This document shows, piece after piece, positions 1-64,000 of a stretch of DNA of 64,000 nucleotides. The notes below the pieces were generated by a model that was given only the letters and a program-made list of their open reading frames with translations, was not told where the DNA came from and did no database searches. This DNA comes from Sedimentibacter sp. MB31-C6 (GTDB lineage Bacteria; Bacillota; Clostridia; Tissierellales; Sedimentibacteraceae): positions 62,001-126,000 of the forward strand of contig NZ_CP142396.1 in NCBI RefSeq assembly GCF_035934735.1, written 5' to 3'. The position numbers and the translations under genes are program-made. The first letter of the stretch is position 1. Each line of letters starts with the position of its first letter.

Positions 1-1170
1 TATAGCTTTATTTTCTTTATATTTTCTAGCTAAATCTTCACCAATAGTAACGTGAGGACCTTCAACTTCATGATCCACAGCTTTACCTATATCATGTAAT
101 AATCCAGCTCTTTTTGCTATCTTTACGTCAGCTCCAAGTTCAGCAGCCATTATTCCTGCAAGATAAGAAACTTCTATAGAATGTTTCAATACATTTTGAC
201 CATAGCTTGTTCTAAATTTTAACCTGCCTAATAATTTTATAAGTTCAGGGTGAAGTCCATGTACACCAGTGTCAAGTGTTGCTTGTTCTCCTTCATCTTT
301 AATCTGCTGTTCTATTTCTTTTTTTGCTTTTTCAACCATTTCTTCAATTCTAGCTGGGTGAATTCTTCCATCTGATATTAATTTTTCTAGTGCCAATCTG
401 GCAACTTCTCTTCTAATAGGATCAAATCCCGATATTACTACAGCTTCTGGGGTATCATCTATTATTATATCTATACCTGTAAGTTGTTCAAGAGCTCTGA
501 TATTTCTACCTTCTCTTCCTATTATCCTACCTTTCATTTCATCATTAGGTAAGTCGACTACAGATACAGTTGTTTCCGCTACATGATCTGCAGAACATTT
601 TTGGATAGCATATGTAATAATTTCACGTGCTTTTCTCTCTGCAGTTTCTTTTGCTTCTCTTTCAATGTCTTTAACAGCGATTGCAGCTTCTTGTTCAGCA
701 TCTTTTTTAATGTTACTAATTAATAAGTTTTTTGCTTCTTCTGTTGATAATCCAGAAATTCTCTCAAGTTCTTGAATTTGCCTGTCATGTATAGCTGCTA
801 GCTTACTTTGCTTTGTTTCAATTTCTTTTAATTTTTTTTGAAGCATTTCTTCTTTTTTTTCGACAAGCATACTTTTTGAATCAAGCATTTCTTCTTTTTT
901 GATTAATCTTTTTTCTGATCTTTGTAATTCAGTTCTTCTTTCTTTGTTTTCTCTTTCATATTCATTTCTTATTTTGTGAGCTTCATCTTTTGCTTCAACA
1001 AGATATTCCTTCTTTTTTGTCTCAGCTTCTTTTTTTGCTTCGTCAATTATCCTTTTAGCTTCAGTTTCAGCACTACCTATTTTACTTTCTGATATACTTT
1101 TACGCATAAAAAAGCCTAATACTATACCTATAATTATACAGATAACGCCTACTATTATTTCAACGAACAA
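1..1170 (-). CDS. rny: Ribonuclease Y, C-terminal part missing at window edge
   Basis: Membrane-anchored endoribonuclease that starts mRNA decay in Firmicutes. The first 390 codons are visible; the family is about 520 residues, so the C-terminal quarter lies beyond the left edge. Seen in order: an N-terminal membrane segment (about residues 3-22), a long Lys/Glu-rich coiled coil to about 200, a KH RNA-binding motif ([13 protein letters not shown], from residue 213) and the start of the HD phosphohydrolase domain with the metal-binding pair in LLHDIGKA (His359-Asp360). The start is TTG at 1170, chosen because GGGAGGTG ends 5 bases upstream and no ATG precedes the membrane segment. It lies downstream of recA, as in many Firmicutes, but has its own promoter. 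Confidence 0.96.
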
Positions 1171-1323
1171 TTCAGCACCTCCCAATATTAAATTTTCAAG
1201 CTGCGAAATATATACATTTTCATCACATTTCACTTATATTGTCGAAATAATTTGAAAATGTTTATCTTTAAAAAGATATATTTAAAAATAGTAATGTTAT
1301 TTCTTAATACTTGAATATAATAT

Positions 1324-1352
1324 ATTTTATAATTTTTTAACAACTCTGTCAA
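1324..1352 (-). promoter_or_regulatory. Sigma-A promoter of rny
   Basis: TTGACA (1347-1352), 17-base spacer, TAAAAT (1324-1329) on the minus strand. The predicted transcript start near 1317 leaves a leader of roughly 150 bases before the TTG start. The gene-free stretch 1171-1525 holds this promoter, a 12-bp inverted repeat and the recA terminator; I see no small open frame with a ribosome binding site in it. Confidence 0.7.
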
Positions 1353-1446
1353 GGAGCAATGTCTATTTGTGCACTAATTTCTTAAATTTTAATTAATTTT
1401 TTTCATAAAAATTTCTTTTTTTTAAAATAAGTGGCTAAAAAATACT

Positions 1447-1478
1447 ATAGTTAACATAGATATAATTATGTTAACTAT
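1447..1478. repeat. Perfect 12-bp inverted repeat downstream of recA
   Basis: Arms ATAGTTAACATA (1447-1458) and TATGTTAACTAT (1467-1478) with an 8-base loop. On the minus strand it is followed by AGTATTTTTT, so it could be a second, weaker recA terminator. The inner core TTAACATA...TATGTTAA recurs upstream of the mgtC-like gene, so a protein-binding site is an alternative. Confidence 0.5.
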
Positions 1479-1483
1479 ATTAG

Positions 1484-1512
1484 AAAATAAAAAAAGGCAT
1501 ATAAAATGCCTT
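1484..1512 (-). terminator. Rho-independent terminator of recA
   Basis: Stem AAGGCAT (1506-1512 read on the minus strand) with ATGCCTT (1494-1500), 5-base loop, then TTTTTATTTTC. It sits 14 bases after the recA stop codon. Confidence 0.8.
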
Positions 1513-1525
1513 AACTATGTTTATT

Positions 1526-2551
1526 TTATTTTTCTGTTTTATCCTTAGTTTTTATGATTGAATTGTCTTCTATAAATTCGTATTTTTCTCTTATCTTTAA
1601 TTCTATTTCATTCATTAATTCTGGATTAGATAATAAAAATTCTTTTGAATTTTCCCTTCCTTGTCCTATTCTGTTTCCTTCATAAGAATACCAAGCTCCA
1701 GCTTTATTTACAATATCAGCTTCAACTCCTATATCCAGAATGCAACCTTCTTTCGATATTCCCTTTCCATAAATTATGTCAAACTCAGCTTGTTTAAATG
1801 GTGGAGCTACTTTGTTTTTAACTATTTTTACTCTAGTTCTGTTACCATAAACTTGATCTCCCTTTTTTAAAGATTCTATTCTTCTAACATCTAATCTCAT
1901 TGAAGAATAAAACTTAAGTGCCCTTCCTCCAGTTGTTGTTTCAGGACTTCCAAACATAACCCCAACTTTTTCACGTAATTGGTTAATAAAAATTGCAACT
2001 GTGTTTGATTTACTAATTGCTCCTGCAAGTTTTCTAAGAGCCTGAGACATAAGTCTTGCTTGTAAACCTATGTGAGAATCTCCCATTTCTCCATCAATTT
2101 CAGCTTTAGGTACTAATGCTGCAACAGAGTCTACAACTAATACATCAACAGCACCACTTCTAACAAGAGCTTCAGCAATTTCTAAACCTTGCTCTCCTGT
2201 ATCAGGTTGAGAAATAATTAAATCCTCTACTGATACTCCAAGTTTTTTAGCATATCCAGGATCTAATGCATGCTCAGCATCTACAAATGCAGCAATACCT
2301 CCCCTTTTTTGAGATTCTGCTATAATATGTAACGCAACTGTTGTCTTACCAGATGATTCAGGTCCAAATATTTCAATTATTCTTCCTTTTGGAACACCAC
2401 CTATTCCAGTAGCTATATCAAGAGGCAATGCGCCTGTAGGTATTGATTCTAAGTTAAGTTTCGCATCTTCTCCAAGTTTCATTATAGAACCTTTTCCAAA
2501 TTGTTTTTCAATCTGAGCAATGGCCAGCTCAAGGGCTTTTTCTTTTTCCAT
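1526..2551 (-). CDS. recA: Recombinase RecA
   Basis: DNA-dependent ATPase that forms filaments on single-stranded DNA, drives strand exchange in homologous recombination and stimulates LexA self-cleavage. The product is 341 residues, normal for the family. Walker A GPESSGKT is at residues 63-70; the loop-2 region with [15 protein letters not shown] follows in the core, then a short acidic C-terminus. The start at 2551 gives the typical MEKEKAL... N-terminus and has GGAG 6 bases upstream. An upstream in-frame GTG at 2581 is rejected because it overlaps the LexA box and promoter. The gene is monocistronic: own promoter, SOS operator and terminator. cinA, often found just before recA in Firmicutes, is absent here. 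Confidence 0.99.
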
Positions 2552-2567
2552 CTCATACTCCTTTTTA

Positions 2568-2579
2568 GAACATTTGTTC
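2568..2579 (-). promoter_or_regulatory. LexA (SOS) operator of recA
   Basis: The sequence GAACAAATGTTC on the minus strand fits the Gram-positive LexA/DinR consensus GAAC-N4-GTTC perfectly. It lies just downstream of the -10 element and overlaps the expected transcript start, a position where bound repressor would block initiation. It implies a LexA protein elsewhere in the genome. Confidence 0.8.
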
Positions 2580-2589
2580 ACTTTATTAT

Positions 2590-2618
2590 ATTATATAAAA
2601 ATTACTACTTTTTGTCAA
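2590..2618 (-). promoter_or_regulatory. Consensus sigma-A promoter of recA
   Basis: TTGACA (2613-2618), 17-base spacer, TATAAT (2590-2595): both hexamers match consensus exactly. Such a strong promoter next to a LexA box is typical of a tightly repressible SOS gene. Confidence 0.85.
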
Positions 2619-2634
2619 TATAAACTTACATAAG

Positions 2635-2667
2635 AATAGTAATAAATCTTTGAGATTTATTACTATT
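2635..2667 (-). terminator. Hairpin overlapping the pgsA stop codon
   Basis: Perfect 15-bp inverted repeat, arms AATAGTAATAAATCT (2635-2649) and AGATTTATTACTATT (2653-2667), 3-base loop. It includes the pgsA TAG stop. The T-tract is weak (TTCTTATG), but it sits between pgsA and the recA promoter, so it most likely ends the ftsK-rimO-pgsA transcript. Confidence 0.6.
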
Positions 2668-3214
2668 TAATTACATTTAAATTATCATAAATATATGTTA
2701 CACCAGATACAACTGTTAATAATACAGCTATTACAACAAGAGGAGTAATCATTGGTGATGCAAAACGAATATAACCTGTATAATCAATTAAAATAACAAC
2801 AATTAATACCATTTGAAAAACCGTTTTAATTTTACCCCACGGATTTGCAGCTATTGTGACTCCTTTTGATGCTGCTAAAGTTCTGAAACCAGAAATTAGA
2901 AACTCTCTAGATATAATTAAAATTACTATCCATGAGCTTAAATATCCTATTTCTACAAATGCAATAAAAGCAGATGCAGTCAATAGCTTATCTGCTAAAG
3001 GATCCATAAATTTTCCGAAGTTAGTTATTAAATTGTCTCTTCTTGCAATATGCCCATCAATTGCATCAGTTACTGCAGCTCCTATAAATATTAACAATGG
3101 AAAGAATCGAAATACTCCTTTACTAATAAATAAAAACAGCAAAAATAGTGGAATTAACAAAATTCTAATAACAGTAAGTTGATTAGGTATGTTCATATTT
3201 TTAAACCAATTCAT
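2663..3214 (-). CDS. pgsA: CDP-diacylglycerol--glycerol-3-phosphate 3-phosphatidyltransferase
   Basis: Integral membrane enzyme that makes phosphatidylglycerol phosphate from CDP-diacylglycerol and glycerol 3-phosphate, the committed step to phosphatidylglycerol. The 183-residue length is typical. The CDP-alcohol phosphatidyltransferase signature D-x2-D-G-x2-A-R-x8-G-x3-D-x3-D is complete (D50, D53, G54, A57, R58, G67, D71, D75), flanked by several hydrophobic segments. The ATG at 3214 overlaps the rimO stop by four bases (ATGA), with AGGAG upstream; Met7 is a possible later start but has no clear binding site. Translationally coupled to rimO. Confidence 0.96.
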   Translation of the reverse strand: MNWFKNMNIPNQLTVIRILLIPLFLLFLFISKGVFRFFPLLIFIGAAVTDAIDGHIARRDNLITNFGKFMDPLADKLLTASAFIAFVEIGYLSSWIVILIISREFLISGFRTLAASKGVTIAANPWGKIKTVFQMVLIVVILIDYTGYIRFASPMITPLVVIAVLLTVVSGVTYIYDNLNVIK

Positions 3215-4536
3215 TGTTTCACATCTCCTATCAAATCATATTCTAAGGCATCATTTATTTTCACTTTATAAATATTGCCTATAGTTAACTCTTCATCTGA
3301 TGTTACATAAACACAACCGTCTATTTCTATTGAATCCATATATGTTCTACCTACATATATATTTTCAACATCCTTTTCTTCAATTAATACATCATAAGTA
3401 TTTCCTATTTTATTACTATTAAGTTCATATGATATGCCTAGTTGTAATTCCATTAACTCATCATGTCTTTGTTCTTTTACATTTTCACTTATTTGATTTG
3501 GCAATTTATATGCTGGTGTGTTTTCTTCCCTAGAATATTTAAATATTCCCACTCTATCTAACTTATATTTTTGTAAAAAATCTTTCAACTCTTTATGTTC
3601 TTCTTCTGTTTCTCCTGGAAATCCTGTAATTAAAGAAGTTCTAATTACAGCACCATCAACTTCCTTTCGAATTTTAGAAATCAAAGTAATAATTTGTTCT
3701 TTATTTGTTTTTCTGTTCATCTTTTTTAAAATATTATCGCTTATATGCTGAAGTGGAATATCAAAATATTTTAGCAGCTTATTATTATTTTTAAATTCAT
3801 TTATTAGGTCATCATATACATCCTCAGGATACATATAATGAATTCTAATCCATTCTATTCCATCAATTTCAGATATTTTATGAATTACTTCATGCAATTT
3901 TCTTTCATTATAAATATCTAACCCGTACTTACTCGTATCCTGTGCTATTATTATTATTTCCTTTACACCTTTCTTTGCAAGTACTCTAGCTTCATCCACT
4001 ATATTTTCAATTTTACGACTTTTATATTTACCTCTTATTTTAGGAATAATACAATAAGTACAATTATTACTACAACCTTCTGATATTTTCAAGTATGCAT
4101 ACCAACTAGGAGTTAATGTATTTCGTGGTAATATTTCATTTATCTCATCTTCACTTGTTTTTACGATTAACTTATTTTCTTTTTCATATTCTTCAATATA
4201 TTTATCTATTTTATCAAAGCCACTTGTACCAACTATTATATCTACCTCAGGAATTTCCTTTGATAATTCACTTCCAAACCGTTGAGCTAAACATCCCGTT
4301 ACTATTATTTTAGCATTTTTATTAACTTGATATTTAATATCTGCCGCACTTAGTATAGAATTAACCGATTCTTCCATAGCATCATTAATAAAAGAACAAG
4401 TATTAATTATAATATAATCTGCCTTGTCTGCATAATCAGTTATCTCATATCCTTTTTCTGTAAGAATTCCAAGCATGTTCTCTGAATCAACAAGGTTTTT
4501 CGAACATCCTAGTGAATGCATGTAAATTTTTTTCAT
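3211..4536 (-). CDS. rimO: Ribosomal protein S12 methylthiotransferase RimO
   Basis: Radical-SAM enzyme of the MiaB/RimO family that adds a methylthio group to an aspartate of ribosomal protein S12. The 441-residue protein has the N-terminal methylthiotransferase domain with cysteines C11, C47 and C82 for the auxiliary 4Fe-4S cluster, the radical-SAM triad C155-x3-C159-x2-C162 (GCSNNCTYC), and a C-terminal TRAM domain. The N-terminus (MHSLGCSKN) is RimO-like rather than MiaB-like. The ATG overlaps the ftsK stop by four bases and has GAGAGG upstream. Substrate assignment rests on family resemblance. Confidence 0.95.
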   Translation of the reverse strand: MKKIYMHSLGCSKNLVDSENMLGILTEKGYEITDYADKADYIIINTCSFINDAMEESVNSILSAADIKYQVNKNAKIIVTGCLAQRFGSELSKEIPEVDIIVGTSGFDKIDKYIEEYEKENKLIVKTSEDEINEILPRNTLTPSWYAYLKISEGCSNNCTYCIIPKIRGKYKSRKIENIVDEARVLAKKGVKEIIIIAQDTSKYGLDIYNERKLHEVIHKISEIDGIEWIRIHYMYPEDVYDDLINEFKNNNKLLKYFDIPLQHISDNILKKMNRKTNKEQIITLISKIRKEVDGAVIRTSLITGFPGETEEEHKELKDFLQKYKLDRVGIFKYSREENTPAYKLPNQISENVKEQRHDELMELQLGISYELNSNKIGNTYDVLIEEKDVENIYVGRTYMDSIEIDGCVYVTSDEELTIGNIYKVKINDALEYDLIGDVKQ

Positions 4537-6938
4537 TTATTTCCTCTCAATTCTTCTAATTCTTCTTTTGTAATAAGTACTTTTCGAGGTTTACTTCCCT
4601 CGTGCCCTCCTACAATTCCTCTTTCTTCTATTTGATCCAGAATTCTAGCTGCCCTTGCATATCCAACTTTAAATTTTCTTTGAATATATGAAGCTGAAGC
4701 TTGACCATTATCAACTACAAGTTCTATTGCTTGTTCTAATAATTCATCTGCTTCTTTCTGTTTTGTAGGTGATTTTTCAATTTCATCTAAAATTTCTTCT
4801 CTTTTTTCTGTTTTTAACTCTATATGTTGTTCTCTGATATTATCAACTACACGTTTAATTTCTTCATCAGAAATAAATGTACCTTGAATTCTTATTGGTT
4901 TTGCCATTCCCATTGGGTGATATAACATGTCACCTTTACCTAACAGCTTTTCAGCACCACCGCAATCTAAAATAGTACGAGAATCTATTTGTGAAGATAC
5001 AGCAAAAGCTATTCTAGATGGAATATTTGCCTTAATAACCCCTGTTATAACATCGACAGATGGCCTTTGAGTTGCTATAACAAGATGTATACCACATGCT
5101 CTTGCTAACTGTGCTATTCTAGTAATATATTCTTCTACTTCACTAGAAGCTACAGTCATTAAATCTGCAAGCTCATCAATTATTATTACAATTTGAGGCA
5201 TTTTTTCTGATTGTTCCTTAACCATCTTCTCATTATACGATAAAATATCTCTTACACTGTTTTGTGCAAACACCTTATAACGATTAGTCATTTCTGCGAC
5301 TGCCCAATTTAATGCATTGGCAGCCTTACGCGGATCAGTTACTACTGGAATAAGCAAATGAGGGATTCCATTATAAATACTTAATTCAACAACCTTAGGA
5401 TCAATTAATATAAGTTTGACCTCATCCGGCTTAGCTTTAAATAATATACTCATAATTAAAGAGTTAATGCAAACACTTTTTCCTGAGCCTGTTGCTCCTG
5501 CAATAAGCAAGTGTGGCATTTTCTCAATACTAGCTATTATATTTTTTCCTGCTATATCCTTTCCTAACGCAAATGGTATTTTTGTATTTACTGATTTATA
5601 ATCTTTAGATTCAATTAAATTTCTCAAAAATACACTGGTCTTAATTCGATTTGGAACTTCTATCCCAATTGCTGATTTTCCTGGTATAGGAGCTTCCATA
5701 CGTATTTCTGATGTAGCTAATGCCATTGCGATATCATTAGTTAGTCCAGTAATTCTACTTACTTTAATACCTGGTGCAGGTTGTATTTCATATCGAGTTA
5801 TTGTTGGACCTTTACTAATTTGCAATATATTACACGGTATATTAAAGTTATTCAAAGTTTCTATAAGCTTTTCTCCATCCTTACGCAAGTCAGCCTTATC
5901 CCCTTTTGAGCTGGATGGAATAGATGTAAGTAGCGTAGTAGAAGGAAGTTTATATTTATCCGCACTATTTCCTGTTATGCTAATGATATCATCTGTAATT
6001 TCTTCTGGTTCAAACTTTTCAATTGCCTTTTTTCCCTTCTTTTTTGATACTTCAGAATTTTCAGTTTCATTATCTCCCTGTGTAGTATTATCTATATTAG
6101 AAACTAAATTATTTGTTAATTCAGCTTTTTTAATTTCGTCTATTTTTAATTGAGTAATATCAGATTTTTTTAAGTTTTCAAGTTGAGAATTTGAGTAATC
6201 GTAAATTTTAATATTTTCATTTTGGTCAATCTGACTTTTATTATCTATAGCCTTTTTCTTTGATTTATTTTCTTCATCTACTTCTATAAATACAAAACTA
6301 TATATAGCATTTAATATTTTTTTAATATAATTAATAATTACTGTAAATAGTCCAATTACACTTTGATTTGTAAGAAGTATAATAAAAGAGAAAATTAAAG
6401 CACCTAATACTATAAAAGTTCCGTTTTTCCCAACTAACTTTATTGAAATGAAAGTTAGAATGTTTCCAAGTATGCCTCCACCTTTATTTAAAATTCCTGT
6501 ATCTATTGAACTAATTATTAATTCACTAAAATTGCTGTTTCCTGTCATTATAGCATAAACAGCTAAGTCAGATATTGCACAATACATTATGTAACAAACA
6601 AAAAACCCTATTACAGCAATAACTTGATCATTATCATTAAAAACTTCCCAATTTAATAATCTCATCATACCAATTATTAAAATTACAAAGGGAAGAATGC
6701 TTGAGCCCTTTCCAAATACTGAATATGTAAATAGATTTATTGTTTTTCCTACTATGCCAGTTTGAGTTTCTGTATTTATTACAATAATCAAAAATACTGC
6801 AAAAGCAACAATAAATATTCCAGTTATTTCTTTTTTTAGAAGGTTGTTTTTATTATCTGTTGAAGTCTTCTTTTTTTTACTCTTCTTATGAGTAGTTTTC
6901 TTTTTATTTTTTACTTCAGTATTTTGTACCTTTGCCAT
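4533..6938 (-). CDS. ftsK: DNA translocase FtsK/SpoIIIE
   Basis: Septum-located hexameric ATP-driven pump that moves chromosome ends through the closing division or sporulation septum. The 801-residue protein has a Lys-rich N-terminus (10-30), four or five membrane segments (about 38-55, 78-95, 105-125, 172-191), a charged linker, the alpha/beta RecA-like motor with Walker A GATGSGKSV at 481-489 and Walker B IIIDELADL, and a C-terminal winged-helix gamma domain (from about 735) for polarity sequences. Position next to tepA matches Bacillus spoIIIE, though from sequence alone FtsK and SpoIIIE roles cannot be separated. The G-rich binding site is unusually far (about 13 bases) from the ATG. Confidence 0.96.
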   Translation of the reverse strand: MAKVQNTEVKNKKKTTHKKSKKKKTSTDNKNNLLKKEITGIFIVAFAVFLIIVINTETQTGIVGKTINLFTYSVFGKGSSILPFVILIIGMMRLLNWEVFNDNDQVIAVIGFFVCYIMYCAISDLAVYAIMTGNSNFSELIISSIDTGILNKGGGILGNILTFISIKLVGKNGTFIVLGALIFSFIILLTNQSVIGLFTVIINYIKKILNAIYSFVFIEVDEENKSKKKAIDNKSQIDQNENIKIYDYSNSQLENLKKSDITQLKIDEIKKAELTNNLVSNIDNTTQGDNETENSEVSKKKGKKAIEKFEPEEITDDIISITGNSADKYKLPSTTLLTSIPSSSKGDKADLRKDGEKLIETLNNFNIPCNILQISKGPTITRYEIQPAPGIKVSRITGLTNDIAMALATSEIRMEAPIPGKSAIGIEVPNRIKTSVFLRNLIESKDYKSVNTKIPFALGKDIAGKNIIASIEKMPHLLIAGATGSGKSVCINSLIMSILFKAKPDEVKLILIDPKVVELSIYNGIPHLLIPVVTDPRKAANALNWAVAEMTNRYKVFAQNSVRDILSYNEKMVKEQSEKMPQIVIIIDELADLMTVASSEVEEYITRIAQLARACGIHLVIATQRPSVDVITGVIKANIPSRIAFAVSSQIDSRTILDCGGAEKLLGKGDMLYHPMGMAKPIRIQGTFISDEEIKRVVDNIREQHIELKTEKREEILDEIEKSPTKQKEADELLEQAIELVVDNGQASASYIQRKFKVGYARAARILDQIEERGIVGGHEGSKPRKVLITKEELEELRGNK

Positions 6939-6940
6939 TA

Positions 6941-6972
6941 TTAATCAAAGTCCCCCTAATTGATTTGATTAA
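6941..6972 (-). promoter_or_regulatory. Inverted repeat around the ftsK ribosome binding site
   Basis: Arms TTAATCAAA (6941-6949) and TTTGATTAA (6964-6972) flank a 14-base loop that carries the G5 ribosome binding site. The upstream arm overlaps the predicted transcript start (about 6968), so this is either an operator at +1 or an mRNA hairpin that presents the binding site in its loop. Function inferred only. Confidence 0.4.
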
Positions 6973-6974
6973 TA

Positions 6975-7004
6975 ATTATATCACATGATACAGCTAATTC
7001 GCAA
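6975..7004 (-). promoter_or_regulatory. Promoter of ftsK-rimO-pgsA
   Basis: TTGCGA (6999-7004), 18-base spacer, TATAAT (6975-6980), with an extended -10 TG (TGATATAAT). Predicted start near 6968. Confidence 0.65.
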
Positions 7005-7038
7005 TGTTTATTTGCCTATTGCTTCATTGTACAATAAA

Positions 7039-7089
7039 ATAAGCAAAAAAATATCGAATCTAAATAAGAAACTATATTTTTTTGCTTAT
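7039..7089 (-). terminator. Terminator-like hairpin downstream of tepA
   Basis: Perfect 16-bp inverted repeat (arms 7039-7054 and 7074-7089, 19-base loop) in which the stem itself contains a seven-base A/T tract. It lies 56 bases after the tepA stop and before the ftsK promoter. Confidence 0.6.
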
Positions 7090-7144
7090 CCTAATTTAAT
7101 ACTAATGTATAATTGAACTATAGTTACTAAGAATTCTATAGAGA

Positions 7145-7957
7145 CTACTTATCATTCTCATCTATTATATTCCTTAACACGTTCATAGAGGCGCTAAAAC
7201 CGCCTATTTCGTCTATTAATCCTATATCCACGACTTCTTGTGCATTGAGAACAGTTCCTACGTCATTAGCGATTTCGTCTGTATCATACATATAACCTAA
7301 TAGTGATTCCCTATCTACTCTTGAGTTAGATACTATAAAATTCGTTATCCTTTCTTGCATTTTTTGGAAATACCTAAAGGTTTGGGGCACACCTATTACA
7401 AATCCATTAGTTCTTATTGGATGAATAGTCATTGTTCCTGTAGGTGCTATAAAAGAATGTCTAGCTGATACTGCAAGAGCAGTTCCTATACTGTGTCCAC
7501 CTCCTAATACTAAAGAAACTGTAGGTTTAGTTATACTTGCAACAAGTTCTGATATTGCTAAACCGGCTTCTACATCACCTCCTACAGTATTTATAAGCAT
7601 AAGTATACCTTTTATTTGAGGATCCATTTCGGCACCTATAATCATTGGTATTATATGTTCATATTTTGTTGTTTTACTTTGAGGTGGTAAAGATGAGTGA
7701 CCTTCAATTTCACCTATAATACTAATAAAACATATGTCTTTAACAGGATTAACATCTGACATACTACCTACCTGTTTGACATTTTCCATTTGTTGATTTG
7801 AATTTTCGTCTTTATTAGTTTCATTCCCACTAAATAGAAATGGATTCATCGGCTCTTGATTAAAAGAGTTTTCATTTCCTTGTTGATTATTTATCTCTCT
7901 TTTACCATCTAGATTGTTAAATTGTGGCATATTCAAATTATTGCTATTTTGCTTCAT
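7145..7957 (-). CDS. tepA: ClpP-family serine protease TepA
   Basis: Member of the ClpP/crotonase fold, the TepA branch linked in Bacillus to protein export and spore biology. The 270-residue product has an N-terminal extension of about 75 residues rich in Asn, Gln and Met, then the protease fold with nucleophile Ser156 in GGGHSIG and His179 in TIHP; the C-terminal NAQEVVDIGLIDEIGG matches the family. It has no signal peptide. The ATG at 7957 is preceded by GGAGGG; an in-frame TTG four codons earlier is inside that binding site and is rejected. Location next to ftsK matches the tepA-spoIIIE neighbourhood of Bacillus, but no ylzJ homologue is seen between them. Confidence 0.9.
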   Translation of the reverse strand: MKQNSNNLNMPQFNNLDGKREINNQQGNENSFNQEPMNPFLFSGNETNKDENSNQQMENVKQVGSMSDVNPVKDICFISIIGEIEGHSSLPPQSKTTKYEHIIPMIIGAEMDPQIKGILMLINTVGGDVEAGLAISELVASITKPTVSLVLGGGHSIGTALAVSARHSFIAPTGTMTIHPIRTNGFVIGVPQTFRYFQKMQERITNFIVSNSRVDRESLLGYMYDTDEIANDVGTVLNAQEVVDIGLIDEIGGFSASMNVLRNIIDENDK

Positions 7958-7973
7958 ATTTCCCTCCAAATAA

Positions 7974-8000
7974 AATAATCAGGTATTGTTCCTGATTATT
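7974..8000 (-). terminator. Hairpin between ymxH and tepA
   Basis: Perfect 10-bp stem AATAATCAGG/CCTGATTATT with a 7-base loop, followed on the minus strand by TTATTTGGAGGG, so it abuts the tepA binding site. Either a weak terminator of the dut-ymxH transcript or an element that affects tepA translation. Confidence 0.5.
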
Positions 8001-8071
8001 CTTTGAAGATTTATTCTTTTTATACACTTATTAATTTAATTTTTAATAAAGTATTAATTTGTTGCCATAAT

Positions 8072-8305
8072 TCACTCATTTTCTATGATAATCATATCAC
8101 TGCCAATTTTTTTTATACTTTTCCATGATATTTCCTTTTTTTTCTGCTCTTTAAAAAAATTAAATCTATTTGAGCTTCCAGATATAAAACTTATTATCGA
8201 ACCAGTTTTTTCATCAATAACCAAATCACAGTCTCCAAAAATCCCCATATTTTCACCTGTGTCAATATTAATAATTTCCTTACTATACAATTCACTTAGC
8301 TTCAC
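8072..8305 (-). CDS. YlmC/YmxH family PRC-barrel protein
   Basis: Small 77-residue protein of the YlmC/YmxH sporulation family. One PRC-barrel-like beta domain spans nearly the whole chain (MKLSELYSKEIINIDTGENMG... through ISWKSIKKIGSDMIIIE). No membrane segment or signal. The start is GTG at 8305 with AAAGGGGGGA five bases upstream. It follows dut by 19 bases in the M16 protease-dut-ymxH cluster, the same neighbourhood as Bacillus ymxG-ymxH. The molecular role is unknown; sporulation is inferred from family membership. Confidence 0.85.
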   Translation of the reverse strand: MKLSELYSKEIINIDTGENMGIFGDCDLVIDEKTGSIISFISGSSNRFNFFKEQKKKEISWKSIKKIGSDMIIIENE

Positions 8306-8324
8306 AATATCCCCCCTTTTAATA

Positions 8325-8756
8325 TTATACTCCTGTGTGACCGAAGCCTCCTTTTCCTCTTTCGGTATCTTGAAGTTCTTCTACTAACTCAAAATCAGCT
8401 TGCTCATGTTTAATAAAAATCATTTGTGCAATTCTATCTCCATTATTAATTGTAAATTCCTTATCTCCTAAGTTAATTAATATAACTTTTATTTCACCTC
8501 TATAGTCTGAATCTATAGTACCTATTCCATTTACAAGACTAATCCCATGCTTTATTGCAAGTCCGCTTCTAGCTCTCACTTGAGCTTCATATCCTTCAGG
8601 AATTTCTAAAAATAAACCCGTGGGCACTAAAGCTCTTTCTAAAGGTTTTAAAATAACAGAACTTTCTATATTTGCCTGTAAATCTACACCAGCTGATCCT
8701 TTAGTTTCATAGACTGGTAAATCAAATTGATTGTTTTTAATAACTTTAACTTTCAT
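8325..8756 (-). CDS. dut: dUTP diphosphatase
   Basis: Trimeric dUTPase: hydrolyses dUTP to dUMP and pyrophosphate, keeping uracil out of DNA and feeding thymidylate synthesis. The 143-residue protein shows the five family motifs, among them SAGVDLQA (1), ARSGLA (2), NGIGTIDSDYRGEI (3), NNGDRIAQM (4) and the C-terminal Gly-rich RGKGGFGHTG arm (5). The ATG at 8756 has TAGGAG upstream and overlaps the end of the M16 protease gene by 11 bases, so the two are probably translated as a coupled pair. Confidence 0.97.
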   Translation of the reverse strand: MKVKVIKNNQFDLPVYETKGSAGVDLQANIESSVILKPLERALVPTGLFLEIPEGYEAQVRARSGLAIKHGISLVNGIGTIDSDYRGEIKVILINLGDKEFTINNGDRIAQMIFIKHEQADFELVEELQDTERGKGGFGHTGV

Positions 8757-10026
8757 AATTGTCTCCTAGTACTTTATTTATTTTTTCTTCTAAATCTTTA
8801 TGTTTTTTTAAATTACCTGCAAAGGTAATGCTTAATTCATCTAAATTAAATAATTCATTAGCTATCTTTAACACATCATCATATTTAACATTGTTTATTT
8901 TTTCAATAATTTCATCTGGATATTGAATTTCATTGTATAACAACTCTTTTCTTCCGATTGAAGACATACGGCTAGATGTACTTTCTAAACTTAGTATATA
9001 ATTACCTTTTATTTGTTGCTTTGCTCTATTAAACTCTTTCATAGAAATATTTCCATTTTTCATACTAATCATTTCTTTTAATATAGTTCTTAAGGCATCT
9101 TCTGCCTGATTAAAAGACATCCCTGCATATATACTGAAAATCCCGCTATTAGTATAATTAGACACAAATGAATATACAGAATAAACTAAGCCTTTTTTTT
9201 CTCGCACTTCTTGAAATAATCTAGAACTCATAGTTCCGCCAAACAAATTATTTAAAATTGTAAGTGGATAATAATAAGGATCGTGTCTACCAATAGTTTT
9301 ATTACCTATACACATATGCAATTGTTCTAAATCTTTATTAATAGGAATAACTTTTCTTTCATATTTACCATGTTTATCAGTATGAATAACTTCATTGTTT
9401 TTCCAACTATCAAATTTGTTTTTTATTAAATTAATGAATTTATTTTCATCAAAATTTCCTGCAATAGCTATAACTGTATTATAGGGAGAGTAATTATCAT
9501 TCATATAATTTAATACTTTTTCTGTAGTGAATGTTTTCAGATTTCCTTCTGTACCAAGTATGTTGTAAGCCATAGGACTGTCATTAAAAACTATTTCAGT
9601 TAATTTATCATGAACATTATCTTCAGGCGAATCTTCATACATTTTTATTTCTTCTATAACAACAGAAATTTCTTTTTCTATTTCTTCTTGCTTGAATTGT
9701 GAATTGAAAAACATATCGGACAAAATATCCACTGCCTCTTCAATATTTTCATCTAATACCTTTACATAAAAACATGTATATTCTTTACTGGTAAATGCAT
9801 TTAATTGACCTCCCAAGCTATCAATTTCTTCTGCTATTTGATTAGCCTTTCTATTTTTTGTACCTTTAAATAACATATGCTCAATAAAATGCGACAAACC
9901 ATTCGTTTCTTCATTTTCGTTACTTGATCCTACTTTAACCCAAATACCAATCGAAGCAGACTTTACATAGTCTATCTTTTCCATTGTTATTCTAAGTCCA
10001 TTATCTAATGTGTGTTTCTTTATCAT
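8746..10026 (-). CDS. M16 family zinc protease (YmxG/MlpA-like)
   Basis: Insulinase/mitochondrial-processing-peptidase family metalloprotease of 426 residues. The inverted zinc motif HFIEH (His46, Glu49, His50) is intact and the downstream acidic ligand lies in the VVIEEIKMYEDSPED segment. The second half carries the M16 C-terminal domain with the R/Y substrate-binding region (EVREKKGLVYSVYS). The ATG at 10026 follows CGGAGG; an earlier in-frame GTG at 10059 overlaps the deacetylase stop and lacks a binding site. In Bacillus the homologue lies in the same pnp-ylxY-ymxG order. The physiological substrate is unknown. Confidence 0.92.
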   Translation of the reverse strand: MIKKHTLDNGLRITMEKIDYVKSASIGIWVKVGSSNENEETNGLSHFIEHMLFKGTKNRKANQIAEEIDSLGGQLNAFTSKEYTCFYVKVLDENIEEAVDILSDMFFNSQFKQEEIEKEISVVIEEIKMYEDSPEDNVHDKLTEIVFNDSPMAYNILGTEGNLKTFTTEKVLNYMNDNYSPYNTVIAIAGNFDENKFINLIKNKFDSWKNNEVIHTDKHGKYERKVIPINKDLEQLHMCIGNKTIGRHDPYYYPLTILNNLFGGTMSSRLFQEVREKKGLVYSVYSFVSNYTNSGIFSIYAGMSFNQAEDALRTILKEMISMKNGNISMKEFNRAKQQIKGNYILSLESTSSRMSSIGRKELLYNEIQYPDEIIEKINNVKYDDVLKIANELFNLDELSITFAGNLKKHKDLEEKINKVLGDNYES

Positions 10027-10055
10027 ATTTCCTCCGTTAAATTTTCTTTTGTAAT

Positions 10056-10793
10056 TCACTTCTTAAGCATTTCACTTACTGGTACTATCTTATAATTTTG
10101 TGTTAGTAACTCTTCAATAATTGTCCCTAATGAATCAACAGTTCTTTTTGTTGGATGTATTATTATGATGTCACTTGTTGTAAGCTTATTGAAAATATTC
10201 TCATTTATCATATCTGTAGTAGTTCCTTTTTTCCAATCCATAGTATCAATAGATCCAAGTATGATTCCAGGATAACCTAAGTCAATTGCAGCTTTAATTA
10301 CATCGTCATTATAAGTTCCAGAAGGTGTTGTAAATAGTTTCAAATCATAACCCGTTAATTCTCTTAAAATCTTATCTGCTTTGTCTATATCTTCATATGC
10401 ATTTTCATAGGACAATGTTTCATAGGATTTATTAAGAAATCCACTGTTTCCTATTTCATGACCGCGAGCACTTAATTTAGGTACTATCCCTGGAAATTCT
10501 GCTGCCCATCTACCTGTAGGAAAAAAAGTTATTTTAACATTATATTTATCAAACAAGTCAAGCAACGGACTTATATAATCATTGCCCCAGTCCACTTTAC
10601 AAGCAAATGAAACTACTTTACCTTCAACATTTGTTCCTTTTCTAATAACAAATTCTTCAGCTTCTTTTTCACTAAATACTCCAATTTTCTTAGTATTATA
10701 TCGTCCTAATATAAGTAAAATTATTATAACTGCTATTAAAACTATAATTATAAGTCTTCTTATAAAAATTATATTATTGCAAAAAAATTTCAT
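10056..10793 (-). CDS. YlxY-like polysaccharide deacetylase homologue, probably inactive
   Basis: Membrane-anchored protein of 245 residues: one N-terminal hydrophobic segment (about 10-30), then a carbohydrate-esterase-4 (NodB) fold. The canonical TFDDG motif is replaced by SFACKVDWG, the metal motif H-x3-H of GNHTYSH becomes GNSGFLNK with both histidines lost, and the usual RPPYG becomes TTPSG. The fold is therefore recognisable but the known zinc-binding set is gone, so hydrolase activity is unlikely. The ATG at 10793 follows AAAGGGGGA; an upstream TTG is rejected. It lies between pnp and the M16 protease, as ylxY does in Bacillus; a sporulation role is inference. Confidence 0.85.
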   Translation of the reverse strand: MKFFCNNIIFIRRLIIIVLIAVIIILLILGRYNTKKIGVFSEKEAEEFVIRKGTNVEGKVVSFACKVDWGNDYISPLLDLFDKYNVKITFFPTGRWAAEFPGIVPKLSARGHEIGNSGFLNKSYETLSYENAYEDIDKADKILRELTGYDLKLFTTPSGTYNDDVIKAAIDLGYPGIILGSIDTMDWKKGTTTDMINENIFNKLTTSDIIIIHPTKRTVDSLGTIIEELLTQNYKIVPVSEMLKK

Positions 10794-10927
10794 AAAAATC
10801 CCCCTTTTATTTAAATGTATTAACAATAGGGCTCATTTATGATTTATTAATTTGATAAACATTATGATTATTTCCCAAAAGCTCTTTATATTTATTATTT
10901 AAATGGAGAATGACATTTTTTTGCTTT

Positions 10928-10956
10928 ATTATAAGTATAATATCAAACATCTACAA
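10928..10956 (-). promoter_or_regulatory. Promoter of the ylxY-like/M16/dut/ymxH group
   Basis: TTGTAG (10951-10956), 17-base spacer, TATAAT (10928-10933). It is the only good promoter match between pnp and the deacetylase homologue. Confidence 0.5.
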
Positions 10957-10960
10957 TAAA

Positions 10961-10989
10961 TTCAATACTTATAAACAATAAGTATTGAA
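10961..10989 (-). terminator. Second hairpin downstream of pnp
   Basis: Perfect 12-bp stem, arms TTCAATACTTAT and ATAAGTATTGAA, 5-base loop; followed by TTTATTG on the minus strand. It sits immediately before the next promoter and may back up the pnp terminator. Confidence 0.45.
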
Positions 10990-11016
10990 TAATAGAAATT
11001 AATTACAAAAAATAAA

Positions 11017-11057
11017 AAATAACAAATTCAAAGTCTCTGCCATGATATTTGTTATTT
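11017..11057 (-). terminator. Terminator of pnp
   Basis: Stem AAATAACAAAT/ATTTGTTATTT with a 19-base loop, followed on the minus strand by TTTTTATTTTTTG. It begins 15 bases after the pnp stop codon. Confidence 0.65.
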
Positions 11058-11071
11058 ATTTTTAAAATTTA

Positions 11072-13165
11072 TTATTTATCTTCTGATTCTTTTATTGCTT
11101 CTTTTCTTGAAAGTTTTATTTTACCATTTTGATCAATCTCTATTACTTTAACTAATATTTCATCTCCTAATTTAAGAACATCTTCAACTTTTTTTACTCT
11201 ATTTTCTGATATTTGTGATATATGAAGCAATCCATCTTTATTATCAGTTAGCTGAACAAATGCTCCAAAAGTCGTAATATTTACAACTTTACCGAGAATC
11301 AATTCTCCTACTTCAATTTCTTTAACAATGCCTTCTATTATTTTCTTAGCCTTATAAGCATTTTCAACGATTTCTGCTGCAATTAAAACTGAACCATCCT
11401 CTTCAATATCAATTTTAACACCAGTTTCATCTATTATTTTATTAATTACTTTTCCGCCAGCACCTATAACATCTCTAATTTTATCAGGCTTAATATTCAT
11501 CTTGATAATCTTAGGAGCATATTTACTTACTTCTTCTCTTGGTGTATCAATACATGCCATCATTTTATCTAAAATAAATAACCTTCCAATTAATGCCTTT
11601 TCTAATGCGTTTGTTAATACTGTTTTATCGATACCATGTACTTTAATATCCATTTGTATAGCAGTAATACCTTCTTTTGTTCCGGCTACTTTAAAATCCA
11701 TATCTCCTAAAAAGTCTTCCATGCCTTGAATGTCAGTAAGTACAACAACGTTGTCTTTTTCTTTCATCAATCCCATGGCTACTCCAGCAACTGGCGCTTT
11801 AATTGGTACACCTGCATCCATTAGTGACAAAGTACTTCCACACACACTGGCTTGTGATGTTGATCCATTTGAACTTACTACCTCAGAAACAAGTCTAATA
11901 GTATATGGGAATTTATCTTCAGAAGGCAATACAGGTTCTAAAGCTCTCTCAGCTAATGCTCCATGACCAATTTCTCTTCTTCCTGGACCTCTGGATGGTC
12001 TTGTTTCACCAACTGAATATGATGGAAAATTGTAATGGTGCATGTATCTTTTAGATGTTTCTTCTGATATGCCATCAATTTTTTGTTCTTCACTAGTAAC
12101 TCCCAAAGTTGCTACAGTTAAAACTTGAGTTTGACCTCTTGTAAATAATGCAGAGCCATGTGTTCTAGGTAACATTCCTACTTCACAAGATATTTTTCTT
12201 ATTTCATCAATTTTTCTGTTGTCAGGTCTAATTCCTCTTTCAAGTATATTTTCCCTTACTTTTTCTTTTACTATTTTGTAAAGAGCATCATCTATATCAG
12301 CTGCATTTTCTGGATATTTTTCTAAAAATATCTCTGTTGCCTTAGCTTTAAATTCATCAATTTTTTCTTGTCTTTCTGTTTTATCTTCAACAATTATAGC
12401 TTCATTAATAATAGGCGAAGCATATTCTCTTATTTCTTGTTCAATTTCTTCATCTGCTTCAAACTTAACAAAATCAAATTTATCTTTTCCAACTTCTTTT
12501 CTTATTTCTTCTATAAAATCACATAATAATTTTATTTCATCATGAGCACGTAAAATAGCATCAAGCATTTTTGCTTCGGAAATTTCATTAGCTCCTGCTT
12601 CAACCATCATGATTGCTTCTTTAGTTCCTGAAACTGTTAAATTCAAATCTGTTGTTTCTCTTTGCTTACTATTTGGATTTATAATAAATTCATCATTAAT
12701 CAATCCTACATTTACAGCTGCTGTTGGTCCATCAAAAGGAATATCTGATATTGTCAATGCTATTGATGAGCCTATCATTCCAGCAATTTCAGGTGAACAA
12801 TTTTGGTCAACTGACAATACTGTTACTACAACTGAAACATCATTTCTAAATCCCTTTGGAAACAATGGTCTTATGGGTCTATCTATAAGACGTGATGTAA
12901 GGATTGCCTTATCACTAGGTTTACCTTCTCTTTTTAAGAATCCCCCTGGAATTTTTCCTACAGAGTATAGTTTTTCTTCAAAATCAACACTCAATGGAAA
13001 AAAGTCTATACCTTGTCTAGGTTCCTTTGATGCAGCTGTATTTGCCATTATGACTGTATCACCATATTGTACAATACAAGAACCATTTGTAAGTTCTGCT
13101 ATTTTCCCTACAGTAACTTTCAGTTCTCTTCCAGCGAGCATATATTTAAATACTTTCTCTTCCAT
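11072..13165 (-). CDS. pnp: Polyribonucleotide nucleotidyltransferase (PNPase)
   Basis: Trimeric 3'-to-5' phosphorolytic exoribonuclease of RNA decay. The 697-residue protein has two RNase PH domains separated by an alpha-helical linker, then a KH domain ([20 protein letters not shown] region) and a C-terminal S1 domain (from about 615, [17 protein letters not shown]). The second PH core keeps the active-site segment [20 protein letters not shown]-like pattern with conserved Asp residues at DFLGDMDFK. The ATG at 13165 is preceded by AAGGAGGT; the in-frame TTG at 13204 is not used. It lies downstream of rpsO, the standard order. Confidence 0.98.
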
Positions 13166-13319
13166 TAGTACCTCCTTAAATTTATGTATATATTGCAGTC
13201 TCATTCACAAAACTATTTGAATAAATAAAACGGACAAATAATACTGGAATTCCTTGCGTTTAACCTACTACTACTTTTTATACTTAATAATCGTAAAATA
13301 AGGTTATAGTTATAAATAA

Positions 13320-13342
13320 TAGAGCGGGATTCCCCCGCTCTA
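13320..13342 (-). terminator. Hairpin downstream of rpsO
   Basis: GC-rich stem TAGAGCGGG/CCCGCTCTA with a 5-base loop, followed by TTATTTATAA on the minus strand. It lies 3 bases after the rpsO stop. It is probably a terminator or a partial terminator/processing site before pnp, for which I see no clear separate promoter. Confidence 0.7.
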
Positions 13343-13345
13343 ATT

Positions 13346-13615
13346 CTATCTTCTTAATCCTAATTTTGCAATAATGCTTCTATATCTTTCAATGTCATTA
13401 TTTTTTAAGTAGTTAAGAAAACCCCTTCTTTGTCCAACCATTTGTAAAAGACCTCTTCTAGAGTGATGGTCTTTTTTATTGCCTTTTAAATGTTCAGTCA
13501 AATTATTAATTCTGTAAGTTAATAAAGCAATTTGAACTTCGGGTGAACCTGTGTCATGCTCATTAATCTTATATTGCTCTATTATTTGTGTTTTTTGTTC
13601 TTTTGTCATAGTCAT
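13346..13615 (-). CDS. rpsO: 30S ribosomal protein S15
   Basis: Primary 16S rRNA-binding protein of the small-subunit platform. The 89 residues match the full family length, with the conserved [34 protein letters not shown] and [10 protein letters not shown] segments that contact the three-way junction of 16S rRNA. The first ATG at 13615 has GGAGG at nine bases; Met3 is an alternative. S15 commonly represses its own mRNA, and a structured leader lies just upstream. Confidence 0.98.
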
Positions 13616-13651
13616 TGCTATGCACCTCCATATATTTAATTATTTCACCAT

Positions 13652-13699
13652 AATCCAAGTAATACGTTGAGGATTCGTACAACATAGACTATGGAATCC
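13652..13699 (-). promoter_or_regulatory. Structured leader of rpsO, candidate S15 autoregulatory element
   Basis: The predicted transcript starts at about 13698 and opens with GGATTC (13694-13699), which can pair with GAATCC (13671-13676) enclosing a small CATA-GTC-TATG hairpin. The same GAATCC can instead pair with a downstream GGATT (13652-13656). The two helices exclude each other, as in a translation switch. A function in S15 autoregulation is inferred from position and from known rpsO leaders in other bacteria. Confidence 0.5.
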
Positions 13700-13704
13700 T
13701 ATAA

Positions 13705-13733
13705 ATTCTAACATAAATTTTAATTTTTGTAAA
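13705..13733 (-). promoter_or_regulatory. Promoter of rpsO
   Basis: TTTACA (13728-13733), 17-base spacer, TAGAAT (13705-13710). The predicted start coincides with the first base of the structured leader. No terminator is visible between ribF and this promoter, so read-through from the nusA operon is also possible. Confidence 0.65.
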
Positions 13734-13758
13734 TATATTTAAACAATAAATTTAATTT

Positions 13759-14514
13759 TTATATAATTTTATCTAAAAATATTATATCTTTACTTGCATT
13801 AATTTCCTTATTAAAGGTAAAAACACTGCCTTCTTTATTCGTAATTATTGTTGCTATGGCTTCATCTTCACCTATTCTTACTTTATACTTTCCTTCTATT
13901 GGTACTACAATACTACTATTATTATTTACAAATCCCACTTTTTTATTATTATTTATAATAATATCTTCGCTATAAATAGTATAATCATTTATTAAGAGAG
14001 TATTACCTTCACGAATTTTTCCTTCTCTTATTAAATTACGTACCAAAGTACTACTAACTGCTATACCATTATATTTTACAGGGTATATTTCTTCAACTCT
14101 ATAGCCATATATATCCTCAAATTTTTTTAATGTCTTAATATTTCCCATAGCTTTATAACCAAATGTAAAATTATACCCTACAACTATATTTTTAGCATTA
14201 AACCTTCCAATAAGTATTTCCTTAATAAATTGTTCTGGCGAGTATTTAGAGATTACCTCATCTAGCTCTATTTCAACTACGTTTGTTACGCCATAGGATT
14301 TTAACATATCTATTTTTTTCTTTGTATTATTAATATATCTAATATTAAAGCTAGATTTTTTCAAATCTTTTTTTACATACTTAAAAGTTATTATAATGCT
14401 ATCTTGATTTGTTTCATGGCTTTTTTCTATCATTCTTTTAATTAAAATGTCATGTCCTATGTGAATACCATCGAAATTTCCAAGAGCAACACATGATGCA
14501 TTATTTTTTATCAT
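13759..14514 (-). CDS. ribF: FAD synthetase (RibF) with a degenerate riboflavin kinase domain
   Basis: FMN adenylyltransferase. The 251-residue protein is about 60 residues shorter than bifunctional RibF. The N-terminal nucleotidyltransferase domain is intact: GNFDGIHIGH near residue 14 and the SSTLVRNLI motif near 150. The C-terminal kinase domain is shrunken: the GFPTAN signature reads GFVNNN, and the downstream catalytic Glu/His region is missing. The gene therefore probably encodes only FAD synthesis from FMN. The ATG at 14514 is used with TAGGTGG upstream; a GTG three codons earlier lies in that site. Last gene of the nusA operon, 16 bases after truB. Confidence 0.85.
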   Translation of the reverse strand: MIKNNASCVALGNFDGIHIGHDILIKRMIEKSHETNQDSIIITFKYVKKDLKKSSFNIRYINNTKKKIDMLKSYGVTNVVEIELDEVISKYSPEQFIKEILIGRFNAKNIVVGYNFTFGYKAMGNIKTLKKFEDIYGYRVEEIYPVKYNGIAVSSTLVRNLIREGKIREGNTLLINDYTIYSEDIIINNNKKVGFVNNNSSIVVPIEGKYKVRIGEDEAIATIITNKEGSVFTFNKEINASKDIIFLDKII

Positions 14515-14530
14515 TTTTACCACCTATAGC

Positions 14531-15406
14531 CTACATAAGTAATTTGTCCATTTTTATCTTATTATCATCTATTTTATGACCTATTCCAATAAGAGTTTCC
14601 ATACAATATATATAAAAGTTATTATCACTGTTCAATTCTGATGTATCCGTTATAATTTCATTTCCAGACACAATTTTATCGAAATGAATACGGTCTATAT
14701 AAAGTCCTTTCATAGGAAACATTTTATCTATAGGTATCAAACATTCATCTAATCTACCACTTTCCATAAAGAATTTCAACTCATCTAAAGTAGTAGATTC
14801 ATTAATATTTAAGCCCTTAGCTGCTGTTCTAATTAAAATACCCATATGACCTAATGTTCCAAGTCTTTCTCCAATGTCATTGCACAATGTTCTCATATAT
14901 GTTCCCTTTGAGCATTTTACATTCATTAATATTTTATTTTTATTAAATTTCAAAAGGGTAAGTTCTTTTATATTAATCGGTCTTTTAGGTTTTTCAACTA
15001 CTATATTTTGTCTTGCATACTCGTATAGTTTCTTACCATTAAGTTTAACTGCAGAATATGCAGGAGGTGTTTGAAGTTGCTCTCCCTTGAATTCCTTTAG
15101 AACTTTTAATATATCTTGTTCTGTTACTCTTAAATTGTCTCCAGTTTTAACAATCCTACCGTAACTGTCTTGAGTATCAGTACTGTGTCCCAATATTAAT
15201 TCGCATACATATTCTTTATCCCCATTCATCAATATATCGCTGAATTTAGTACCTTTCCCAACACATATTACTAAAACGCCTGCTACATTAGGATCAAGCG
15301 TACCAGCATGACCAACCTTTTTAATTCCGAGGGTCTTTCTTACATAATATACAACATCATGAGATGTCATACCTGTCGGTTTCAATATGTTTAATATTCC
15401 GTTCAT
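14531..15406 (-). CDS. truB: tRNA pseudouridine-55 synthase
   Basis: Converts U55 to pseudouridine in the T-loop of tRNAs. The 291-residue protein carries the catalytic aspartate Asp38 in HAGTLDPNVAGVL and the substrate-binding KPTGMTSHDVV near the N-terminus, followed by GEQLQTPPAYSAVKLNGKKLYEYAR and GTYMRTLCNDIG. The short C-terminal part resembles a PUA-type extension. The ATG overlaps the nrnA stop by four bases (ATGA) and follows TTGGAG, so translation is coupled. Standard place between nrnA and ribF. Confidence 0.97.
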   Translation of the reverse strand: MNGILNILKPTGMTSHDVVYYVRKTLGIKKVGHAGTLDPNVAGVLVICVGKGTKFSDILMNGDKEYVCELILGHSTDTQDSYGRIVKTGDNLRVTEQDILKVLKEFKGEQLQTPPAYSAVKLNGKKLYEYARQNIVVEKPKRPINIKELTLLKFNKNKILMNVKCSKGTYMRTLCNDIGERLGTLGHMGILIRTAAKGLNINESTTLDELKFFMESGRLDECLIPIDKMFPMKGLYIDRIHFDKIVSGNEIITDTSELNSDNNFYIYCMETLIGIGHKIDDNKIKMDKLLM

Positions 15407-16386
15407 ATTTCTCCAAAATATTCTTTTAAATCATTAATAATGAGTTTTTTTACTTTATCTATATTTTCATTTATCTCAAAACCTGCTGCTTTACTATGTC
15501 CCCCTCCTCCGTAACGAAGAGAAATTTTCGACACATCAATTTCATCGCTTTTAGAACGAAGACTTATTTTCGTATTATTATCGTACTCTTTTAATACACA
15601 GGATACCTCTACTTCATTGATTTCCCTTATAAATTCAACAACTCCATCAATGTTACCCATATCAACATTATTGTCATCTAGAATTTTTTTAGTTATTGCG
15701 GTAATACCTACTTTATTATTATAATATAGTTCTATTCCTGATATACATTCAATATATGCTTTAACAATATTAGCAGGTTTTGAATTATATATTAAATTAT
15801 CGATTTTAGAAACATTTACTCCTAAATCTATTAAATCTGCTACTTTTCTATGAGTATAACTACTTGTACTTGAATAACTGAATTTTCCTGTATCTGTTAC
15901 TATAGCTATGTAGATATATTCTGCCATTTTTTTTGTTATTTCCTTGCCAGTTGCTTTAATAACATCATATAAAAGCTCTCCTGTTGAGCTTATATCTGTA
16001 TCGATAATATTAATATCAGCAAAGTTATCATTAGTTTTATGATGATCTATACAAATCGTTTTTATTGTATTATTTATAATATTTGTAAATTTACCAAGTC
16101 TTTCTGCATCACTACAATCAAGGATAAAAACAACATCAAAATTATTATCATTATATTCCTTTGCTATAATTTCTTCATTTACAAATGGTTTATAATTATA
16201 AGGAATGGAACCGTCAATACAAACTGTTAAATTTTTATTAAAGGGAATAAGGAATTCATATAGGGCCATAACAGACCCTATACAGTCTCCATCAGGATTT
16301 TTATGTCCTGCTATGCAAATATTGTTACACTTATCAACCATTTCCATTATTTTCTTTATATCATTCAGGTTTAGTTTTATCGACAT
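15403..16386 (-). CDS. nrnA: DHH/DHHA1 phosphoesterase NrnA (nanoRNase, pAp phosphatase)
   Basis: Degrades 2-5-nt RNA leftovers and, in Bacillus, 3'-phosphoadenosine 5'-phosphate. The 327-residue protein shows the DHH metal-binding motifs GHKNPDGDCIG (His28, Asp32, Asp34), DCSDAERLG, and CIDHHKTND, and the C-terminal DHHA1 substrate motif GGGGHSKAAGF. The ATG overlaps rbfA by 26 bases, with GAAGG upstream within rbfA. Position between rbfA and truB is characteristic. Cyclic-di-AMP/pGpG-type activity is possible for this family but cannot be told from the sequence. Confidence 0.95.
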   Translation of the reverse strand: MSIKLNLNDIKKIMEMVDKCNNICIAGHKNPDGDCIGSVMALYEFLIPFNKNLTVCIDGSIPYNYKPFVNEEIIAKEYNDNNFDVVFILDCSDAERLGKFTNIINNTIKTICIDHHKTNDNFADINIIDTDISSTGELLYDVIKATGKEITKKMAEYIYIAIVTDTGKFSYSSTSSYTHRKVADLIDLGVNVSKIDNLIYNSKPANIVKAYIECISGIELYYNNKVGITAITKKILDDNNVDMGNIDGVVEFIREINEVEVSCVLKEYDNNTKISLRSKSDEIDVSKISLRYGGGGHSKAAGFEINENIDKVKKLIINDLKEYFGEI

Positions 16387-16735
16387 CTTTTTTACCTTCT
16401 TCTTCTAAAACCTTATTGATTAGGTTGTTCATATATATTCCCTTTTCTATTGAATCATCCTTAACAAAAATCAATTCTGGAGTATTGCGAATTTTAATTT
16501 TCCTACCGACTTCTCTTCGAATATAACCTCTTGCACTTTTTAGAGCTTCAAGAGTCGGTTCGCTATCTCCATAAACTGAAATATATACTTTTGCAAACTT
16601 TAAATCCTCAGTAACACGAACATCAGTTACGCTCATTAGTTCTGATATTCTAGGGTCCTTAACATTATTTCTTATTACTTCTGAGATGACCCTTTTCAGT
16701 TCTGCTGGCAGTCTGCTATTTCTTTTGTTTGACAT
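16361..16735 (-). CDS. rbfA: 30S ribosome-binding factor A
   Basis: KH-type ribosome assembly factor that helps mature the 5' end of 16S rRNA and cold adaptation. The 124 residues show the family pattern: RLPAELKRVISEVIRNNVKDPRI, VTDVRVTEDLKFAKVYISVYG, and RRRVGRKIKIRNTPEL-like positively charged segment, then DDSIEKG. The ATG at 16735 has AGAAGG upstream and follows infB by 18 bases. Confidence 0.97.
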   Translation of the reverse strand: MSNKRNSRLPAELKRVISEVIRNNVKDPRISELMSVTDVRVTEDLKFAKVYISVYGDSEPTLEALKSARGYIRREVGRKIKIRNTPELIFVKDDSIEKGIYMNNLINKVLEEEGKKDVDKTKPE

Positions 16736-16753
16736 TCTATACCTTCTTTCTGA

Positions 16754-18925
16754 CTATCGCTTTATCTCTTCCATTATATAAGCTTCTATTGAATCACCAT
16801 CTTTAATATCATTATATTTTTCAATTCCAATTCCACCTTCATAACCAGAATTAAGTTCTGAAACATCATCTTTAAATCTTCTCAATGATGCAATTTGACC
16901 TTCATGAATAACAATATCATTTCTTAACAATCTAACCTTTGATTTTCTTGTAACTTTACCACTTGTTATATATACTCCAGCTACAGTACCAACATTAGGA
17001 ACTTTAAAGGTTTGCCTTACCTCTGCTCTACCTTGAACTACTTCCTTATACACTGGTGCTAACATACCCTTAACTGCAGAATTAATATCTTCTATAGCAT
17101 TATATATTATATTATAGGTACGCACATCAACATTTTCTTTTTTAGCTAAATCTATCGCTGAAACAGATGGTCTAACATTAAATCCAATAACTATTGCATT
17201 TGAAGCTGAAGCGAGCATTATGTCATTTTCATTAATACCACCTACTCCACCGTGTATAGGATTAACTTTTACTTCTTCCATACTAAGTTTTTGTAAAGCT
17301 TGCTTAACTGCTTCTATTGAACCACTAACATCTGCCTTAATAATTATATTTAAATCCTTAACTTCACCTTTTTGAATTCTATCATATAAATCATCTAAAG
17401 ACACTTTTGAAGATGTATTAATATTTTCTTGATGTATTTTATCCTTACGTTTTTCAGCAATATTTTTTGCATCCTTTTCATTCTCCATAACTATCAAAAT
17501 ATCACCTGCTACAGGAGTTTCTGAAAGTCCAAGTATTTCGACAGGAACGGCTGGACCAGCTTGATTTATCTTTTTACCTTTACTGTTAAACATTGCCCTT
17601 ATTTTACCATGAGAACTACCGACTAATACGGCATCCCCTTTTTTTAAGGTTCCTTTATCGATTAAAACAGTAGCTACTGGACCTCTTCCTTTATCAAGTT
17701 TAGCTTCTATAATGGTTCCTTTTGCATTTCTATTAGGATTAGCTTTTAACTCCTGTACTTCTGCAACTAGAATTATCATTTCTAATAAATCTTCAATTCC
17801 AGTATGATTCTTTGCAGATACATGTACAAAAATAGTATCTCCACCCCAATCTTCAGACAATACTCCTTGTTCAGCAAGTTCTTGTTTTACTTTATCAGGA
17901 TTTGCACCTGGTTTATCTATCTTATTTACAGCAACTATAATAGGAACTTGAGCTGCCTTAGCGTGGTTTATTGCTTCTATTGTTTGAGGCATAACACCAT
18001 CATCAGCTGCTACAACTAATATTGCTATATCTGTAACTTTTGCACCTCTAGCTCTCATAGATGTAAATGCTTCATGTCCAGGTGTATCTAAAAGTGTGAT
18101 TTTTTTCCCATTTATCTCTACTTGTGAGGCTCCAATGTGTTGTGTTATACCACCTGCTTCCAAATCAGTAACAGAGGTATGCCTAATCGCATCTAAAAGA
18201 GAAGTTTTACCGTGATCCACATGACCCATTACTGTTACAATAGGTGGTCTAGGTAACAAATCTTTTTCATCATCCACATCATCTTTATTGATTGAATCTT
18301 CTAAAATTTGCAACTCATCAACTATTTCTAACTTCTTAAGGCTTACACCAAATTCTTCAGCAATTAGTAGAGCTGTGTCGTAATCAATTTCTTGATTCAT
18401 ATTTGCCATAACACCTAACGTAATAAGTTTAGATATTACATTGTTTACAGTTACTCCCATTTTATCTGCCAAACGTCTGACAATTATAGGTTCTTCTACT
18501 TGAATAACTTTAACCTTAGGTTGATAAACTTTTTTTTCTGTTTCTACTGGTTGATGTTGTTGTTGTTTATTTTTATTATTATCAGCCTTATTTTTATTTA
18601 CATTAGATGAAGATTTATGGGATACTTGTTTAGGTTTTGTATTTTTGTTTGGCGTTATTAATTTTTTATCAACTTTTTTTAATTTAGCTTGATTTAAATC
18701 TATATCTTCATCAACTAAAGGTTCATCATCTATTACAGCACCTTTACTTGATTTGGATTTTTTGCTACTATTAATATGATTTAATGCTTTTTTTAATCTT
18801 ATAACTTCTAGGTCGGAAATTGAACTCATATGGTTTTTTATAGTAATCCCTAATTCTTGTTCTGCTAAAACAACAAGATCTTTACTATTCATTTTTAATT
18901 CCTTTGCAAGTTCATATATTCTCAT
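16754..18925 (-). CDS. infB: Translation initiation factor IF-2
   Basis: GTPase that brings initiator fMet-tRNA to the 30S subunit and promotes subunit joining. The 723-residue protein has an N-terminal IF2N domain ([17 protein letters not shown]), a low-complexity Lys/Asn/Gln linker (about 55-135), a second IF2N-like domain, the G domain with G1 GHVDHGKTS (234-242), G2/G3 [12 protein letters not shown], then beta-barrel domains and the C2 fMet-tRNA-binding domain. GGAGGTGG lies upstream of the ATG. Fifth gene of the nusA operon. Confidence 0.98.
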
Positions 18926-18940
18926 GCAACCACCTCCGAT

Positions 18941-19234
18941 TTATGTGTTGTTTAATAAGTACGATGCAATGTTATCATCATTTATTGATAATACACTCAC
19001 CATTTTTCTCCCTAGGCTTTTGCCAAGGAGTTCTTTTTCTCCATACTCAATATATTCACAATTATGATTTTTGCAAAAATACAGAATATTTTTTTTTGTT
19101 TTTTCTGATGCATCTTCCGCTATCAATACTAATACAGATTTTTTATTTTTAATTTCTGTAACAGTAACATCAAATCCTATAGATATTTTGCCACCTTTTC
19201 TCGCTAATCCCAACATAGAATAAATTTTATTCAT
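18941..19234 (-). CDS. L7Ae/YlxQ-family RNA-binding protein
   Basis: 97-residue protein with the L7Ae/L30e fold (MLGLARKGGKISIGFDVT..., VLVLIAEDASEKTKKNI). In Firmicutes this gene (ylxQ) sits in the nusA-infB operon and homologues bind kink-turn RNA. The ATG overlaps the ylxR stop by eight bases and has TTGGAG upstream. The real RNA target is unknown. Confidence 0.92.
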   Translation of the reverse strand: MNKIYSMLGLARKGGKISIGFDVTVTEIKNKKSVLVLIAEDASEKTKKNILYFCKNHNCEYIEYGEKELLGKSLGRKMVSVLSINDDNIASYLLNNT

Positions 19235-19496
19235 TTCTTGAAATCTCCAATTTTAATGCTTCATATACTTCATCTGGAATTTCTGCTTCTATTGATTTAG
19301 CTAACCGTTTAGATTTAATCGCTTTTTCAAGACAATCTGATTTCTTGCAAATATATGTTCCTCTACCATTGAGTTTTCCAACTAAATCTAATTTAATTTC
19401 ATTTTCCTTATTTTTCACGATTCTACACAATTCTTTCTTTGGAAAACTTTCCATACATCCAATACACTTTCTCATTGGTATTTTACGTTTTTTCAT
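19227..19496 (-). CDS. ylxR: YlxR family RNA-binding/regulatory protein (DUF448)
   Basis: 89-residue protein with the signature RKCIGCMESFPKKELCRIV and the GRGTYICKKSDCLEKAIK segment, both typical of YlxR. Homologues are RNA- or nucleoid-associated proteins; in Bacillus YlxR (RnpM) modulates RNase P. The ATG at 19496 is preceded by GAGGTGG and directly abuts the nusA stop. Exact function here is inferred from the family. Confidence 0.93.
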   Translation of the reverse strand: MKKRKIPMRKCIGCMESFPKKELCRIVKNKENEIKLDLVGKLNGRGTYICKKSDCLEKAIKSKRLAKSIEAEIPDEVYEALKLEISRNE

Positions 19497-20554
19497 TATT
19501 CCACCTCAGAACTTCTTTCAATTTCCTGGGATTCACTAATAATGTCTATTTTCCATCCAGTCAACTTAGCTGCTAATCTAGCATTTTGACCTTCTTTTCC
19601 TATAGCTAAAGACAACTGATTATCCGGAACTACTGCTACCGCTCCTTTATCTTTGTCATCTGCTGTTACCTTTATAATTTTTGCAGGTCCAAGGCTATTT
19701 GCTATATATTTTGCAGGATCTTTATCGTATATAATAATATCTATTTTTTCTTGTGAGATTTCATCTATTATGTTTTTAACTCTTGAACCCTTATTTCCTA
19801 CACAAGACCCAACTGGATCAACGTTAGGATCATTTGTATAAACTGCAATTTTTGTTCTTGATCCTGCTTCTCTAGCTATTGAAAATATTTCAATTATACC
19901 ATCACTTATTTCAGGTACTTCTAATTCAAAAAGCCTTTTTACAAGATTAGGATGACTTCTTGATAGCATAATGCTTGCACCTTTTCCTGTGTTTTTAACT
20001 TCTAAAATAACTGCCTTTATCCTATCCCCAGAATTATATATTTCATTTGGTATTTGTTCACTTTGAGTTATTAAGCCTTCTATTTTACCAAGATCCAAAT
20101 ATACATTTCCCTTACTTATTCTTTGCACAACGCCTGTAATAATATCTGATTCTCTTCCATAAAATTCACTAAAAATATTTTCTCTTTCAGCCTCGCGAAT
20201 TTTCTGTAAAATAACCTGTCTTGCTGTTTGAGCAGCTATACGACCAAAATCTTTTTTAGGTTTGATTTCTATTTTTACTATATCATCTAATTCGTACTTA
20301 GTATCAATAGCCTTAGCATCTTCTAAAGATATTTCTTGATTTTTATTCTCTACATTTTCAACAACTATTTTATCAGAAAACAATTTATATATTCCATTTA
20401 CTTCATCTATCTCAATGCTAAAATTAGTAGATTTACTATAATTTTTTTTATAACCTGTTTCTAATGCGGATTTAATTGCTTCCAAAACAACGTCTTGGCG
20501 AATTCCTTTTTCTTTTTCAAGTTCGCTTAGTGCGTTCAATATATCTTTATTCAT
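19496..20554 (-). CDS. nusA: Transcription termination/antitermination factor NusA
   Basis: RNA-polymerase-bound factor that modulates pausing, intrinsic termination and antitermination. The 352-residue protein has the N-terminal polymerase-binding domain (1-120), an S1 domain (about 130-200, GVVQRISKGNVYLDLGKIEGL) and two KH domains (GNKGSRVKNI; LAIGKEGQNARLAAKLTGWKID). No C-terminal acidic repeats, as usual in Firmicutes. The ATG at 20554 is used: GGAGG lies 8 bases before it, and that same site is part of an upstream in-frame ATG (20569) which is therefore rejected. Second gene of the operon. Confidence 0.97.
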   Translation of the reverse strand: MNKDILNALSELEKEKGIRQDVVLEAIKSALETGYKKNYSKSTNFSIEIDEVNGIYKLFSDKIVVENVENKNQEISLEDAKAIDTKYELDDIVKIEIKPKKDFGRIAAQTARQVILQKIREAERENIFSEFYGRESDIITGVVQRISKGNVYLDLGKIEGLITQSEQIPNEIYNSGDRIKAVILEVKNTGKGASIMLSRSHPNLVKRLFELEVPEISDGIIEIFSIAREAGSRTKIAVYTNDPNVDPVGSCVGNKGSRVKNIIDEISQEKIDIIIYDKDPAKYIANSLGPAKIIKVTADDKDKGAVAVVPDNQLSLAIGKEGQNARLAAKLTGWKIDIISESQEIERSSEVE

Positions 20555-20568
20555 TTTAATTGCCTCCA

Positions 20569-21033
20569 TTAAAAATCCTCAATTACTTTATTAATTTTTG
20601 ATATATCATTTAAATTGATAGCAACATTTTCATTATTTACCTCAATAACTATATTACTTTCTTGCTTTTCAAGTAAAATTCCTGTATAAACCTTACTACC
20701 ATTTAAAGGCATATATAATTTTACTTCAACTAATTCGCCTATATTATTATTAAAATCTGTTTCTGTTTTAAAAGGTCTTTCAACTCCTGGAGAAGAAACC
20801 TCTAAAAAATATTGTTCCTTTATCATATCTATATCATCTAGCCTTTTGCTTAAACTGCGACTTATATCCGCACAATCATCAACTGTAACTCCCTCTGATT
20901 TATCGATATATACCCTTAAGTACTTAAATGGACCTTCTTTTACATACTCCACATCTATTAATTCATATTCCGTAGGTTTTATAATATTTTGAACTATTTC
21001 ACGAACTGATGTTTCAATAGATTTCTTATTCAT
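20569..21033 (-). CDS. rimP: Ribosome maturation factor RimP
   Basis: Assembly factor for the 30S subunit. 154 residues with the typical alpha/beta N-domain (YELIDVEYVKEGPFKYLRVYIDKSEGVTVDDCA) and the SSPGVERPF signature, then an SH3-like C-domain. AAAGGAGAAGG precedes the ATG. First gene of the rimP-nusA-ylxR-ylxQ-infB-rbfA-nrnA-truB-ribF operon, just behind its promoter and leader hairpin. Confidence 0.97.
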   Translation of the reverse strand: MNKKSIETSVREIVQNIIKPTEYELIDVEYVKEGPFKYLRVYIDKSEGVTVDDCADISRSLSKRLDDIDMIKEQYFLEVSSPGVERPFKTETDFNNNIGELVEVKLYMPLNGSKVYTGILLEKQESNIVIEVNNENVAINLNDISKINKVIEDF

Positions 21034-21094
21034 TATTTTTACCTTCTCCTTTTCTTTATTATCCAGTTGATTTTAAATGATTAATACATACAAT

Positions 21095-21124
21095 CAGAAA
21101 GAGTGGGAATCCCCACTCTTTCTG
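21095..21124 (-). promoter_or_regulatory. 5' leader hairpin of the nusA operon
   Basis: Perfect 13-bp stem (CAGAAAGAGTGGG and its complement, arms 21095-21107 and 21112-21124) with a 4-base loop, about 14 bases after the predicted transcript start and about 60 bases before the rimP start. It lacks a T-tract (ATTGTATG follows), so a simple terminator of polC is less likely than an mRNA-stabilising or attenuator-type leader structure. Confidence 0.6.
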
Positions 21125-21144
21125 TCAAAAAACATCTTTTATAT

Positions 21145-21173
21145 ATTATATCATAGCTAATAATAAAAATCAA
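21145..21173 (-). promoter_or_regulatory. Promoter of the rimP-nusA-infB operon
   Basis: TTGATT (21168-21173), 17-base spacer, TATAAT (21145-21150); predicted start near 21138. The polC stop codon lies 128 bases upstream, so this operon need not depend on polC read-through. Confidence 0.7.
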
Positions 21174-21300
21174 ATAATAATAATTTTTTTTTTGACAAAT
21201 AATACTATTTTCATAATATTTTTATTATACCCTTATTTATAATATATAATAGATTATTTATTGTATACAAAACAGTAATAATAGTCAAAGTTATGTCACA

Positions 21301-24300
21301 TTAAAAAAGTGATATTTGATTTGTTTTATCTAAATCTTTAAAGCAACCATGTTTTTCCATTACTTCAATAACAGTCTTGCTTACTTTAGCGCGTTTAGCT
21401 ATATCTTCAATAGAAATAAATTCTCCATTTTCTCTTTCGGCCTTAATATTTGCAGCTGCATTAGCACCTACTCCTTGAAGTCCTACTAACGGTGGTATAA
21501 TACCTTCATCTGATAATAAAAATTTCTTATCATCTGACTTATACAAATCTACTTTAGTAAATTTATACCCTCTCTTGTACATTTCAAAAGCAACTTCTAA
21601 TACTGTTATAAGATTTTTTTCCTTTGCAGTTTTTTCATTACCCTTTTCTTCAAGTATTTTAATATTTTGTAATATACTATTTTCACCCTTAACTATAATA
21701 TCTGCATCAAAATCTTCTGCTTTCATTGTAAAGTAAGTTGCATAAAATGCTGCAGGATAATGCACTTTAAAATATGCTATCTTTACTGACATAGTAACAT
21801 AAGCTACAGCATGAGCCTTCGGAAACATATATTTTATTGTATTACATGAATCAATGTACCACTGTGGAACATCCTGTTCCTTCATAGCCACTTCATCTTC
21901 ATCTCTAAGACCTTTACCTTTTCTTACTCTCTCCATTATATCGAATGATTTTTTCTTAGGTACACCCATTTGAATTAAATATGTCATAATATCATCACGA
22001 GTCGATATAACTCCACCTATTTCAGCATAACCTTGACGTATTATATCTTGCGCGTTGTTTATCCATACATCAGTACCATGAGAAAGACCACTTATTCTCA
22101 CCAAATCAGAAAACGATTTTGGCTTAGTATCCATAATCATTTGACGTACAAAAGGAGTACCGAATTCAGGTATTGCTAATGTTCCTGTTTTACAATTGAT
22201 TTCATCTAATGTAATTCCAAAAACTTTTGGACTATTAAATATAGTCATAGTTTCAGGATCATCTGTTGGAACATCATCTCTATTTATTCCAGTAAAATCT
22301 TCAAGCATACGTATAATACTCGGCGTATCATGTCCAAGGAGATCTAGTTTAAGTATTCGCCCTGAAATAGAGTGATAATCAAAATGAGTTGTAATAGTGC
22401 CAGATTTTTCATTATTAGCAGGATATTGAACTGGTGTAAAATCATGAATATCCTTATTTCTAGGTACAACCATTACTCCTCCAGGATGTTGCCCTGATGT
22501 ACGCTTAACACCTAAACAACCTTGAATCAATCTATCTATTTCAGCTCTTCTTTTTACTATTCCTTTATCTTCAAAATAATTCTTAACAAAACCATAGGCT
22601 GTTTTATCTGCTATTGTACCGATTGTACCAGCTCTAAATACCTTTCCTTCCCCAAAAAGCTCCTCAGTAAATTTCATTGCGATACCTTGCTCTTCTCCAG
22701 CAAAATTCAAATCTATATCAGGCTCCTTGTCTCCTTCAAACCCAAGAAAAACTTCAAATGGAATATCGTGACCATCTTTATTAAGAATCTCACCACATTT
22801 TGGACAGTTTTTATCAGGCAAGTCATAACCTGAACCATAACTTCCGTCAGTAATAAACTCTGAGTATTTACAATGAGGACAAATATAATGAGGCACTAGT
22901 GGATTAACTTCAGTTATACCACTCATAGTTGCAGCAAAAGAAGAACCAACTGAGCCTCTAGAACCTACTAAATATCCATCTTCATTAGATTTTTTAACTA
23001 ACTTTTGTGCTATAATGTACATAATAGCATAACCATTACCAATAATAGAATTAAGTTCTCTTTCCAATCTCTTTTCGACAATTTCTGGCAAGTTATTTCC
23101 ATATATTGATTTAGCCTTTTCATATGCTATACTTCTAAGTTCTTCGTCAGAGCCTTCTATAATAGGAGGAAAAGTTCCATTTGGAATTGGAAGTAAAAAA
23201 TCAACATTATCTGCAATAAAATTAGTATTTTTAACAACTACCTCATAAGCTTTTTCTTCTCCAAGATAAGAAAAATTGTCAAGCATTTCATCTGTTGTCA
23301 TTAAATATAGAGGTGCTTGATCTTCTGCATCTCCAAATCCCTGTCCGGTCATTAGTATTCTTCTAAAAACTTCATCTTCCTTTTCTAAAAAATGCACATC
23401 ACCTGTTGCTATAACTAATTTATTTAGTTTTTCACCAAGGGAAACAATTTTGCTATTGATACCTTTTAGCTCATCCATATCTTTTACTCGTTCGTTTTTT
23501 ACTAAAAACATATTATTTTGCAAAGGTTGTATTTCCAAAAAGTCATAATATGATGCTATTTCTTCAATCTTTTCATCACTGGCACCATTGAGTAACCCTC
23601 TGTACAATTCACCAGCTTCACATGCGGTTCCAATAATAAGTCCTTCCCTAAAGTTCGATAATCTCGACTTTAATAATCTAGGTTTTTTATAAAAGTAATT
23701 TAAATGAGATTCAGAAACTAATTTATATAAGTTCTTTAACCCAGTATAATTTTTTACTAATATATTTATATGATAAGAAATTTGTTTTTTTACATCAATA
23801 TCATCCTTAAGAAGTTCATTTAAATTACCTAATTCAATTATAGAGCGTTCTTTTAACATATTTAATAAGTTAATGAACAAAAAACCAGTAGCCTGTGCAT
23901 CGTCAACTGCTCTATGATGGTTCTCAAGCTTAATTCCAAGTTTTTTAGTCAATGTGTTTAATTTATGATTTTTCACTTCCTTCATTAAAGCTTTTGAAAG
24001 CTCTAGTGTATCAATAACAGAAGGATCATAATTAATATTAAGATGATTAATAGATTTTTCTTTTATAAAACTCACATCAAAATTTGCATTATGAGCAACA
24101 AGAACTCCATTTTCTCCAACAAACTCAAAAAAATCACTTAAAGCTTTAGTAATATCAGGTTGTCCAATTAACATGTCATCAGTTATTGAAGTAAGCTCTA
24201 TAATTTTAGCTGGAATACTTCTATCTATATGTACAAATGTAGAAAAGCTATCAATAATCTTCCTATTTCTTACCTTAACTGCTCCTATTTCAATGATATC

Positions 24301-25581
24301 ATCTTTTTTAGGATTTAATCCGGTTGTCTCTAAATCAAAAACAACAAATTCATCATCTAAATTTAATGCTTCACATTTATAAACAATTGAAACTACATCA
24401 TTAATTAAATATCCTTCCATTCCATAAATTACTTTAAAATTGTCATCTGAACAATCCATTGCTTCAGGAAATCCTTGAACTACACCATGATCTGTTATCG
24501 CCATAGCTTTATGTCCCCATAGTTTAGCTTTATTAGCATAATCTTTGAATCCATTTATTCCATCCATAGAGCTCATTCCAGTATGCAAATGTAACTCTAC
24601 TCTCTTTTCCTTAGCGTTGTCCATTCTGGTTATTTCTTCTTCAATTTTTTGCATATTATTTATTTTTATTACAAGTTGTTTTTCATATTCATCATACTCT
24701 GCAGTACCTATTATTTGAATAAAATTTCCTTTTTTATAATCTTCATCGTCAAAATTCTTCGGACAAAAATATTTTGCTCTTATAGAATCTGTCAAGTCAG
24801 TTAATGTAATAATTAAAAGTATAGTTCCTGTTTTTAGTACTCTTTTATCTATATTTATGATTTTTCCCTTTACATTTACAACACCAGAATCACTGGTGAC
24901 TTCTGACATTTTAGATATAGGTACACTGTTAAAATCAATTTCCTTTCGTTTTCTTGCTCTCCTTTTAAATCCTTCTTTTTCAGAGACTACTGATTTAGTT
25001 TGCTTTTTTTCTCTTGTATCATATGAATTTTGAATTACCTCTATGTTTTTTTTAAGCTCATCGTCTAACAATTGTTGTGCTGTTAAAGCTGCTTCGTTTT
25101 CAGCTTCATTTAAAATAATTTTGAAATTATAAGCTAATTTATAGTTGTTAATTATATTAATGAATTTACCTTCTATATTCATTTTATTTAATTCATCATA
25201 CAAAATTTTATTTTGAACCTTTAGTAAAATTTGGTCATTATCGAATTCAATATTTATATGATGAACTGCTTTTTCTATTACAAAGGATGTTTTCTTTAAA
25301 AAATAATAAAAATTACTTTTTAACTTCTCTCTAATTAATTTATCATTACCAAGGTATGAGTCATCAAAATTATAATTAAGTTTAATTTCAAAATTAATAG
25401 AATTGTCAAAATATTCTTTAATTTTATTAACTGCATAATCAATATCACAAAAATCAGCTATACAATTGCTTTCTGCATATATTCTTACTTTATTACTTTT
25501 TTTCAACACTTCTATTTTGTTAAGCTTTATATCTCTTATACTTTTGCATTCCTCAAAATTTAAAATTCTGTTAAAAAACAT
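21301..25581 (-). CDS. polC: DNA polymerase III alpha subunit, PolC type
   Basis: Main replicative DNA polymerase of low-GC Gram-positives, with built-in proofreading. The 1426-residue protein shows an N-terminal domain, OB fold (about 225-315), PHP domain (ELHLHTGMSSMDG, His331) split by the DnaQ-like 3'-5' exonuclease (FDLETTGL, Asp416), a zinc motif (CPHCKYSEF and CPKCG), palm/fingers with DxD active site (EPDIDLNFAGEE) and the C-terminal tau-binding tail QISLF. Length is typical. The ATG follows GAGGGAG. It has its own promoter; in many Firmicutes it directly follows ispG/proS, but here accessory genes intervene. Confidence 0.98.
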   Translation of the reverse strand: MFFNRILNFEECKSIRDIKLNKIEVLKKSNKVRIYAESNCIADFCDIDYAVNKIKEYFDNSINFEIKLNYNFDDSYLGNDKLIREKLKSNFYYFLKKTSFVIEKAVHHINIEFDNDQILLKVQNKILYDELNKMNIEGKFINIINNYKLAYNFKIILNEAENEAALTAQQLLDDELKKNIEVIQNSYDTREKKQTKSVVSEKEGFKRRARKRKEIDFNSVPISKMSEVTSDSGVVNVKGKIINIDKRVLKTGTILLIITLTDLTDSIRAKYFCPKNFDDEDYKKGNFIQIIGTAEYDEYEKQLVIKINNMQKIEEEITRMDNAKEKRVELHLHTGMSSMDGINGFKDYANKAKLWGHKAMAITDHGVVQGFPEAMDCSDDNFKVIYGMEGYLINDVVSIVYKCEALNLDDEFVVFDLETTGLNPKKDDIIEIGAVKVRNRKIIDSFSTFVHIDRSIPAKIIELTSITDDMLIGQPDITKALSDFFEFVGENGVLVAHNANFDVSFIKEKSINHLNINYDPSVIDTLELSKALMKEVKNHKLNTLTKKLGIKLENHHRAVDDAQATGFLFINLLNMLKERSIIELGNLNELLKDDIDVKKQISYHINILVKNYTGLKNLYKLVSESHLNYFYKKPRLLKSRLSNFREGLIIGTACEAGELYRGLLNGASDEKIEEIASYYDFLEIQPLQNNMFLVKNERVKDMDELKGINSKIVSLGEKLNKLVIATGDVHFLEKEDEVFRRILMTGQGFGDAEDQAPLYLMTTDEMLDNFSYLGEEKAYEVVVKNTNFIADNVDFLLPIPNGTFPPIIEGSDEELRSIAYEKAKSIYGNNLPEIVEKRLERELNSIIGNGYAIMYIIAQKLVKKSNEDGYLVGSRGSVGSSFAATMSGITEVNPLVPHYICPHCKYSEFITDGSYGSGYDLPDKNCPKCGEILNKDGHDIPFEVFLGFEGDKEPDIDLNFAGEEQGIAMKFTEELFGEGKVFRAGTIGTIADKTAYGFVKNYFEDKGIVKRRAEIDRLIQGCLGVKRTSGQHPGGVMVVPRNKDIHDFTPVQYPANNEKSGTITTHFDYHSISGRILKLDLLGHDTPSIIRMLEDFTGINRDDVPTDDPETMTIFNSPKVFGITLDEINCKTGTLAIPEFGTPFVRQMIMDTKPKSFSDLVRISGLSHGTDVWINNAQDIIRQGYAEIGGVISTRDDIMTYLIQMGVPKKKSFDIMERVRKGKGLRDEDEVAMKEQDVPQWYIDSCNTIKYMFPKAHAVAYVTMSVKIAYFKVHYPAAFYATYFTMKAEDFDADIIVKGENSILQNIKILEEKGNEKTAKEKNLITVLEVAFEMYKRGYKFTKVDLYKSDDKKFLLSDEGIIPPLVGLQGVGANAAANIKAERENGEFISIEDIAKRAKVSKTVIEVMEKHGCFKDLDKTNQISLF

Positions 25582-25612
25582 ATGTTACTCCCTCTTTATT
25601 TCATACTATTTG

Positions 25613-25641
25613 ATTATAACATTAAGAAATACTAAATTCAA
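25613..25641 (-). promoter_or_regulatory. Promoter of polC
   Basis: TTGAAT (25636-25641), 17-base spacer, TATAAT (25613-25618). The -35 element lies inside one arm of the inverted repeat that ends the kinase gene. Confidence 0.7.
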
Positions 25642-25658
25642 TATAATTGAATTTAGTA
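25630..25658 (-). terminator. Terminator of the two-component operon, overlapping the polC promoter
   Basis: Perfect 13-bp stem TACTAAATTCAAT/ATTGAATTTAGTA with a 3-base loop, 22 bases after the kinase stop codon, followed by TTTCTTAATG. Because it contains the polC -35 box it could also act as an operator site. Confidence 0.55.
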
Positions 25659-25680
25659 AATACTCTTAAGATGCAAATAG

Positions 25681-27147
25681 TCAAGGAAGAACAAATTTAA
25701 ACACTGTACCCTCACTTATTTTACTATTTACTGATAAATCTATATCATGTCTATCCGCAATTTGTTTTGCAATGGCAAGCCCAAGACCTGTTCCCTCTAT
25801 ATTTTCTTTAGATTTCACCTTATAAAAACGGTCAAATATATAAGGTAAATCTTCTTTTAATATTCCTATTCCGCTGTCTTTTATATAAACTGTATTTTCA
25901 TATTTAATAACATTTATTATACTATTTATATTAGAAAACTTAATTGCATTATCTAAAATTATCAAAAACATTTGACGTAAACGTACATAATCTCCATTAA
26001 TTACACAAATATCTGTATCCTGTTCATACTTTACTTCAATGTTCTTATCTTTAGAAATACTTGCTATACTTCTTATTGTATCTTTTAAAACATCACACAA
26101 ATTCAATTTTTGCATATCTATTTGAAAATCAGTATTTTGTAATCGTGATAAATCTAATAAATCATTAACAAGTCTTTCTAAGCTTTTACTTTCATTTAAC
26201 ATTTGTTTATGATAATCTTTAATAATATTAGGTTCTATTATTACTCCATCACAAAGTGCTTCCAGTGAACCTCTAATTACCGTTACTGGAGTTCTTAATT
26301 CATGAGAAATATTTGCAATAAAATCACGCCTTAGATTTTGAAGTTTTTTACTTTCATGACTTGCTATTTCTAACCGGTTGCTTAAAATATCTATTGTTGA
26401 AGCAAGTTCACCAATTTCATCACTTTGATTTATATTGGTTTTAACTTTATAATTTCCTTCAGACAACATAAGTGCAGTATTTTTCATTTTTTTCAAAGGG
26501 TTTGTAAAATTCACAACTAATATTGTAGATAATAAAATAGATAACACTAACCCAAATATTATACTTATTGCTAAAATTTTAAATCCTTCATAAAGAGCAT
26601 CATTTATCCCTTCAACTGGCGAATGAAGTAGAAGTGCACCAACTATATTAGATTCAGACTTAATAGGAGTACCAATTGTAAGGGTTGCAGTATTCAACAA
26701 ATTGCTAAATCCTTCGCTAAAGGTTGTACTACCTTTAAACACATCCTTTACCACAATATCTGCATCATTAGGTAAGTCAGTGTACATGTATTGTCTATGT
26801 CCCATTTGTCCTACAGTTATTAAATTTAAATTTTCATCAACAATCCATACATCAGCCATAGCAATATCATCTAAATTCTTGATATATACACCTAACCCTC
26901 CTTGCATATTGCCCATCATCCCACTTTGCATTCTGTTTTTTCTGTTATATATGTTTGTTGATGTATTATCCATGAATTCAGATATCGTATTAGCAATTAT
27001 AACTGCACGATTTTCTAATTCTGATTTTTGTATTTCTATAGTATGTTTTTTAAATAAATGCATGAATATTAAACCTATGATAATAGAAAAAATGACAAGG
27101 GTAGCAGAAAAATAAAAGATTAACTTGTTTGCTATTTTACTTTTCAT
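25681..27147 (-). CDS. Membrane sensor histidine kinase
   Basis: 488-residue two-component kinase. Membrane segments at about 9-29 and 189-213 enclose an outside sensor domain of about 155 residues, which carries an unusual Met/Gly/Gln patch (RMQSGMMGNMQGG, 72-84). Then come a HAMP domain (about 214-266), the phospho-acceptor His282 in ISHELRTPV, and the ATPase domain with DSGIGI and GTGLGLAIAK boxes. The ATG overlaps the response-regulator stop by 11 bases and follows GAGGTGAATATAG. The architecture is PhoR/BaeS-like; the signal is unknown. A Met-rich periplasmic patch can bind Cu(I), but here that is speculation. Confidence 0.93.
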   Translation of the reverse strand: MKSKIANKLIFYFSATLVIFSIIIGLIFMHLFKKHTIEIQKSELENRAVIIANTISEFMDNTSTNIYNRKNRMQSGMMGNMQGGLGVYIKNLDDIAMADVWIVDENLNLITVGQMGHRQYMYTDLPNDADIVVKDVFKGSTTFSEGFSNLLNTATLTIGTPIKSESNIVGALLLHSPVEGINDALYEGFKILAISIIFGLVLSILLSTILVVNFTNPLKKMKNTALMLSEGNYKVKTNINQSDEIGELASTIDILSNRLEIASHESKKLQNLRRDFIANISHELRTPVTVIRGSLEALCDGVIIEPNIIKDYHKQMLNESKSLERLVNDLLDLSRLQNTDFQIDMQKLNLCDVLKDTIRSIASISKDKNIEVKYEQDTDICVINGDYVRLRQMFLIILDNAIKFSNINSIINVIKYENTVYIKDSGIGILKEDLPYIFDRFYKVKSKENIEGTGLGLAIAKQIADRHDIDLSVNSKISEGTVFKFVLP

Positions 27148-27832
27148 CTATATTCACCTCGAATTTATAGCCAATACCCCAAATGGTTTTTATTTCCCAA
27201 CTTTTCTTTGATAAATTTTCTAGTTTTGCTCTTAACCGTTTTATATGAGAATCAACAGTACGACTATCACCATAATAATCATAGCCCCATATACTATTCA
27301 ATAAATTATCCCTAGTAAAAGTTTTATTATTATTCGTCGCAAGAGTCCACAAAATCTCTATTTCTTTTTTGGTTAAGGATACATTTTTATTATCAATCGT
27401 GACAATATAATCATTTATATTAATTTTAAGATTATCGAAAGTGAAAATATGTTGTTTACTATTATCATCATTAGAAATTCTTCGCATAATTGCCCTTACC
27501 CTAGCCATAACTTCTGCAGGTGAAAATGGCTTAACTATATAATCATCAGCTCCAATGTCAAGTCCCATAATTCTTTCAAAATCCTCTCCTCTTGCAGTAA
27601 TCATAATTATTGGTACATTAGAATTTTTTCTAATTTCTCTGCACACACCAAATCCATCTATTTCTGGCATCATAACATCTAGTAAAATTATATCTGGATT
27701 ATGTTTATAAAAAGCTTCCATTGCTTCATTACCATCATATGCCACAATTGGAGTAAATCCTTCTTTTTTTGCATATTCACTTAATATTGAAGCAATTTGC
27801 TTATTGTCATCTGCAATAAGAATATTAGACAT
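27137..27832 (-). CDS. OmpR/PhoB family response regulator
   Basis: 231-residue regulator: receiver domain with acidic pocket Asp8/Asp9, phospho-acceptor Asp52 (IILLDVMMPEIDG) and Lys101 (VKPFSP), then an OmpR-type winged-helix DNA-binding domain (VSLTKKEIEILWTLATNN ... GDSRTVDSHIKRLRAKL). It is co-transcribed with, and overlaps, the downstream kinase. AGAGGTGG precedes the ATG. Divergently oriented to the mgtC-like gene, which is a plausible target; this is inference from position. Confidence 0.95.
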   Translation of the reverse strand: MSNILIADDNKQIASILSEYAKKEGFTPIVAYDGNEAMEAFYKHNPDIILLDVMMPEIDGFGVCREIRKNSNVPIIMITARGEDFERIMGLDIGADDYIVKPFSPAEVMARVRAIMRRISNDDNSKQHIFTFDNLKININDYIVTIDNKNVSLTKKEIEILWTLATNNNKTFTRDNLLNSIWGYDYYGDSRTVDSHIKRLRAKLENLSKKSWEIKTIWGIGYKFEVNIDEK

Positions 27833-27860
27833 AATACCACCTCTACTAAATTTTTAATTA

Positions 27861-27869
27861 ATTATATCA
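27861..27869 (-). promoter_or_regulatory. Extended -10 promoter of the two-component operon
   Basis: TGATATAAT: TG extension plus consensus -10. No good -35 hexamer at 16-18 bases, as expected for extended -10 promoters or activator-dependent (autoregulated) ones. Confidence 0.5.
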
Positions 27870-27937
27870 TACTAGAAATTTAATTTGTGACAAAACTTTG
27901 TTTTTCAATAAAATAAAAAACTCTCAGTAGATATAAT

Positions 27938-27987
27938 TTATGTTATAATAACTTTATTATTAACATAAATTATATTACTATGTTAAT
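27938..27987. promoter_or_regulatory. Overlapping dyads upstream of the mgtC-like gene, candidate operator
   Basis: Near-perfect dyad TTATGTTATAATAA/ATTATTAACATAA (27938-27968) overlaps a perfect dyad ATTAACATA/TATGTTAAT (27959-27967, 27979-27987). A TATAAT (27944-27949) that could be the mgtC -10 lies inside the first dyad. Repeated TTAACATA half-sites suggest a DNA-binding protein, for example the divergent response regulator; unproven. Confidence 0.4.
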
Positions 27988-28065
27988 CTAACATAAAAAA
28001 GAGGAGGCTTACTTATCGATATATTATATGAATTAAACATTGTTTCTGTAACAGTCAGAGTTATA

Positions 28066-28692
28066 ATGTCTTTAATTATTGGTGGACTACTGGGTTTAGA
28101 ACGAAGCAGAAAAAGTAGACCTGCTGGCTTTAGAACATATATGCTTGTATGCTTAAGTTCAACTTTGGTTATGATGACAAATCAATTTATTTTTGAAACT
28201 TATAGTAGTGGTGATCCTGCAAGATTAGGTGCTCAGGTAATAAGCGGTATAGGTTTTCTTGGAGTGGGTACAATTATAGTCACAAGAAAAAATCAAGTTA
28301 AGGGGTTAACTACAGCTGCTGGATTATGGGTTGCTGCTTGCCTTGGATTATCTATAGGTATTGGGTTTTATGCCGGAGCTATAATTGTTGGAATATTTGT
28401 ACTACTTATAATGACATTATTTAAAAGCATAGAAAACTGGCTTTTATCAACAAATAAATTTATGACAATATATGCTTCTTTCCCTACTATTGAAAATTTT
28501 GATGGGTTTGTTTTACTTTGTAAAAAATTAAACTTCAAAATAAATGACATTGAAATGACAAGAGATAACAATTCTAAAGAATTTGCTATAGTAGCAATAA
28601 TTAATTTAGAAAGTAATGAACGATACAATCATATGGAAATCATACAGAAACTCAGTTCCTATGAAGGTCTTCATCGATTGGAAGAACTATAG
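28066..28692 (+). CDS. MgtC/SapB family membrane protein
   Basis: Inner-membrane protein of the MgtC family, linked to magnesium homeostasis and acid/low-Mg growth. From the first ATG the product is 208 residues with the signature GGLLGLERSRKSRPAGFRTY, several membrane segments and a cytosolic ACT-like C-domain. However, that ATG has no binding site and would cut away part of the first membrane helix. The frame stays open to 27997, and a perfect GAGGAGG (28001-28007) points to an AUC codon at 28015, giving DILYELNIVSVTVRVIM before the annotated Met; no ATG, GTG or TTG exists in between. The only plus-strand gene between polC and ispG. Confidence 0.88.
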   Translation: MSLIIGGLLGLERSRKSRPAGFRTYMLVCLSSTLVMMTNQFIFETYSSGDPARLGAQVISGIGFLGVGTIIVTRKNQVKGLTTAAGLWVAACLGLSIGIGFYAGAIIVGIFVLLIMTLFKSIENWLLSTNKFMTIYASFPTIENFDGFVLLCKKLNFKINDIEMTRDNNSKEFAIVAIINLESNERYNHMEIIQKLSSYEGLHRLEEL

Positions 28693-28714
28693 TATATAAA
28701 TACCTACTAAATTA

Positions 28715-28756
28715 AAAGAAAAAGGTTCTTGTATCAAAGCAAGAACCTTTTTCTTT
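28715..28756. terminator. Bidirectional terminator between mgtC-like gene and ispG
   Basis: Perfect 17-bp stem (arms 28715-28731 and 28740-28756) with an 8-base loop; AAAGAAAAAGG on one side and its complement CCTTTTTCTTT on the other supply T-tracts in both directions. The two convergent genes end on either side; the ispG stop overlaps it by two bases. Confidence 0.85.
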
Positions 28757-29816
28757 ACATTTTATCAATTTCTTTTAAAAGAACTTTAACTATATCTTCT
28801 TCCTTAATTTTTTTTATTATTTCACCCTTTTTAAATAATAATGCTTCACCACTTCCTCCTGCTATTCCTATATCAGACTGTCTAGCCTCCCCAGGCCCAT
28901 TTACAGCGCATCCCATAATTGCAACTGTTATTGGTTTATGTACATCTTTTAATCCTTCTTGAATTTTTTTAGAAAGTTCAATTAATTGTATTTTAGTTCT
29001 TCCACAAGTAGGACATATTATATATTTAATGCCAAAATTTCTTAGTTCTAAACTTTTTAATATTTCTCTAGCTACTTTAACTTCTTCTTTTGGATCATCA
29101 GTCAATGAAATGCGCATTGTATCACCTATTCCATCTACTAAAAGACTGCCGACTCCTATTGCAGATCTAATACTTCCTTCAAATAAAGTTCCCGCATGAG
29201 TAATACCTAAATGCAAAGGATAATTTACTTTTTTTGCCATAATTCTATAAGCATCTATAGTCATTTTAATATCAGTACCCTTCATTGAAAGAACAATATT
29301 ATCATAGTCAAGATCTTCTAATATTCTAACATGCTCCAATGCACTTTCAACCATACCAATCGATGTTGGCTGTCCGTTATACTTTTCTAATATTTTTTTA
29401 TGAATTGAACCTGCATTTACTCCAATTCTTATAGGGATATTTCTAGGCTTAGCTTGTTCAACTATCTTTTGAACCCTTTCTATACTACCTATATTACCAG
29501 GGTTAATCCGTAATTTATCTATCCCATTTTCAATACTTTTCAATGCTAGTTTATAGTCAAAATGAATATCTGCTACTAATGGAATATGTATTTGCTTTTT
29601 AATTTCCTTGATAGATTCAGCATCTTCCATATCAGCCACAGCAACTCTTATTATCTCACATCCAGCTTCTTCTAATTCCAAAATTTGATTAACAGTAGAC
29701 TTTACATCCTTAGTAAAAGTATTTGTCATAGATTGAACTAATACTGGAGCTCCTCCACCTATTTGAACATCTCCACACATAACAATCTTACTTTCTCTAC
29801 GTACAATTTGATCCAT
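28755..29816 (-). CDS. ispG: 4-hydroxy-3-methylbut-2-en-1-yl diphosphate synthase (flavodoxin)
   Basis: 4Fe-4S enzyme of the MEP pathway that turns 2-C-methyl-D-erythritol 2,4-cyclodiphosphate into HMBPP. The 353-residue TIM-barrel protein has the C-terminal cluster ligands in CPTCGRTKI and MGCAVNGPGEA. The N-terminus RRESKIVMCGDVQIGGGAPV is typical. Start ATG at 29816, with CGGGAGG upstream; a TTG six codons earlier is rejected. It closes the uppS-cdsA-rseP-ispG run. Needs the rest of the MEP pathway, of which dxr is not in its usual place nearby. Confidence 0.97.
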   Translation of the reverse strand: MDQIVRRESKIVMCGDVQIGGGAPVLVQSMTNTFTKDVKSTVNQILELEEAGCEIIRVAVADMEDAESIKEIKKQIHIPLVADIHFDYKLALKSIENGIDKLRINPGNIGSIERVQKIVEQAKPRNIPIRIGVNAGSIHKKILEKYNGQPTSIGMVESALEHVRILEDLDYDNIVLSMKGTDIKMTIDAYRIMAKKVNYPLHLGITHAGTLFEGSIRSAIGVGSLLVDGIGDTMRISLTDDPKEEVKVAREILKSLELRNFGIKYIICPTCGRTKIQLIELSKKIQEGLKDVHKPITVAIMGCAVNGPGEARQSDIGIAGGSGEALLFKKGEIIKKIKEEDIVKVLLKEIDKM

Positions 29817-29881
29817 TAAAACCTCCCGAAACAATACGAACCATATTAGGAATTGTAGGATATGGAATATATTTACACTAG

Positions 29882-31126
29882 TTATATTCTAAATATTCTC
29901 AATATATCTTTATATGTTATAAACAACATAAATGCAATTAATACTACAAATCCAACAAAATGTATATACCCTTCTTTTTCTATTGGTATAGCCTTTCCTC
30001 GTATTCCTTCAATTAATAGGAATACTAATTTACTTCCGTCTAAAGCTGGAATAGGCAACAAATTCATAAAACCTAGATTAATGCTTATAAATGCTGCTAA
30101 GCTCATTAATGAAAGTAAACCGCTTTCAGCAGCTTCCCCCACCATACTAATAACCATAACAGGTCCACCTAGTGCATCACTTCCTAATTGTCCTGTAACT
30201 AATTGAACTATAGTCTTAAACATAAGTTCTATATAATATACCGTTTTATAAGCTGATGATGCTATTGCCGAAACAAAAGACTTTTCTATTTGAGTATTAT
30301 ACCTTACAGAGATTTGCTCAACTGGAACAATGTTATAATCAAACAATTCACCATCCCTATCAACTGTAACTTGAATTGGAGAATCTCCTACAGAATTATC
30401 TATTTCTGCTGTAAGCTCTTCCCATGTATCAACTGGTACATCATTAATTTTTATAACCTTATCTTTATCCTTTATGCCGGCTTTATATGCTGGAGAATTC
30501 ATATCAGTAGGTGTTACAACAGTTGTAGTTTCTCCATCTATTAATGTTGAAGTAATTCCCACTATCTTTCTATAATTATTATTAATTTTATATTCTTTAA
30601 TTTCACCGTTTCTTTCAATATTTATATTATAATAATCATTTTCAGGATTTGTTATTTCATAGAATATATCTTCCCAAATATATGCTTTTTCTCCATTAAC
30701 AGATATAATTTTATCTCCTGATCTAATTCCTGCTGCATATTCATTAGAATTTTCATCTATAATATCTATTATATTTCCAGCAACCCCAAAGGAAAATGCT
30801 ATAATAATAAAAAGAACTAATGCCAATATATAGTTCATTATTGGCCCTGCTGCCACTACTTTAAACCTTTGCCACACTGTTTTAGTACTATAACTAGTTT
30901 TAGTTTTTATGTCTTCTTCTTCGCCTTCCATTTGTACAAATCCACCAATAGGTATAGCCCTGATTGAATAAACAGTATCATTTTTTTCCTTTTTAAATAA
31001 TACGGGTCCCATTCCTATAGCAAATTCGTAAACTTTTATTCCAACACTTTTAGCTGCTTTATAGTGACCGTATTCATGAACAAGTACTATAATTGAAAAT
31101 ATTAGTATTGATGCAATTATTGTCAA
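29882..31126 (-). CDS. rseP: Site-2 zinc metalloprotease RseP/RasP
   Basis: Intramembrane protease that cleaves anti-sigma factors and leftover signal peptides. About 414 residues: zinc motif HEYGH (His17) in the first membrane helix, two PDZ domains (about 115-200 and 200-280), and the third catalytic ligand in NLLPIPALDGSKL near the C-terminus, followed by two membrane helices. The start is TTG at 31126 because GGAGGG lies 7 bases upstream; the in-frame TTG five codons earlier lies within that site. It follows cdsA by 16 bases with no dxr between. Confidence 0.93.
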   Translation of the reverse strand: MTIIASILIFSIIVLVHEYGHYKAAKSVGIKVYEFAIGMGPVLFKKEKNDTVYSIRAIPIGGFVQMEGEEEDIKTKTSYSTKTVWQRFKVVAAGPIMNYILALVLFIIIAFSFGVAGNIIDIIDENSNEYAAGIRSGDKIISVNGEKAYIWEDIFYEITNPENDYYNINIERNGEIKEYKINNNYRKIVGITSTLIDGETTTVVTPTDMNSPAYKAGIKDKDKVIKINDVPVDTWEELTAEIDNSVGDSPIQVTVDRDGELFDYNIVPVEQISVRYNTQIEKSFVSAIASSAYKTVYYIELMFKTIVQLVTGQLGSDALGGPVMVISMVGEAAESGLLSLMSLAAFISINLGFMNLLPIPALDGSKLVFLLIEGIRGKAIPIEKEGYIHFVGFVVLIAFMLFITYKDILRIFRI

Positions 31127-31142
31127 TATTATTCCCTCCAAT

Positions 31143-31910
31143 TTATATAAAGTGGTTTATAAAGTAATATACAACAGGTGCTACAAATAAAACACTGTCA
31201 AATCTATCTAAAATACCACCATGACCTGGTAAAAAGTTACCAAAGTCTTTTATTTTATATTCTCTTTTTATTTTAGATGCTGCAAGATCTCCTAACATTG
31301 AAAAGACAGATGCACTCACACTAAATATTATAATGTAAATATATTTATTTATTCTTAAATAATCAAAATAAAATAAAGAAATTATAGTACAGCCAAGTAT
31401 TCCTCCAATAGCCCCTTCAATAGTTTTATTTGGACTGACTTGGGGATACAATTTATGTCTACCAAATAATTTTCCAGTAAAATATGCAAAGGTATCAGAA
31501 CCGAAGGCAATAATATAAACAATCCATACAAACTTTGAGTTGTTCATCAAAATCATATGATACATAAAAAATACAACATATGAACCTACAAATATTATTT
31601 GCGACATTATCTTTAGGTTAATTTTTTTGTTAAATATAAACATAACAAAATTGAATGATATATACAAAAATAATATAAAATTAAAATAAATCAAATAATC
31701 ATTAATTTTGGCAACAAATAAAGATATAGCAAATAAGTAGTTTATTATAGCACCATACTTAAAACCACTATTAAATAAGGTTTTTGAAAGTTCATAAATA
31801 GCTATGCATGTTATTCCAAAATATACAAAGTCATATAGGATACCACCATAATATGTAACAAAAGCAATGAATGCCCCACCTAAAACTCCTGTAACAACTC
31901 TTTGTCTCAT
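31143..31910 (-). CDS. cdsA: Phosphatidate cytidylyltransferase
   Basis: Integral membrane enzyme making CDP-diacylglycerol from phosphatidate and CTP, the precursor used by PgsA. 255 residues with about seven membrane helices and the full C-terminal signature GDLAASKIKREYKIKDFGN then LPGHGGILDRFDS. AAGGTG precedes the ATG. It follows uppS by 12 bases. Confidence 0.97.
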   Translation of the reverse strand: MRQRVVTGVLGGAFIAFVTYYGGILYDFVYFGITCIAIYELSKTLFNSGFKYGAIINYLFAISLFVAKINDYLIYFNFILFLYISFNFVMFIFNKKINLKIMSQIIFVGSYVVFFMYHMILMNNSKFVWIVYIIAFGSDTFAYFTGKLFGRHKLYPQVSPNKTIEGAIGGILGCTIISLFYFDYLRINKYIYIIIFSVSASVFSMLGDLAASKIKREYKIKDFGNFLPGHGGILDRFDSVLFVAPVVYYFINHFI

Positions 31911-31922
31911 AATGACACCTTC

Positions 31923-32645
31923 CTAATTTCCGTACCTTCTCTTTCTTTGTTGAAAGTTATTAATTGCTTTTAAATATTCTTCTTTTTTAAAATCTGGCCA
32001 TAATATATTTGTAAAATAAAATTCTGTATAAGCAAGTTGATATAATAAAAAATTACTTAGTCTCATTTCTCCACTTGTCCTTATCAATAAGTCAGGGTCA
32101 GGTATATCATATGTATATAAATATTTTGCAAAGTTATCTTCATTTATTTCATCTATATTAATTTCATTATTATCATAGTCAATTATTATTTTCTTAATAG
32201 CATTTATAATTTCACCTCTTGAGCCATAACTTAATGCTATATTTAAACTAAGTCCTGTATTATTTTTCGTAAATTCTATTGCACGGTTAACTTCATTTCT
32301 TGTATTTTCAGGCAAATCTTCTAAATTACCCATTAATCTAACTTTTACATTATTTTTATTTAAATAATTTAATTCCTTATTTATAAAATCAACTAATAAG
32401 TTCATCAAATAATCTACTTCATGTCTATCTCTACTCCAATTTTCAGTTGAAAAGGCAAATATTGATAAATATTTTATTCCAATTTGAACTGAGGTTCTTA
32501 CTAAATCAATAACTCTTAAAGAACCCTCTCTATGTCCTAATTTTGCAGGTAGCAATTTTTGTTTTGCCCATCTTCTATTACCATCCATAATTACTGCAAC
32601 ATGTTTAGGAATTATTCCATTCATTACCTGGTCTTCTAAATTCAT
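31923..32645 (-). CDS. uppS: Isoprenyl (undecaprenyl) diphosphate synthase
   Basis: cis-Prenyltransferase that builds the C55 lipid carrier for cell wall precursors. 240 residues with catalytic Asp21 in VIMDGNRRWAK, the FAFSTENWSR motif, and DLLIRTSGEMRLSNFLLYQ. The ATG at 32645 is chosen (GAGG 9 bases upstream); an upstream in-frame TTG at 32669 has no binding site. Catalytic residues are intact, so an active enzyme is expected. Confidence 0.97.
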   Translation of the reverse strand: MNLEDQVMNGIIPKHVAVIMDGNRRWAKQKLLPAKLGHREGSLRVIDLVRTSVQIGIKYLSIFAFSTENWSRDRHEVDYLMNLLVDFINKELNYLNKNNVKVRLMGNLEDLPENTRNEVNRAIEFTKNNTGLSLNIALSYGSRGEIINAIKKIIIDYDNNEINIDEINEDNFAKYLYTYDIPDPDLLIRTSGEMRLSNFLLYQLAYTEFYFTNILWPDFKKEEYLKAINNFQQRKRRYGN

Positions 32646-32678
32646 ATTTTTCAGCCTCACAATTTTCAAACATTACTA

Positions 32679-32709
32679 ACAGGCTTATGATTTATATTCA
32701 CAAGCCTGT
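32679..32709 (-). terminator. Hairpin between the 61-residue gene and uppS
   Basis: Stem ACAGGCTT/AAGCCTGT extends by a G-U, U-A, G-C, A-U set to 12 pairs, 7-base loop. It has no T-tract, so it may be a partial terminator or a processing site inside the operon. Confidence 0.4.
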
Positions 32710-32717
32710 ACTACAGA

Positions 32718-32903
32718 CTAATAATAAGATACAAACAATGTAACATAATTGTTATTAGAATTTTCTCTAATAACATATGGTTTATGTAAATCATTAAACT
32801 TTTTGTTTGTTCCTGTAATTTTTATAATTTTAATTATTTTACTATTTTTCTCTTCAATAAATTTTAAAGCTTCTCTTAATGGATAACCAAGTACATTATC
32901 CAT
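32718..32903 (-). CDS. Hypothetical 61-residue protein in the frr-uppS gap
   Basis: Small soluble protein, no membrane segment or signal. Sequence starts MDNVLGYPLREALKFIEE and has a Lys/Ile-rich middle (KIIKIIKITG). The N-terminal pattern of a Gly-x-Pro followed by an amphipathic helix is loosely reminiscent of a PASTA-type repeat, but too short to assign. A real gene is supported by GAGG at the right distance before the ATG, a start only four bases after frr ends, and its own downstream hairpin. The site normally has frr directly followed by uppS. Function unknown. Confidence 0.75.
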   Translation of the reverse strand: MDNVLGYPLREALKFIEEKNSKIIKIIKITGTNKKFNDLHKPYVIRENSNNNYVTLFVSYY

Positions 32904-32907
32904 TAAA

Positions 32908-33465
32908 TCAAACCTCTAATATTTCTTTTTCTTTACTTTTATATATATCGTCTATTTGACCAATAAATTCATCAGTTACCTTTTGGATTTCAGTTTCTGC
33001 CTTTTTATGATCGTCTTTAGTGATTTGGCTTTCTTTTTCCATTTTTTTAAATTCATCATTAGCATCTCTTCTTATATTCCTAATTGCAATTTTTGCATTT
33101 TCAGTTTCTTTTTTAACTAATTTTAAAAGTTCCCTTCTTCTTTCTTCAGTTAATTGTGGAATTACAAGTCTAATGATTTTACCATCATTTGAAGGATTAA
33201 TACCTAAATCAGATGACATGATAGCTTTTTCTATTTCTTTTAATGCATTTCCATCCCATGGTTGAATTAATATAGTTCTAGGCTCAGGTACTGATATATT
33301 AGCAATTTGATTTAAAGGGGTCATAGTACCATAATAACTTACTTGAATTTTATCAACGAGTTTTGGGTTAGCCTTTCCTGCTCTAATAGACGCCAAATCT
33401 TCCTTAAGAAAATTAATAGATTTACCCATACTTTCTTTAGATTGTGAAATTAATTCTTTATACAT
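32908..33465 (-). CDS. frr: Ribosome recycling factor
   Basis: Splits post-termination ribosomes together with EF-G. 185 residues, full family length, with the conserved RAGKANPKLVDKIQVSYYG and the helical hairpin motif RRELLKLVKKETENAKIAIRNIRRDAN. AAGGAGG precedes the ATG and includes the pyrH stop codon. Confidence 0.98.
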   Translation of the reverse strand: MYKELISQSKESMGKSINFLKEDLASIRAGKANPKLVDKIQVSYYGTMTPLNQIANISVPEPRTILIQPWDGNALKEIEKAIMSSDLGINPSNDGKIIRLVIPQLTEERRRELLKLVKKETENAKIAIRNIRRDANDEFKKMEKESQITKDDHKKAETEIQKVTDEFIGQIDDIYKSKEKEILEV

Positions 33466-33466
33466 A

Positions 33467-34180
33467 TTATACCTCCTTAATTATTGTTCCTATACTATCT
33501 CCTGTAACAATTTTTTCAATATTTTCCGGATTCTCAATACCAAAAACTAGAATAGGAATTTTATTATCCATACATAATGATGTTGCAGTTGAGTCCATTA
33601 TCTTAAGTCCTTTATTCAGAACATCAATATATTTGAGTTCTTCATATTTTATTGAATCTGGATTTTTCTTTGGATCATCACTATAAACGCCATCTACACC
33701 ATTTTTAGCAAGGAGTATTATGTCTGCATTGATTTCTGCTGCTCTAAGCGCTGCAGTTGTATCTGTAGAAAAATAAGGGTTACCTGAACCACCGGAAAAA
33801 ATTACAACTCTACCTTTTTCCAAATGTCTCACAGCTTTTCTACGAATATAAGGCTCTGCAATTTGTCTCATTTCTATTGCTGTTTGAACTCTGGTTTCAA
33901 CATCAATTTTTTCAAGAGCATCTTGAAATGCCAAACTGTTTATTATAGTTCCTAGCATGCCCATATAATCTGAGGTAGTTCTATCCATATCTTTAGCACT
34001 AGCGCCTCTCCAGAAGTTTCCGCCACCAACTACGATAGCTACTTCTACACCTAAACTGCTTATTTTCTTAATTACATAGGAGATTCTAGTGATTATTTCT
34101 TCACTTATACCATGGCCAGCACCCCCAGACAACGCTTCACCGCTTATTTTTAAAATTATTCTCTTATATTTACAGTCCAT
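33467..34180 (-). CDS. pyrH: Uridylate kinase
   Basis: Hexameric UMP kinase, amino-acid-kinase fold, ATP + UMP to ADP + UDP. 237 residues with [11 protein letters not shown] at the N-terminus, VGGGNFWRG, and [17 protein letters not shown]-type substrate motif (here [16 protein letters not shown]). CAGGAGGG precedes the ATG. Order rpsB-tsf-pyrH-frr is the standard bacterial cluster. Confidence 0.98.
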
Positions 34181-34210
34181 TTTACCCTCCTGAACACTCT
34201 TATTTTAATT

Positions 34211-34236
34211 AATGGAGAACCATGCAGTTCTCCATT
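34211..34236 (-). terminator. Intercistronic hairpin between tsf and pyrH
   Basis: Perfect 10-bp stem AATGGAGAAC/GTTCTCCATT, 6-base loop. On the minus strand it is followed by AATTAAAATA, not a T-tract, so termination would be weak; it may stabilise or separate the rpsB-tsf message from pyrH-frr. Confidence 0.45.
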
Positions 34237-34271
34237 TATTTTTCCTTGATAAAGATTATTCTTTTTCAGGA

Positions 34272-35186
34272 TTATAGACCGATTTGTTTTGCTACTTCAT
34301 CTGCAAAGTTTTCTTCTTTCTTTTCTAACCCTGCACCTACTTCAAATCTCTGTACTCCAGCAATCTTGATGTCTTTTCCTATCTTTGCTGCAGTATTACT
34401 TATTACTTTTTTAACTGTTAAATCTGAATCCTTAACAAAAATTTGCTCTAATAAACATACTTCTTTAAGCTCTTTATTAAGTCTTCCTTCAACCATTTTT
34501 TCAACTATATTTTGTGGTTTTCCTTCATTCAATGCTTGTGCTATAAGAATTTCCCTCTCATGTGCTATGAAATCTTTATCAACATCATCTCTAGATATAT
34601 ATTTTGGATTCATTGCTGCAACTTGCATTGCTAAATCTTTTCCTAGTTCTTCAAGAGCAGACTTATCTCCTTCAGATTCTAAAGCAACAATAACAGAAAT
34701 TTTACCACCACCATGAATATAAGATACAACAGCACCATTAGAAACTTGTTCTGTTGCAAATCTTCGAATTGACATATTTTCGCCTATTCTTGCAATTTTT
34801 TCTGTTAATACTTCTTGAACAGTTTTTCCATCCGTTAATACAGCTGCTTTTAAAGTTTCTACATCTGTATAATCATTTTTTATTACTATTTGTGCTAGTT
34901 CTTCTACAAACAATTTAAATTCTTCATTTTTAGCAACAAAGTCTGTTTCAGAGTTAACCTCTATTACAGTTCCCTTCTTACCGTCTTCTGAAACTATAGC
35001 AGTAGATAATCCTTCTGCCGCAACTCTTCCAGATTTTTTAGCTGCTTGTGAAAGACCTTTTTCTCTCAATACGTCTACAGCCTTTTCTATATCTCCATTT
35101 ACTTCTTTTAAAGCTTTTTTGCAGTCCATCATGCCTGCATTAGTTCTTTCTCTAAGTTCTTTTACCATTGAAGCTGTTATTTCCAT
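34272..35186 (-). CDS. tsf: Elongation factor Ts
   Basis: Nucleotide exchange factor for EF-Tu. 304 residues with N-terminal UBA-like domain (MVKELRERTNAGMMDCKKAL) and the TDFVAKNEEF motif, then two EF-Tu-binding subdomains. TTGGAGG precedes the ATG. Downstream of rpsB with an imperfect attenuator-like hairpin in between. Confidence 0.98.
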   Translation of the reverse strand: MEITASMVKELRERTNAGMMDCKKALKEVNGDIEKAVDVLREKGLSQAAKKSGRVAAEGLSTAIVSEDGKKGTVIEVNSETDFVAKNEEFKLFVEELAQIVIKNDYTDVETLKAAVLTDGKTVQEVLTEKIARIGENMSIRRFATEQVSNGAVVSYIHGGGKISVIVALESEGDKSALEELGKDLAMQVAAMNPKYISRDDVDKDFIAHEREILIAQALNEGKPQNIVEKMVEGRLNKELKEVCLLEQIFVKDSDLTVKKVISNTAAKIGKDIKIAGVQRFEVGAGLEKKEENFADEVAKQIGL

Positions 35187-35208
35187 TTAATTACCTCCAA
35201 AATTTAAA

Positions 35209-35248
35209 AAAGCAAGGTGTAAGGAAAAATTTCCTAACCCCTTACTTT
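35209..35248 (-). terminator. Attenuator-like hairpin between rpsB and tsf
   Basis: Imperfect long stem (about 16 of 19 possible pairs) spanning 35209-35248, followed on the minus strand by CTTTTTTAAATTTT. A partial terminator between rpsB and tsf would adjust the S2 to EF-Ts ratio, as in other bacteria; strength not known. Confidence 0.55.
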
Positions 35249-35259
35249 ATTTTTTTTAT

Positions 35260-36036
35260 CTATTTTTCTACTGTTTCTGTTGTTTCTGTTGTTTCTTCTA
35301 CTTTTTCGAATTCTTCTTCTGTTATTGCATCCTTAGGCTCTTCTTCCATTTGAACACCTTGTTTTCCTTCTAAAACAGCGTCAGCCATAGTAGCAGTTAA
35401 TAGTTTAACAGCTCTAATAGCATCATCATTACCAGGAATAACGTAATCTATTTCATCTGGATCGCAGTTAGTATCAACTATTGCTATAATAGGAATTCCT
35501 AATATTTTAGCTTCTTGGACAGCTATTCTTTCTTTACGTGGATCTACAATAAATAAAGCACCAGGAACTTTTTCCATGTTCTTAATTCCACCTAAAAACT
35601 TTTCAAGTCTTTCAGCTTCATTTCTCAACTTAATTACTTCCTTTTTTGTAAGAAGTTCGAATGTTCCATCTTCTTCCATAGCCTTTAATTTGTTTAATCT
35701 GTCAATTCTCTTTCTTATAGTACTATAGTTAGTTAACATACCTCCAAGCCATCTTTGACTTACATAATGCATGCCACATCTACTAGCTTCTAATCTAGTA
35801 GATTCTTGAGCTTGTTTTTTTGTTCCAACAAACAAAATTTCTTCACCATTTGCAGAAAGTTCTTTAACAAATTCATATGCTTTATCTATTTTACCGCTTG
35901 TTTTTGCCAAGTCAATTATATAGATACCATTTCTTTCTGTAAAGATATACTCTGCCATTTTAGGGTTCCATCTTCTTGTTTGGTGACCAAAATGAACACC
36001 TGCTTCTAGCAATTTTTTCATGTTAAGTATTGCCAT
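35260..36036 (-). CDS. rpsB: 30S ribosomal protein S2
   Basis: Late-assembling small-subunit protein. 258 residues: core [40 protein letters not shown] and [13 protein letters not shown] motifs, then an acidic tail ending in repeated Glu/Thr ([12 protein letters not shown]). The ATG at 36036 follows AAAGGAGG; an in-frame GTG 22 codons earlier is in the structured leader and is rejected. First gene of the operon. Confidence 0.97.
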
Positions 36037-36073
36037 AAATAATTTTCCTCCTTTTGTTTTTACCTCCAGAAAT

Positions 36074-36116
36074 ATCATCTCAAGCAAAAGACCTTTCGGC
36101 ACAACTCTCGCATGAT
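36074..36116 (-). promoter_or_regulatory. Structured rpsB leader, candidate S2 autoregulatory RNA
   Basis: On the minus strand ATCAT (36112-36116) pairs with ATGAT (36074-36078), CGAG pairs with CTTG inside, and a GCC-GAAA-GGT hairpin with a GNRA-type tetraloop (36091-36100) sits in the middle. The leader lies about 20 bases after the predicted transcript start. S2 leaders are known in other bacteria; this one I cannot match to a named family. Confidence 0.45.
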
Positions 36117-36140
36117 CTAAATCTGTGCGTAATTAAGATT

Positions 36141-36169
36141 AGTATATCATAGCATAATTCCTTTGGCAA
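36141..36169 (-). promoter_or_regulatory. Promoter of rpsB operon
   Basis: TTGCCA (36164-36169), 17-base spacer, TATACT (36141-36146), predicted start near 36134. It leaves a leader of about 98 bases before the rpsB ATG. Confidence 0.7.
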
Positions 36170-36227
36170 TATTAATTTTTATATTTTATTAATATTATTT
36201 TAATATTTTTACAATATAAATTATTTA

Positions 36228-38420
36228 TTATTCTTTACTACTGCAATTTTTATTTGTACATGTTGCTTTATTATTTTTTAATACCATCATACTTCCGCAG
36301 TTTTTGCATTTTTCATTAGTTGGCTCATACCATGATAAAAAATTACAGTCAGGATAATTAGTGCAACCAAAAAATCTTCTCCCAGCCTTAGAATACTTAA
36401 TAGCTAGTTTATGGCCACATTGTGGACAATCAACATCTAATTCCTTCACTATAGGTTTCGTATTCTTACATTCCGGATAATTTGAGCAAGCTAAAAAATC
36501 TCCATATCTTCCTTTTCTTTTTAGCATTTTAGACCCACATTTTTCACATGTTTCATTTGTTTCTTCTGCTGCTTCCTTTTCCTTAAGTGGTTTAGTATTT
36601 TTGCACTCTGGATAATTAGGACATGCTAAAAACTTTCCGTATCTCCCCTTTTTAACTACCATGTATTCTCCGCAATTTTCACATTGCACATCACTTACTT
36701 CATCTTTTATTTCTATCTTTTCCATTTCTTTTTCTGCTATATCAAGATAGGATTTAAAATCTTTATAAAAATTTTTAATTACATCGTGCCAATCAGTTTT
36801 GCCCGTAGCAATTTCGTCTAAATTATCTTCCATTTCAGCAGTAAACTTCTCATTAATAATTTCAGGAAAATATTTTTCCATCATTTCTGTAACAAGAAAC
36901 CCCATATCGGTGGGAAGAAGATTTCCCTTGTCCTTTATAACATAATCTCTATTAGTAATGGTGGAAATGGTAGGAGCATATGTGCTTGGTCTTCCAATTC
37001 CTTTTTCTTCTAAATCCTTAATTAAACTTGCCTCTGTATATCTTGCAGGAGGTTGAGTAAAATGTTGTTCAGGATTAATTTTTATAATTTCTAATTTATC
37101 TTGTTCTCCTATATCAGGTAGTATTTTATCTTCGGAGCCATCTTTATAATTGTAAACAGCCTTATATCCATTAAATGCAAGAATTCTTCCATTTATTTCA
37201 AAAATATTATTATTACTATTTAAAATAACCTTTGTTACATCATATATTGCATCTGTCATCTGACATGCAACAAATCTTTTCCAAATTAAACTATATAATT
37301 TGAACTGATCGTTACTAAGATTATCCTTAATACTTTCTGGACTTCTTAATACTGATGTAGGCCTGATAGCTTCATGAGCATCCTGCACCTTACTTTCATT
37401 CTTCTTAGATTTTGTAAATACTCTGCTTTTAAAGTATTTTTCACCATAGTTAGATAATATATAATCTTTTACACTTGACATAGCCTCATCTGACAATCTA
37501 TTTGAATCAGTTCTGATATAAGTTACAAGTCCAACACTTCCTTCACCCTTTATGCTAATTCCTTCATAAAGTTGTTGTGCTAACATCATTGTTTTCCTAG
37601 CTGTAAAGTTTAACTTCCTATTTGCTTCTTGTTGTAGACTACTAGTTGTAAAAGGTGCACTCGGCCTTGAATGACTCTTTGTTTTATTTATCTTATAAAC
37701 AGGTATTGTTTTTTCATCTATGCTACTTATAATTGCATTTACTTCTTCTTCATTATTTATTTTACCCTTACTAATTTTCTCATTAATAATTTTTCCAATA
37801 TATTTTGCAACTATTTTTTTTCTTTCTTTTTTTAATTCTAAATCTAATGACCAATATTCCTCTGGTTTAAAGTCAATAATTTGTCTTTCTTTATCAATTA
37901 CTAACTTTAACGCCACTGATTGAACTCTTCCTGCACTTAAACCTTTTTCAATCTTTTTCCATAATAACGGACTTATATTGTAACCAACTAGTCTATCAAG
38001 CATACGCCTTGCCTGTTGTGCATCAACTACATTAAGATTTATTTTTCTCGGATTTTTACTAGCCTTTTTTATAGCATCCTTTGTTATTTCATTAAATTCT
38101 ATTCTAATATCTTTGCTATCATCTAATTTTAAAATGTTAGCTAGATGCCATGATATAGCCTCACCTTCTCTATCTGGGTCAGTTGCTAAAAATACGTTGT
38201 CTGCTTTTTTAGCTTCCTTTTTTAATTCTTTTATTACATCACCCTTGCCTCTAATAGTTATATAATTAGGTTCAAAGTTATTATCAATATCAATTCCCAA
38301 CTTACTTTTTGGCAAATCGCGAACATGTCCTACAGAAGCTTTTACAGTATAGTTTTTTCCCAAAAATTTCCCTATTGTTTTAGCCTTTGCCGGTGATTCT
38401 ACTATAACTAAATTTTTCAT
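36228..38420 (-). CDS. topA: DNA topoisomerase I
   Basis: Type IA topoisomerase that relaxes negative supercoils. 730 residues: N-terminal TOPRIM domain (IVESPAKAKTIGKFLG, DPDREGEAI), active-site Tyr301 in GLVTYIRTDS, then a C-terminal tail with four Cys4 zinc modules (from CENCGEYMVVKKGRYGKF to CKNCGSMMVLKNNKATC). ATG at 38420 follows TTGGAGG; an upstream TTG is inside that site. Divergent from comM. Confidence 0.98.
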   Translation of the reverse strand: MKNLVIVESPAKAKTIGKFLGKNYTVKASVGHVRDLPKSKLGIDIDNNFEPNYITIRGKGDVIKELKKEAKKADNVFLATDPDREGEAISWHLANILKLDDSKDIRIEFNEITKDAIKKASKNPRKINLNVVDAQQARRMLDRLVGYNISPLLWKKIEKGLSAGRVQSVALKLVIDKERQIIDFKPEEYWSLDLELKKERKKIVAKYIGKIINEKISKGKINNEEEVNAIISSIDEKTIPVYKINKTKSHSRPSAPFTTSSLQQEANRKLNFTARKTMMLAQQLYEGISIKGEGSVGLVTYIRTDSNRLSDEAMSSVKDYILSNYGEKYFKSRVFTKSKKNESKVQDAHEAIRPTSVLRSPESIKDNLSNDQFKLYSLIWKRFVACQMTDAIYDVTKVILNSNNNIFEINGRILAFNGYKAVYNYKDGSEDKILPDIGEQDKLEIIKINPEQHFTQPPARYTEASLIKDLEEKGIGRPSTYAPTISTITNRDYVIKDKGNLLPTDMGFLVTEMMEKYFPEIINEKFTAEMEDNLDEIATGKTDWHDVIKNFYKDFKSYLDIAEKEMEKIEIKDEVSDVQCENCGEYMVVKKGRYGKFLACPNYPECKNTKPLKEKEAAEETNETCEKCGSKMLKRKGRYGDFLACSNYPECKNTKPIVKELDVDCPQCGHKLAIKYSKAGRRFFGCTNYPDCNFLSWYEPTNEKCKNCGSMMVLKNNKATCTNKNCSSKE

Positions 38421-38489
38421 TACTTCCTCCAATACCTGTTGCTTCTATGCTATTATTTATATTTTAATATTAGCTTATCAATATGGTAT

Positions 38490-38518
38490 ACCTTATAATA
38501 CATTTTTTTATTTGTCAA
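38490..38518 (-). promoter_or_regulatory. Probable promoter of topA
   Basis: Consensus TTGACA (38513-38518), 17-base spacer, weaker TAAGGT (38490-38495); a TATAAG with 15-base spacing is the alternative -10. Confidence 0.5.
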
Positions 38519-38611
38519 TAGGTGCTGTTTAAAATTATACAATCAATGTAACTTTATTTAACTTATAAATATGTCAAATATATTAAATTGTTAAATAATT
38601 CCATTAGTGTG

Positions 38612-38640
38612 TTGAAATTTTTGTAGAAATATTATATAAT
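38612..38640 (+). promoter_or_regulatory. Promoter of comM
   Basis: TTGAAA (38612-38617), 17-base spacer, TATAAT (38635-38640) on the plus strand. Confidence 0.7.
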
Positions 38641-38688
38641 TATCGGAAGAAACGTTTTCTACTTATATTGTGGTCTATTGGAGGATAT

Positions 38689-40215
38689 ATGCTTTCAAAA
38701 GTAAAAACATGTGTTTTATGTGGTCTCAACGGTTATGAAATTGATGTTGAAACAGATTTGTCAGGAGGATTGCCAAACTTTACAATTGTAGGACTTCCTG
38801 ATATTTCGATTAGAGAATCCAAAGAAAGAGTACGTTCTGCTATAAAAAACAGTGGTTTTAAATTCCCTGTCAGCAGAATTACTGTTAATTTAGCTCCTGC
38901 AAATTTAAAAAAGGAAGGGAGCCAAATCGACCTACCTATTGCAATAGGAATCTTAACTGCTAGTAAAATAATAAAAAATAAAATAGATGAAAAAACTTGT
39001 ATTATTGGAGAGCTTTCTTTAGATGGTAAAATAACTGCTATAGATGGAGCCTTACCAATGACAATTTCAATGCTTAAAAACAATTTTGAAAGAATAATAA
39101 TTCCTATGGATAATAAAGAGGAATGTGGTGTAATTGAAAAAATTGAAATTATACCAGTAGAAAATTTAAATGACTTAGTAGATTACTTAAACGATAAATT
39201 ATTAATTGATTCTTATCATATAACTTATGACTCTATAACAAATATAGATAGCTTTACCGAAGATTTTTCAGACATTAAAGGACAACCTGCCATGAAAAGA
39301 GCTGTAGAAATCGCTGCTGCAGGTGCGCACAACCTTTTGCTTCTTGGAAGCCCAGGCTCAGGTAAAACAATGATAGCCAGACGTATACCAACAATTCTTC
39401 CTGATTTAACATTAGAAGAATCAATGGAAGTTACTAAAATATATAGCATATCAGGTTTGCTAAACAAAAAAGGGTTAATTAAAAAGCGTCCTTTCCGTTC
39501 ACCTCATCACACTTCATCTCGGGTAGCTATGGCCGGAGGAGGTAGTAAACCTAGTCCAGGAGAGGTATCTTTGGCTCATTACGGTGTTTTATTTCTTGAT
39601 GAAATACCTGAATTTCCTAAAAACGTACTTGAAGTATTAAGACAACCTATGGAAGATGGAAACATATCCATCTCTAGAGCAAATGGTTCCTTTACATTTC
39701 CTGCCAAGTTCATGATGGTAGCATCTATGAACCCCTGTCCTTGCGGTTATTTAGGGGACCCAACTCATGAATGTTCCTGCAATCAAGGACAAATAGACAA
39801 ATATCTAAGTAAGATATCTGGTCCTTTATTAAATCGTGTAGATATTCAATTAGAGGTCTTTCCTGTAAAATATGATGATTTAAAAGATACTAGACTTGAG
39901 GAATCATCCGAATCAATAAAAAATAGGATAATTAGAACAAGGAACATTCAACAAAAAAGATATAAGAGTATTGGAATTATGACAAACTCCGAACTAAGTG
40001 GTAAACATATATTAAAATATTGTATTGTGAACAAAGAATCAGAATTACTTTTAAAAAATGCATTTGAAGTTTTAGGTTTAAGTGCTAGAGCATATAATAA
40101 AATACTTAAGGTTTCTAGAACAATAGCTGACTTAGAATGCAGTGACAGTATTGAAACAAAGCATATTGCAGAAGCCATTCAATATAGGAGTTTAGACAGA
40201 AAATATTGGAATTAA
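38689..40215 (+). CDS. comM: YifB/ComM family Mg chelatase-like AAA+ protein
   Basis: AAA+ ATPase of 508 residues, related to magnesium chelatase subunits. In Gram-negatives ComM is a branch-migration helicase for natural transformation; in Firmicutes the role is less clear. N-terminal Lon-protease-like substrate domain (DLSGGLPNFTIVGLPD), Walker A GSPGSGKTM from residue 220, Walker B VLFLDEIPEF, sensor MVASMNPCPCGYLGDP and a C-terminal Mg_chelatase_C domain. ATG at 38689 follows TTGGAGGA; an in-frame TTG at 38668 is rejected. Followed by dprA on the same strand, a pairing seen in many bacteria. Confidence 0.93.
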   Translation: MLSKVKTCVLCGLNGYEIDVETDLSGGLPNFTIVGLPDISIRESKERVRSAIKNSGFKFPVSRITVNLAPANLKKEGSQIDLPIAIGILTASKIIKNKIDEKTCIIGELSLDGKITAIDGALPMTISMLKNNFERIIIPMDNKEECGVIEKIEIIPVENLNDLVDYLNDKLLIDSYHITYDSITNIDSFTEDFSDIKGQPAMKRAVEIAAAGAHNLLLLGSPGSGKTMIARRIPTILPDLTLEESMEVTKIYSISGLLNKKGLIKKRPFRSPHHTSSRVAMAGGGSKPSPGEVSLAHYGVLFLDEIPEFPKNVLEVLRQPMEDGNISISRANGSFTFPAKFMMVASMNPCPCGYLGDPTHECSCNQGQIDKYLSKISGPLLNRVDIQLEVFPVKYDDLKDTRLEESSESIKNRIIRTRNIQQKRYKSIGIMTNSELSGKHILKYCIVNKESELLLKNAFEVLGLSARAYNKILKVSRTIADLECSDSIETKHIAEAIQYRSLDRKYWN

Positions 40216-40318
40216 TATAACAATCAAAAAAAATTGTGTTAACTTTATATGTAAGATGTAAATATGTATAAATTGAAATTAATATTGGAGTTAAAGTTAT
40301 AATTATTCGGAGGAAACT

Positions 40319-41425
40319 ATGGATAAATTAAATGCTAACCAAATAGCATTAGCTTGGCTCAACTCTGTCAATGGTGTAGGCAATGGAAAAATCGAAAAAC
40401 TTCTTGAATACTTTGGTAGTCCTAAAGAGTTGTGGTACAATTTCGAAGAAGAAAGACATAATTTAAATATTTTAGATTTTAAAATTATTAATGAATTAAT
40501 TAAAAAAAAGGATAATTTTGAGTATAAATTAATTAAAAAACTAGAAGAACAAAATGCAAAGATTATTACTTATTTTGATTTAGCTTATCCTAAGAAACTT
40601 AGAAATATCAATGGTGCACCTTATATTTTATATTATAAGGGGAATTTAAATTGCGCGAATAATTTATCTATTGCTGTAATAGGCTCACGTAAAGCAACAA
40701 ACTATGGTAAATGGGTGGCTGGTAAATTTACTAAAGAACTATCTGAATTAGGAGTAACCATAGTAAGTGGATTGGCAACCGGTATTGATACTATCGCTCA
40801 CAAAAATGCACTAAAATATAATGCTAAAACTATTGGAATAATTGGATGTGGAATTAATGTCATTTATCCGAAAAAAAACGAAGAACTATACAATGAAATT
40901 TTAAAAAATGATGGAGTTATTATAACTGAATTCCCCTTTGATATGAAACCCATGCCTGCTAACTTTCCAATTCGAAATAGAATTATTAGTGGATTATCAG
41001 ATGGTGTTTTAGTAATTGAAGCTCAAGAAAAAAGCGGTACCCTTATAACTGTTAGTCACGCGGCCAATCAAGGTAAGGATATATTTGCAGTTCCAGGTAA
41101 CATTGATAGTTTATACAGCAAAGGAACTAATGCATTAATTAAAGACGGAGCTAAAATTACCACATGTTTAGACGATATAATAGAAGAAATTTTAGAGTTA
41201 AAAAATCTAATTAGTTGTAAAAATAAAATCTTTTATAATAATTTAAATGAAAATGAAATAAAAATAATAGACTCTCTCAAATCAGGTGAAAAAACAATAT
41301 TTGATATAAATAATAGTACAAATATATCAACTAATGATATATTAAGTACTATAACAATGCTAGAAATGAAAGGTATTGTATTACAGTTAACTGGTAATAA
41401 ATATAGATTAGCTGATTTAAGCTAA
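40319..41425 (+). CDS. dprA: DNA processing protein DprA (Smf)
   Basis: Loads RecA onto incoming single-stranded DNA in natural transformation. 368 residues with a helix-hairpin-helix/SAM-like N-domain (NSVNGVGNGKIEKLLEYFG), Rossmann-like core with VIGSRKATNYG (GSRK 122-125), SGLATGIDTIAHKNAL and RNRIISGLSDGVLVIEA, and a C-terminal winged-helix domain. CGGAGG precedes the ATG. Ends six bases before the convergent sirtuin gene, with no terminator in between. Presence suggests, but does not prove, competence. Confidence 0.96.
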   Translation: MDKLNANQIALAWLNSVNGVGNGKIEKLLEYFGSPKELWYNFEEERHNLNILDFKIINELIKKKDNFEYKLIKKLEEQNAKIITYFDLAYPKKLRNINGAPYILYYKGNLNCANNLSIAVIGSRKATNYGKWVAGKFTKELSELGVTIVSGLATGIDTIAHKNALKYNAKTIGIIGCGINVIYPKKNEELYNEILKNDGVIITEFPFDMKPMPANFPIRNRIISGLSDGVLVIEAQEKSGTLITVSHAANQGKDIFAVPGNIDSLYSKGTNALIKDGAKITTCLDDIIEEILELKNLISCKNKIFYNNLNENEIKIIDSLKSGEKTIFDINNSTNISTNDILSTITMLEMKGIVLQLTGNKYRLADLS

Positions 41426-41431
41426 ACATAT

Positions 41432-42145
41432 CTATAATTGCAATTCTTCAAATACTTTTCCTATACTATCATTTATTACTAGATTTGCTTTTTTATCCAT
41501 AGATGTTATTGATTTATTAATGAGTACTAATTTATTTCCTCTATAATAATTAAGCAATCCTGCTGCTGGATAAACAACAAGAGAAGTACCTCCAACTATT
41601 AAAACATCTGCATTCTCTATATATTTAACTGATTTTTCTAAAACATCGCTATTAAGAACTTCATCATAAAGCACTACATCAGGTTTAATTATACCTCCAC
41701 AATCACATTCAGGTACTTTATTACTATTAATAATTGTTTCAACATTATAAAATTTATTACATTTTGTACAATAATTACGATGTACTGACCCATGAAGCTC
41801 TAAAACATTTTTACTACCTGCTATTTGATGAAGTCCATCTATATTTTGAGTTATAATGGCTTTTAACTTCCCCATTTTTTCAAGTTTTGCAAGTTTTATA
41901 TGAGTCGTGTTTGGTTTAGCATCTAAACATAACATTTTATCTCTATAAAAATCATAAAAATTATCAATATTATTTACAAAGAATCTATGGGATAAAATTA
42001 TTTCTGGTGGATAATCATATTTTTGATTATATAAACCATCCACACTTCGAAAATCTGGAATGCCACTTTCAGTGGATACTCCCGCTCCTCCAAAAAAAAC
42101 TATATTTTCACTTTTTGAAATTAATTCTTGAAATTTTGATTTCAT
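41432..42145 (-). CDS. NAD-dependent protein deacylase (sirtuin, CobB/SrtN-like)
   Basis: NAD+-consuming lysine deacetylase of 237 residues. Motifs: GAGVSTESGIPDFRS (NAD binding), TQNIDGLHQIAGS and catalytic His in LELHGSVH, zinc-binding Cys pairs CTKCNKFY and CDCG (the second with one-residue spacing instead of the usual two), and VVYPAAGLL. Convergent to dprA. Regulates metabolic enzymes such as acetyl-CoA synthetase in relatives; the targets here are unknown. Confidence 0.95.
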   Translation of the reverse strand: MKSKFQELISKSENIVFFGGAGVSTESGIPDFRSVDGLYNQKYDYPPEIILSHRFFVNNIDNFYDFYRDKMLCLDAKPNTTHIKLAKLEKMGKLKAIITQNIDGLHQIAGSKNVLELHGSVHRNYCTKCNKFYNVETIINSNKVPECDCGGIIKPDVVLYDEVLNSDVLEKSVKYIENADVLIVGGTSLVVYPAAGLLNYYRGNKLVLINKSITSMDKKANLVINDSIGKVFEELQL

Positions 42146-42229
42146 AATTCTCCCCTTATCTTAATTAAAATAATTTTTTATATTTATATAGTATACCATA
42201 ATTTCAAAAATGCAAAGTTAATAAATAAA

Positions 42230-42267
42230 AAAATGATAATTTCCCCTTCTAAGAAAATTATCATTTT
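42230..42267 (-). terminator. Terminator of the lipoprotein deacetylase gene
   Basis: Perfect 13-bp stem AAAATGATAATTT/AAATTATCATTTT, 12-base loop, then TTTATTTATT on the minus strand; 45 bases after the stop codon. Confidence 0.8.
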
Positions 42268-42311
42268 AGTAATTTTTCCAAATAATATTGAATACCATTT
42301 CTTTAATATTA

Positions 42312-43421
42312 TTAATATATATTTACTAGCATGTCTCCTACCATATCCATATTTAAATATTCTTTGTGTCTTTCAGGAATTGTTATTACCTCTGAAAATC
42401 CATCACTAATAAATCTTTCTCTTTTATTTTCTTCAAACTGTTTAAAATAATCATACATTCCACAACCATCAACATCTATTTCACTTGCTGTTACTCGATA
42501 TAAACTTTTAAAATCAGTTAATGTATCAAAAGGTGAGTATGCAGGTCTCCAACCTACATCTAAAACAGCTACCGTTTTATAACTATTACCTTCATATTCT
42601 CCTTCTAACATGTCATTAATAAATTCATCATTAGGATTACTACCATGAGGCAATGCTAAAGTTTCTACTGAATAATCTGAAATATATTCTCCAATGATAT
42701 TGTTAACTGAGCCAATTTCTGCTTGTATTTCCTCTCCTGTTAAAAGTTCCATTTTATTATGGCTATAGGTATGATTTCCTATGTCATAATCATTTTCAAT
42801 TAACCAGTTAAGTTTTTGCTCAGCATAATCAATTTGTCCAAATGGATTTGTTCCAAGAAAAAAACTAGCTGTTACATTGAAATCTGGATATTTAGATTTA
42901 AATTCTTCTAAAATACCTACAGCACAATTCGAATCTATAACCATTTCGCCATTTTCTTCTATTAAATTAAAATTATTTTGTCTTCCATCATCAAAAGTCA
43001 AAATAATCGGAGTATATCCTTCTTCTGTATATATTTCTCCTTTTGCATAATCATTTAAACTTATCATACGATATCCATTTTTATACATATATTCCAAATC
43101 CTTGCGAAAATTAGCAGCAGTTCTTTGCCACACTGTTTCTTCCTCACCTATACCGTGATACATAAGAATCATAATCTCTCCTAACTCATTAGGTTCTTTC
43201 GTTAAATCTATTGAGTCTATTGGATTCTGTTCTTCTTCAGTAATAATTTCTTCATTTTTTTCATCTTTAGAATCTTCATTTTCAGCTTCATTTTCCTTAT
43301 TAGTAGGTACATCTTCATGTTGATTATCTTCTTCTATAGTAGGTTTATCATCAACACCACAGCCTGTGAATAAAACAACAACTGCAATTAAAGTTAAAAT
43401 TTTAAAAAATCTTTTTTTCAT
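42312..43421 (-). CDS. Polysaccharide deacetylase family lipoprotein
   Basis: 369-residue exported enzyme. Signal peptide with lipobox FTGC (Cys21), a Glu/Asn/Asp-rich linker (25-80), then a NodB-type CE4 domain: LMYHGIG (87-), TFDDG (142-146) and the metal motif NHTYSH (His217, His221). All zinc ligands are intact, unlike the YlxY homologue at 10056. An inserted stretch between TFDDG and the TASFFLG strand makes the domain longer than usual. Likely acts on cell-wall glycan or an exopolysaccharide such as poly-N-acetylglucosamine; substrate unknown. AAGGGGAATTAA precedes the ATG. Confidence 0.92.
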   Translation of the reverse strand: MKKRFFKILTLIAVVVLFTGCGVDDKPTIEEDNQHEDVPTNKENEAENEDSKDEKNEEIITEEEQNPIDSIDLTKEPNELGEIMILMYHGIGEEETVWQRTAANFRKDLEYMYKNGYRMISLNDYAKGEIYTEEGYTPIILTFDDGRQNNFNLIEENGEMVIDSNCAVGILEEFKSKYPDFNVTASFFLGTNPFGQIDYAEQKLNWLIENDYDIGNHTYSHNKMELLTGEEIQAEIGSVNNIIGEYISDYSVETLALPHGSNPNDEFINDMLEGEYEGNSYKTVAVLDVGWRPAYSPFDTLTDFKSLYRVTASEIDVDGCGMYDYFKQFEENKRERFISDGFSEVITIPERHKEYLNMDMVGDMLVNIY

Positions 43422-43501
43422 TTAATTCCCCTTTATTTTTACTTAAATATATTTTATAATAATATTAAGAAAAAGTCTACTTACATAATTTTCAATTTTT
43501 A

Positions 43502-43529
43502 TTGTTATTATTTTAATTTTTGATATAAT
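43502..43529 (+). promoter_or_regulatory. Promoter of the DUF4364 gene
   Basis: TTGTTA (43502-43507), 16-base spacer, TATAAT (43524-43529) with an extended TG (TGATATAAT). Confidence 0.6.
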
Positions 43530-43556
43530 AAGATAAAATATCTGGAGGTATTAAAA

Positions 43557-44087
43557 TTGGGAAATGGCAAAATTGCACAAGATAAATTAAAACTGTTATA
43601 TATTATAGACTACATTAATCTTCCTCTTACTAACAACGAATTGACGAATTATACCTTAGAACATAACAATATGGATTATTTCACTTTACAACTAATGCTA
43701 AGTGACTTGTGTGATTCTAAATTTATTGAGCTTTATTCAAAGAATGGTAATGAATACTACTCTATTTCAGATGCAGGTAAAGCAGTTCTAGAAATGTTTG
43801 GAGACAAACTACCAGAATATTTTATAGAAGATGTAAATTTAAATTATTCACATTTGAAAAAAGAAATAAAAAAGCAAAGAGAATTACTTGGTCACTATTA
43901 TAAAAGAAAAGACGACGAATATATTGTATCTCTTCAAGTTACTGAAAACGAATCCGTAATATTTAATCTCAGTATAAATGTTCCCACAGAAAATTTAGCA
44001 AAAAATATCTGTAAAAAATGGGATTCAAATCCTGAAGAAATTTTCGGTAAAATAATAAATACGTTGACTTCAGATTCACTTATATAA
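43557..44087 (+). CDS. DUF4364 family winged-helix protein
   Basis: 176-residue protein of a clostridial family. The N-terminal half is a winged-helix-like domain (KLKLLYIIDYINLPLTNNELTNYTL, then LMLSDLCDSKFIELYSKNGNEYYSISDAGKAVL); the C-terminal half (HYYKRKDDEYIVSLQVTENE) is an alpha/beta domain of unknown role. Start is TTG at 43557 because TGGAGG lies 8 bases upstream. A transcription regulator by fold; targets unknown. Flanked by its own promoter and a strong terminator, so it is monocistronic. Confidence 0.88.
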   Translation: MGNGKIAQDKLKLLYIIDYINLPLTNNELTNYTLEHNNMDYFTLQLMLSDLCDSKFIELYSKNGNEYYSISDAGKAVLEMFGDKLPEYFIEDVNLNYSHLKKEIKKQRELLGHYYKRKDDEYIVSLQVTENESVIFNLSINVPTENLAKNICKKWDSNPEEIFGKIINTLTSDSLI

Positions 44088-44089
44088 TT

Positions 44090-44115
44090 AAAAAACCCCA
44101 CTAGTGGGGTTTTTT
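44090..44115. terminator. Bidirectional terminator
   Basis: Perfect 26-bp palindrome: A6-CCCCA-CTAG-TGGGG-T6. It serves the DUF4364 gene (plus) and the end of the osmolyte transporter operon (minus), which converge here. Confidence 0.93.
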
Positions 44116-44121
44116 AATTAT

Positions 44122-45039
44122 TTATTTAGATAAGCCTATTTGAACTAAAAATTGTTTTGCTACATCATAAGGATCTTGTCCCTCAACATCTACTAAGTAA
44201 TTTAACTCTGTCATTGTTTCATTATTGATTTTATCTGATAAACTATTTAACACTTCTTGTAGATTAGGTGCAGTTTCTTCATATTCTTCAAAAAGAGTGT
44301 CTCTAATTTGGTATGCTCCATAATATTGTGGGAAGAAAGACTTATCATCTTCCAAAACAATTAAATTAGATTTTTTTATTAATCCATCCGTTGAGTAAGC
44401 CATGGTAACATCAATATTATTATTATCCATAGCTGCATATTTAAGACCTATATCTATAGACTTACTATCTGCCCATTCAATTCCATACTTTTCATTAAAT
44501 GGTTCAAAACGCATTGAAGCTTCCTCATCAAAAAATTCATGTTCTGCTCCAAATATCAAATCCTTTGTATATGGTACTAAATCGCTAATTGTAACAATAT
44601 TATTTTTTTCTGCAAATTCTCTTCTAACTGCTATAGCATAAGTATTTTCAAAACCAAATTTATCTGTTAATGTAAGTCCTAATTCTTCAGAGCCTTTCTT
44701 TTTTACCCAATCAAAGAGTTCTTCTCCTTCAGGTACATCTACTGTATCCAAGCCTAATAAAGTTGTTAAATGTGTACCATCATATGATACAAATAAATCA
44801 ACTTCTTTGGATTGATTTGCATTTGCTCCAGAAACCGTTTGCATTGAATCATGGAATTTCACATCTAAATCCGTATTTTCTTCAATTAAAATTCCTGCCA
44901 TTTGCATCAAAATTTCAATTTCAGAAAAATGTCCACTAAGTAATACTATTTCAGTATTTTCATCTCCACCATTGCTACACGCTACAACTGTTACAATTAA
45001 CAAAATTGTTATTAAAAGTAAACTAATGTTTTTTTTCAT
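44122..45039 (-). CDS. opuCC: Osmoprotectant ABC transporter, substrate-binding lipoprotein
   Basis: 305-residue lipoprotein with signal peptide and lipobox VVAC (Cys21), followed by a type-II periplasmic-binding domain of the glycine betaine/choline/carnitine (OpuC, QAT) family: ILMQMAGILIEENTDLDV, DLFVSYDGTHL and the aromatic cage-forming region with EFFDEEASMRFEPF. Last gene of the opuCA-CB-CD-CC operon; gene order puts both permeases before the binding protein. Ligand (betaine, carnitine, choline) not determinable. TGGAGG precedes the ATG. Confidence 0.92.
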   Translation of the reverse strand: MKKNISLLLITILLIVTVVACSNGGDENTEIVLLSGHFSEIEILMQMAGILIEENTDLDVKFHDSMQTVSGANANQSKEVDLFVSYDGTHLTTLLGLDTVDVPEGEELFDWVKKKGSEELGLTLTDKFGFENTYAIAVRREFAEKNNIVTISDLVPYTKDLIFGAEHEFFDEEASMRFEPFNEKYGIEWADSKSIDIGLKYAAMDNNNIDVTMAYSTDGLIKKSNLIVLEDDKSFFPQYYGAYQIRDTLFEEYEETAPNLQEVLNSLSDKINNETMTELNYLVDVEGQDPYDVAKQFLVQIGLSK

Positions 45040-45057
45040 TTTATATCCTCCATTTTT

Positions 45058-45645
45058 TTATCTAGCTTTAAGTTTATTTTCTATAAATCCCATTCCAATA
45101 TCAAAAGCTACAGCCATTATCATAAGTGTTATAGTAGCTTGAATTAAAGTCTCCATGTCTTGGATTAGTATTGCTCTATTAATTATTGATCCAAGACCTC
45201 CGCCTCCTACAATAGCTCCAAATACAGCAGTTCCAATAGATGTTACTACAGCTATTCTAATACCAGTAAAAACCATCGGAAAAGCTAACGGTAACTCTAC
45301 TTTAAACAATCTTTGTATTTTAGTCATACCCATTCCTTTAGCAGCTTCTTTTACACCTGGGGCAATATTTTCTAATCCAACATATGTATTTCTTACGATT
45401 GGCAGTAAAGAATAAAGCATTAAGCCCACTATAACTGTTGTTCCAGTTGCTCCAAATGCAATCATTATTAGTCCAAGTAAAGCTAATGCAGGAATAGTTT
45501 GCAATAAATCAACTACCCATAGAATAATTTTTCTTGTTGGTTTAAATAAATAACAAATAACACCTAGTATTAAACCAATCATTGTAGCAAATAAGCTCGC
45601 CATAGCAACTAAATATAAATGTTCAAAAACTTTATCTAGTTTCAA
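45058..45645 (-). CDS. Osmoprotectant ABC transporter, permease (second)
   Basis: 195-residue inner membrane permease of the OpuC/ProW type. About five to six membrane helices and the EAA loop ENIAPGVKEAAKGMGMTKIQRLFKVELPL that contacts the ATPase. Start is TTG at 45645, with AAAGGAG nine bases upstream. Downstream of the first permease by one base and upstream of the binding protein by 18. The two permeases probably form a heterodimer. Confidence 0.93.
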   Translation of the reverse strand: MKLDKVFEHLYLVAMASLFATMIGLILGVICYLFKPTRKIILWVVDLLQTIPALALLGLIMIAFGATGTTVIVGLMLYSLLPIVRNTYVGLENIAPGVKEAAKGMGMTKIQRLFKVELPLAFPMVFTGIRIAVVTSIGTAVFGAIVGGGGLGSIINRAILIQDMETLIQATITLMIMAVAFDIGMGFIENKLKAR

Positions 45646-45646
45646 A

Positions 45647-46291
45647 TTACTTCTCTCCTTTCAGACCACGAGGCGTAATTTTGTTTTGAAGTAAATCAAT
45701 TAAATATCCAAGACACATTGCTAAAATAGCTGATGGCAGCGCACCACCAATAATTAAAGCTTGATTATTAGTTTCGATTCCTCTATAAACAAATTCCCCT
45801 AGACCTCCTAGTCCAATCATTGCTGTCAATACTGCCCAACTAACTGTATAAATTGTTGCCATTCGAAGACCACTAAAAATAGAACTCATAGCAAGGGGTA
45901 ATTCTACTTTAAATAAAATTTGCATATTATTCATTCCACAACCTTTAGCAGCTTCTTTCAAACTCTTGTCTACATCTAAAATACCTGTGTAGGTATTTTT
46001 TAATATTGGGAATATTGCATATATTGTAAGAGCTATAATTACTGTTATAGGATTCATTCCCAAATATATAAAGAGAATTCCTATAAAAACTAATCCTGGT
46101 ATCGTTTGAAACACACCTAATATGGGAATAATTATCTTTGAAAGTTTATTAAATCTAGATAAAAATATCCCTAAGATAAGTGCTATAATAAATCCTATAC
46201 CTACAGAAATAAAAACATATTGGAGGTGCACCAAAATTGCTTTAATAAGCATATCTCCATATCTTTCTAAAAATTCTAATATTTTATTCAA
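45647..46291 (-). CDS. opuCB: Osmoprotectant ABC transporter, permease (first)
   Basis: 214-residue permease homologous to the next gene. EAA loop LDVDKSLKEAAKGCGMNNMQILFKVELPL; about six membrane helices. Start is TTG at 46291, overlapping the opuCA stop in TTGA, with GGGGTG upstream, so translation is coupled to the ATPase gene. Confidence 0.93.
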   Translation of the reverse strand: MNKILEFLERYGDMLIKAILVHLQYVFISVGIGFIIALILGIFLSRFNKLSKIIIPILGVFQTIPGLVFIGILFIYLGMNPITVIIALTIYAIFPILKNTYTGILDVDKSLKEAAKGCGMNNMQILFKVELPLAMSSIFSGLRMATIYTVSWAVLTAMIGLGGLGEFVYRGIETNNQALIIGGALPSAILAMCLGYLIDLLQNKITPRGLKGEK

Positions 46292-47409
46292 TTTTCTTCA
46301 CCCCAAACTACACTAGCTAAAGCTTTAGTCATACTAGTTCGTGTTATAATGCCAGCTACTGTTTTATTTCTATTTAAAACTACTAAATAGTCAGCCTTTA
46401 TTTCTATAAGTTTTTCAAAAGCGTCTTTAGCGTTAGTATTTATTAAAACCGTAGGTACATCACTATTTACTATTTTAGAAATCATCTCACCAGGTTTTCC
46501 TGATTCCCGTATACATTCAATAGTAACAATACCTTCAAACTTATCGTTGTCATCAACTATGATAGCTGAATTTAATTCTTTTTGCTTCATAAGTTCAATG
46601 CACTCAAGGGTTTTTTTAGTTGCTGAAACAGTTAAAACCCTTTCCTTCATAACATCTGAACATGTTAAGTCATTACCACTACGAGAATAAGAAAGTTTAC
46701 CCATAAACTTACTTATTAATGGATGTGCTGGTTTATTAAGCATATCTTCAGGAGATGCTGCTTGTAAAATTTTACCTTCTGCCATGAATACAATTCTATC
46801 TGCTAATTTTACCGCTTCATCCATATCATGAGTAACAAAAATTATAGTTTTATGTAGCTTTTTTTGTAAATTTTTTAATTCATCCTGAAGACTGTCTCTG
46901 CTAATAGGGTCTAAAGCTCCAAAAGGCTCGTCCATCAATATTATAGGAGGTCCTGCAGCTAAGGCCCTTAGTACACCAATACGTTGCTGTTGGCCACCAC
47001 TTAATTCATTAGGATACTTCTTAGCATTTTCTTCATATGGTAAATTAACCATCTCTAATAATTCTCTAACTCTTTTATTTCGTTTTTCTTTGCTCCATTT
47101 TAATAATTTAGGCACAACTGCAATATTTTCTTCTATAGTCATATTTGGAAACAATCCAATTTGTTGGATTACATAACCAATTTTTCTGCGAAGTTCAACA
47201 GGATTTATATCTTTTATATTTTTATCATCTATGTATATCTTACCTTTATTAAATTTAATTAATCTATTTACCATTTTTAAAGTAGTCGTTTTCCCACAAC
47301 CTGAAGGACCAATAAGAACTACAAATTCTCCATCATTTATGGTCAAGTTCAGGTTGTCTATAATGGTTATATCATCATATCTTTTCGTTATATTTTCATA
47401 AATAATCAT
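46288..47409 (-). CDS. opuCA: Osmoprotectant ABC transporter, ATP-binding protein with CBS domains
   Basis: 373-residue ABC ATPase energising the transporter. Walker A GPSGCGKTT (34-42), signature LSGGQQQR, Walker B ILMDEPFGALDP, H-loop VTHDMDEA. The C-terminal part (about 245-370) holds two CBS domains that in OpuA/OpuC sense ionic strength or cyclic-di-AMP. GAGGATG precedes the ATG. First gene of the operon. Expected to respond to osmotic stress, based on family. Confidence 0.95.
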   Translation of the reverse strand: MIIYENITKRYDDITIIDNLNLTINDGEFVVLIGPSGCGKTTTLKMVNRLIKFNKGKIYIDDKNIKDINPVELRRKIGYVIQQIGLFPNMTIEENIAVVPKLLKWSKEKRNKRVRELLEMVNLPYEENAKKYPNELSGGQQQRIGVLRALAAGPPIILMDEPFGALDPISRDSLQDELKNLQKKLHKTIIFVTHDMDEAVKLADRIVFMAEGKILQAASPEDMLNKPAHPLISKFMGKLSYSRSGNDLTCSDVMKERVLTVSATKKTLECIELMKQKELNSAIIVDDNDKFEGIVTIECIRESGKPGEMISKIVNSDVPTVLINTNAKDAFEKLIEIKADYLVVLNRNKTVAGIITRTSMTKALASVVWGEEN

Positions 47410-47458
47410 ATAATATCATCCTCATTCATTTTACACTCTTTGCTTAGTGTTATTTATA

Positions 47459-47487
47459 ATCTTAACATATTTTTACATATATGTAAA
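47459..47487 (-). promoter_or_regulatory. Promoter of the opuC operon with a palindromic operator
   Basis: TTTACA (47482-47487), 17-base spacer, TAAGAT (47459-47464). The -35 element forms one half of a perfect 16-bp palindrome TTTACATATATGTAAA (47472-47487), and a second CTTTACAT half-site inverted copy ATGTAAAG lies about 30 bases further upstream. A GbsR/OpcR-type repressor would be a natural candidate; not seen in the window. Confidence 0.6.
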
Positions 47488-47607
47488 GTTTCTAAATTCA
47501 ACAGATTTTGACTTTACATAATAATGTTTTATTATTTCTCTAAATTTTACTGAATTTACGTCATGTAACTAATCTATAATTATGCAGAATATGCAAGTTA
47601 ACTGAAC

Positions 47608-48498
47608 TCAATTAATAGCTTTTATACATTCTGGAATAAAATTTAAATCAATATTATTTAAAACTGTTAATGTTTCTTTATCTATTATGTTTATTTGATT
47701 TTTTTTAGAATTAGTGACTAATATTTTATCAACTGTAAATGTTAATCCTTCAGGATATCCTCCTAAGAATATTTGTTTAACAATTTCTCTTTTTTTAACA
47801 TCAATTATATAGATGCTTTTTTCTACAATATTTATTAGATATAGCAAATCACTTCTAATATCTAATTCAAAATTAGATATTAAACCTTCTATATCAATAA
47901 CCTTTTCCATTTTGCCTGTATCTGTATTAATAAAATTAATTTTAGTATATAAGCAACCATTAACATAGTATGTCATGACAATAATATTTTTCTCTGATAA
48001 AAAAAGATGCATTGGCTTTCCTTCTGTATAAAAATACCTTTTTATGCCATTGCTTAAATCATACTCCAATATTTTATTTTCTTCATAGCATGAAGTATAT
48101 AGCTTATTGATTTTTCCATTACAAATTGTATCATGAGGCTTAATATCTGCTGGAATTGAGCCTGTTAGTGTAAAGTCTTCTAAATCTATTACAGAAATAC
48201 TATCTGATTCAAAGTTAGTAACAAACATGTTCTCATTGTTTAAACACATATGCCTGGGATCTCTTCCTACTGTAGTTTCGTCAAATTCATAATTGTCAAA
48301 ATTGTACTTGTATATTTTATTATTAAATGAATCAGCTAAATATACAATATTACCTGAACTTAATATGCTGTGAACTGCAATTTTTTCTGTTGTACTAAAA
48401 CCAATAACTTTATTGCAAATATAGTTATTTTCGCTTAATTCTAATAACATTAATAAATACCTATTTTGACTAAATCCTGTTACAACAACTTTTTCCAT
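47608..48498 (-). CDS. YVTN-type beta-propeller repeat protein
   Basis: 296-residue protein made of repeated YVTN/NHL-like blades (for example FVTNFESDSISVIDLEDFTLTGSI and LVTNSKKNQINIIDKETLTV), about seven blades by eye. It has no signal peptide or membrane helix. A perfect GGAGGTGATTTCA precedes the ATG at 48498; an upstream ATG overlaps the binding site and is rejected. Divergent from ferritin. Beta-propellers bind partners or ligands; no catalytic motif is visible and the role is unknown. Confidence 0.8.
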   Translation of the reverse strand: MEKVVVTGFSQNRYLLMLLELSENNYICNKVIGFSTTEKIAVHSILSSGNIVYLADSFNNKIYKYNFDNYEFDETTVGRDPRHMCLNNENMFVTNFESDSISVIDLEDFTLTGSIPADIKPHDTICNGKINKLYTSCYEENKILEYDLSNGIKRYFYTEGKPMHLFLSEKNIIVMTYYVNGCLYTKINFINTDTGKMEKVIDIEGLISNFELDIRSDLLYLINIVEKSIYIIDVKKREIVKQIFLGGYPEGLTFTVDKILVTNSKKNQINIIDKETLTVLNNIDLNFIPECIKAIN

Positions 48499-48629
48499 TG
48501 AAATCACCTCCATATATTTTATGTTATTCTTTTAAAGAAGTGATTTATTAAATAATAAATTGTTTTAACATATATATTTAGGGTATTATTATAATATATA
48601 AATTAAAATTTTTATGAAAAGGAGAAACT

Positions 48630-49145
48630 ATGTTAAACGAAAAAATTGTTAGCTTACTAAATGATCAGATAAATAAGGAATTATTTTCTGCTTATCTTTA
48701 CTTAGATATGTCAAATTATTATTATGATGAGGGTTTAGACGGATTTGGAAATTGGTTTAAAGTTCAAGCACAAGAGGAAAGAGATCATGCTATGCTCATA
48801 ATGCAATATATGCAAAATAATGGAAAGAAAATCTCTTTAGGCGAAATAAAGGCACCGAACACAACATATTCAAATCATAAGATTCCTTTAGATGAATCTT
48901 TAAAACATGAACAATATATTACTGAATCAATTCATAATATATATGATTCAGCTTATAACACTAAAGATTATCGAACTATGCAATTCCTAGACTGGTTTGT
49001 AATGGAACAAGGAGAGGAAGAAAAAAATTCCGAAGAATTAATAAGAAAGTATGAATTGTTTGGAACTGACTCAAAAGGATTGTATATGTTAAATTCAGAA
49101 TTAGCAGCTAGAGTTTATACCGCACCGTCCCTTGTATTAGAATAA
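48630..49145 (+). CDS. ftnA: Ferritin (non-heme)
   Basis: Iron-storage protein with ferroxidase activity. 171 residues, four-helix bundle. Di-iron centre ligands Glu17 (INKELFSAYLYL), Glu50 and His53 (AQEERDHAM) are present, as are EQYITESIHNIYDSA and VMEQGEEEK of the second half. AAAGGAG precedes the ATG. Monocistronic, with its own terminator. Expected to guard against iron and oxygen stress; I find no convincing Fur or PerR box. Confidence 0.97.
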   Translation: MLNEKIVSLLNDQINKELFSAYLYLDMSNYYYDEGLDGFGNWFKVQAQEERDHAMLIMQYMQNNGKKISLGEIKAPNTTYSNHKIPLDESLKHEQYITESIHNIYDSAYNTKDYRTMQFLDWFVMEQGEEEKNSEELIRKYELFGTDSKGLYMLNSELAARVYTAPSLVLE

Positions 49146-49155
49146 ATATTAAATA

Positions 49156-49186
49156 AATACAGCAGAATTTACTGTCCTGCTGTATT
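49156..49186 (+). terminator. Terminator of ferritin
   Basis: 10-bp stem AATACAGCAG/CTGCTGTATT, 11-base loop, followed by TTTCTTTTCATTTTTTT. In the other direction it lies 20 bases after the DUF3298 gene stop and could serve it too. Confidence 0.8.
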
Positions 49187-49205
49187 TTCTTTTCATTTTT
49201 TTATT

Positions 49206-49880
49206 TTAACACGAAGGATTTACTACTTCCTCTTGTTCATATGGTATTAAGAATTCAGGTATACCCGCAGCATATGGTGCTATTTCATATTGTTGAAAAT
49301 AAATTACAATTCCCTGAGGAGTTAAATAAAAGTTATTAACATTAAAATACGTATCTACATTTTTTTCATAATCATCAAAGTACATATTATTATCTAATAC
49401 TGATTGCAATCTTATTTCCATTTTAATATAATCTTTTATTAAGCTAACATAGTCAACATTATCATTAAATAAACTACATAACTTTATTATATCTCCAGTT
49501 TCTATATTAAATGTGTCTGAAGTTCTTTCAGTCATACCATGAGCTCCACCTAAATACCGATAATCATCATAATACAAACTTAGTATATTATTTTCATTAT
49601 TTGTTATTGTATAAACATAATACAATTCAAATTGCCTTATAGGAATATTTCTTTCAATTGAATATCTATAGTGTTTTATAGCTAATTGAAAGTGAATGGC
49701 AACACAATATTTCACTAATCGAAAGGCTCTTTCGCTTAAATATCTATTAATTCTAACACAATTACTTTGATAATTTTCTGAGAATAACTGAGGATATTCT
49801 ATTTTGTAATAAAGCAATAGCTCATTATTATAATACAACTTATCCTCTATAACCACCCTTTTAATTATGACAAAATCCAT
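49206..49880 (-). CDS. DUF3298/DUF4163 domain protein without export signal
   Basis: 224-residue protein. The C-terminal region (YYYV-like ELYYVYTITNNENNILSLYYDDYRYLGGAHGMT, then DGxxY-type QQYEIAPYAAGIPEFLIPYEQ) fits DUF3298, the domain found in RsiV, where it binds lysozyme, and in the peptidoglycan deacetylase PdaC. Unlike those, this protein has no signal peptide or membrane helix at its start. AAGGAGG precedes the ATG, so the start is firm. It ends in a Cys (NPSC). Function unknown; cytosolic or spore location possible. Confidence 0.78.
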   Translation of the reverse strand: MDFVIIKRVVIEDKLYYNNELLLYYKIEYPQLFSENYQSNCVRINRYLSERAFRLVKYCVAIHFQLAIKHYRYSIERNIPIRQFELYYVYTITNNENNILSLYYDDYRYLGGAHGMTERTSDTFNIETGDIIKLCSLFNDNVDYVSLIKDYIKMEIRLQSVLDNNMYFDDYEKNVDTYFNVNNFYLTPQGIVIYFQQYEIAPYAAGIPEFLIPYEQEEVVNPSC

Positions 49881-49950
49881 CTATATATCCTCCTTTATAT
49901 ACAATATGCAAAATATATAATAATGATATATGAAATAGTTTTATATAAAT

Positions 49951-49990
49951 AAAAAAATCAGAGTAGAAATAAATTCTATATCTACTCTGA
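49951..49990 (-). terminator. Terminator of the patatin gene
   Basis: 10-bp stem TCAGAGTAGA/TCTACTCTGA (arms 49958-49967, 49981-49990), 13-base loop, followed on the minus strand by TTTTTTTATTTAT. Confidence 0.85.
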
Positions 49991-50025
49991 AAAAAGTGGT
50001 CACCATAAATTTGAGTGTTTTTTAT

Positions 50026-50817
50026 TTAAGGTAATAAATAAGAAAGATTTTCTTCTAATATTTTTTTGGAATCCTCATATCCCTTTTCAATCATCCAATT
50101 AATTCTATCTCTACTTGCTTCTAACGTATTACTGAGAAAAACTTCAGGAGCTATGTCTATAATTTTAACATCATTATATTTGCTAAATTCATATTCTTCT
50201 GGTCTTAAGCGTACTGTAATAATTATGTTGCATCCTCTTTTCGCAACCATATCAATAGGTAATCTACTGTTGATGCTACCATCTAAATAATATTTACCAT
50301 TTATTGATTTAGGTGTGAATATAGGTAAATTACAGCTTGCAAAAACAAACTCATGCAAAAAACCCTCTGGTATATCATTAATGAATAGATTCATTGTTTT
50401 TTTATCAGTTAAATTGTATGTTGTAAGTCCATAAATTATATTAGAACTTCTAACAGCATTTTCATTTATATTTTTTTTATAGAGATCAATTATGGGTTCT
50501 GGATTAATACCCTCGCTATGCAAATATTTGCTTTCAAAATCATCTATATTATTTAGTATTTTCTTTAAGTTGAGTGGCTGAGAGTGTTTAGATTTATTAT
50601 GATTTTCAATAGAAAAGTTCAAGTTACTCCACATTTCAGAAAACTTCTCATACTCTCCTAATACATAAGCTATACCGTTAACCGCTCCAATTGATGTCCC
50701 CACAACAAAGTCATACTTTATATTTAGTTCTTTTAATGATTTTAAAACCCCTATTTGATAAGCCCCCTTAGCTCCTCCCCCCTCTAATACTATTCCTACC
50801 TTTTTAATACTATCCAT
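50026..50817 (-). CDS. Patatin-like phospholipase
   Basis: 263-residue lipid hydrolase with a Ser-Asp dyad. Oxyanion-hole motif EGGGAKGAYQIG (12-23), nucleophile Ser42 in VGTSIGAV, and Asp in YLDGSINSRLP. No export signal. AAAGGAGAAGG precedes the ATG. It follows the LysM gene by 30 bases and may be co-transcribed with it; own terminator downstream. Family members (RssA/YlbK-like) often act on membrane phospholipids; substrate unknown. Confidence 0.92.
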   Translation of the reverse strand: MDSIKKVGIVLEGGGAKGAYQIGVLKSLKELNIKYDFVVGTSIGAVNGIAYVLGEYEKFSEMWSNLNFSIENHNKSKHSQPLNLKKILNNIDDFESKYLHSEGINPEPIIDLYKKNINENAVRSSNIIYGLTTYNLTDKKTMNLFINDIPEGFLHEFVFASCNLPIFTPKSINGKYYLDGSINSRLPIDMVAKRGCNIIITVRLRPEEYEFSKYNDVKIIDIAPEVFLSNTLEASRDRINWMIEKGYEDSKKILEENLSYLLP

Positions 50818-50847
50818 CCCTATACCTTCTCCTTTGTTAAACTGATT

Positions 50848-51576
50848 TTATCCTATGACTTCTTCCTCTGGATTAGGAATACAAATTCTCGTTCCAGTAA
50901 TCAAAAAGTTTGCAGGTCTTAAATTTGGATTTGCAATAAGTAATTGCGATGGTGTCATTTCAAATTGTTGTGCAACAGTCGATAAACTGTCATTTTGTCT
51001 TATAATATATTCTATAGTATTTGGACTTACACATTCTTGATAAGTTTCAGGCGGAATACATAATTCTGCCCCGGGTTCTATAATATTTGGATTAAAGCCT
51101 ACATTAGCAGCCATCAATTCATTAACACTTATGTTATAAGTTATTAAAATATCGCTTAATCTAGTACCTTGTTCTATTGTCACCATGGTTCCAAAAGGAC
51201 AAGTTGCTGATACATCGGGTATACATATTTCTTGACCAACCTTAAGGTCATAAGGATTAGCATCTGGATTTGCCTCTAACAAAACATTTAGAGGTATATT
51301 ATATCTCTGTGCTATACTGTAGAAACTGTCTCTTGCTCTAACTACATAATATGCTCCGTTTATACAAGGCGGTCTTTCTGGTACACTTGGAACACATATT
51401 GTCATGCCTACTGTCAATGTTCTTAGTCTTAATGTAGGATTAAGGTCTAATAAACCAGCTAAAGTAATAGCAAATCTATTAGCTATAGAATTTAAAGTAT
51501 CCCCTGGAACCACTGTATAAGGCATGGTAAATCTATCTTGACATGGATTCTGAATTTGATTTTGTCTATAAATCAT
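50848..51576 (-). CDS. Four-LysM-domain protein, no signal peptide
   Basis: 242 residues consisting almost entirely of four LysM peptidoglycan-binding repeats (about 19-63, 76-120, 128-174, 188-234), each ending in a CVP/CIP tripeptide (ICVP, ICIP, LCIP, ICIP). No catalytic domain and no signal peptide, so it is either released at mother-cell lysis, as spore coat/cortex LysM proteins such as SafA are assembled, or exported differently. GAGGTGAATAAATA precedes the ATG. Location between patatin and rnhA gives no further clue. Confidence 0.9.
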   Translation of the reverse strand: MIYRQNQIQNPCQDRFTMPYTVVPGDTLNSIANRFAITLAGLLDLNPTLRLRTLTVGMTICVPSVPERPPCINGAYYVVRARDSFYSIAQRYNIPLNVLLEANPDANPYDLKVGQEICIPDVSATCPFGTMVTIEQGTRLSDILITYNISVNELMAANVGFNPNIIEPGAELCIPPETYQECVSPNTIEYIIRQNDSLSTVAQQFEMTPSQLLIANPNLRPANFLITGTRICIPNPEEEVIG

Positions 51577-51644
51577 TATTTATTCACCTCATAACGTAAT
51601 ATAATTTGTTATTTTATAATATTCATAAGGTAATGAATGTTTCC

Positions 51645-52085
51645 TTAATTTTTATACTTATCTCTTTCTAAAACAGCCAATTTATCGCATCGTTCATTAT
51701 ATTCATGCCCGTTATGCCCTAATACATGAACAAATTTTACATTATGCTTATTTACAACCTCTATTAGTCGTTGCCATAATTCCTTATTTAGCACAGGTTT
51801 ACCATCGGATTTTTTCCAGTTATTTTTTTGCCATGAATTTATCCACTTTTTGTTAAAAGCATCGACAACATATTTAGAATCAGTTGTAACTGTCACTTCA
51901 CAAGGTTCCTTTAGTGTTTCCAATCCTTTAATAACTCCCAATAGCTCCATTTTATTATTTGTAGTATTTTTTTCTCCGCCACTAAGCTCTAACTCTTTAC
52001 CCTTATACTCTAATATTACACCATATCCACCAGGTCCAGGATTTCCACTACAAGCACCATCAGAATATATATTTACAATTTTCAT
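51645..52085 (-). CDS. rnhA: Ribonuclease HI
   Basis: Degrades RNA in RNA-DNA hybrids. 146 residues with the complete DEDD site: Asp9 (YSDGACSGN), Glu47 (NKMELLG), Asp69 (TTDSKYV), Asp134 (NERCDKLA), and the mobile His124 (GHNGHEYN). The basic handle region WQKNNWKKSDGKPV is present, as in E. coli-type enzymes. AAGGTGG precedes the ATG; 13 bases behind serA. Confidence 0.97.
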   Translation of the reverse strand: MKIVNIYSDGACSGNPGPGGYGVILEYKGKELELSGGEKNTTNNKMELLGVIKGLETLKEPCEVTVTTDSKYVVDAFNKKWINSWQKNNWKKSDGKPVLNKELWQRLIEVVNKHNVKFVHVLGHNGHEYNERCDKLAVLERDKYKN

Positions 52086-52098
52086 ATTACCACCTTTT

Positions 52099-53262
52099 TT
52101 ATTTTATCAAAATAACTCTTAATATTCCAAGACTACTTTCCATTTCTCTTATTTGTTCTTCAGTTATATCTCCTTTAATATCTATTATATTACATGCATA
52201 TTCTCCATTACTTTTATTAACCATACCCATTATATTTACATTATATTTAGCTAAAACCGTTGCAATTGTATTAATCATATTTGGAATATTTTTATTAAGA
52301 ACTATAATTCTATCACTTTCAGGATATCTATCCATAGAGCAATCCGGAAAATTAACAGAATTACTAATGTTTCCTTTTTCTAAATACTCTACCAACTCAG
52401 TTACAGCCATTTCAGCACAATTTTCTTCAGCTTCATGTGTTGAGCCACCTAAGTGAGGTATACAAACAACATTTTTTGCATTAATTAGTTTTTCATTAGG
52501 TAAATCCGATACATGATATCCTACTTTGCCACATTCTAAAGCATTAAATAAGTCATCTTCATTAATTATACCCGTTCTAGCAAAATTTAATATTTTAACT
52601 CCTTCTTTCATTATTTCTATATTTTCTTTATTTATATAGTTTTTTGTTTCATCATTATATGGTATATGTAAAGTAATATAATCACTTCTTTTGTATAACT
52701 CATTAATATCATTTGTATACTGCACGTCCCAAGATAATCCTAGTGCATTTTTAACTGATATGTAAGGGTCATAACCTATTACTTCCATTCCTAGTTTTAT
52801 TCCTAAATTTGCAACAAGATGTCCTACATTACCAAGTCCTATAACACCTAAAGTCTTACCTTTTAATTCAGGTCCTACAAATTGAGACTTACCCTTTTCA
52901 ACATTTTCCACTACATTTTCATTTAAACTTCTTGTCCAATCTATACTATCAATTACTTTTCTTGAACTAATTAATAAACCAAAAAAGGTCAATTCGCATA
53001 CTGCATTTGCATTTGCACCTGGAGCGTTAAATACTACGATTCCCTCTTCTGCACACCTTTCAACGGGAATATTGTTTACACCAGCACCTGATCTTGCAAT
53101 CGCTTTAAGGCGTGTTGAAAAATCCATATTATGTATATCCATACTTCTCATAACAATTCCATCAACATTACTGGTTTGATTTAATACTAGTTCATACTTA
53201 TCCTTTTTTAGTAAATTCAAAATATTTTTTGGTACTTTATTAAATAATGCTATCTTATACAT
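52099..53262 (-). CDS. serA: D-3-phosphoglycerate dehydrogenase-like 2-hydroxyacid dehydrogenase with ACT domain
   Basis: 387 residues. NAD-binding Rossmann motif GLGNVGHLVANLG, catalytic Arg (NFARTGIIN), Glu and His (PHLGGSTHEAEEN), and a C-terminal ACT domain (about 310-387). This short, ACT-containing form is common in Clostridia and fits the first step of serine synthesis (3-phosphoglycerate to phosphohydroxypyruvate). serC is not next to it, so related 2-hydroxyacid dehydrogenases remain possible. ATG at 53262 follows AAAGGAGA; 20 further upstream codons are rejected because they overlap the promoter. Confidence 0.88.
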   Translation of the reverse strand: MYKIALFNKVPKNILNLLKKDKYELVLNQTSNVDGIVMRSMDIHNMDFSTRLKAIARSGAGVNNIPVERCAEEGIVVFNAPGANANAVCELTFFGLLISSRKVIDSIDWTRSLNENVVENVEKGKSQFVGPELKGKTLGVIGLGNVGHLVANLGIKLGMEVIGYDPYISVKNALGLSWDVQYTNDINELYKRSDYITLHIPYNDETKNYINKENIEIMKEGVKILNFARTGIINEDDLFNALECGKVGYHVSDLPNEKLINAKNVVCIPHLGGSTHEAEENCAEMAVTELVEYLEKGNISNSVNFPDCSMDRYPESDRIIVLNKNIPNMINTIATVLAKYNVNIMGMVNKSNGEYACNIIDIKGDITEEQIREMESSLGILRVILIK

Positions 53263-53293
53263 ATTATGTCTCCTTTTAGTAATTATAAGGAAT

Positions 53294-53322
53294 AGTATAC
53301 ATCGTAAAATAGTTAAAATCAA
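53294..53322 (-). promoter_or_regulatory. Promoter of serA
   Basis: TTGATT (53317-53322), 17-base spacer, TATACT (53294-53299); predicted start near 53287, 25 bases before the ATG. Confidence 0.65.
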
Positions 53323-53373
53323 GTAATAAAATATTAATTACTTATATACTTATTATAAATCTTAATAAAAAGA

Positions 53374-53539
53374 GTTGCTTCGCAACGCCGCTAGGGGGAC
53401 CTATGTCCCCCTTCGGCGTAAAAATGCTTTATTAAAGCATTTTTACTGAGCACCCCCCTTAACGGCAAGGACGTTCCGTCCTTTGCAATCCTCGTTTTTT
53501 ATTATATAGGAAAGGAGAACTTTCCTATATAATAAAAAA
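53374..53539. repeat. Cluster of five perfect or near-perfect hairpins, GC-rich (candidate palindromic mobile/repeat element or structured RNA)
   Basis: In 166 bases I find five consecutive hairpins: A, GTTGC-TTC-GCAAC (53374-53386); B, CGCCG-x-GGGGGAC-CTAT-GTCCCCC-x-CGGCG (53386-53418); C, 12-bp stem TAAAAATGCTTT/AAAGCATTTTTA (53419-53445); D, GCAAGGACG-TTC-CGTCCTTTGC with one bulge (53465-53486); E, perfect 20-bp stem with a 5-base loop (53495-53539). The part from A to D is about half GC by my count, against roughly a quarter to a third in the surroundings. Hairpin A is followed by T-rich sequence on the minus strand. No open frame of note. It lies between the 47-residue gene and the serA promoter; gene-free stretch 53323-53543. 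Confidence 0.8.
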
Positions 53540-53543
53540 AATA

Positions 53544-53571
53544 GTCAAACACTTAAAATTAAATGTTTGAC
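53544..53571 (-). terminator. Terminator of the 47-residue gene
   Basis: Stem GTCAAACA/TGTTTGAC, 12-base loop, followed on the minus strand by TATTTTTTTTATTA. Confidence 0.75.
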
Positions 53572-53601
53572 CATTGCTTAAGTACTTAAATTACATTTAC
53601 C

Positions 53602-53745
53602 TTAGTATCCTCTTCCAAATCCTCTGCCAAATCCGCCAAATAAGAAGAAAATAACACCTATTATTATTATCCAAAACAAAAAATCATTGTCGTTATCACA
53701 AGGATCGCAACAACCAAAACCAGTAGCTTTTACTTCATCTGACAT
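53602..53745 (-). CDS. Small YjcZ-like single-pass membrane protein, 47 residues
   Basis: The frame from the ATG at 53745 to TAA at 53602 encodes 47 residues: a polar head with GFGCCDPCDNDND (Cys12, Cys13, Cys16), one hydrophobic segment (about 22-36, FLFWIIIIGVIFFLF) and a Gly/Phe/Arg tail (GGFGRGFGRGY). AGAGGTG precedes the ATG and a terminator follows. The layout resembles YjcZ-type small proteins of spore formers. The Cys cluster could bind metal or form disulfides; function unknown. Confidence 0.8.
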   Translation of the reverse strand: MSDEVKATGFGCCDPCDNDNDFLFWIIIIGVIFFLFGGFGRGFGRGY

Positions 53746-53807
53746 ATAATTCACCTCTCTAACTTTATAATTTAATATATGTTAGAGTTCAGATATTGTG
53801 ATTAAGT

Positions 53808-54968
53808 TTAAATAATTTCCATGGTAAAGTAAGCTTTATTAACTAATTCTTCTATATTTAAATTCTCTTCTGATTTTTTTATTCTTTCAATTTTTGGTTT
53901 AGTCAATGGATGTTTAGGAGCAAAAACTGAACAACAATCATCATAAGGTAATATTGATGTTTCATATGTTCCAATATTTCTAGATATTTCTATAATTTCA
54001 GTTTTATCTAATCCTACTAATGGTTTAAGTATAGGAATATCTATAGCATTTTCTATAACAGCCATAGATTTCATAGTTTGACTGGCTACTTGTCCTAAGC
54101 TCTCTCCAGTTATAAGCATATCTATATCATTTTCTTTTGCTATTTTTTCAGCAATACGCATCATGAATCGTCTTGCTAATATTGTTGTTTCTTCTTCTTT
54201 GCAATTTTCCTTAATAGCTTTATGAATTTCTAATATATTAATGCTATACAATTTTATTTTTCCACAGTATTCTCCTATTAACTCTGCTAGCTTTTTTACC
54301 TTTTCATTTGCCCTTTCACTTGTAAAGGGATACGTATGGAAGTAAAGAGCATCAACTTCAACACCTCGTTTTGCAATCATATATCCAGCAACTGGACTGT
54401 CTATTCCTCCAGATAGTAAAAGCAATGCCTTGCCATTTGTTCCGATAGGTAATCCACCAACTGTCTTAATTTTTTCAGAAGAAATATAACATTTACTTTT
54501 AATATCAATATAAATTTCTAAATCCGGATTGTGAACATCTACTTTAATATTATCAAAGTTTTTTAATATTTCTCCTCCAATCATAGCACTAAAATCCATA
54601 GATTTTATAGGGAAACTTTTATCACTCCTCTTTGTATGAATTTTAAAAGTTTTAATTTCTTTTTTGGATGTAATATATTCAAATAGTTCCTTAACATTTT
54701 CCTTTATTGTTTCTACATCTTTTTCAATTTTTATAGAAGGACTAATTAAAACTATACCAAAAACTTTCTTAACTTTTTCTATTATATCATCCATATCCTC
54801 TTTTCGTTGAGTTTCCACAAAAATTTTTCCTTGATCTTTAAAAACTCTAATATTTTTAAAGTCTTTTAATGCAAATTTAATTTGTTCAGCTAATTTTTGT
54901 TCAAAGGAACCTCTGTTTTTACCTTTTAAAAATATTTCACCAAAACTTAATGCTAATACATTATACAT
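53808..54968 (-). CDS. thiI: tRNA 4-thiouridine synthase / thiamine thiazole sulfurtransferase ThiI
   Basis: Adenylates U8 in tRNA and inserts sulfur (s4U8). 386 residues: N-terminal ferredoxin-like domain and THUMP domain (to about 165), then PP-loop pyrophosphatase domain LLLSGGIDSPVAGYM and conserved DCCSVFAPKHP. It lacks the C-terminal rhodanese domain, as in Bacillus-type ThiI that use a partner. The cysteine desulfurase gene directly upstream is that partner, a pairing also seen in Bacillus (nifZ-thiI). GGAAGG precedes the ATG. Confidence 0.95.
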   Translation of the reverse strand: MYNVLALSFGEIFLKGKNRGSFEQKLAEQIKFALKDFKNIRVFKDQGKIFVETQRKEDMDDIIEKVKKVFGIVLISPSIKIEKDVETIKENVKELFEYITSKKEIKTFKIHTKRSDKSFPIKSMDFSAMIGGEILKNFDNIKVDVHNPDLEIYIDIKSKCYISSEKIKTVGGLPIGTNGKALLLLSGGIDSPVAGYMIAKRGVEVDALYFHTYPFTSERANEKVKKLAELIGEYCGKIKLYSINILEIHKAIKENCKEEETTILARRFMMRIAEKIAKENDIDMLITGESLGQVASQTMKSMAVIENAIDIPILKPLVGLDKTEIIEISRNIGTYETSILPYDDCCSVFAPKHPLTKPKIERIKKSEENLNIEELVNKAYFTMEII

Positions 54969-54983
54969 ATTATTTTCCTTCCA

Positions 54984-56135
54984 TTATAATTTAATTATAT
55001 CCCTTATTTCATGTACGGATTTCTTGATATTTTCTATTACATATTCGACCTCATCATATGTATTAAAATACCCTAAACTTATTCTAATAGTACCACCTAA
55101 ATAATCCTTGTCTAAATTTATCGCTTCTAATATTCTATAATTATTTTTAGCTTTTGAAGAACAAGCTGATCCGGTGGAAACATAAATACCGACATTCTCT
55201 AAATAATGAACGAGTATTTCTCCTTTAATATCTTTAAACGATACACTTAATATATGAGGTGCACCATTATTATCAAGCTGACTGTTAATTTTTATATCAT
55301 CTATTTCTTTTGTTAATTTATCGCAATAAAGTTTTTTCAAAGAGTAAAACTTCTCTGTATATTTATTGAAATCTTCATTAATTAAATCACACGCTACTCC
55401 GAATCCCACTATTCCTGGCGTATTTTCTGTTCCTGGACGTATTCCATTTTCTTGATTTCCACCAAAAATTATTGAATTAATCTTACAATCTGAGCTAATA
55501 TATAATCCTCCGACACCCTTTGGTCCGTGTATCTTGTGACTGCTAAAAGCCATAGTATCTACAGGATACTTTCGTATATCTATTTCAATTTTACCATAGG
55601 CTTGTATTGCATCTACATGAATTTTAGTTCTGCTATTCTTATTTTTTACCACCTTTGTTATTTCATTTAAATCTTGTATTGTACCAAATTCATTGTTAAC
55701 TAATATAAAAGATACAAGAACAGTATTTTCATCAACTAATTTTTCAAGTTCATTTAAATTAATCTTTCCTGTTTTATCTGTATCTACATATTTAACATTA
55801 ATTTTTTCTTCAAAATGTTTATATATATTATAAACTGACGGATGCTCAATTTTTGTTGTTATGATATTATGTTTTTCATTAATATTGTATAAATGACCAA
55901 AAATCGCAATATTATTACTTTCCGTTCCTCCTCCTGTAAAATAAATTTCATTTGCCTTTGCATTAATAATTTTTGCCACTGACATTCTTGCAGTGTTGAT
56001 TTTTTTTTCAATCTCTAGTCCCTTACTATGAAGAGATGATGGATTTCCATAATCTTTTTCATAAATTTCAATCATTCCTTCTAATACTTCTGGTCTTACT
56101 TTAGTTGTAGAACTGTTATCTAAATAAATTTCCAT
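54984..56135 (-). CDS. Cysteine desulfurase (NifS/IscS family)
   Basis: PLP enzyme that takes sulfur from cysteine as a persulfide. 383 residues: N-terminus MEIYLDNSSTTKVRPEV, PLP Lys in SSHKIHGPKGVGGLY, and mobile active-site loop Cys in STGSACSSKAKNN. Corresponds to the NifZ/IscS-like enzyme dedicated to ThiI in Bacillus; the genes are 15 bases apart and co-directional. AGAGG precedes the ATG. Confidence 0.95.
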   Translation of the reverse strand: MEIYLDNSSTTKVRPEVLEGMIEIYEKDYGNPSSLHSKGLEIEKKINTARMSVAKIINAKANEIYFTGGGTESNNIAIFGHLYNINEKHNIITTKIEHPSVYNIYKHFEEKINVKYVDTDKTGKINLNELEKLVDENTVLVSFILVNNEFGTIQDLNEITKVVKNKNSRTKIHVDAIQAYGKIEIDIRKYPVDTMAFSSHKIHGPKGVGGLYISSDCKINSIIFGGNQENGIRPGTENTPGIVGFGVACDLINEDFNKYTEKFYSLKKLYCDKLTKEIDDIKINSQLDNNGAPHILSVSFKDIKGEILVHYLENVGIYVSTGSACSSKAKNNYRILEAINLDKDYLGGTIRISLGYFNTYDEVEYVIENIKKSVHEIRDIIKL

Positions 56136-56233
56136 ATTAACCTCTTTTTCTAGAATTTATAAGCATTCTTTTATACTACTGTCGAATTCAAGAGAAATTT
56201 CTTTAAATTAGTAAAATTAGTTTGTAAAAATGC

Positions 56234-56262
56234 TTGCATAATCTTTCTACATTTGCTATAAT
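56234..56262 (+). promoter_or_regulatory. Promoter of a predicted small RNA
   Basis: TTGCAT (56234-56239), 17-base spacer, TATAAT (56257-56262) on the plus strand, with no plus-strand gene downstream but with a hairpin starting exactly at the predicted +1 (56269) and an intrinsic terminator about 90 bases further. Confidence 0.7.
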
Positions 56263-56268
56263 ATCTAT

Positions 56269-56363
56269 GGTTATCCCCCCGATAACCAAATATATTCCCA
56301 ATACCCCTTTTATGCATATTAATGCTTCACAATTATGGCCTGCTGGCCATTTTTGTGTTTTTG
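56269..56363 (+). ncRNA. Predicted C-rich small RNA (~95 nt)
   Basis: Begins at the +1 predicted from a good promoter. 5' hairpin GGTTATC-CCCCC-GATAACC (56269-56287) displays a run of C bases in its loop; a single-stranded middle contains two more C-rich stretches (TTCCCA and TACCCC, 56295-56307), and a terminator hairpin with T-tract ends it. C-rich loops complementary to Shine-Dalgarno sequences are a hallmark of several Gram-positive trans-acting RNAs. It is antiparallel to both flanking genes and overlaps no coding region. No long open frame. I cannot assign it to a named family. Confidence 0.6.
56328..56363 (+). terminator. Intrinsic terminator of the predicted small RNA
   Basis: ATGGCC-TGCT-GGCCAT hairpin (56335-56350), extended by CACAA/TTGTG after a two-base mismatch, with TTTTT runs after the inner stem and after the outer one. 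It points in the plus direction, where no protein gene ends. Confidence 0.7.
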
Positions 56364-56372
56364 GGACTTTAT

Positions 56373-57182
56373 TTATATAACCATATTCATTTCATTTAAA
56401 TAAAGTTTTGAAACCCTTTGAATGATAGGATTATCAGATGAATTATAATTAATATCATCAATAGTTCTTATAGGAAGCACATTATTAGAAGTACCAGTGA
56501 TAAATGCACCATCAAAATTTTTCAACTCGTTTAAGTGAATATTTCTTTTTTCTACTACAATTCCATTTTTATTACATACATCTACAATTTTGCCTCTTGT
56601 AACACCTAAAAGAACAGCATTATCTAAAGAAGTTACTAGTTTTTCTTTAATAACAAAAAATATGTTTGATTTGCTTCCTTCGCTAATAGTATCATCTTCA
56701 TTAATTAAAATTACTTCGAAGGCATTAGATTCATTCAATATCCTTTCTACATTTTTTTTAAAATCAATTTTATATTCCTTTATATTTGGATTATCCCTCT
56801 GCAATTTTGCCGTAACTGTATATATGCCTGATTTAAATTGTTCATTTGACGGATAACTACTTTTTATAAAATACATCATTAGTACTGGTTCATTAGAAAT
56901 ATAAAATGAAACTCTTATATTGCAATTGTAAAATTCATTTTTACTAATAAGCAATTCTATGTTTTCCTTAAAAATTTTATAATTAATTGAAAAATTTAAT
57001 TTACTCAACTTTATACTTTTAATCATTCTGTCATAATGCTCTCTTAGAAAGATAGGTCTTCTATTTATAACTCTTATTACTTCGTATATATTAACATTAT
57101 TTTTTTCTAAAAGTTCATTAATATAATCTAGTGAAACAATTTTTCCATTTACTACATTCATATTGGAAATCACTTTAATCAT
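56373..57182 (-). CDS. Aminotransferase class IV (BCAT/ADCL/D-amino-acid transaminase-like)
   Basis: 269-residue fold-type IV PLP protein. Visible: VYEVIRVINRRPIFLREHYDRM-type start (NIYEVIRV), PLP Lys region EYKIDF, the acid motif NESNAFEVILINEDDTISEGSKSNIFFV and TRGKIVDVCNKNGIVVEKR. The substrate (branched-chain amino acid, aminodeoxychorismate or D-alanine) cannot be told; there is no pabA/pabB neighbour. The ATG overlaps the helicase stop (TAATG), with GGAGG upstream. Ends next to the predicted small RNA. Confidence 0.9.
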   Translation of the reverse strand: MIKVISNMNVVNGKIVSLDYINELLEKNNVNIYEVIRVINRRPIFLREHYDRMIKSIKLSKLNFSINYKIFKENIELLISKNEFYNCNIRVSFYISNEPVLMMYFIKSSYPSNEQFKSGIYTVTAKLQRDNPNIKEYKIDFKKNVERILNESNAFEVILINEDDTISEGSKSNIFFVIKEKLVTSLDNAVLLGVTRGKIVDVCNKNGIVVEKRNIHLNELKNFDGAFITGTSNNVLPIRTIDDINYNSSDNPIIQRVSKLYLNEMNMVI

Positions 57183-59521
57183 TAGTCATCCTCCTTTTCA
57201 AACCAAAAATTATTTATTTGTTTTTTTAATTCATCAACATTATAAATTTCTTTATAATGTTTCCAATGCCCAGGAAACATATTTATATATGAATATTGAC
57301 AAAATCTTGAATCTATTAATACTACAACTCCTTTATCTTCTTCAGTACGAATAACACGTCCTGCTGATTGAAGTATTTTGTTGAAACCTGGAAATTTATA
57401 AGCAAAATCAAAACCCGAATTATATTTTCTATCAAAAAAATTTTTTATTAAATTCCTTTCAAATGAAATTTGAGGTATTCCTGTACCTATTATAACTGTA
57501 CCTATTAACCTTTCTAGAGGTAAATCAATTCCCTCTGAAAAAATTCCTCCAACTACAGTAAATAGAACAATATTTGAATAATTATTAAATCTATTAATTA
57601 TCTCAATTTGTTCTTCTTCATTCATTCCTTTATTTTGTACAATAATATTATTGGTATTGTAACAATTTTCATACACCTTTACAACTTTTTCTAAATAGTT
57701 ATATGATGGAAAAAAAATCATATAATTGCCCATTTTTTCATTAATAGTAGCATGAATATATTCGCAAGCTTTTTCTATATTTAAATCTCTGCATGAATAT
57801 TTCATAGATATATCACCTGTTATCATAAGATTTAAATGTTTTTCCTTAAAGGGTGATTTTATTTTTAACAAAAGGTCACTTTCTTCTCCTCCTAAAATAT
57901 ACCTAAAATATTTTAATGGTGTTAATGTTGCAGAAAAGAATATTGAGGAACATGCCTGTTTCTCCACTTGATTCAATATATCAGACGGATCTATTAAATA
58001 TATTTTAACAGTAAAATTATTTTTAGATAAATCCATATAATAACAAAAATTATCATCATACATTTCAGAAATCTTTATAAAAAACATACCTTTAAAATAA
58101 ATATCGACAAGTTCATCTGGAATATGATTTACCTTTTTATTATTAATATATTTTCCTGCAGAATCGACAAACTTTCTTATTGATTTAATAAGGTCTTTAG
58201 GTTCCTCTTCTAGAACTTCTGATACTTCAATCATGCTCTTCTTTAATTCAATAAATTTTTTATTAACATTATATAAGTCTTTGCTTATATTTTTATTAAT
58301 TTCTTTCATTATTTTATATGTATTATAAAAATCTTCTTTAACGATTTCAGGTGAATACATGTTTCTAGCTCTGTCTTCTAAATTATGAGCTTCATCTATC
58401 AATAATATATCATTGCTTTTTTTGAAAACATCATCTCTTTGTAATGCTACTCTTGGATCAAAATAATAATTATAATCGCAAATTACTATATCTGACATAT
58501 AACTTAAGTCTAAACTTAACTCAAAAGGACATATTTCATTTTTCTTTGCTAAATTTTCTATATACACTCTATCATAAAGCAAATCATTTTTTATTGCATT
58601 TTTTAGAGGTGCATTAAGTTTATCGTAATATCCTCTTGCATACTCACAAATTTCAGGCTCACAATTACATTCTTCTTTAAAGCAAATTTTCTCTTTAGCT
58701 GTTATAATTGATGTCCTAAGTTTAAGACCGTTATCAACCATTAATTTTATTGTATCAAAAGCTATTGTTTTCGTTGATGATTTAGCTGTTAAATAGAATA
58801 TTTTAGAATTCTTTTTTAAATTCATTGCCTTAATAGCTGGAAATAAAACAGATATTGTCTTACCAACTCCTGTTGGCGCTTGAGCAAAAAGGTTTTGCCC
58901 CAATTTTATTGTTTTAAAGACAGCGACGGAAAACTCTCTTTGTCCTTGTCTATATGATTCAAAAGGAAATTTTAATTTATCTATTGACGCAGCCTTTGAT
59001 TTATTTAAAGAAATTATAGTTTTTGCCCAATCTACATAAATATGCAACATTTCATAGAAAAAAGCTCTCAATTCGTCAATATCATAACTAAAATACAATT
59101 CTTTTGTTTTTTTTGAATCAATATTAAAATATCTTAATTGTATATTTAAATTATCAACTTTATTTTGAAGTCCATATATATATGCATAACACTTTGCTTG
59201 AGCAATGTGTGATTTATTATAATTCTCATTAATCTTTTCTAAATCTGTATAAGTAGACTTTATTTCATCAATAGTAACCTTGTCATCTTCATCTACAATG
59301 CCATCAGCTCGTCCTTCTATTACAATATAAACATTATCTATTTCAAATTCTTGCTTTAAAAAAAATTCTCTTATGTAATTCTCACTCATTTGAGACTGTA
59401 ATAATTTATGTGCCTTAATTCCTTCCATGGCTCTTTCATTGCTTATTGATGAAGTATTTAAATCTCCGCTTTTATAAATAAATTCTACTAACTCCCTTAC
59501 TGAAAGTTTTATGTTATCCAT
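57182..59521 (-). CDS. DinG/XPD-family helicase with N-terminal PD-(D/E)XK nuclease-like domain
   Basis: 779 residues. The N-terminal 170 residues contain GRADGIVDEDDKVTIDEIKST, matching the D...ExK core of a Cas4/RecB-type PD-(D/E)XK nuclease. Then a superfamily-2 helicase: Walker A QAPTGVGKT (about residue 216), a 4Fe-4S-type Cys set (CFKEECNCEPEIC) as in XPD/DinG, DEAH box LLIDEAHN, and motif VI QSAGRVIRTEEDKG. Likely a DNA repair helicase. GGAGG precedes the ATG; I see no LexA box upstream. The fused layout is known in some Clostridia, but the substrate is unproven. Confidence 0.9.
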   Translation of the reverse strand: MDNIKLSVRELVEFIYKSGDLNTSSISNERAMEGIKAHKLLQSQMSENYIREFFLKQEFEIDNVYIVIEGRADGIVDEDDKVTIDEIKSTYTDLEKINENYNKSHIAQAKCYAYIYGLQNKVDNLNIQLRYFNIDSKKTKELYFSYDIDELRAFFYEMLHIYVDWAKTIISLNKSKAASIDKLKFPFESYRQGQREFSVAVFKTIKLGQNLFAQAPTGVGKTISVLFPAIKAMNLKKNSKIFYLTAKSSTKTIAFDTIKLMVDNGLKLRTSIITAKEKICFKEECNCEPEICEYARGYYDKLNAPLKNAIKNDLLYDRVYIENLAKKNEICPFELSLDLSYMSDIVICDYNYYFDPRVALQRDDVFKKSNDILLIDEAHNLEDRARNMYSPEIVKEDFYNTYKIMKEINKNISKDLYNVNKKFIELKKSMIEVSEVLEEEPKDLIKSIRKFVDSAGKYINNKKVNHIPDELVDIYFKGMFFIKISEMYDDNFCYYMDLSKNNFTVKIYLIDPSDILNQVEKQACSSIFFSATLTPLKYFRYILGGEESDLLLKIKSPFKEKHLNLMITGDISMKYSCRDLNIEKACEYIHATINEKMGNYMIFFPSYNYLEKVVKVYENCYNTNNIIVQNKGMNEEEQIEIINRFNNYSNIVLFTVVGGIFSEGIDLPLERLIGTVIIGTGIPQISFERNLIKNFFDRKYNSGFDFAYKFPGFNKILQSAGRVIRTEEDKGVVVLIDSRFCQYSYINMFPGHWKHYKEIYNVDELKKQINNFWFEKEDD

Positions 59522-59547
59522 TTTTCCTCCTATGCAGGCAGCAAAAA

Positions 59548-59577
59548 AATAAACACCTACAATATACAGTGTTTATT
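59548..59577 (-). terminator. Terminator of the RsbW-like gene
   Basis: 9-bp stem AATAAACAC/GTGTTTATT, 12-base loop, followed on the minus strand by TTTTTGCTGCC. It lies 30 bases after the stop. Confidence 0.75.
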
Positions 59578-59606
59578 ATATCAAACAAATTATAAATTTA
59601 AAATGT

Positions 59607-59993
59607 TTATTTTAAATATTGGACACAAGTAACAGTATTTCCTTTTACATCAAATTTATCGGAAAGACCTTCTACAAGCATTAATCCTCTTCCTGATTCA
59701 CAATAGTCATATTCGCCAAATGCTTTTCGCCTATATCTTATTCCTGGGCCTTCATCTGATACCTCTATAATCAAACATGAATTATCTATTATAACATTAA
59801 TATTCAAAAGCTTGTTTTTGTCTTCCATATTTCCGTGCTTTACTCCATTTATTATTAATTCATGTAGTATTAACTTTGTATTAAAGCAAACTTTCTCATT
59901 TAATAAACTTTCAATATTATGAAGAATGTCTTCAACAACATCTTTAACCATGTTTATGTCGATGTTAACTTTCCTCTCTATTTTACAATTCAT
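59607..59993 (-). CDS. RsbW-like ATP-binding protein (anti-sigma/HATPase_c_2)
   Basis: 128-residue GHKL-fold ATPase of the RsbW/SpoIIAB class. N-box HELIINGVKHGN, G1 box VSDEGPGI and G2 box GRGLMLVEGLSDKF are intact; there is no phospho-acceptor domain. Such proteins bind and inhibit sigma factors or phosphorylate STAS partners, but no sigma factor or STAS gene is adjacent, so it is an orphan. GGGGAGG precedes the ATG; an overlapping out-of-frame ATG seven bases upstream reads only four codons. Monocistronic. Confidence 0.88.
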   Translation of the reverse strand: MNCKIERKVNIDINMVKDVVEDILHNIESLLNEKVCFNTKLILHELIINGVKHGNMEDKNKLLNINVIIDNSCLIIEVSDEGPGIRYRRKAFGEYDYCESGRGLMLVEGLSDKFDVKGNTVTCVQYLK

Positions 59994-60081
59994 CCATTTT
60001 TTCCTCCCCGTAAAAATAATATACCCTATTTTTACATTCTTAATCAGATATGTATATTAATTTGTAGTGGATAAGAGGTAT

Positions 60082-60675
60082 CTATTCTTCTATTCCCAAT
60101 ATATTTTCAAATAGATTCCAGACATTTTCAACACCAGCTTTAGTTTCTGATGAAAAAGGATAAAGTAAATTATCATTACTTATATATAATGACTTTTTTA
60201 TAACTGATAGATTTTTCATTTGTTGTGACCTTGACAATTTATCTGCTTTAGTAGCTATTACATATCCAGTAAAATTACAATTTTTAATCCATGTATACAT
60301 TTGTTTATCATTTACGCTAGGTTCGTGTCTTATATCTACCAACAAAACAACTTCCTTAAGTTGATTTCTATTATAAAGATATGTTTCTATCATAACCCCC
60401 CATTTTTCTCTTTCATTCTTCGATACTTTTGCATAGCCATAACCTGGTAAGTCAACTAAATTTAACGTATCATTAATATTATAAAAATTAATTGTTTGAG
60501 TTTTGCCTGGCTGCCCACTTGTTCTTGCTAATTTTTTTCTATTTACTAATGCATTTATCATTGATGATTTACCAACATTTGATTTTCCAGCAAATGCTAT
60601 TTCAGGAACTTCAGTATCTGGATATTGTTCTTTTTTGGCTGCAGTTATTAATAAATCTGCTTTTTTAATAATCAT
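60082..60675 (-). CDS. engB: Ribosome biogenesis GTP-binding protein EngB/YsxC
   Basis: 197-residue GTPase needed for 50S subunit assembly. G1 GKSNVGKSS (30-38), G3 DLPGYGYAK, G4 TKADKLS, and the conserved N-terminal AFAGKSN. GAAAGGGAAA precedes the ATG. Follows lon in the standard clpX-lon-engB order. Confidence 0.96.
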   Translation of the reverse strand: MIIKKADLLITAAKKEQYPDTEVPEIAFAGKSNVGKSSMINALVNRKKLARTSGQPGKTQTINFYNINDTLNLVDLPGYGYAKVSKNEREKWGVMIETYLYNRNQLKEVVLLVDIRHEPSVNDKQMYTWIKNCNFTGYVIATKADKLSRSQQMKNLSVIKKSLYISNDNLLYPFSSETKAGVENVWNLFENILGIEE

Positions 60676-60749
60676 ATTTTCCCTTTCTTTAATTATGTAA
60701 ACTAGTAATATTTATAAATCTTTTATCTTTATGACAAAAAGCAAGTTAT

Positions 60750-60794
60750 ATATGTAAGCAATTACTTTTATATTTAATACAATTGCTTACATAT
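60750..60794 (-). terminator. Hairpin downstream of lon
   Basis: Perfect 14-bp stem ATATGTAAGCAATT/AATTGCTTACATAT, 17-base loop. No immediate T-tract; CTTTTTG comes 6 bases later. Between lon and engB, so a partial terminator is likely. Confidence 0.5.
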
Positions 60795-60816
60795 TATCAA
60801 GTTCTAGCTATATCTA

Positions 60817-63144
60817 TTATATTAATGATTCTTTTACAACATCTTCAATTTTATCAACGTATACTATTTCTAAAGAACGAGTAATTTTAGTGTCAATCTT
60901 CGAAGCTTCTAATTTATTTTTAGAGCATAGAATAACTTTCTTAATGCCAGCCCTTTTTGCAGCTAACAATTTTTCTTTTAATCCACCTATTGGTAAGACT
61001 CTACCAGTAATAGTAATTTCTCCAGTCATAGCTACATCCTTGCGAACATATTTTTTAGTTAAAGCTGAAATAATTGCAGTAGCTATTGTTATACCTGCAG
61101 ATGGTCCATCTTTAGGTATTGCGCCTTCAGGAACATGTACATGAATATCAGTTTCTTTAAATATTTTATAATCTATTCCAAGGTTCTCTGCATTTGATTT
61201 TATATAACTTAACGCTGCCATTGCAGATTCTTTCATAACATCACCAAGCTGACCAGTAAGTTGAAGTTTCCCTTCTCCCTTCATAGTATTTACTTCTATA
61301 AATAGAGTTTCTCCTCCAACTGTTGTCCAAGCAAGCCCTGTAACTACACCTATTTGATCTTCTTCATATACTAAATCATAGTCATATTTAGGAACACCTA
61401 AATAATTTTTAATATTTTGACTATTAATAACTACCGAACTTTTATTGTTTTCTACAATTTGAACAGCAGCTTTCCTAATTAATTTTCCTATATTTCTTTC
61501 TAAATTTCTTACTCCTGATTCTCTTGTATATCTTTGGATTAATTGTATTATAGCGTTCTTAGATATTTGAATTTGGTTGTCTTTAATACCATGTTCCTTA
61601 ATTTGTTTTTCGATTAAATATTTTTCTGCTATATTAATCTTTTCATTTTCAGTATATCCCGATAACTCTATTATTTCCATTCTATCTAAAAGAGGGCCGG
61701 GAATAGTTGATGTAGAATTAGCAGTTGTTATAAACATTACATTCTCTAAATTAAAAGGTGCTTCTATATAATGATCCGTAAACGTTGAGTTTTGTTCAGG
61801 ATCTAAAGCTTCAAGTAAAGCAGATGCTGGATCTCCTCTAAAGTCATTTGCTAATTTATCTATTTCATCTAATAAAAAAACAGGGTTGTTTACTTTAACT
61901 TTTGCTATTGAAGATATTATCCTTCCTGGTATAGCGCCAATATAAGTTCTTCTATGTCCTCTAATTTCAGCTTCGTCTCTCACACCACCCAGTGAAATTC
62001 TTACATATTTTCTATTCATTGCTCTAGCTATGGATTTTGCTATTGATGTTTTCCCTACACCCGGTGGCCCTACGAAACATAGTATTGGACCTTTCATATT
62101 TTTATTTATATGTTTAATAGCTAAATATTCTAATATTCTATCTTTAACTTCCTTCAAGCCAAAGTGATCTTCATCCAGTATTGTCCTTGCCTTTTTTAGA
62201 TTTGTATTATCTTTGGTTTTTTTATCCCATGGCATATCTATCAACCAATCCACATAAGTTCTTATAACGCCAGCATCTGGAGAAGATGAAGAAATTTTTA
62301 AAAGCCTGTTGATTTCTTTTTCTGCTTTTTCCCTAACTTCCTTTGGCATTTTGGCAGTAGATATCTTTTTCAAATATTCGTCTACTTCTAATTCAATACT
62401 TTCTTCTTCTCCCAATTCTTTTTGAATAGCCCTTAATTGTTCTTTAAGATAATAATCTTTTTGAAACTCATTTATTTGCTTTCTAACTATCTCACTTATC
62501 TCATCTTCAATTTGTAATATTTTTGTCTCTTTTACAATAAAAGTATTTAAAATTTCCAATCTTTTATATGGATCGAAGGTTTCAAGTATTTCTTGCTTTT
62601 GCTCAGGTTTAATATAAATATAAGAAGCTATTACATCTGCTAATTTATCTGGGTTTTTAATTTCTTTTAAAGATGTTATTGTATCTGTAGCTATTTTTGT
62701 ATGAATTGATGCATATTCTTCAAACTTTTCTAAAGATAATCGAACCATTGCTTCAAGTTTTTCTTCTAAAGGTAACACACTACTATAAATATACTCATCT
62801 AAAACTACTTCAAAAAAAGGATCTTCCTGTGATATTGATTTTATTTTTCCTCTATTTATACCTTCTACTAAAACCCTTATATTATCTCCAGGCATTTTTA
62901 TCATTTGTTTTATTTTACATATTACTCCTACTTCATAGAAATCTTCGTCTTTAGGTTTATCTACTTCTGGTTCTTTTTGAACAGTAAGAAAAATATCTGA
63001 ATCTTCAAGCATTGCCTCTTCTAATGCATTTATTGATTTTTCTCTTCCTATATCAAAATGAATTACTGTATTAGGAAAAATTCCAATACCTCTGATAGGT
63101 ATCAAAGGTAGAATTCTGTTTTCTATACTATAGTTTAAAATCAT
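60817..63144 (-). CDS. lon: Lon protease (LonA)
   Basis: ATP-dependent protease for misfolded and regulatory proteins. 775 residues: N-terminal substrate domain, AAA+ domain with Walker [10 protein letters not shown] from residue 359 and Walker [13 protein letters not shown], and the Lon Ser-Lys proteolytic domain with Ser682 in PKDGPSAG and the catalytic Lys further on. AGGGAGA precedes the ATG. No CIRCE or HrcA-type operator seen upstream. Directly after clpX with a terminator in between. Confidence 0.98.
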
Positions 63145-63178
63145 ATTTTTCTCCCTATCTTAAAACAAGCAATATCAT

Positions 63179-63208
63179 AAAAACTGCCTACAAAGGCAGG
63201 CAGTTTTT
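63179..63208 (-). terminator. Terminator of clpX
   Basis: 11-bp stem AAAAACTGCCT/AGGCAGTTTTT, 8-base loop, with the T-run built into the 3' arm. The clpX stop codon overlaps the upstream arm by two bases. Confidence 0.85.
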
Positions 63209-64000
63209 ATGATGCATTTTCTTCTTTATCAACTAAGGCCTTTTTAGTTAATACTAATTTCGGCTCACTTTTATTAACAATTGTATCTTTCGTTATCAGA
63301 CATTTTTTAACGTCATTTCTTGAAGGTATTTCATACATTACATCAGTCATTGTGCTCTCAAGAATACCTCTTAACCCTCTTGCTCCGGTGTTGATTTCTA
63401 AAGCTTTATTTGCAATTTCTTCTAATGCTTCTTTTTCAATTTCTAAATCAACATTATCTATCTTGAACAATTCTTTATATTGTTTCAATAAAGCATTTTT
63501 AGGTTCTGTCAAAATAGTAACTAAAGCTTGTTTATCCAGTTTTTCTAGTGTTACTAGAACTGGCATTCTACCAATAAATTCGGGAATTAATCCAAATTTT
63601 AATAAATCGTTGGCCTGCACCTTCTTTAGCAATTCATCAGTATCTTTGAAATTATTTCCTTTTATATCAGCACCAAAACCTATGCTTTTCTTACCTATTC
63701 TTTTTTGTATTATTTTTTCTATACCATCAAAGGCTCCACCTAAAATAAATAAAATATTAGTAGTGTCTATCTGTATAAAATCTTGGTGTGGATGTTTCCT
63801 TCCACCTTGTGGAGGTACATTAGCTACTGTACCTTCTAATATTTTCAAAAGAGCCTGCTGAACGCCTTCACCACTTACATCTCTTGTTATAGATGGATTA
63901 TCTGACCTACGTGATATTTTGTCTATTTCATCTATATAAATAATACCCTTTTCTGCTTTTTCAATATCAAAATCTGCTGCTTGTAAAAGTTTGAGAAGTA
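63207..64000 (-). CDS. clpX: ATP-dependent Clp protease ATP-binding subunit ClpX, N-terminal part missing at window edge
   Basis: Unfoldase that feeds substrates to ClpP. The last 263 codons are visible; about 150-160 N-terminal residues (zinc-binding domain and Walker A) lie beyond the right edge. Seen: [24 protein letters not shown] (Walker B), [27 protein letters not shown], the [15 protein letters not shown] motif, the pore-2/sensor region GFGAD, and sensor-2 [11 protein letters not shown]. No start codon is within the window; the apparent Met at 63848 is internal (LKILEGT lies further upstream in the same frame). Confidence 0.97.

What the first reader, a model, noticed from the sequence alone, without database searches (positions are those of the whole stretch)
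56234..56363. Predicted plus-strand small RNA with a C-rich hairpin loop
Seen: TTGCAT-17-TATAAT promoter, then at exactly +7 after the -10 a hairpin (7-bp stem) with a loop of five C, two further C-rich single-stranded stretches, and a T-tailed GGCC hairpin terminator about 90 bases on. Both neighbours run on the opposite strand, so nothing else explains the promoter-terminator pair. Known: CCC-rich single-stranded or loop motifs in Gram-positive sRNAs (RsaE/RoxS type) pair with Shine-Dalgarno sequences. Inference: this is a trans-acting regulator. Several genes in the window have unusually G-rich binding sites (ftsK, ymxH, the ylxY homologue) that match the loop.
Basis: partly seen in the sequence, partly recalled or inferred. 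Interest (0 to 1): 0.78.

Follow-up and report, generated by a model that had tools for sequence, protein, structure and literature searches.

The report
Conserved C-rich RNA tied to sporulation
A short, strongly conserved RNA found in many anaerobic bacteria, most of them with the sporulation master gene spo0A, seems able to cover the start of the spo0A message, and in most of them its own promoter carries a Spo0A-type binding site, so the two may control each other; none of this has been tested at the bench.

Summary
The promoter, C-loop hairpin and terminator at 56234-56356 are real. They make a stand-alone small RNA, not in Rfam 15, conserved far beyond the window's genus (apparently Sedimentibacter): 21 of 25 genus genomes, 96 of 249 order genomes (43 of 92 genera), 16 of 392 class genomes, and Clostridioides difficile records. 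Its 5' hairpin and a CCCAAUACCC stretch are held while flanks and terminators drift. Two new facts point to a function. (1) Outside the window's subgroup, 90 of 98 unique promoters carry TGTCG, the core of a Spo0A box, at one fixed position. RNA-bearing genomes with spo0A keep it in 62 of 69 cases, those without in 3 of 19 (Sedimentibacter set aside; with it 62 of 89 and 3 of 20). (2) The spo0A Shine-Dalgarno is a G5-G7 tract, complementary to the RNA's loop, in 36 of 39 RNA-bearing genomes read. In a partial screen of loop-complementary start sites that did not name spo0A, it was the only gene family recurring in more than two of six genomes. Best reading: a trans-acting RNA that represses spo0A and is itself controlled by Spo0A. 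In the window's own genus the promoter site is missing. Transcription, pairing and repression are inferred.

The parts
56234..56262 (+). sigma-A type promoter: TTGCAT, 17 bp, TATAAT, extended -10 TG at 56254-56255
   Evidence: sequence; TTG of the -35 and TG before the -10 kept in 96 of 98 unique promoters of one group and in 30-32 of 32 (each letter) of the Sedimentibacter-type group
56269..56356 (+). small RNA, about 88 nt; start at 56268-56269 inferred, not mapped
   Evidence: conserved block with drifting flanks; covariance models R1 and R2
56269..56287 (+). 5' hairpin GGUUAUC-CCCCC-GAUAACC; the C-loop is the proposed seed for the spo0A Shine-Dalgarno
   Evidence: four of seven pairs show a two-sided change in 18 sequences that include divergent members; loop pairs preferentially with spo0A start sites
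56288..56313 (+). single-stranded C-rich stretch AAAUAUAUUCCCAAUACCCCUUUUAU, second possible seed
   Evidence: CCC-AAUACCC identical in 18 of 18 sequences including divergent members, though lost or changed in some others; unpaired in the fold
56314..56325 (+). small hairpin GCAU-AUUA-AUGC
   Evidence: fold; 93.8% of cells paired in 24 sequences
56328..56358 (+). intrinsic terminator, ATGGCC-TGCT-GGCCAT plus T run, outer CACAA/TTGTG stem
   Evidence: four pairs with changes on both sides in 24 sequences

Best explanation
The element is a stand-alone trans-acting small RNA of a strongly conserved family that is not in Rfam. Its exposed C-loop (and perhaps the CCCAAUACCCC stretch) pairs with G-rich Shine-Dalgarno sequences, above all the G5-G7 site of spo0A, and blocks translation, so that Spo0A stays low during growth. 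In most of the family the promoter has a Spo0A box between -35 and -10, so Spo0A~P most likely shuts the RNA off once sporulation is under way, a double-negative loop. Shown: conservation of the RNA, the promoter site and its link with spo0A presence, and the loop/spo0A complementarity. Inferred: transcription, pairing in the cell, repression, and the sign of Spo0A's effect. In the window's own genus the box is absent from the spacer, so there only the spo0A-pairing half has sequence support.
For: RNA in 96 of 249 order and 16 of 392 class genomes. TGTCG at exactly -13 from the -10 in 90 of 98 unique promoters outside the Sedimentibacter-type group. The exact motif TGTCGN4TTGNTATAAT occurs once in each of 6 genomes: at this promoter in 5, and in the sixth (G217) before a diverged, related RNA. 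Of RNA-bearing genomes with a readable promoter, 62 of 69 with spo0A and 3 of 19 without have TGTCG (Fisher 1e-9; with Sedimentibacter 62 of 89 and 3 of 20, 2e-5), while -35 and -10 mostly stay; one contrast is within a genus, G239/G240. The 0A-box core is TGTCGAA with G2, C4, G5 contacted (PMC3485338, passages). spo0A Shine-Dalgarno with G5 or more: 36 of 39 RNA+ genomes, 11 of 28 RNA- genomes, 77 of 825 background genes. Loop pairing with spo0A: median at the 2nd percentile of 824 start sites, 28 of 39 in the top 5%, against 4 of 26 in RNA- genomes; 16S control at the 35th percentile, 0 of 100 shuffled loops as good. Screen of CAGGGGG start sites in six genomes: spo0A the only family in more than two (4 of 6). 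In C. difficile the sRNA SpoY represses spo0A by pairing at its RBS (PMC10267692).
Against: No expression or pairing data. G-rich spo0A Shine-Dalgarno sites also occur in Clostridia without the RNA (11 of 28), so that feature is broader than the RNA. The RNA is found without a detected spo0A in 20 of the 109 genomes whose promoter was read (some of these are incomplete assemblies), so spo0A cannot be its only target. In Sedimentibacter the spacer box is missing although spo0A is present; G309 keeps the box without a detected spo0A; G193 and G194 do too but are 86-88% complete. G240, the spo0A-less half of the within-genus contrast, is 88% complete. Of the two bases after TGTCG, AA in the known box, the first is not conserved and the second weakly. 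Cofolding the window RNA with its spo0A leader pairs the CCCC stretch, not the loop. The loop segment was singled out after the spo0A G-tracts had been seen. Genome counts are not corrected for kinship.
Confidence: 0.6

Rival explanations
1. A general C-rich regulator of the RsaE/RoxS style that pairs with many G-rich Shine-Dalgarno sites; spo0A is one target among dozens and not the reason for its conservation.
For: RNA kept in genomes without detected spo0A, such as family f6. CAGGGGG start sites outnumber the reversed-pattern control in G210 (25/9), G182 (33/11), G186 (12/5) and G509 (17/11). The single-stranded CCCAAUACCC stretch is about as conserved as the loop.
Against: No other family recurred in more than two of six genomes in the places read; the promoter site tracks spo0A. 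The CAGGGGG excess is slight or absent in G237 (23/22) and G524 (54/43).
Confidence: 0.25
2. A cis-acting leader or attenuator of the downstream asparaginase gene.
For: A same-strand gene of one cluster, whose one tested member is an asparaginase, is the nearest downstream gene in 65 and among the two nearest in 67 of 118 loci.
Against: The nearest downstream ORF is on the opposite strand in 42 of 118 loci, including the window and the C. difficile locus read, with the RNA kept; a terminator-like hairpin with a T run follows the RNA in the sequences I read from several clades.
Confidence: 0.05
3. The RNA represses spo0A, but TGTCG is bound by another regulator or is a promoter-strength element.
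For: Bases 6-7 of the 0A box are poorly conserved; Sedimentibacter and G309 break the rule.
Against: TGTCG is missing, with -35 and -10 mostly kept, in spo0A-less members of several families; the full promoter motif is otherwise absent from the six genomes searched.
Confidence: 0.15
4. A short coding sequence rather than a regulatory RNA.
For: A 48-codon TTG frame overlaps it on the plus strand.
Against: One-base length changes in the C-run and linkers whose lengths are not multiples of three among relatives; terminator inside the frame.
Confidence: 0.02

Closest known systems
SpoY (nc020) of Clostridioides difficile
   Same: sRNA that pairs with the G-rich spo0A ribosome-binding site and represses it (PMC10267692: passages and Discussion part 1 seen)
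   Different: Described as derived from the 5'UTR of CDIF630_00827, with nucleotides 30-41 protected by spo0A; the RNA here lies between a nifS-like gene and an amino-acid ABC transporter in C. difficile and its loop would be nucleotides 7-12. SpoY's sequence was not seen, so identity is unlikely but not excluded. The paper reports eight further sRNAs joined to spo0A; this RNA could be one of them.
RsaE/RoxS
   Same: C-rich single-stranded or loop motifs that pair with Shine-Dalgarno sites; a shared ACCCCUUU motif is recalled from memory, not checked by a call
   Different: No Rfam 15 match at gathering score here, and no RsaE match at E up to 5; different host group, neighbours and promoter site
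Clostridiales-2 RNA (Rfam RF02937)
   Same: small RNA family found in the same window
   Different: separate element at 53406-53500, minus strand

Membership tests
RsaE/RoxS family | match to the Rfam covariance model | tested here: not met
   no RsaE match, even at E up to 5
RsaE/RoxS family | C-rich motifs in loop and single strand | tested here: met
SpoY | same gene locus (5'UTR of CDIF630_00827) | tested here: inconclusive
   C. difficile copy lies by nifS/thiI-like genes with its downstream gene on the other strand; gene number not mapped
SpoY-like spo0A repressor (works like) | complementarity to the spo0A ribosome-binding site | tested here: met
SpoY-like spo0A repressor (works like) | represses spo0A translation by pairing | not testable with these tools
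   needs a reporter or in vitro assay
Spo0A-regulated promoter | 0A box TGTCGAA or near match | tested here: inconclusive
   TGTCG at -13 in 90 of 98 unique promoters outside the Sedimentibacter-type group and 1 of 32 inside it; the window copy lacks it
Hfq-dependent sRNA | binds Hfq | not tested

The most novel reading that the evidence does not exclude
A double-negative RNA-protein switch, kept across several families of Clostridia: the RNA's C-loop clamps the spo0A start site, and Spo0A~P represses the RNA promoter through a box between -35 and -10, giving an RNA-based, bistable commitment step for sporulation in bacteria without an apparent Bacillus-type phosphorelay.
Probability: 0.4. Interest if true: 0.87.

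Novelty: new variant of a known kind. Interest (0 to 1): 0.72.

Why it matters
How Clostridia without an apparent phosphorelay decide to sporulate is poorly understood, and work in C. difficile has shown that sRNAs act on spo0A (PMC10267692). One RNA found in 43 genera of one order and in further families of the class, linked to Spo0A from both sides, would give that decision a general RNA layer that can be tested in harmless species. The family is absent from Rfam 15 and can be annotated with the model built here.

Tried and rejected
Rfam: only Clostridiales-2 elsewhere in the window; no credible match at this site at E up to 5 and none at gathering score on 20 distant loci. A long complement of the CCCAAUACCCC stretch as target: 15 sites in the window genome, the RNA itself included, against 19 for the reversed control. 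AAAGGGGTAT start sites: 44 in 14 genomes against 37 for the reversed control, genes not read. Duplex energies of the whole core against 17 spo0A leaders were mixed, and the start-site picks of that script were wrong for two of them (better picks); only the loop segment stood out, a step chosen after the spo0A G-tracts had been seen. The first genome contigs pattern fixed the linker length and allowed no extra C, and found nothing; a looser one worked. Iron-sulfur regulation, suggested by the neighbouring cysteine desulfurase, was dropped: the neighbours are a LUD-domain protein, the desulfurase and ThiI, and I saw no IscR. Literature searches for the RNA's sequence and for an RNA motif in these taxa gave nothing on it; supplements could not be read.

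Biases and rows dropped: the 60 cores of alignment A2 were picked by patterns that fix much of the hairpin and of UUCCCAAUACCC, so their invariance is partly by construction; the 18 sequences include model-found divergent members and are the fairer view, though they too were chosen by me. could not read 9 RNA-bearing or suspected genomes (G030, G181, G196, G197, G214-G217, G243). Read by eye, eight of them have TGTCG and spo0A; seven are added to the counts above, G217 is not (its RNA is not called by the model), and G030 has no upstream sequence. Searches had counted G217 among RNA-bearing genomes; it is taken out here (36 of 39 instead of 37 of 40; 28 of 39 instead of 29 of 40). The shuffled-loop and 16S controls still include it. 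40 of 43 RNA+ and 28 of 31 RNA- spo0A loci tried were resolved. The RNA- set is mostly the best-scoring spo0A hits, not a random draw; it also holds G195, an 82% complete genome whose genus mates have the RNA. One search read 113 loci; one search listed more places and said that some were unlisted. Twelve G524 places, two repeated G524 sequence types and three listed G237 sites were not fetched. Three spo0A loci were already held and were added because one search had listed their places. Some of the 118 loci come from the same genome.

Full report
OBSERVATION. The window shows TTGCAT-17-TATAAT at 56234-56262, a perfect 7-bp hairpin with a C5 loop starting 7 bases later, two more C-runs and a T-tailed terminator ending near 56356. 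It folds at -28.6 kcal/mol against -12.8 for shuffles (0 of 200 as good). Neighbours on both sides run on the minus strand: a class-V aminotransferase of the NifS/IscS type and ThiI on one side, an aminotransferase-IV protein and a helicase on the other.

CONSERVATION. In the genus, 21 of 25 genomes carry the RNA at 84-100% identity. A second model, of the 5' core, finds it in 96 of 249 genomes of the order, 43 of 92 genera, and in 16 of 392 genomes of the class, at E 0.001. The family is not in Rfam 15. The usual form is GGUUAU, five to eight C, (U)GRUARCC, a linker of variable length, then UUCCCAAUACCCCUUUU. Upstream DNA, 3' hairpins and terminators differ between clades. Divergent members lose parts: f17 genomes keep the hairpin and UUCCC but not AAUACCCC, and G217 keeps UUAUCCCCCUG behind the same promoter.

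STRUCTURE. In 60 unique cores the 5' helix is paired in 97.6% of cells without two-sided changes, but that set was picked by sequence patterns. In 18 sequences that include divergent members, 94.4% of cells pair and four of seven pairs have a two-sided change (1 of 500 shuffles reaches that), so the hairpin itself is under selection. In the 24-sequence full alignment four terminator pairs have two-sided changes and the covariation score exceeds all 500 shuffles. One-base length changes in the C-run speak against a coding reading.

PLACE. Of 118 loci read, 97 have a cysteine desulfurase-type gene within the two nearest upstream genes, divergent from the RNA; 48 have a gene cluster whose tested member is a LUD-domain protein, nearly always as the nearest gene. 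Downstream, a same-strand gene cluster whose tested member is an asparaginase is found in 67 loci, while in 42 of 118 the nearest downstream ORF is on the other strand. The RNA is thus a stand-alone gene in an old neighbourhood and not a leader of one gene.

PROMOTER. Outside the Sedimentibacter/Dethiosulfatibacter-type group, 98 unique promoters were aligned on the -10: TTG of the -35 in 96, TG before the -10 in 96, TGTCG at exactly -13 in 90. TGTCGN4TTGNTATAAT occurs exactly once in each of six genomes, at this promoter in five and before the diverged RNA in G217. TGTCG is the start of the Spo0A box TGTCGAA, whose G2, C4 and G5 are contacted (PMC3485338, passages). I then asked whether the motif follows spo0A (PF08769). 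Among RNA-bearing genomes with a readable promoter, leaving the genus Sedimentibacter aside, 62 of 69 with spo0A have TGTCG and 3 of 19 without (Fisher 1e-9; with Sedimentibacter 62 of 89 and 3 of 20, 2e-5). Kinship is not corrected for, but spo0A-less genomes without the motif fall in several families and once within a genus (G239/G240, the latter 88% complete), and -35 and -10 mostly stay. Of the seven spo0A-bearing exceptions three miss the motif by one base and three have weak PF08769 hits. The rule fails in Sedimentibacter itself, including the window, and in G309; G193 and G194 also break it but are 86-88% complete.

TARGET. Reading the start sites of spo0A showed a G5-G7 Shine-Dalgarno in 36 of 39 RNA-bearing genomes, against 11 of 28 Clostridia without the RNA and 77 of 825 background genes. 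The loop segment UUAUCCCCCUGGU pairs with these sites at the 2nd percentile of 824 background start sites (28 of 39 in the top 5%); in genomes without the RNA it does so in 4 of 26 (Fisher 1e-5). The 16S 3' end shows no such preference (35th percentile), and none of 100 shuffled loops does as well; the single-stranded stretch is less special (10 of 100). In a screen that did not name spo0A, start sites of the form CAGGGGG-N5-10-DTG were listed for six genomes and 113 loci read: spo0A recurred in four genomes, the next family in two. In G509 and G186 spo0A has UGGGGGG, which that pattern misses. In the window's own genome spo0A has UUAGGGGGAAAAAAUG; its loop-plus-stem duplex beats all 58 window genes, the loop alone is beaten by two, the single-stranded stretch by 19, and a cofold of the whole RNA with that leader prefers the CCCC stretch. 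Which C-run is the seed is open.

Whole-core pairing with 58 window start sites is at the shuffled level. FtsK/SpoIIIE and a polysaccharide deacetylase have GGGGG sites; with 9% of background genes having such sites this is expected.

MECHANISM. I read this as a trans-acting RNA whose C-rich parts cover G-rich start sites, spo0A first, with, in most of the family, a promoter under Spo0A. A box between -35 and -10 of a near-consensus promoter suggests repression, hence a double-negative loop; the sign is inference. The RNA's presence without a detected spo0A in 20 of 109 genomes means further targets. Precedent: in C. difficile SpoY represses and SpoX raises spo0A translation, and eight more sRNAs were found joined to spo0A (PMC10267692, passages and Discussion part 1). 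The searches listed no paper that I could recognise as describing this RNA or a Spo0A-RNA loop; I looked at passages of five papers (PMC3649979, PMC10267692, PMC3485338, PMC11109978, PMC10602386). Supplementary tables were out of reach, so the C. difficile copy may already be listed under a number.

Noticed in passing
window 53406-53500 (-): Rfam Clostridiales-2 RNA (RF02937), 60.7 bits, about 2.8 kb from the RNA studied.
   Followed up: no
L026 (G003), L027 (G024), L028 (G018), L056 and G025:C19 (G025): Second, diverged copies of the RNA in four genomes of the window's family, with altered second hairpin and terminator.
   Followed up: partly
L131, L151, L160, L172, L194, L208, L216: Two (six stretches) or three (one) tandem copies of the RNA about 200-245 bases apart, mostly in Paraclostridium, Romboutsia and relatives.
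   Followed up: no
L134, L142, L151, L223, L224 (3' part of the RNA): 3' hairpins that show CGGA or ACGGA in or near the loop, resembling CsrA sites as I recall them; not tested.
   Followed up: no
L392-L394 and L411 (G214-G217): Degenerate relatives of the RNA that keep the TGTCG promoter and the UUAUCCCCCUG part but lose AAUACCCC, hinting that the loop is the essential part.
   Followed up: partly
G000:C1:1769-2080 and G000:C2:4826-5137: The same spo0A match, with identical score, on both contigs of the window assembly; probably an assembly overlap.
   Followed up: no
L163, L222: Records titled Lutibacter sp. B2 and Caproiciproducens sp. MSJ-32 carry the RNA; the names look wrong for this group.
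   Followed up: no
window 59607-59993 (-): HATPase_c_2 protein of 128 aa, anti-sigma-factor-like in my reading, whose start site pairs best with the loop alone among the 58 window genes.
   Followed up: no
window 53602-53754 (-): Small 50-aa ORF with a hydrophobic, Gly/Phe-rich tail, possibly a small membrane protein.
   Followed up: no
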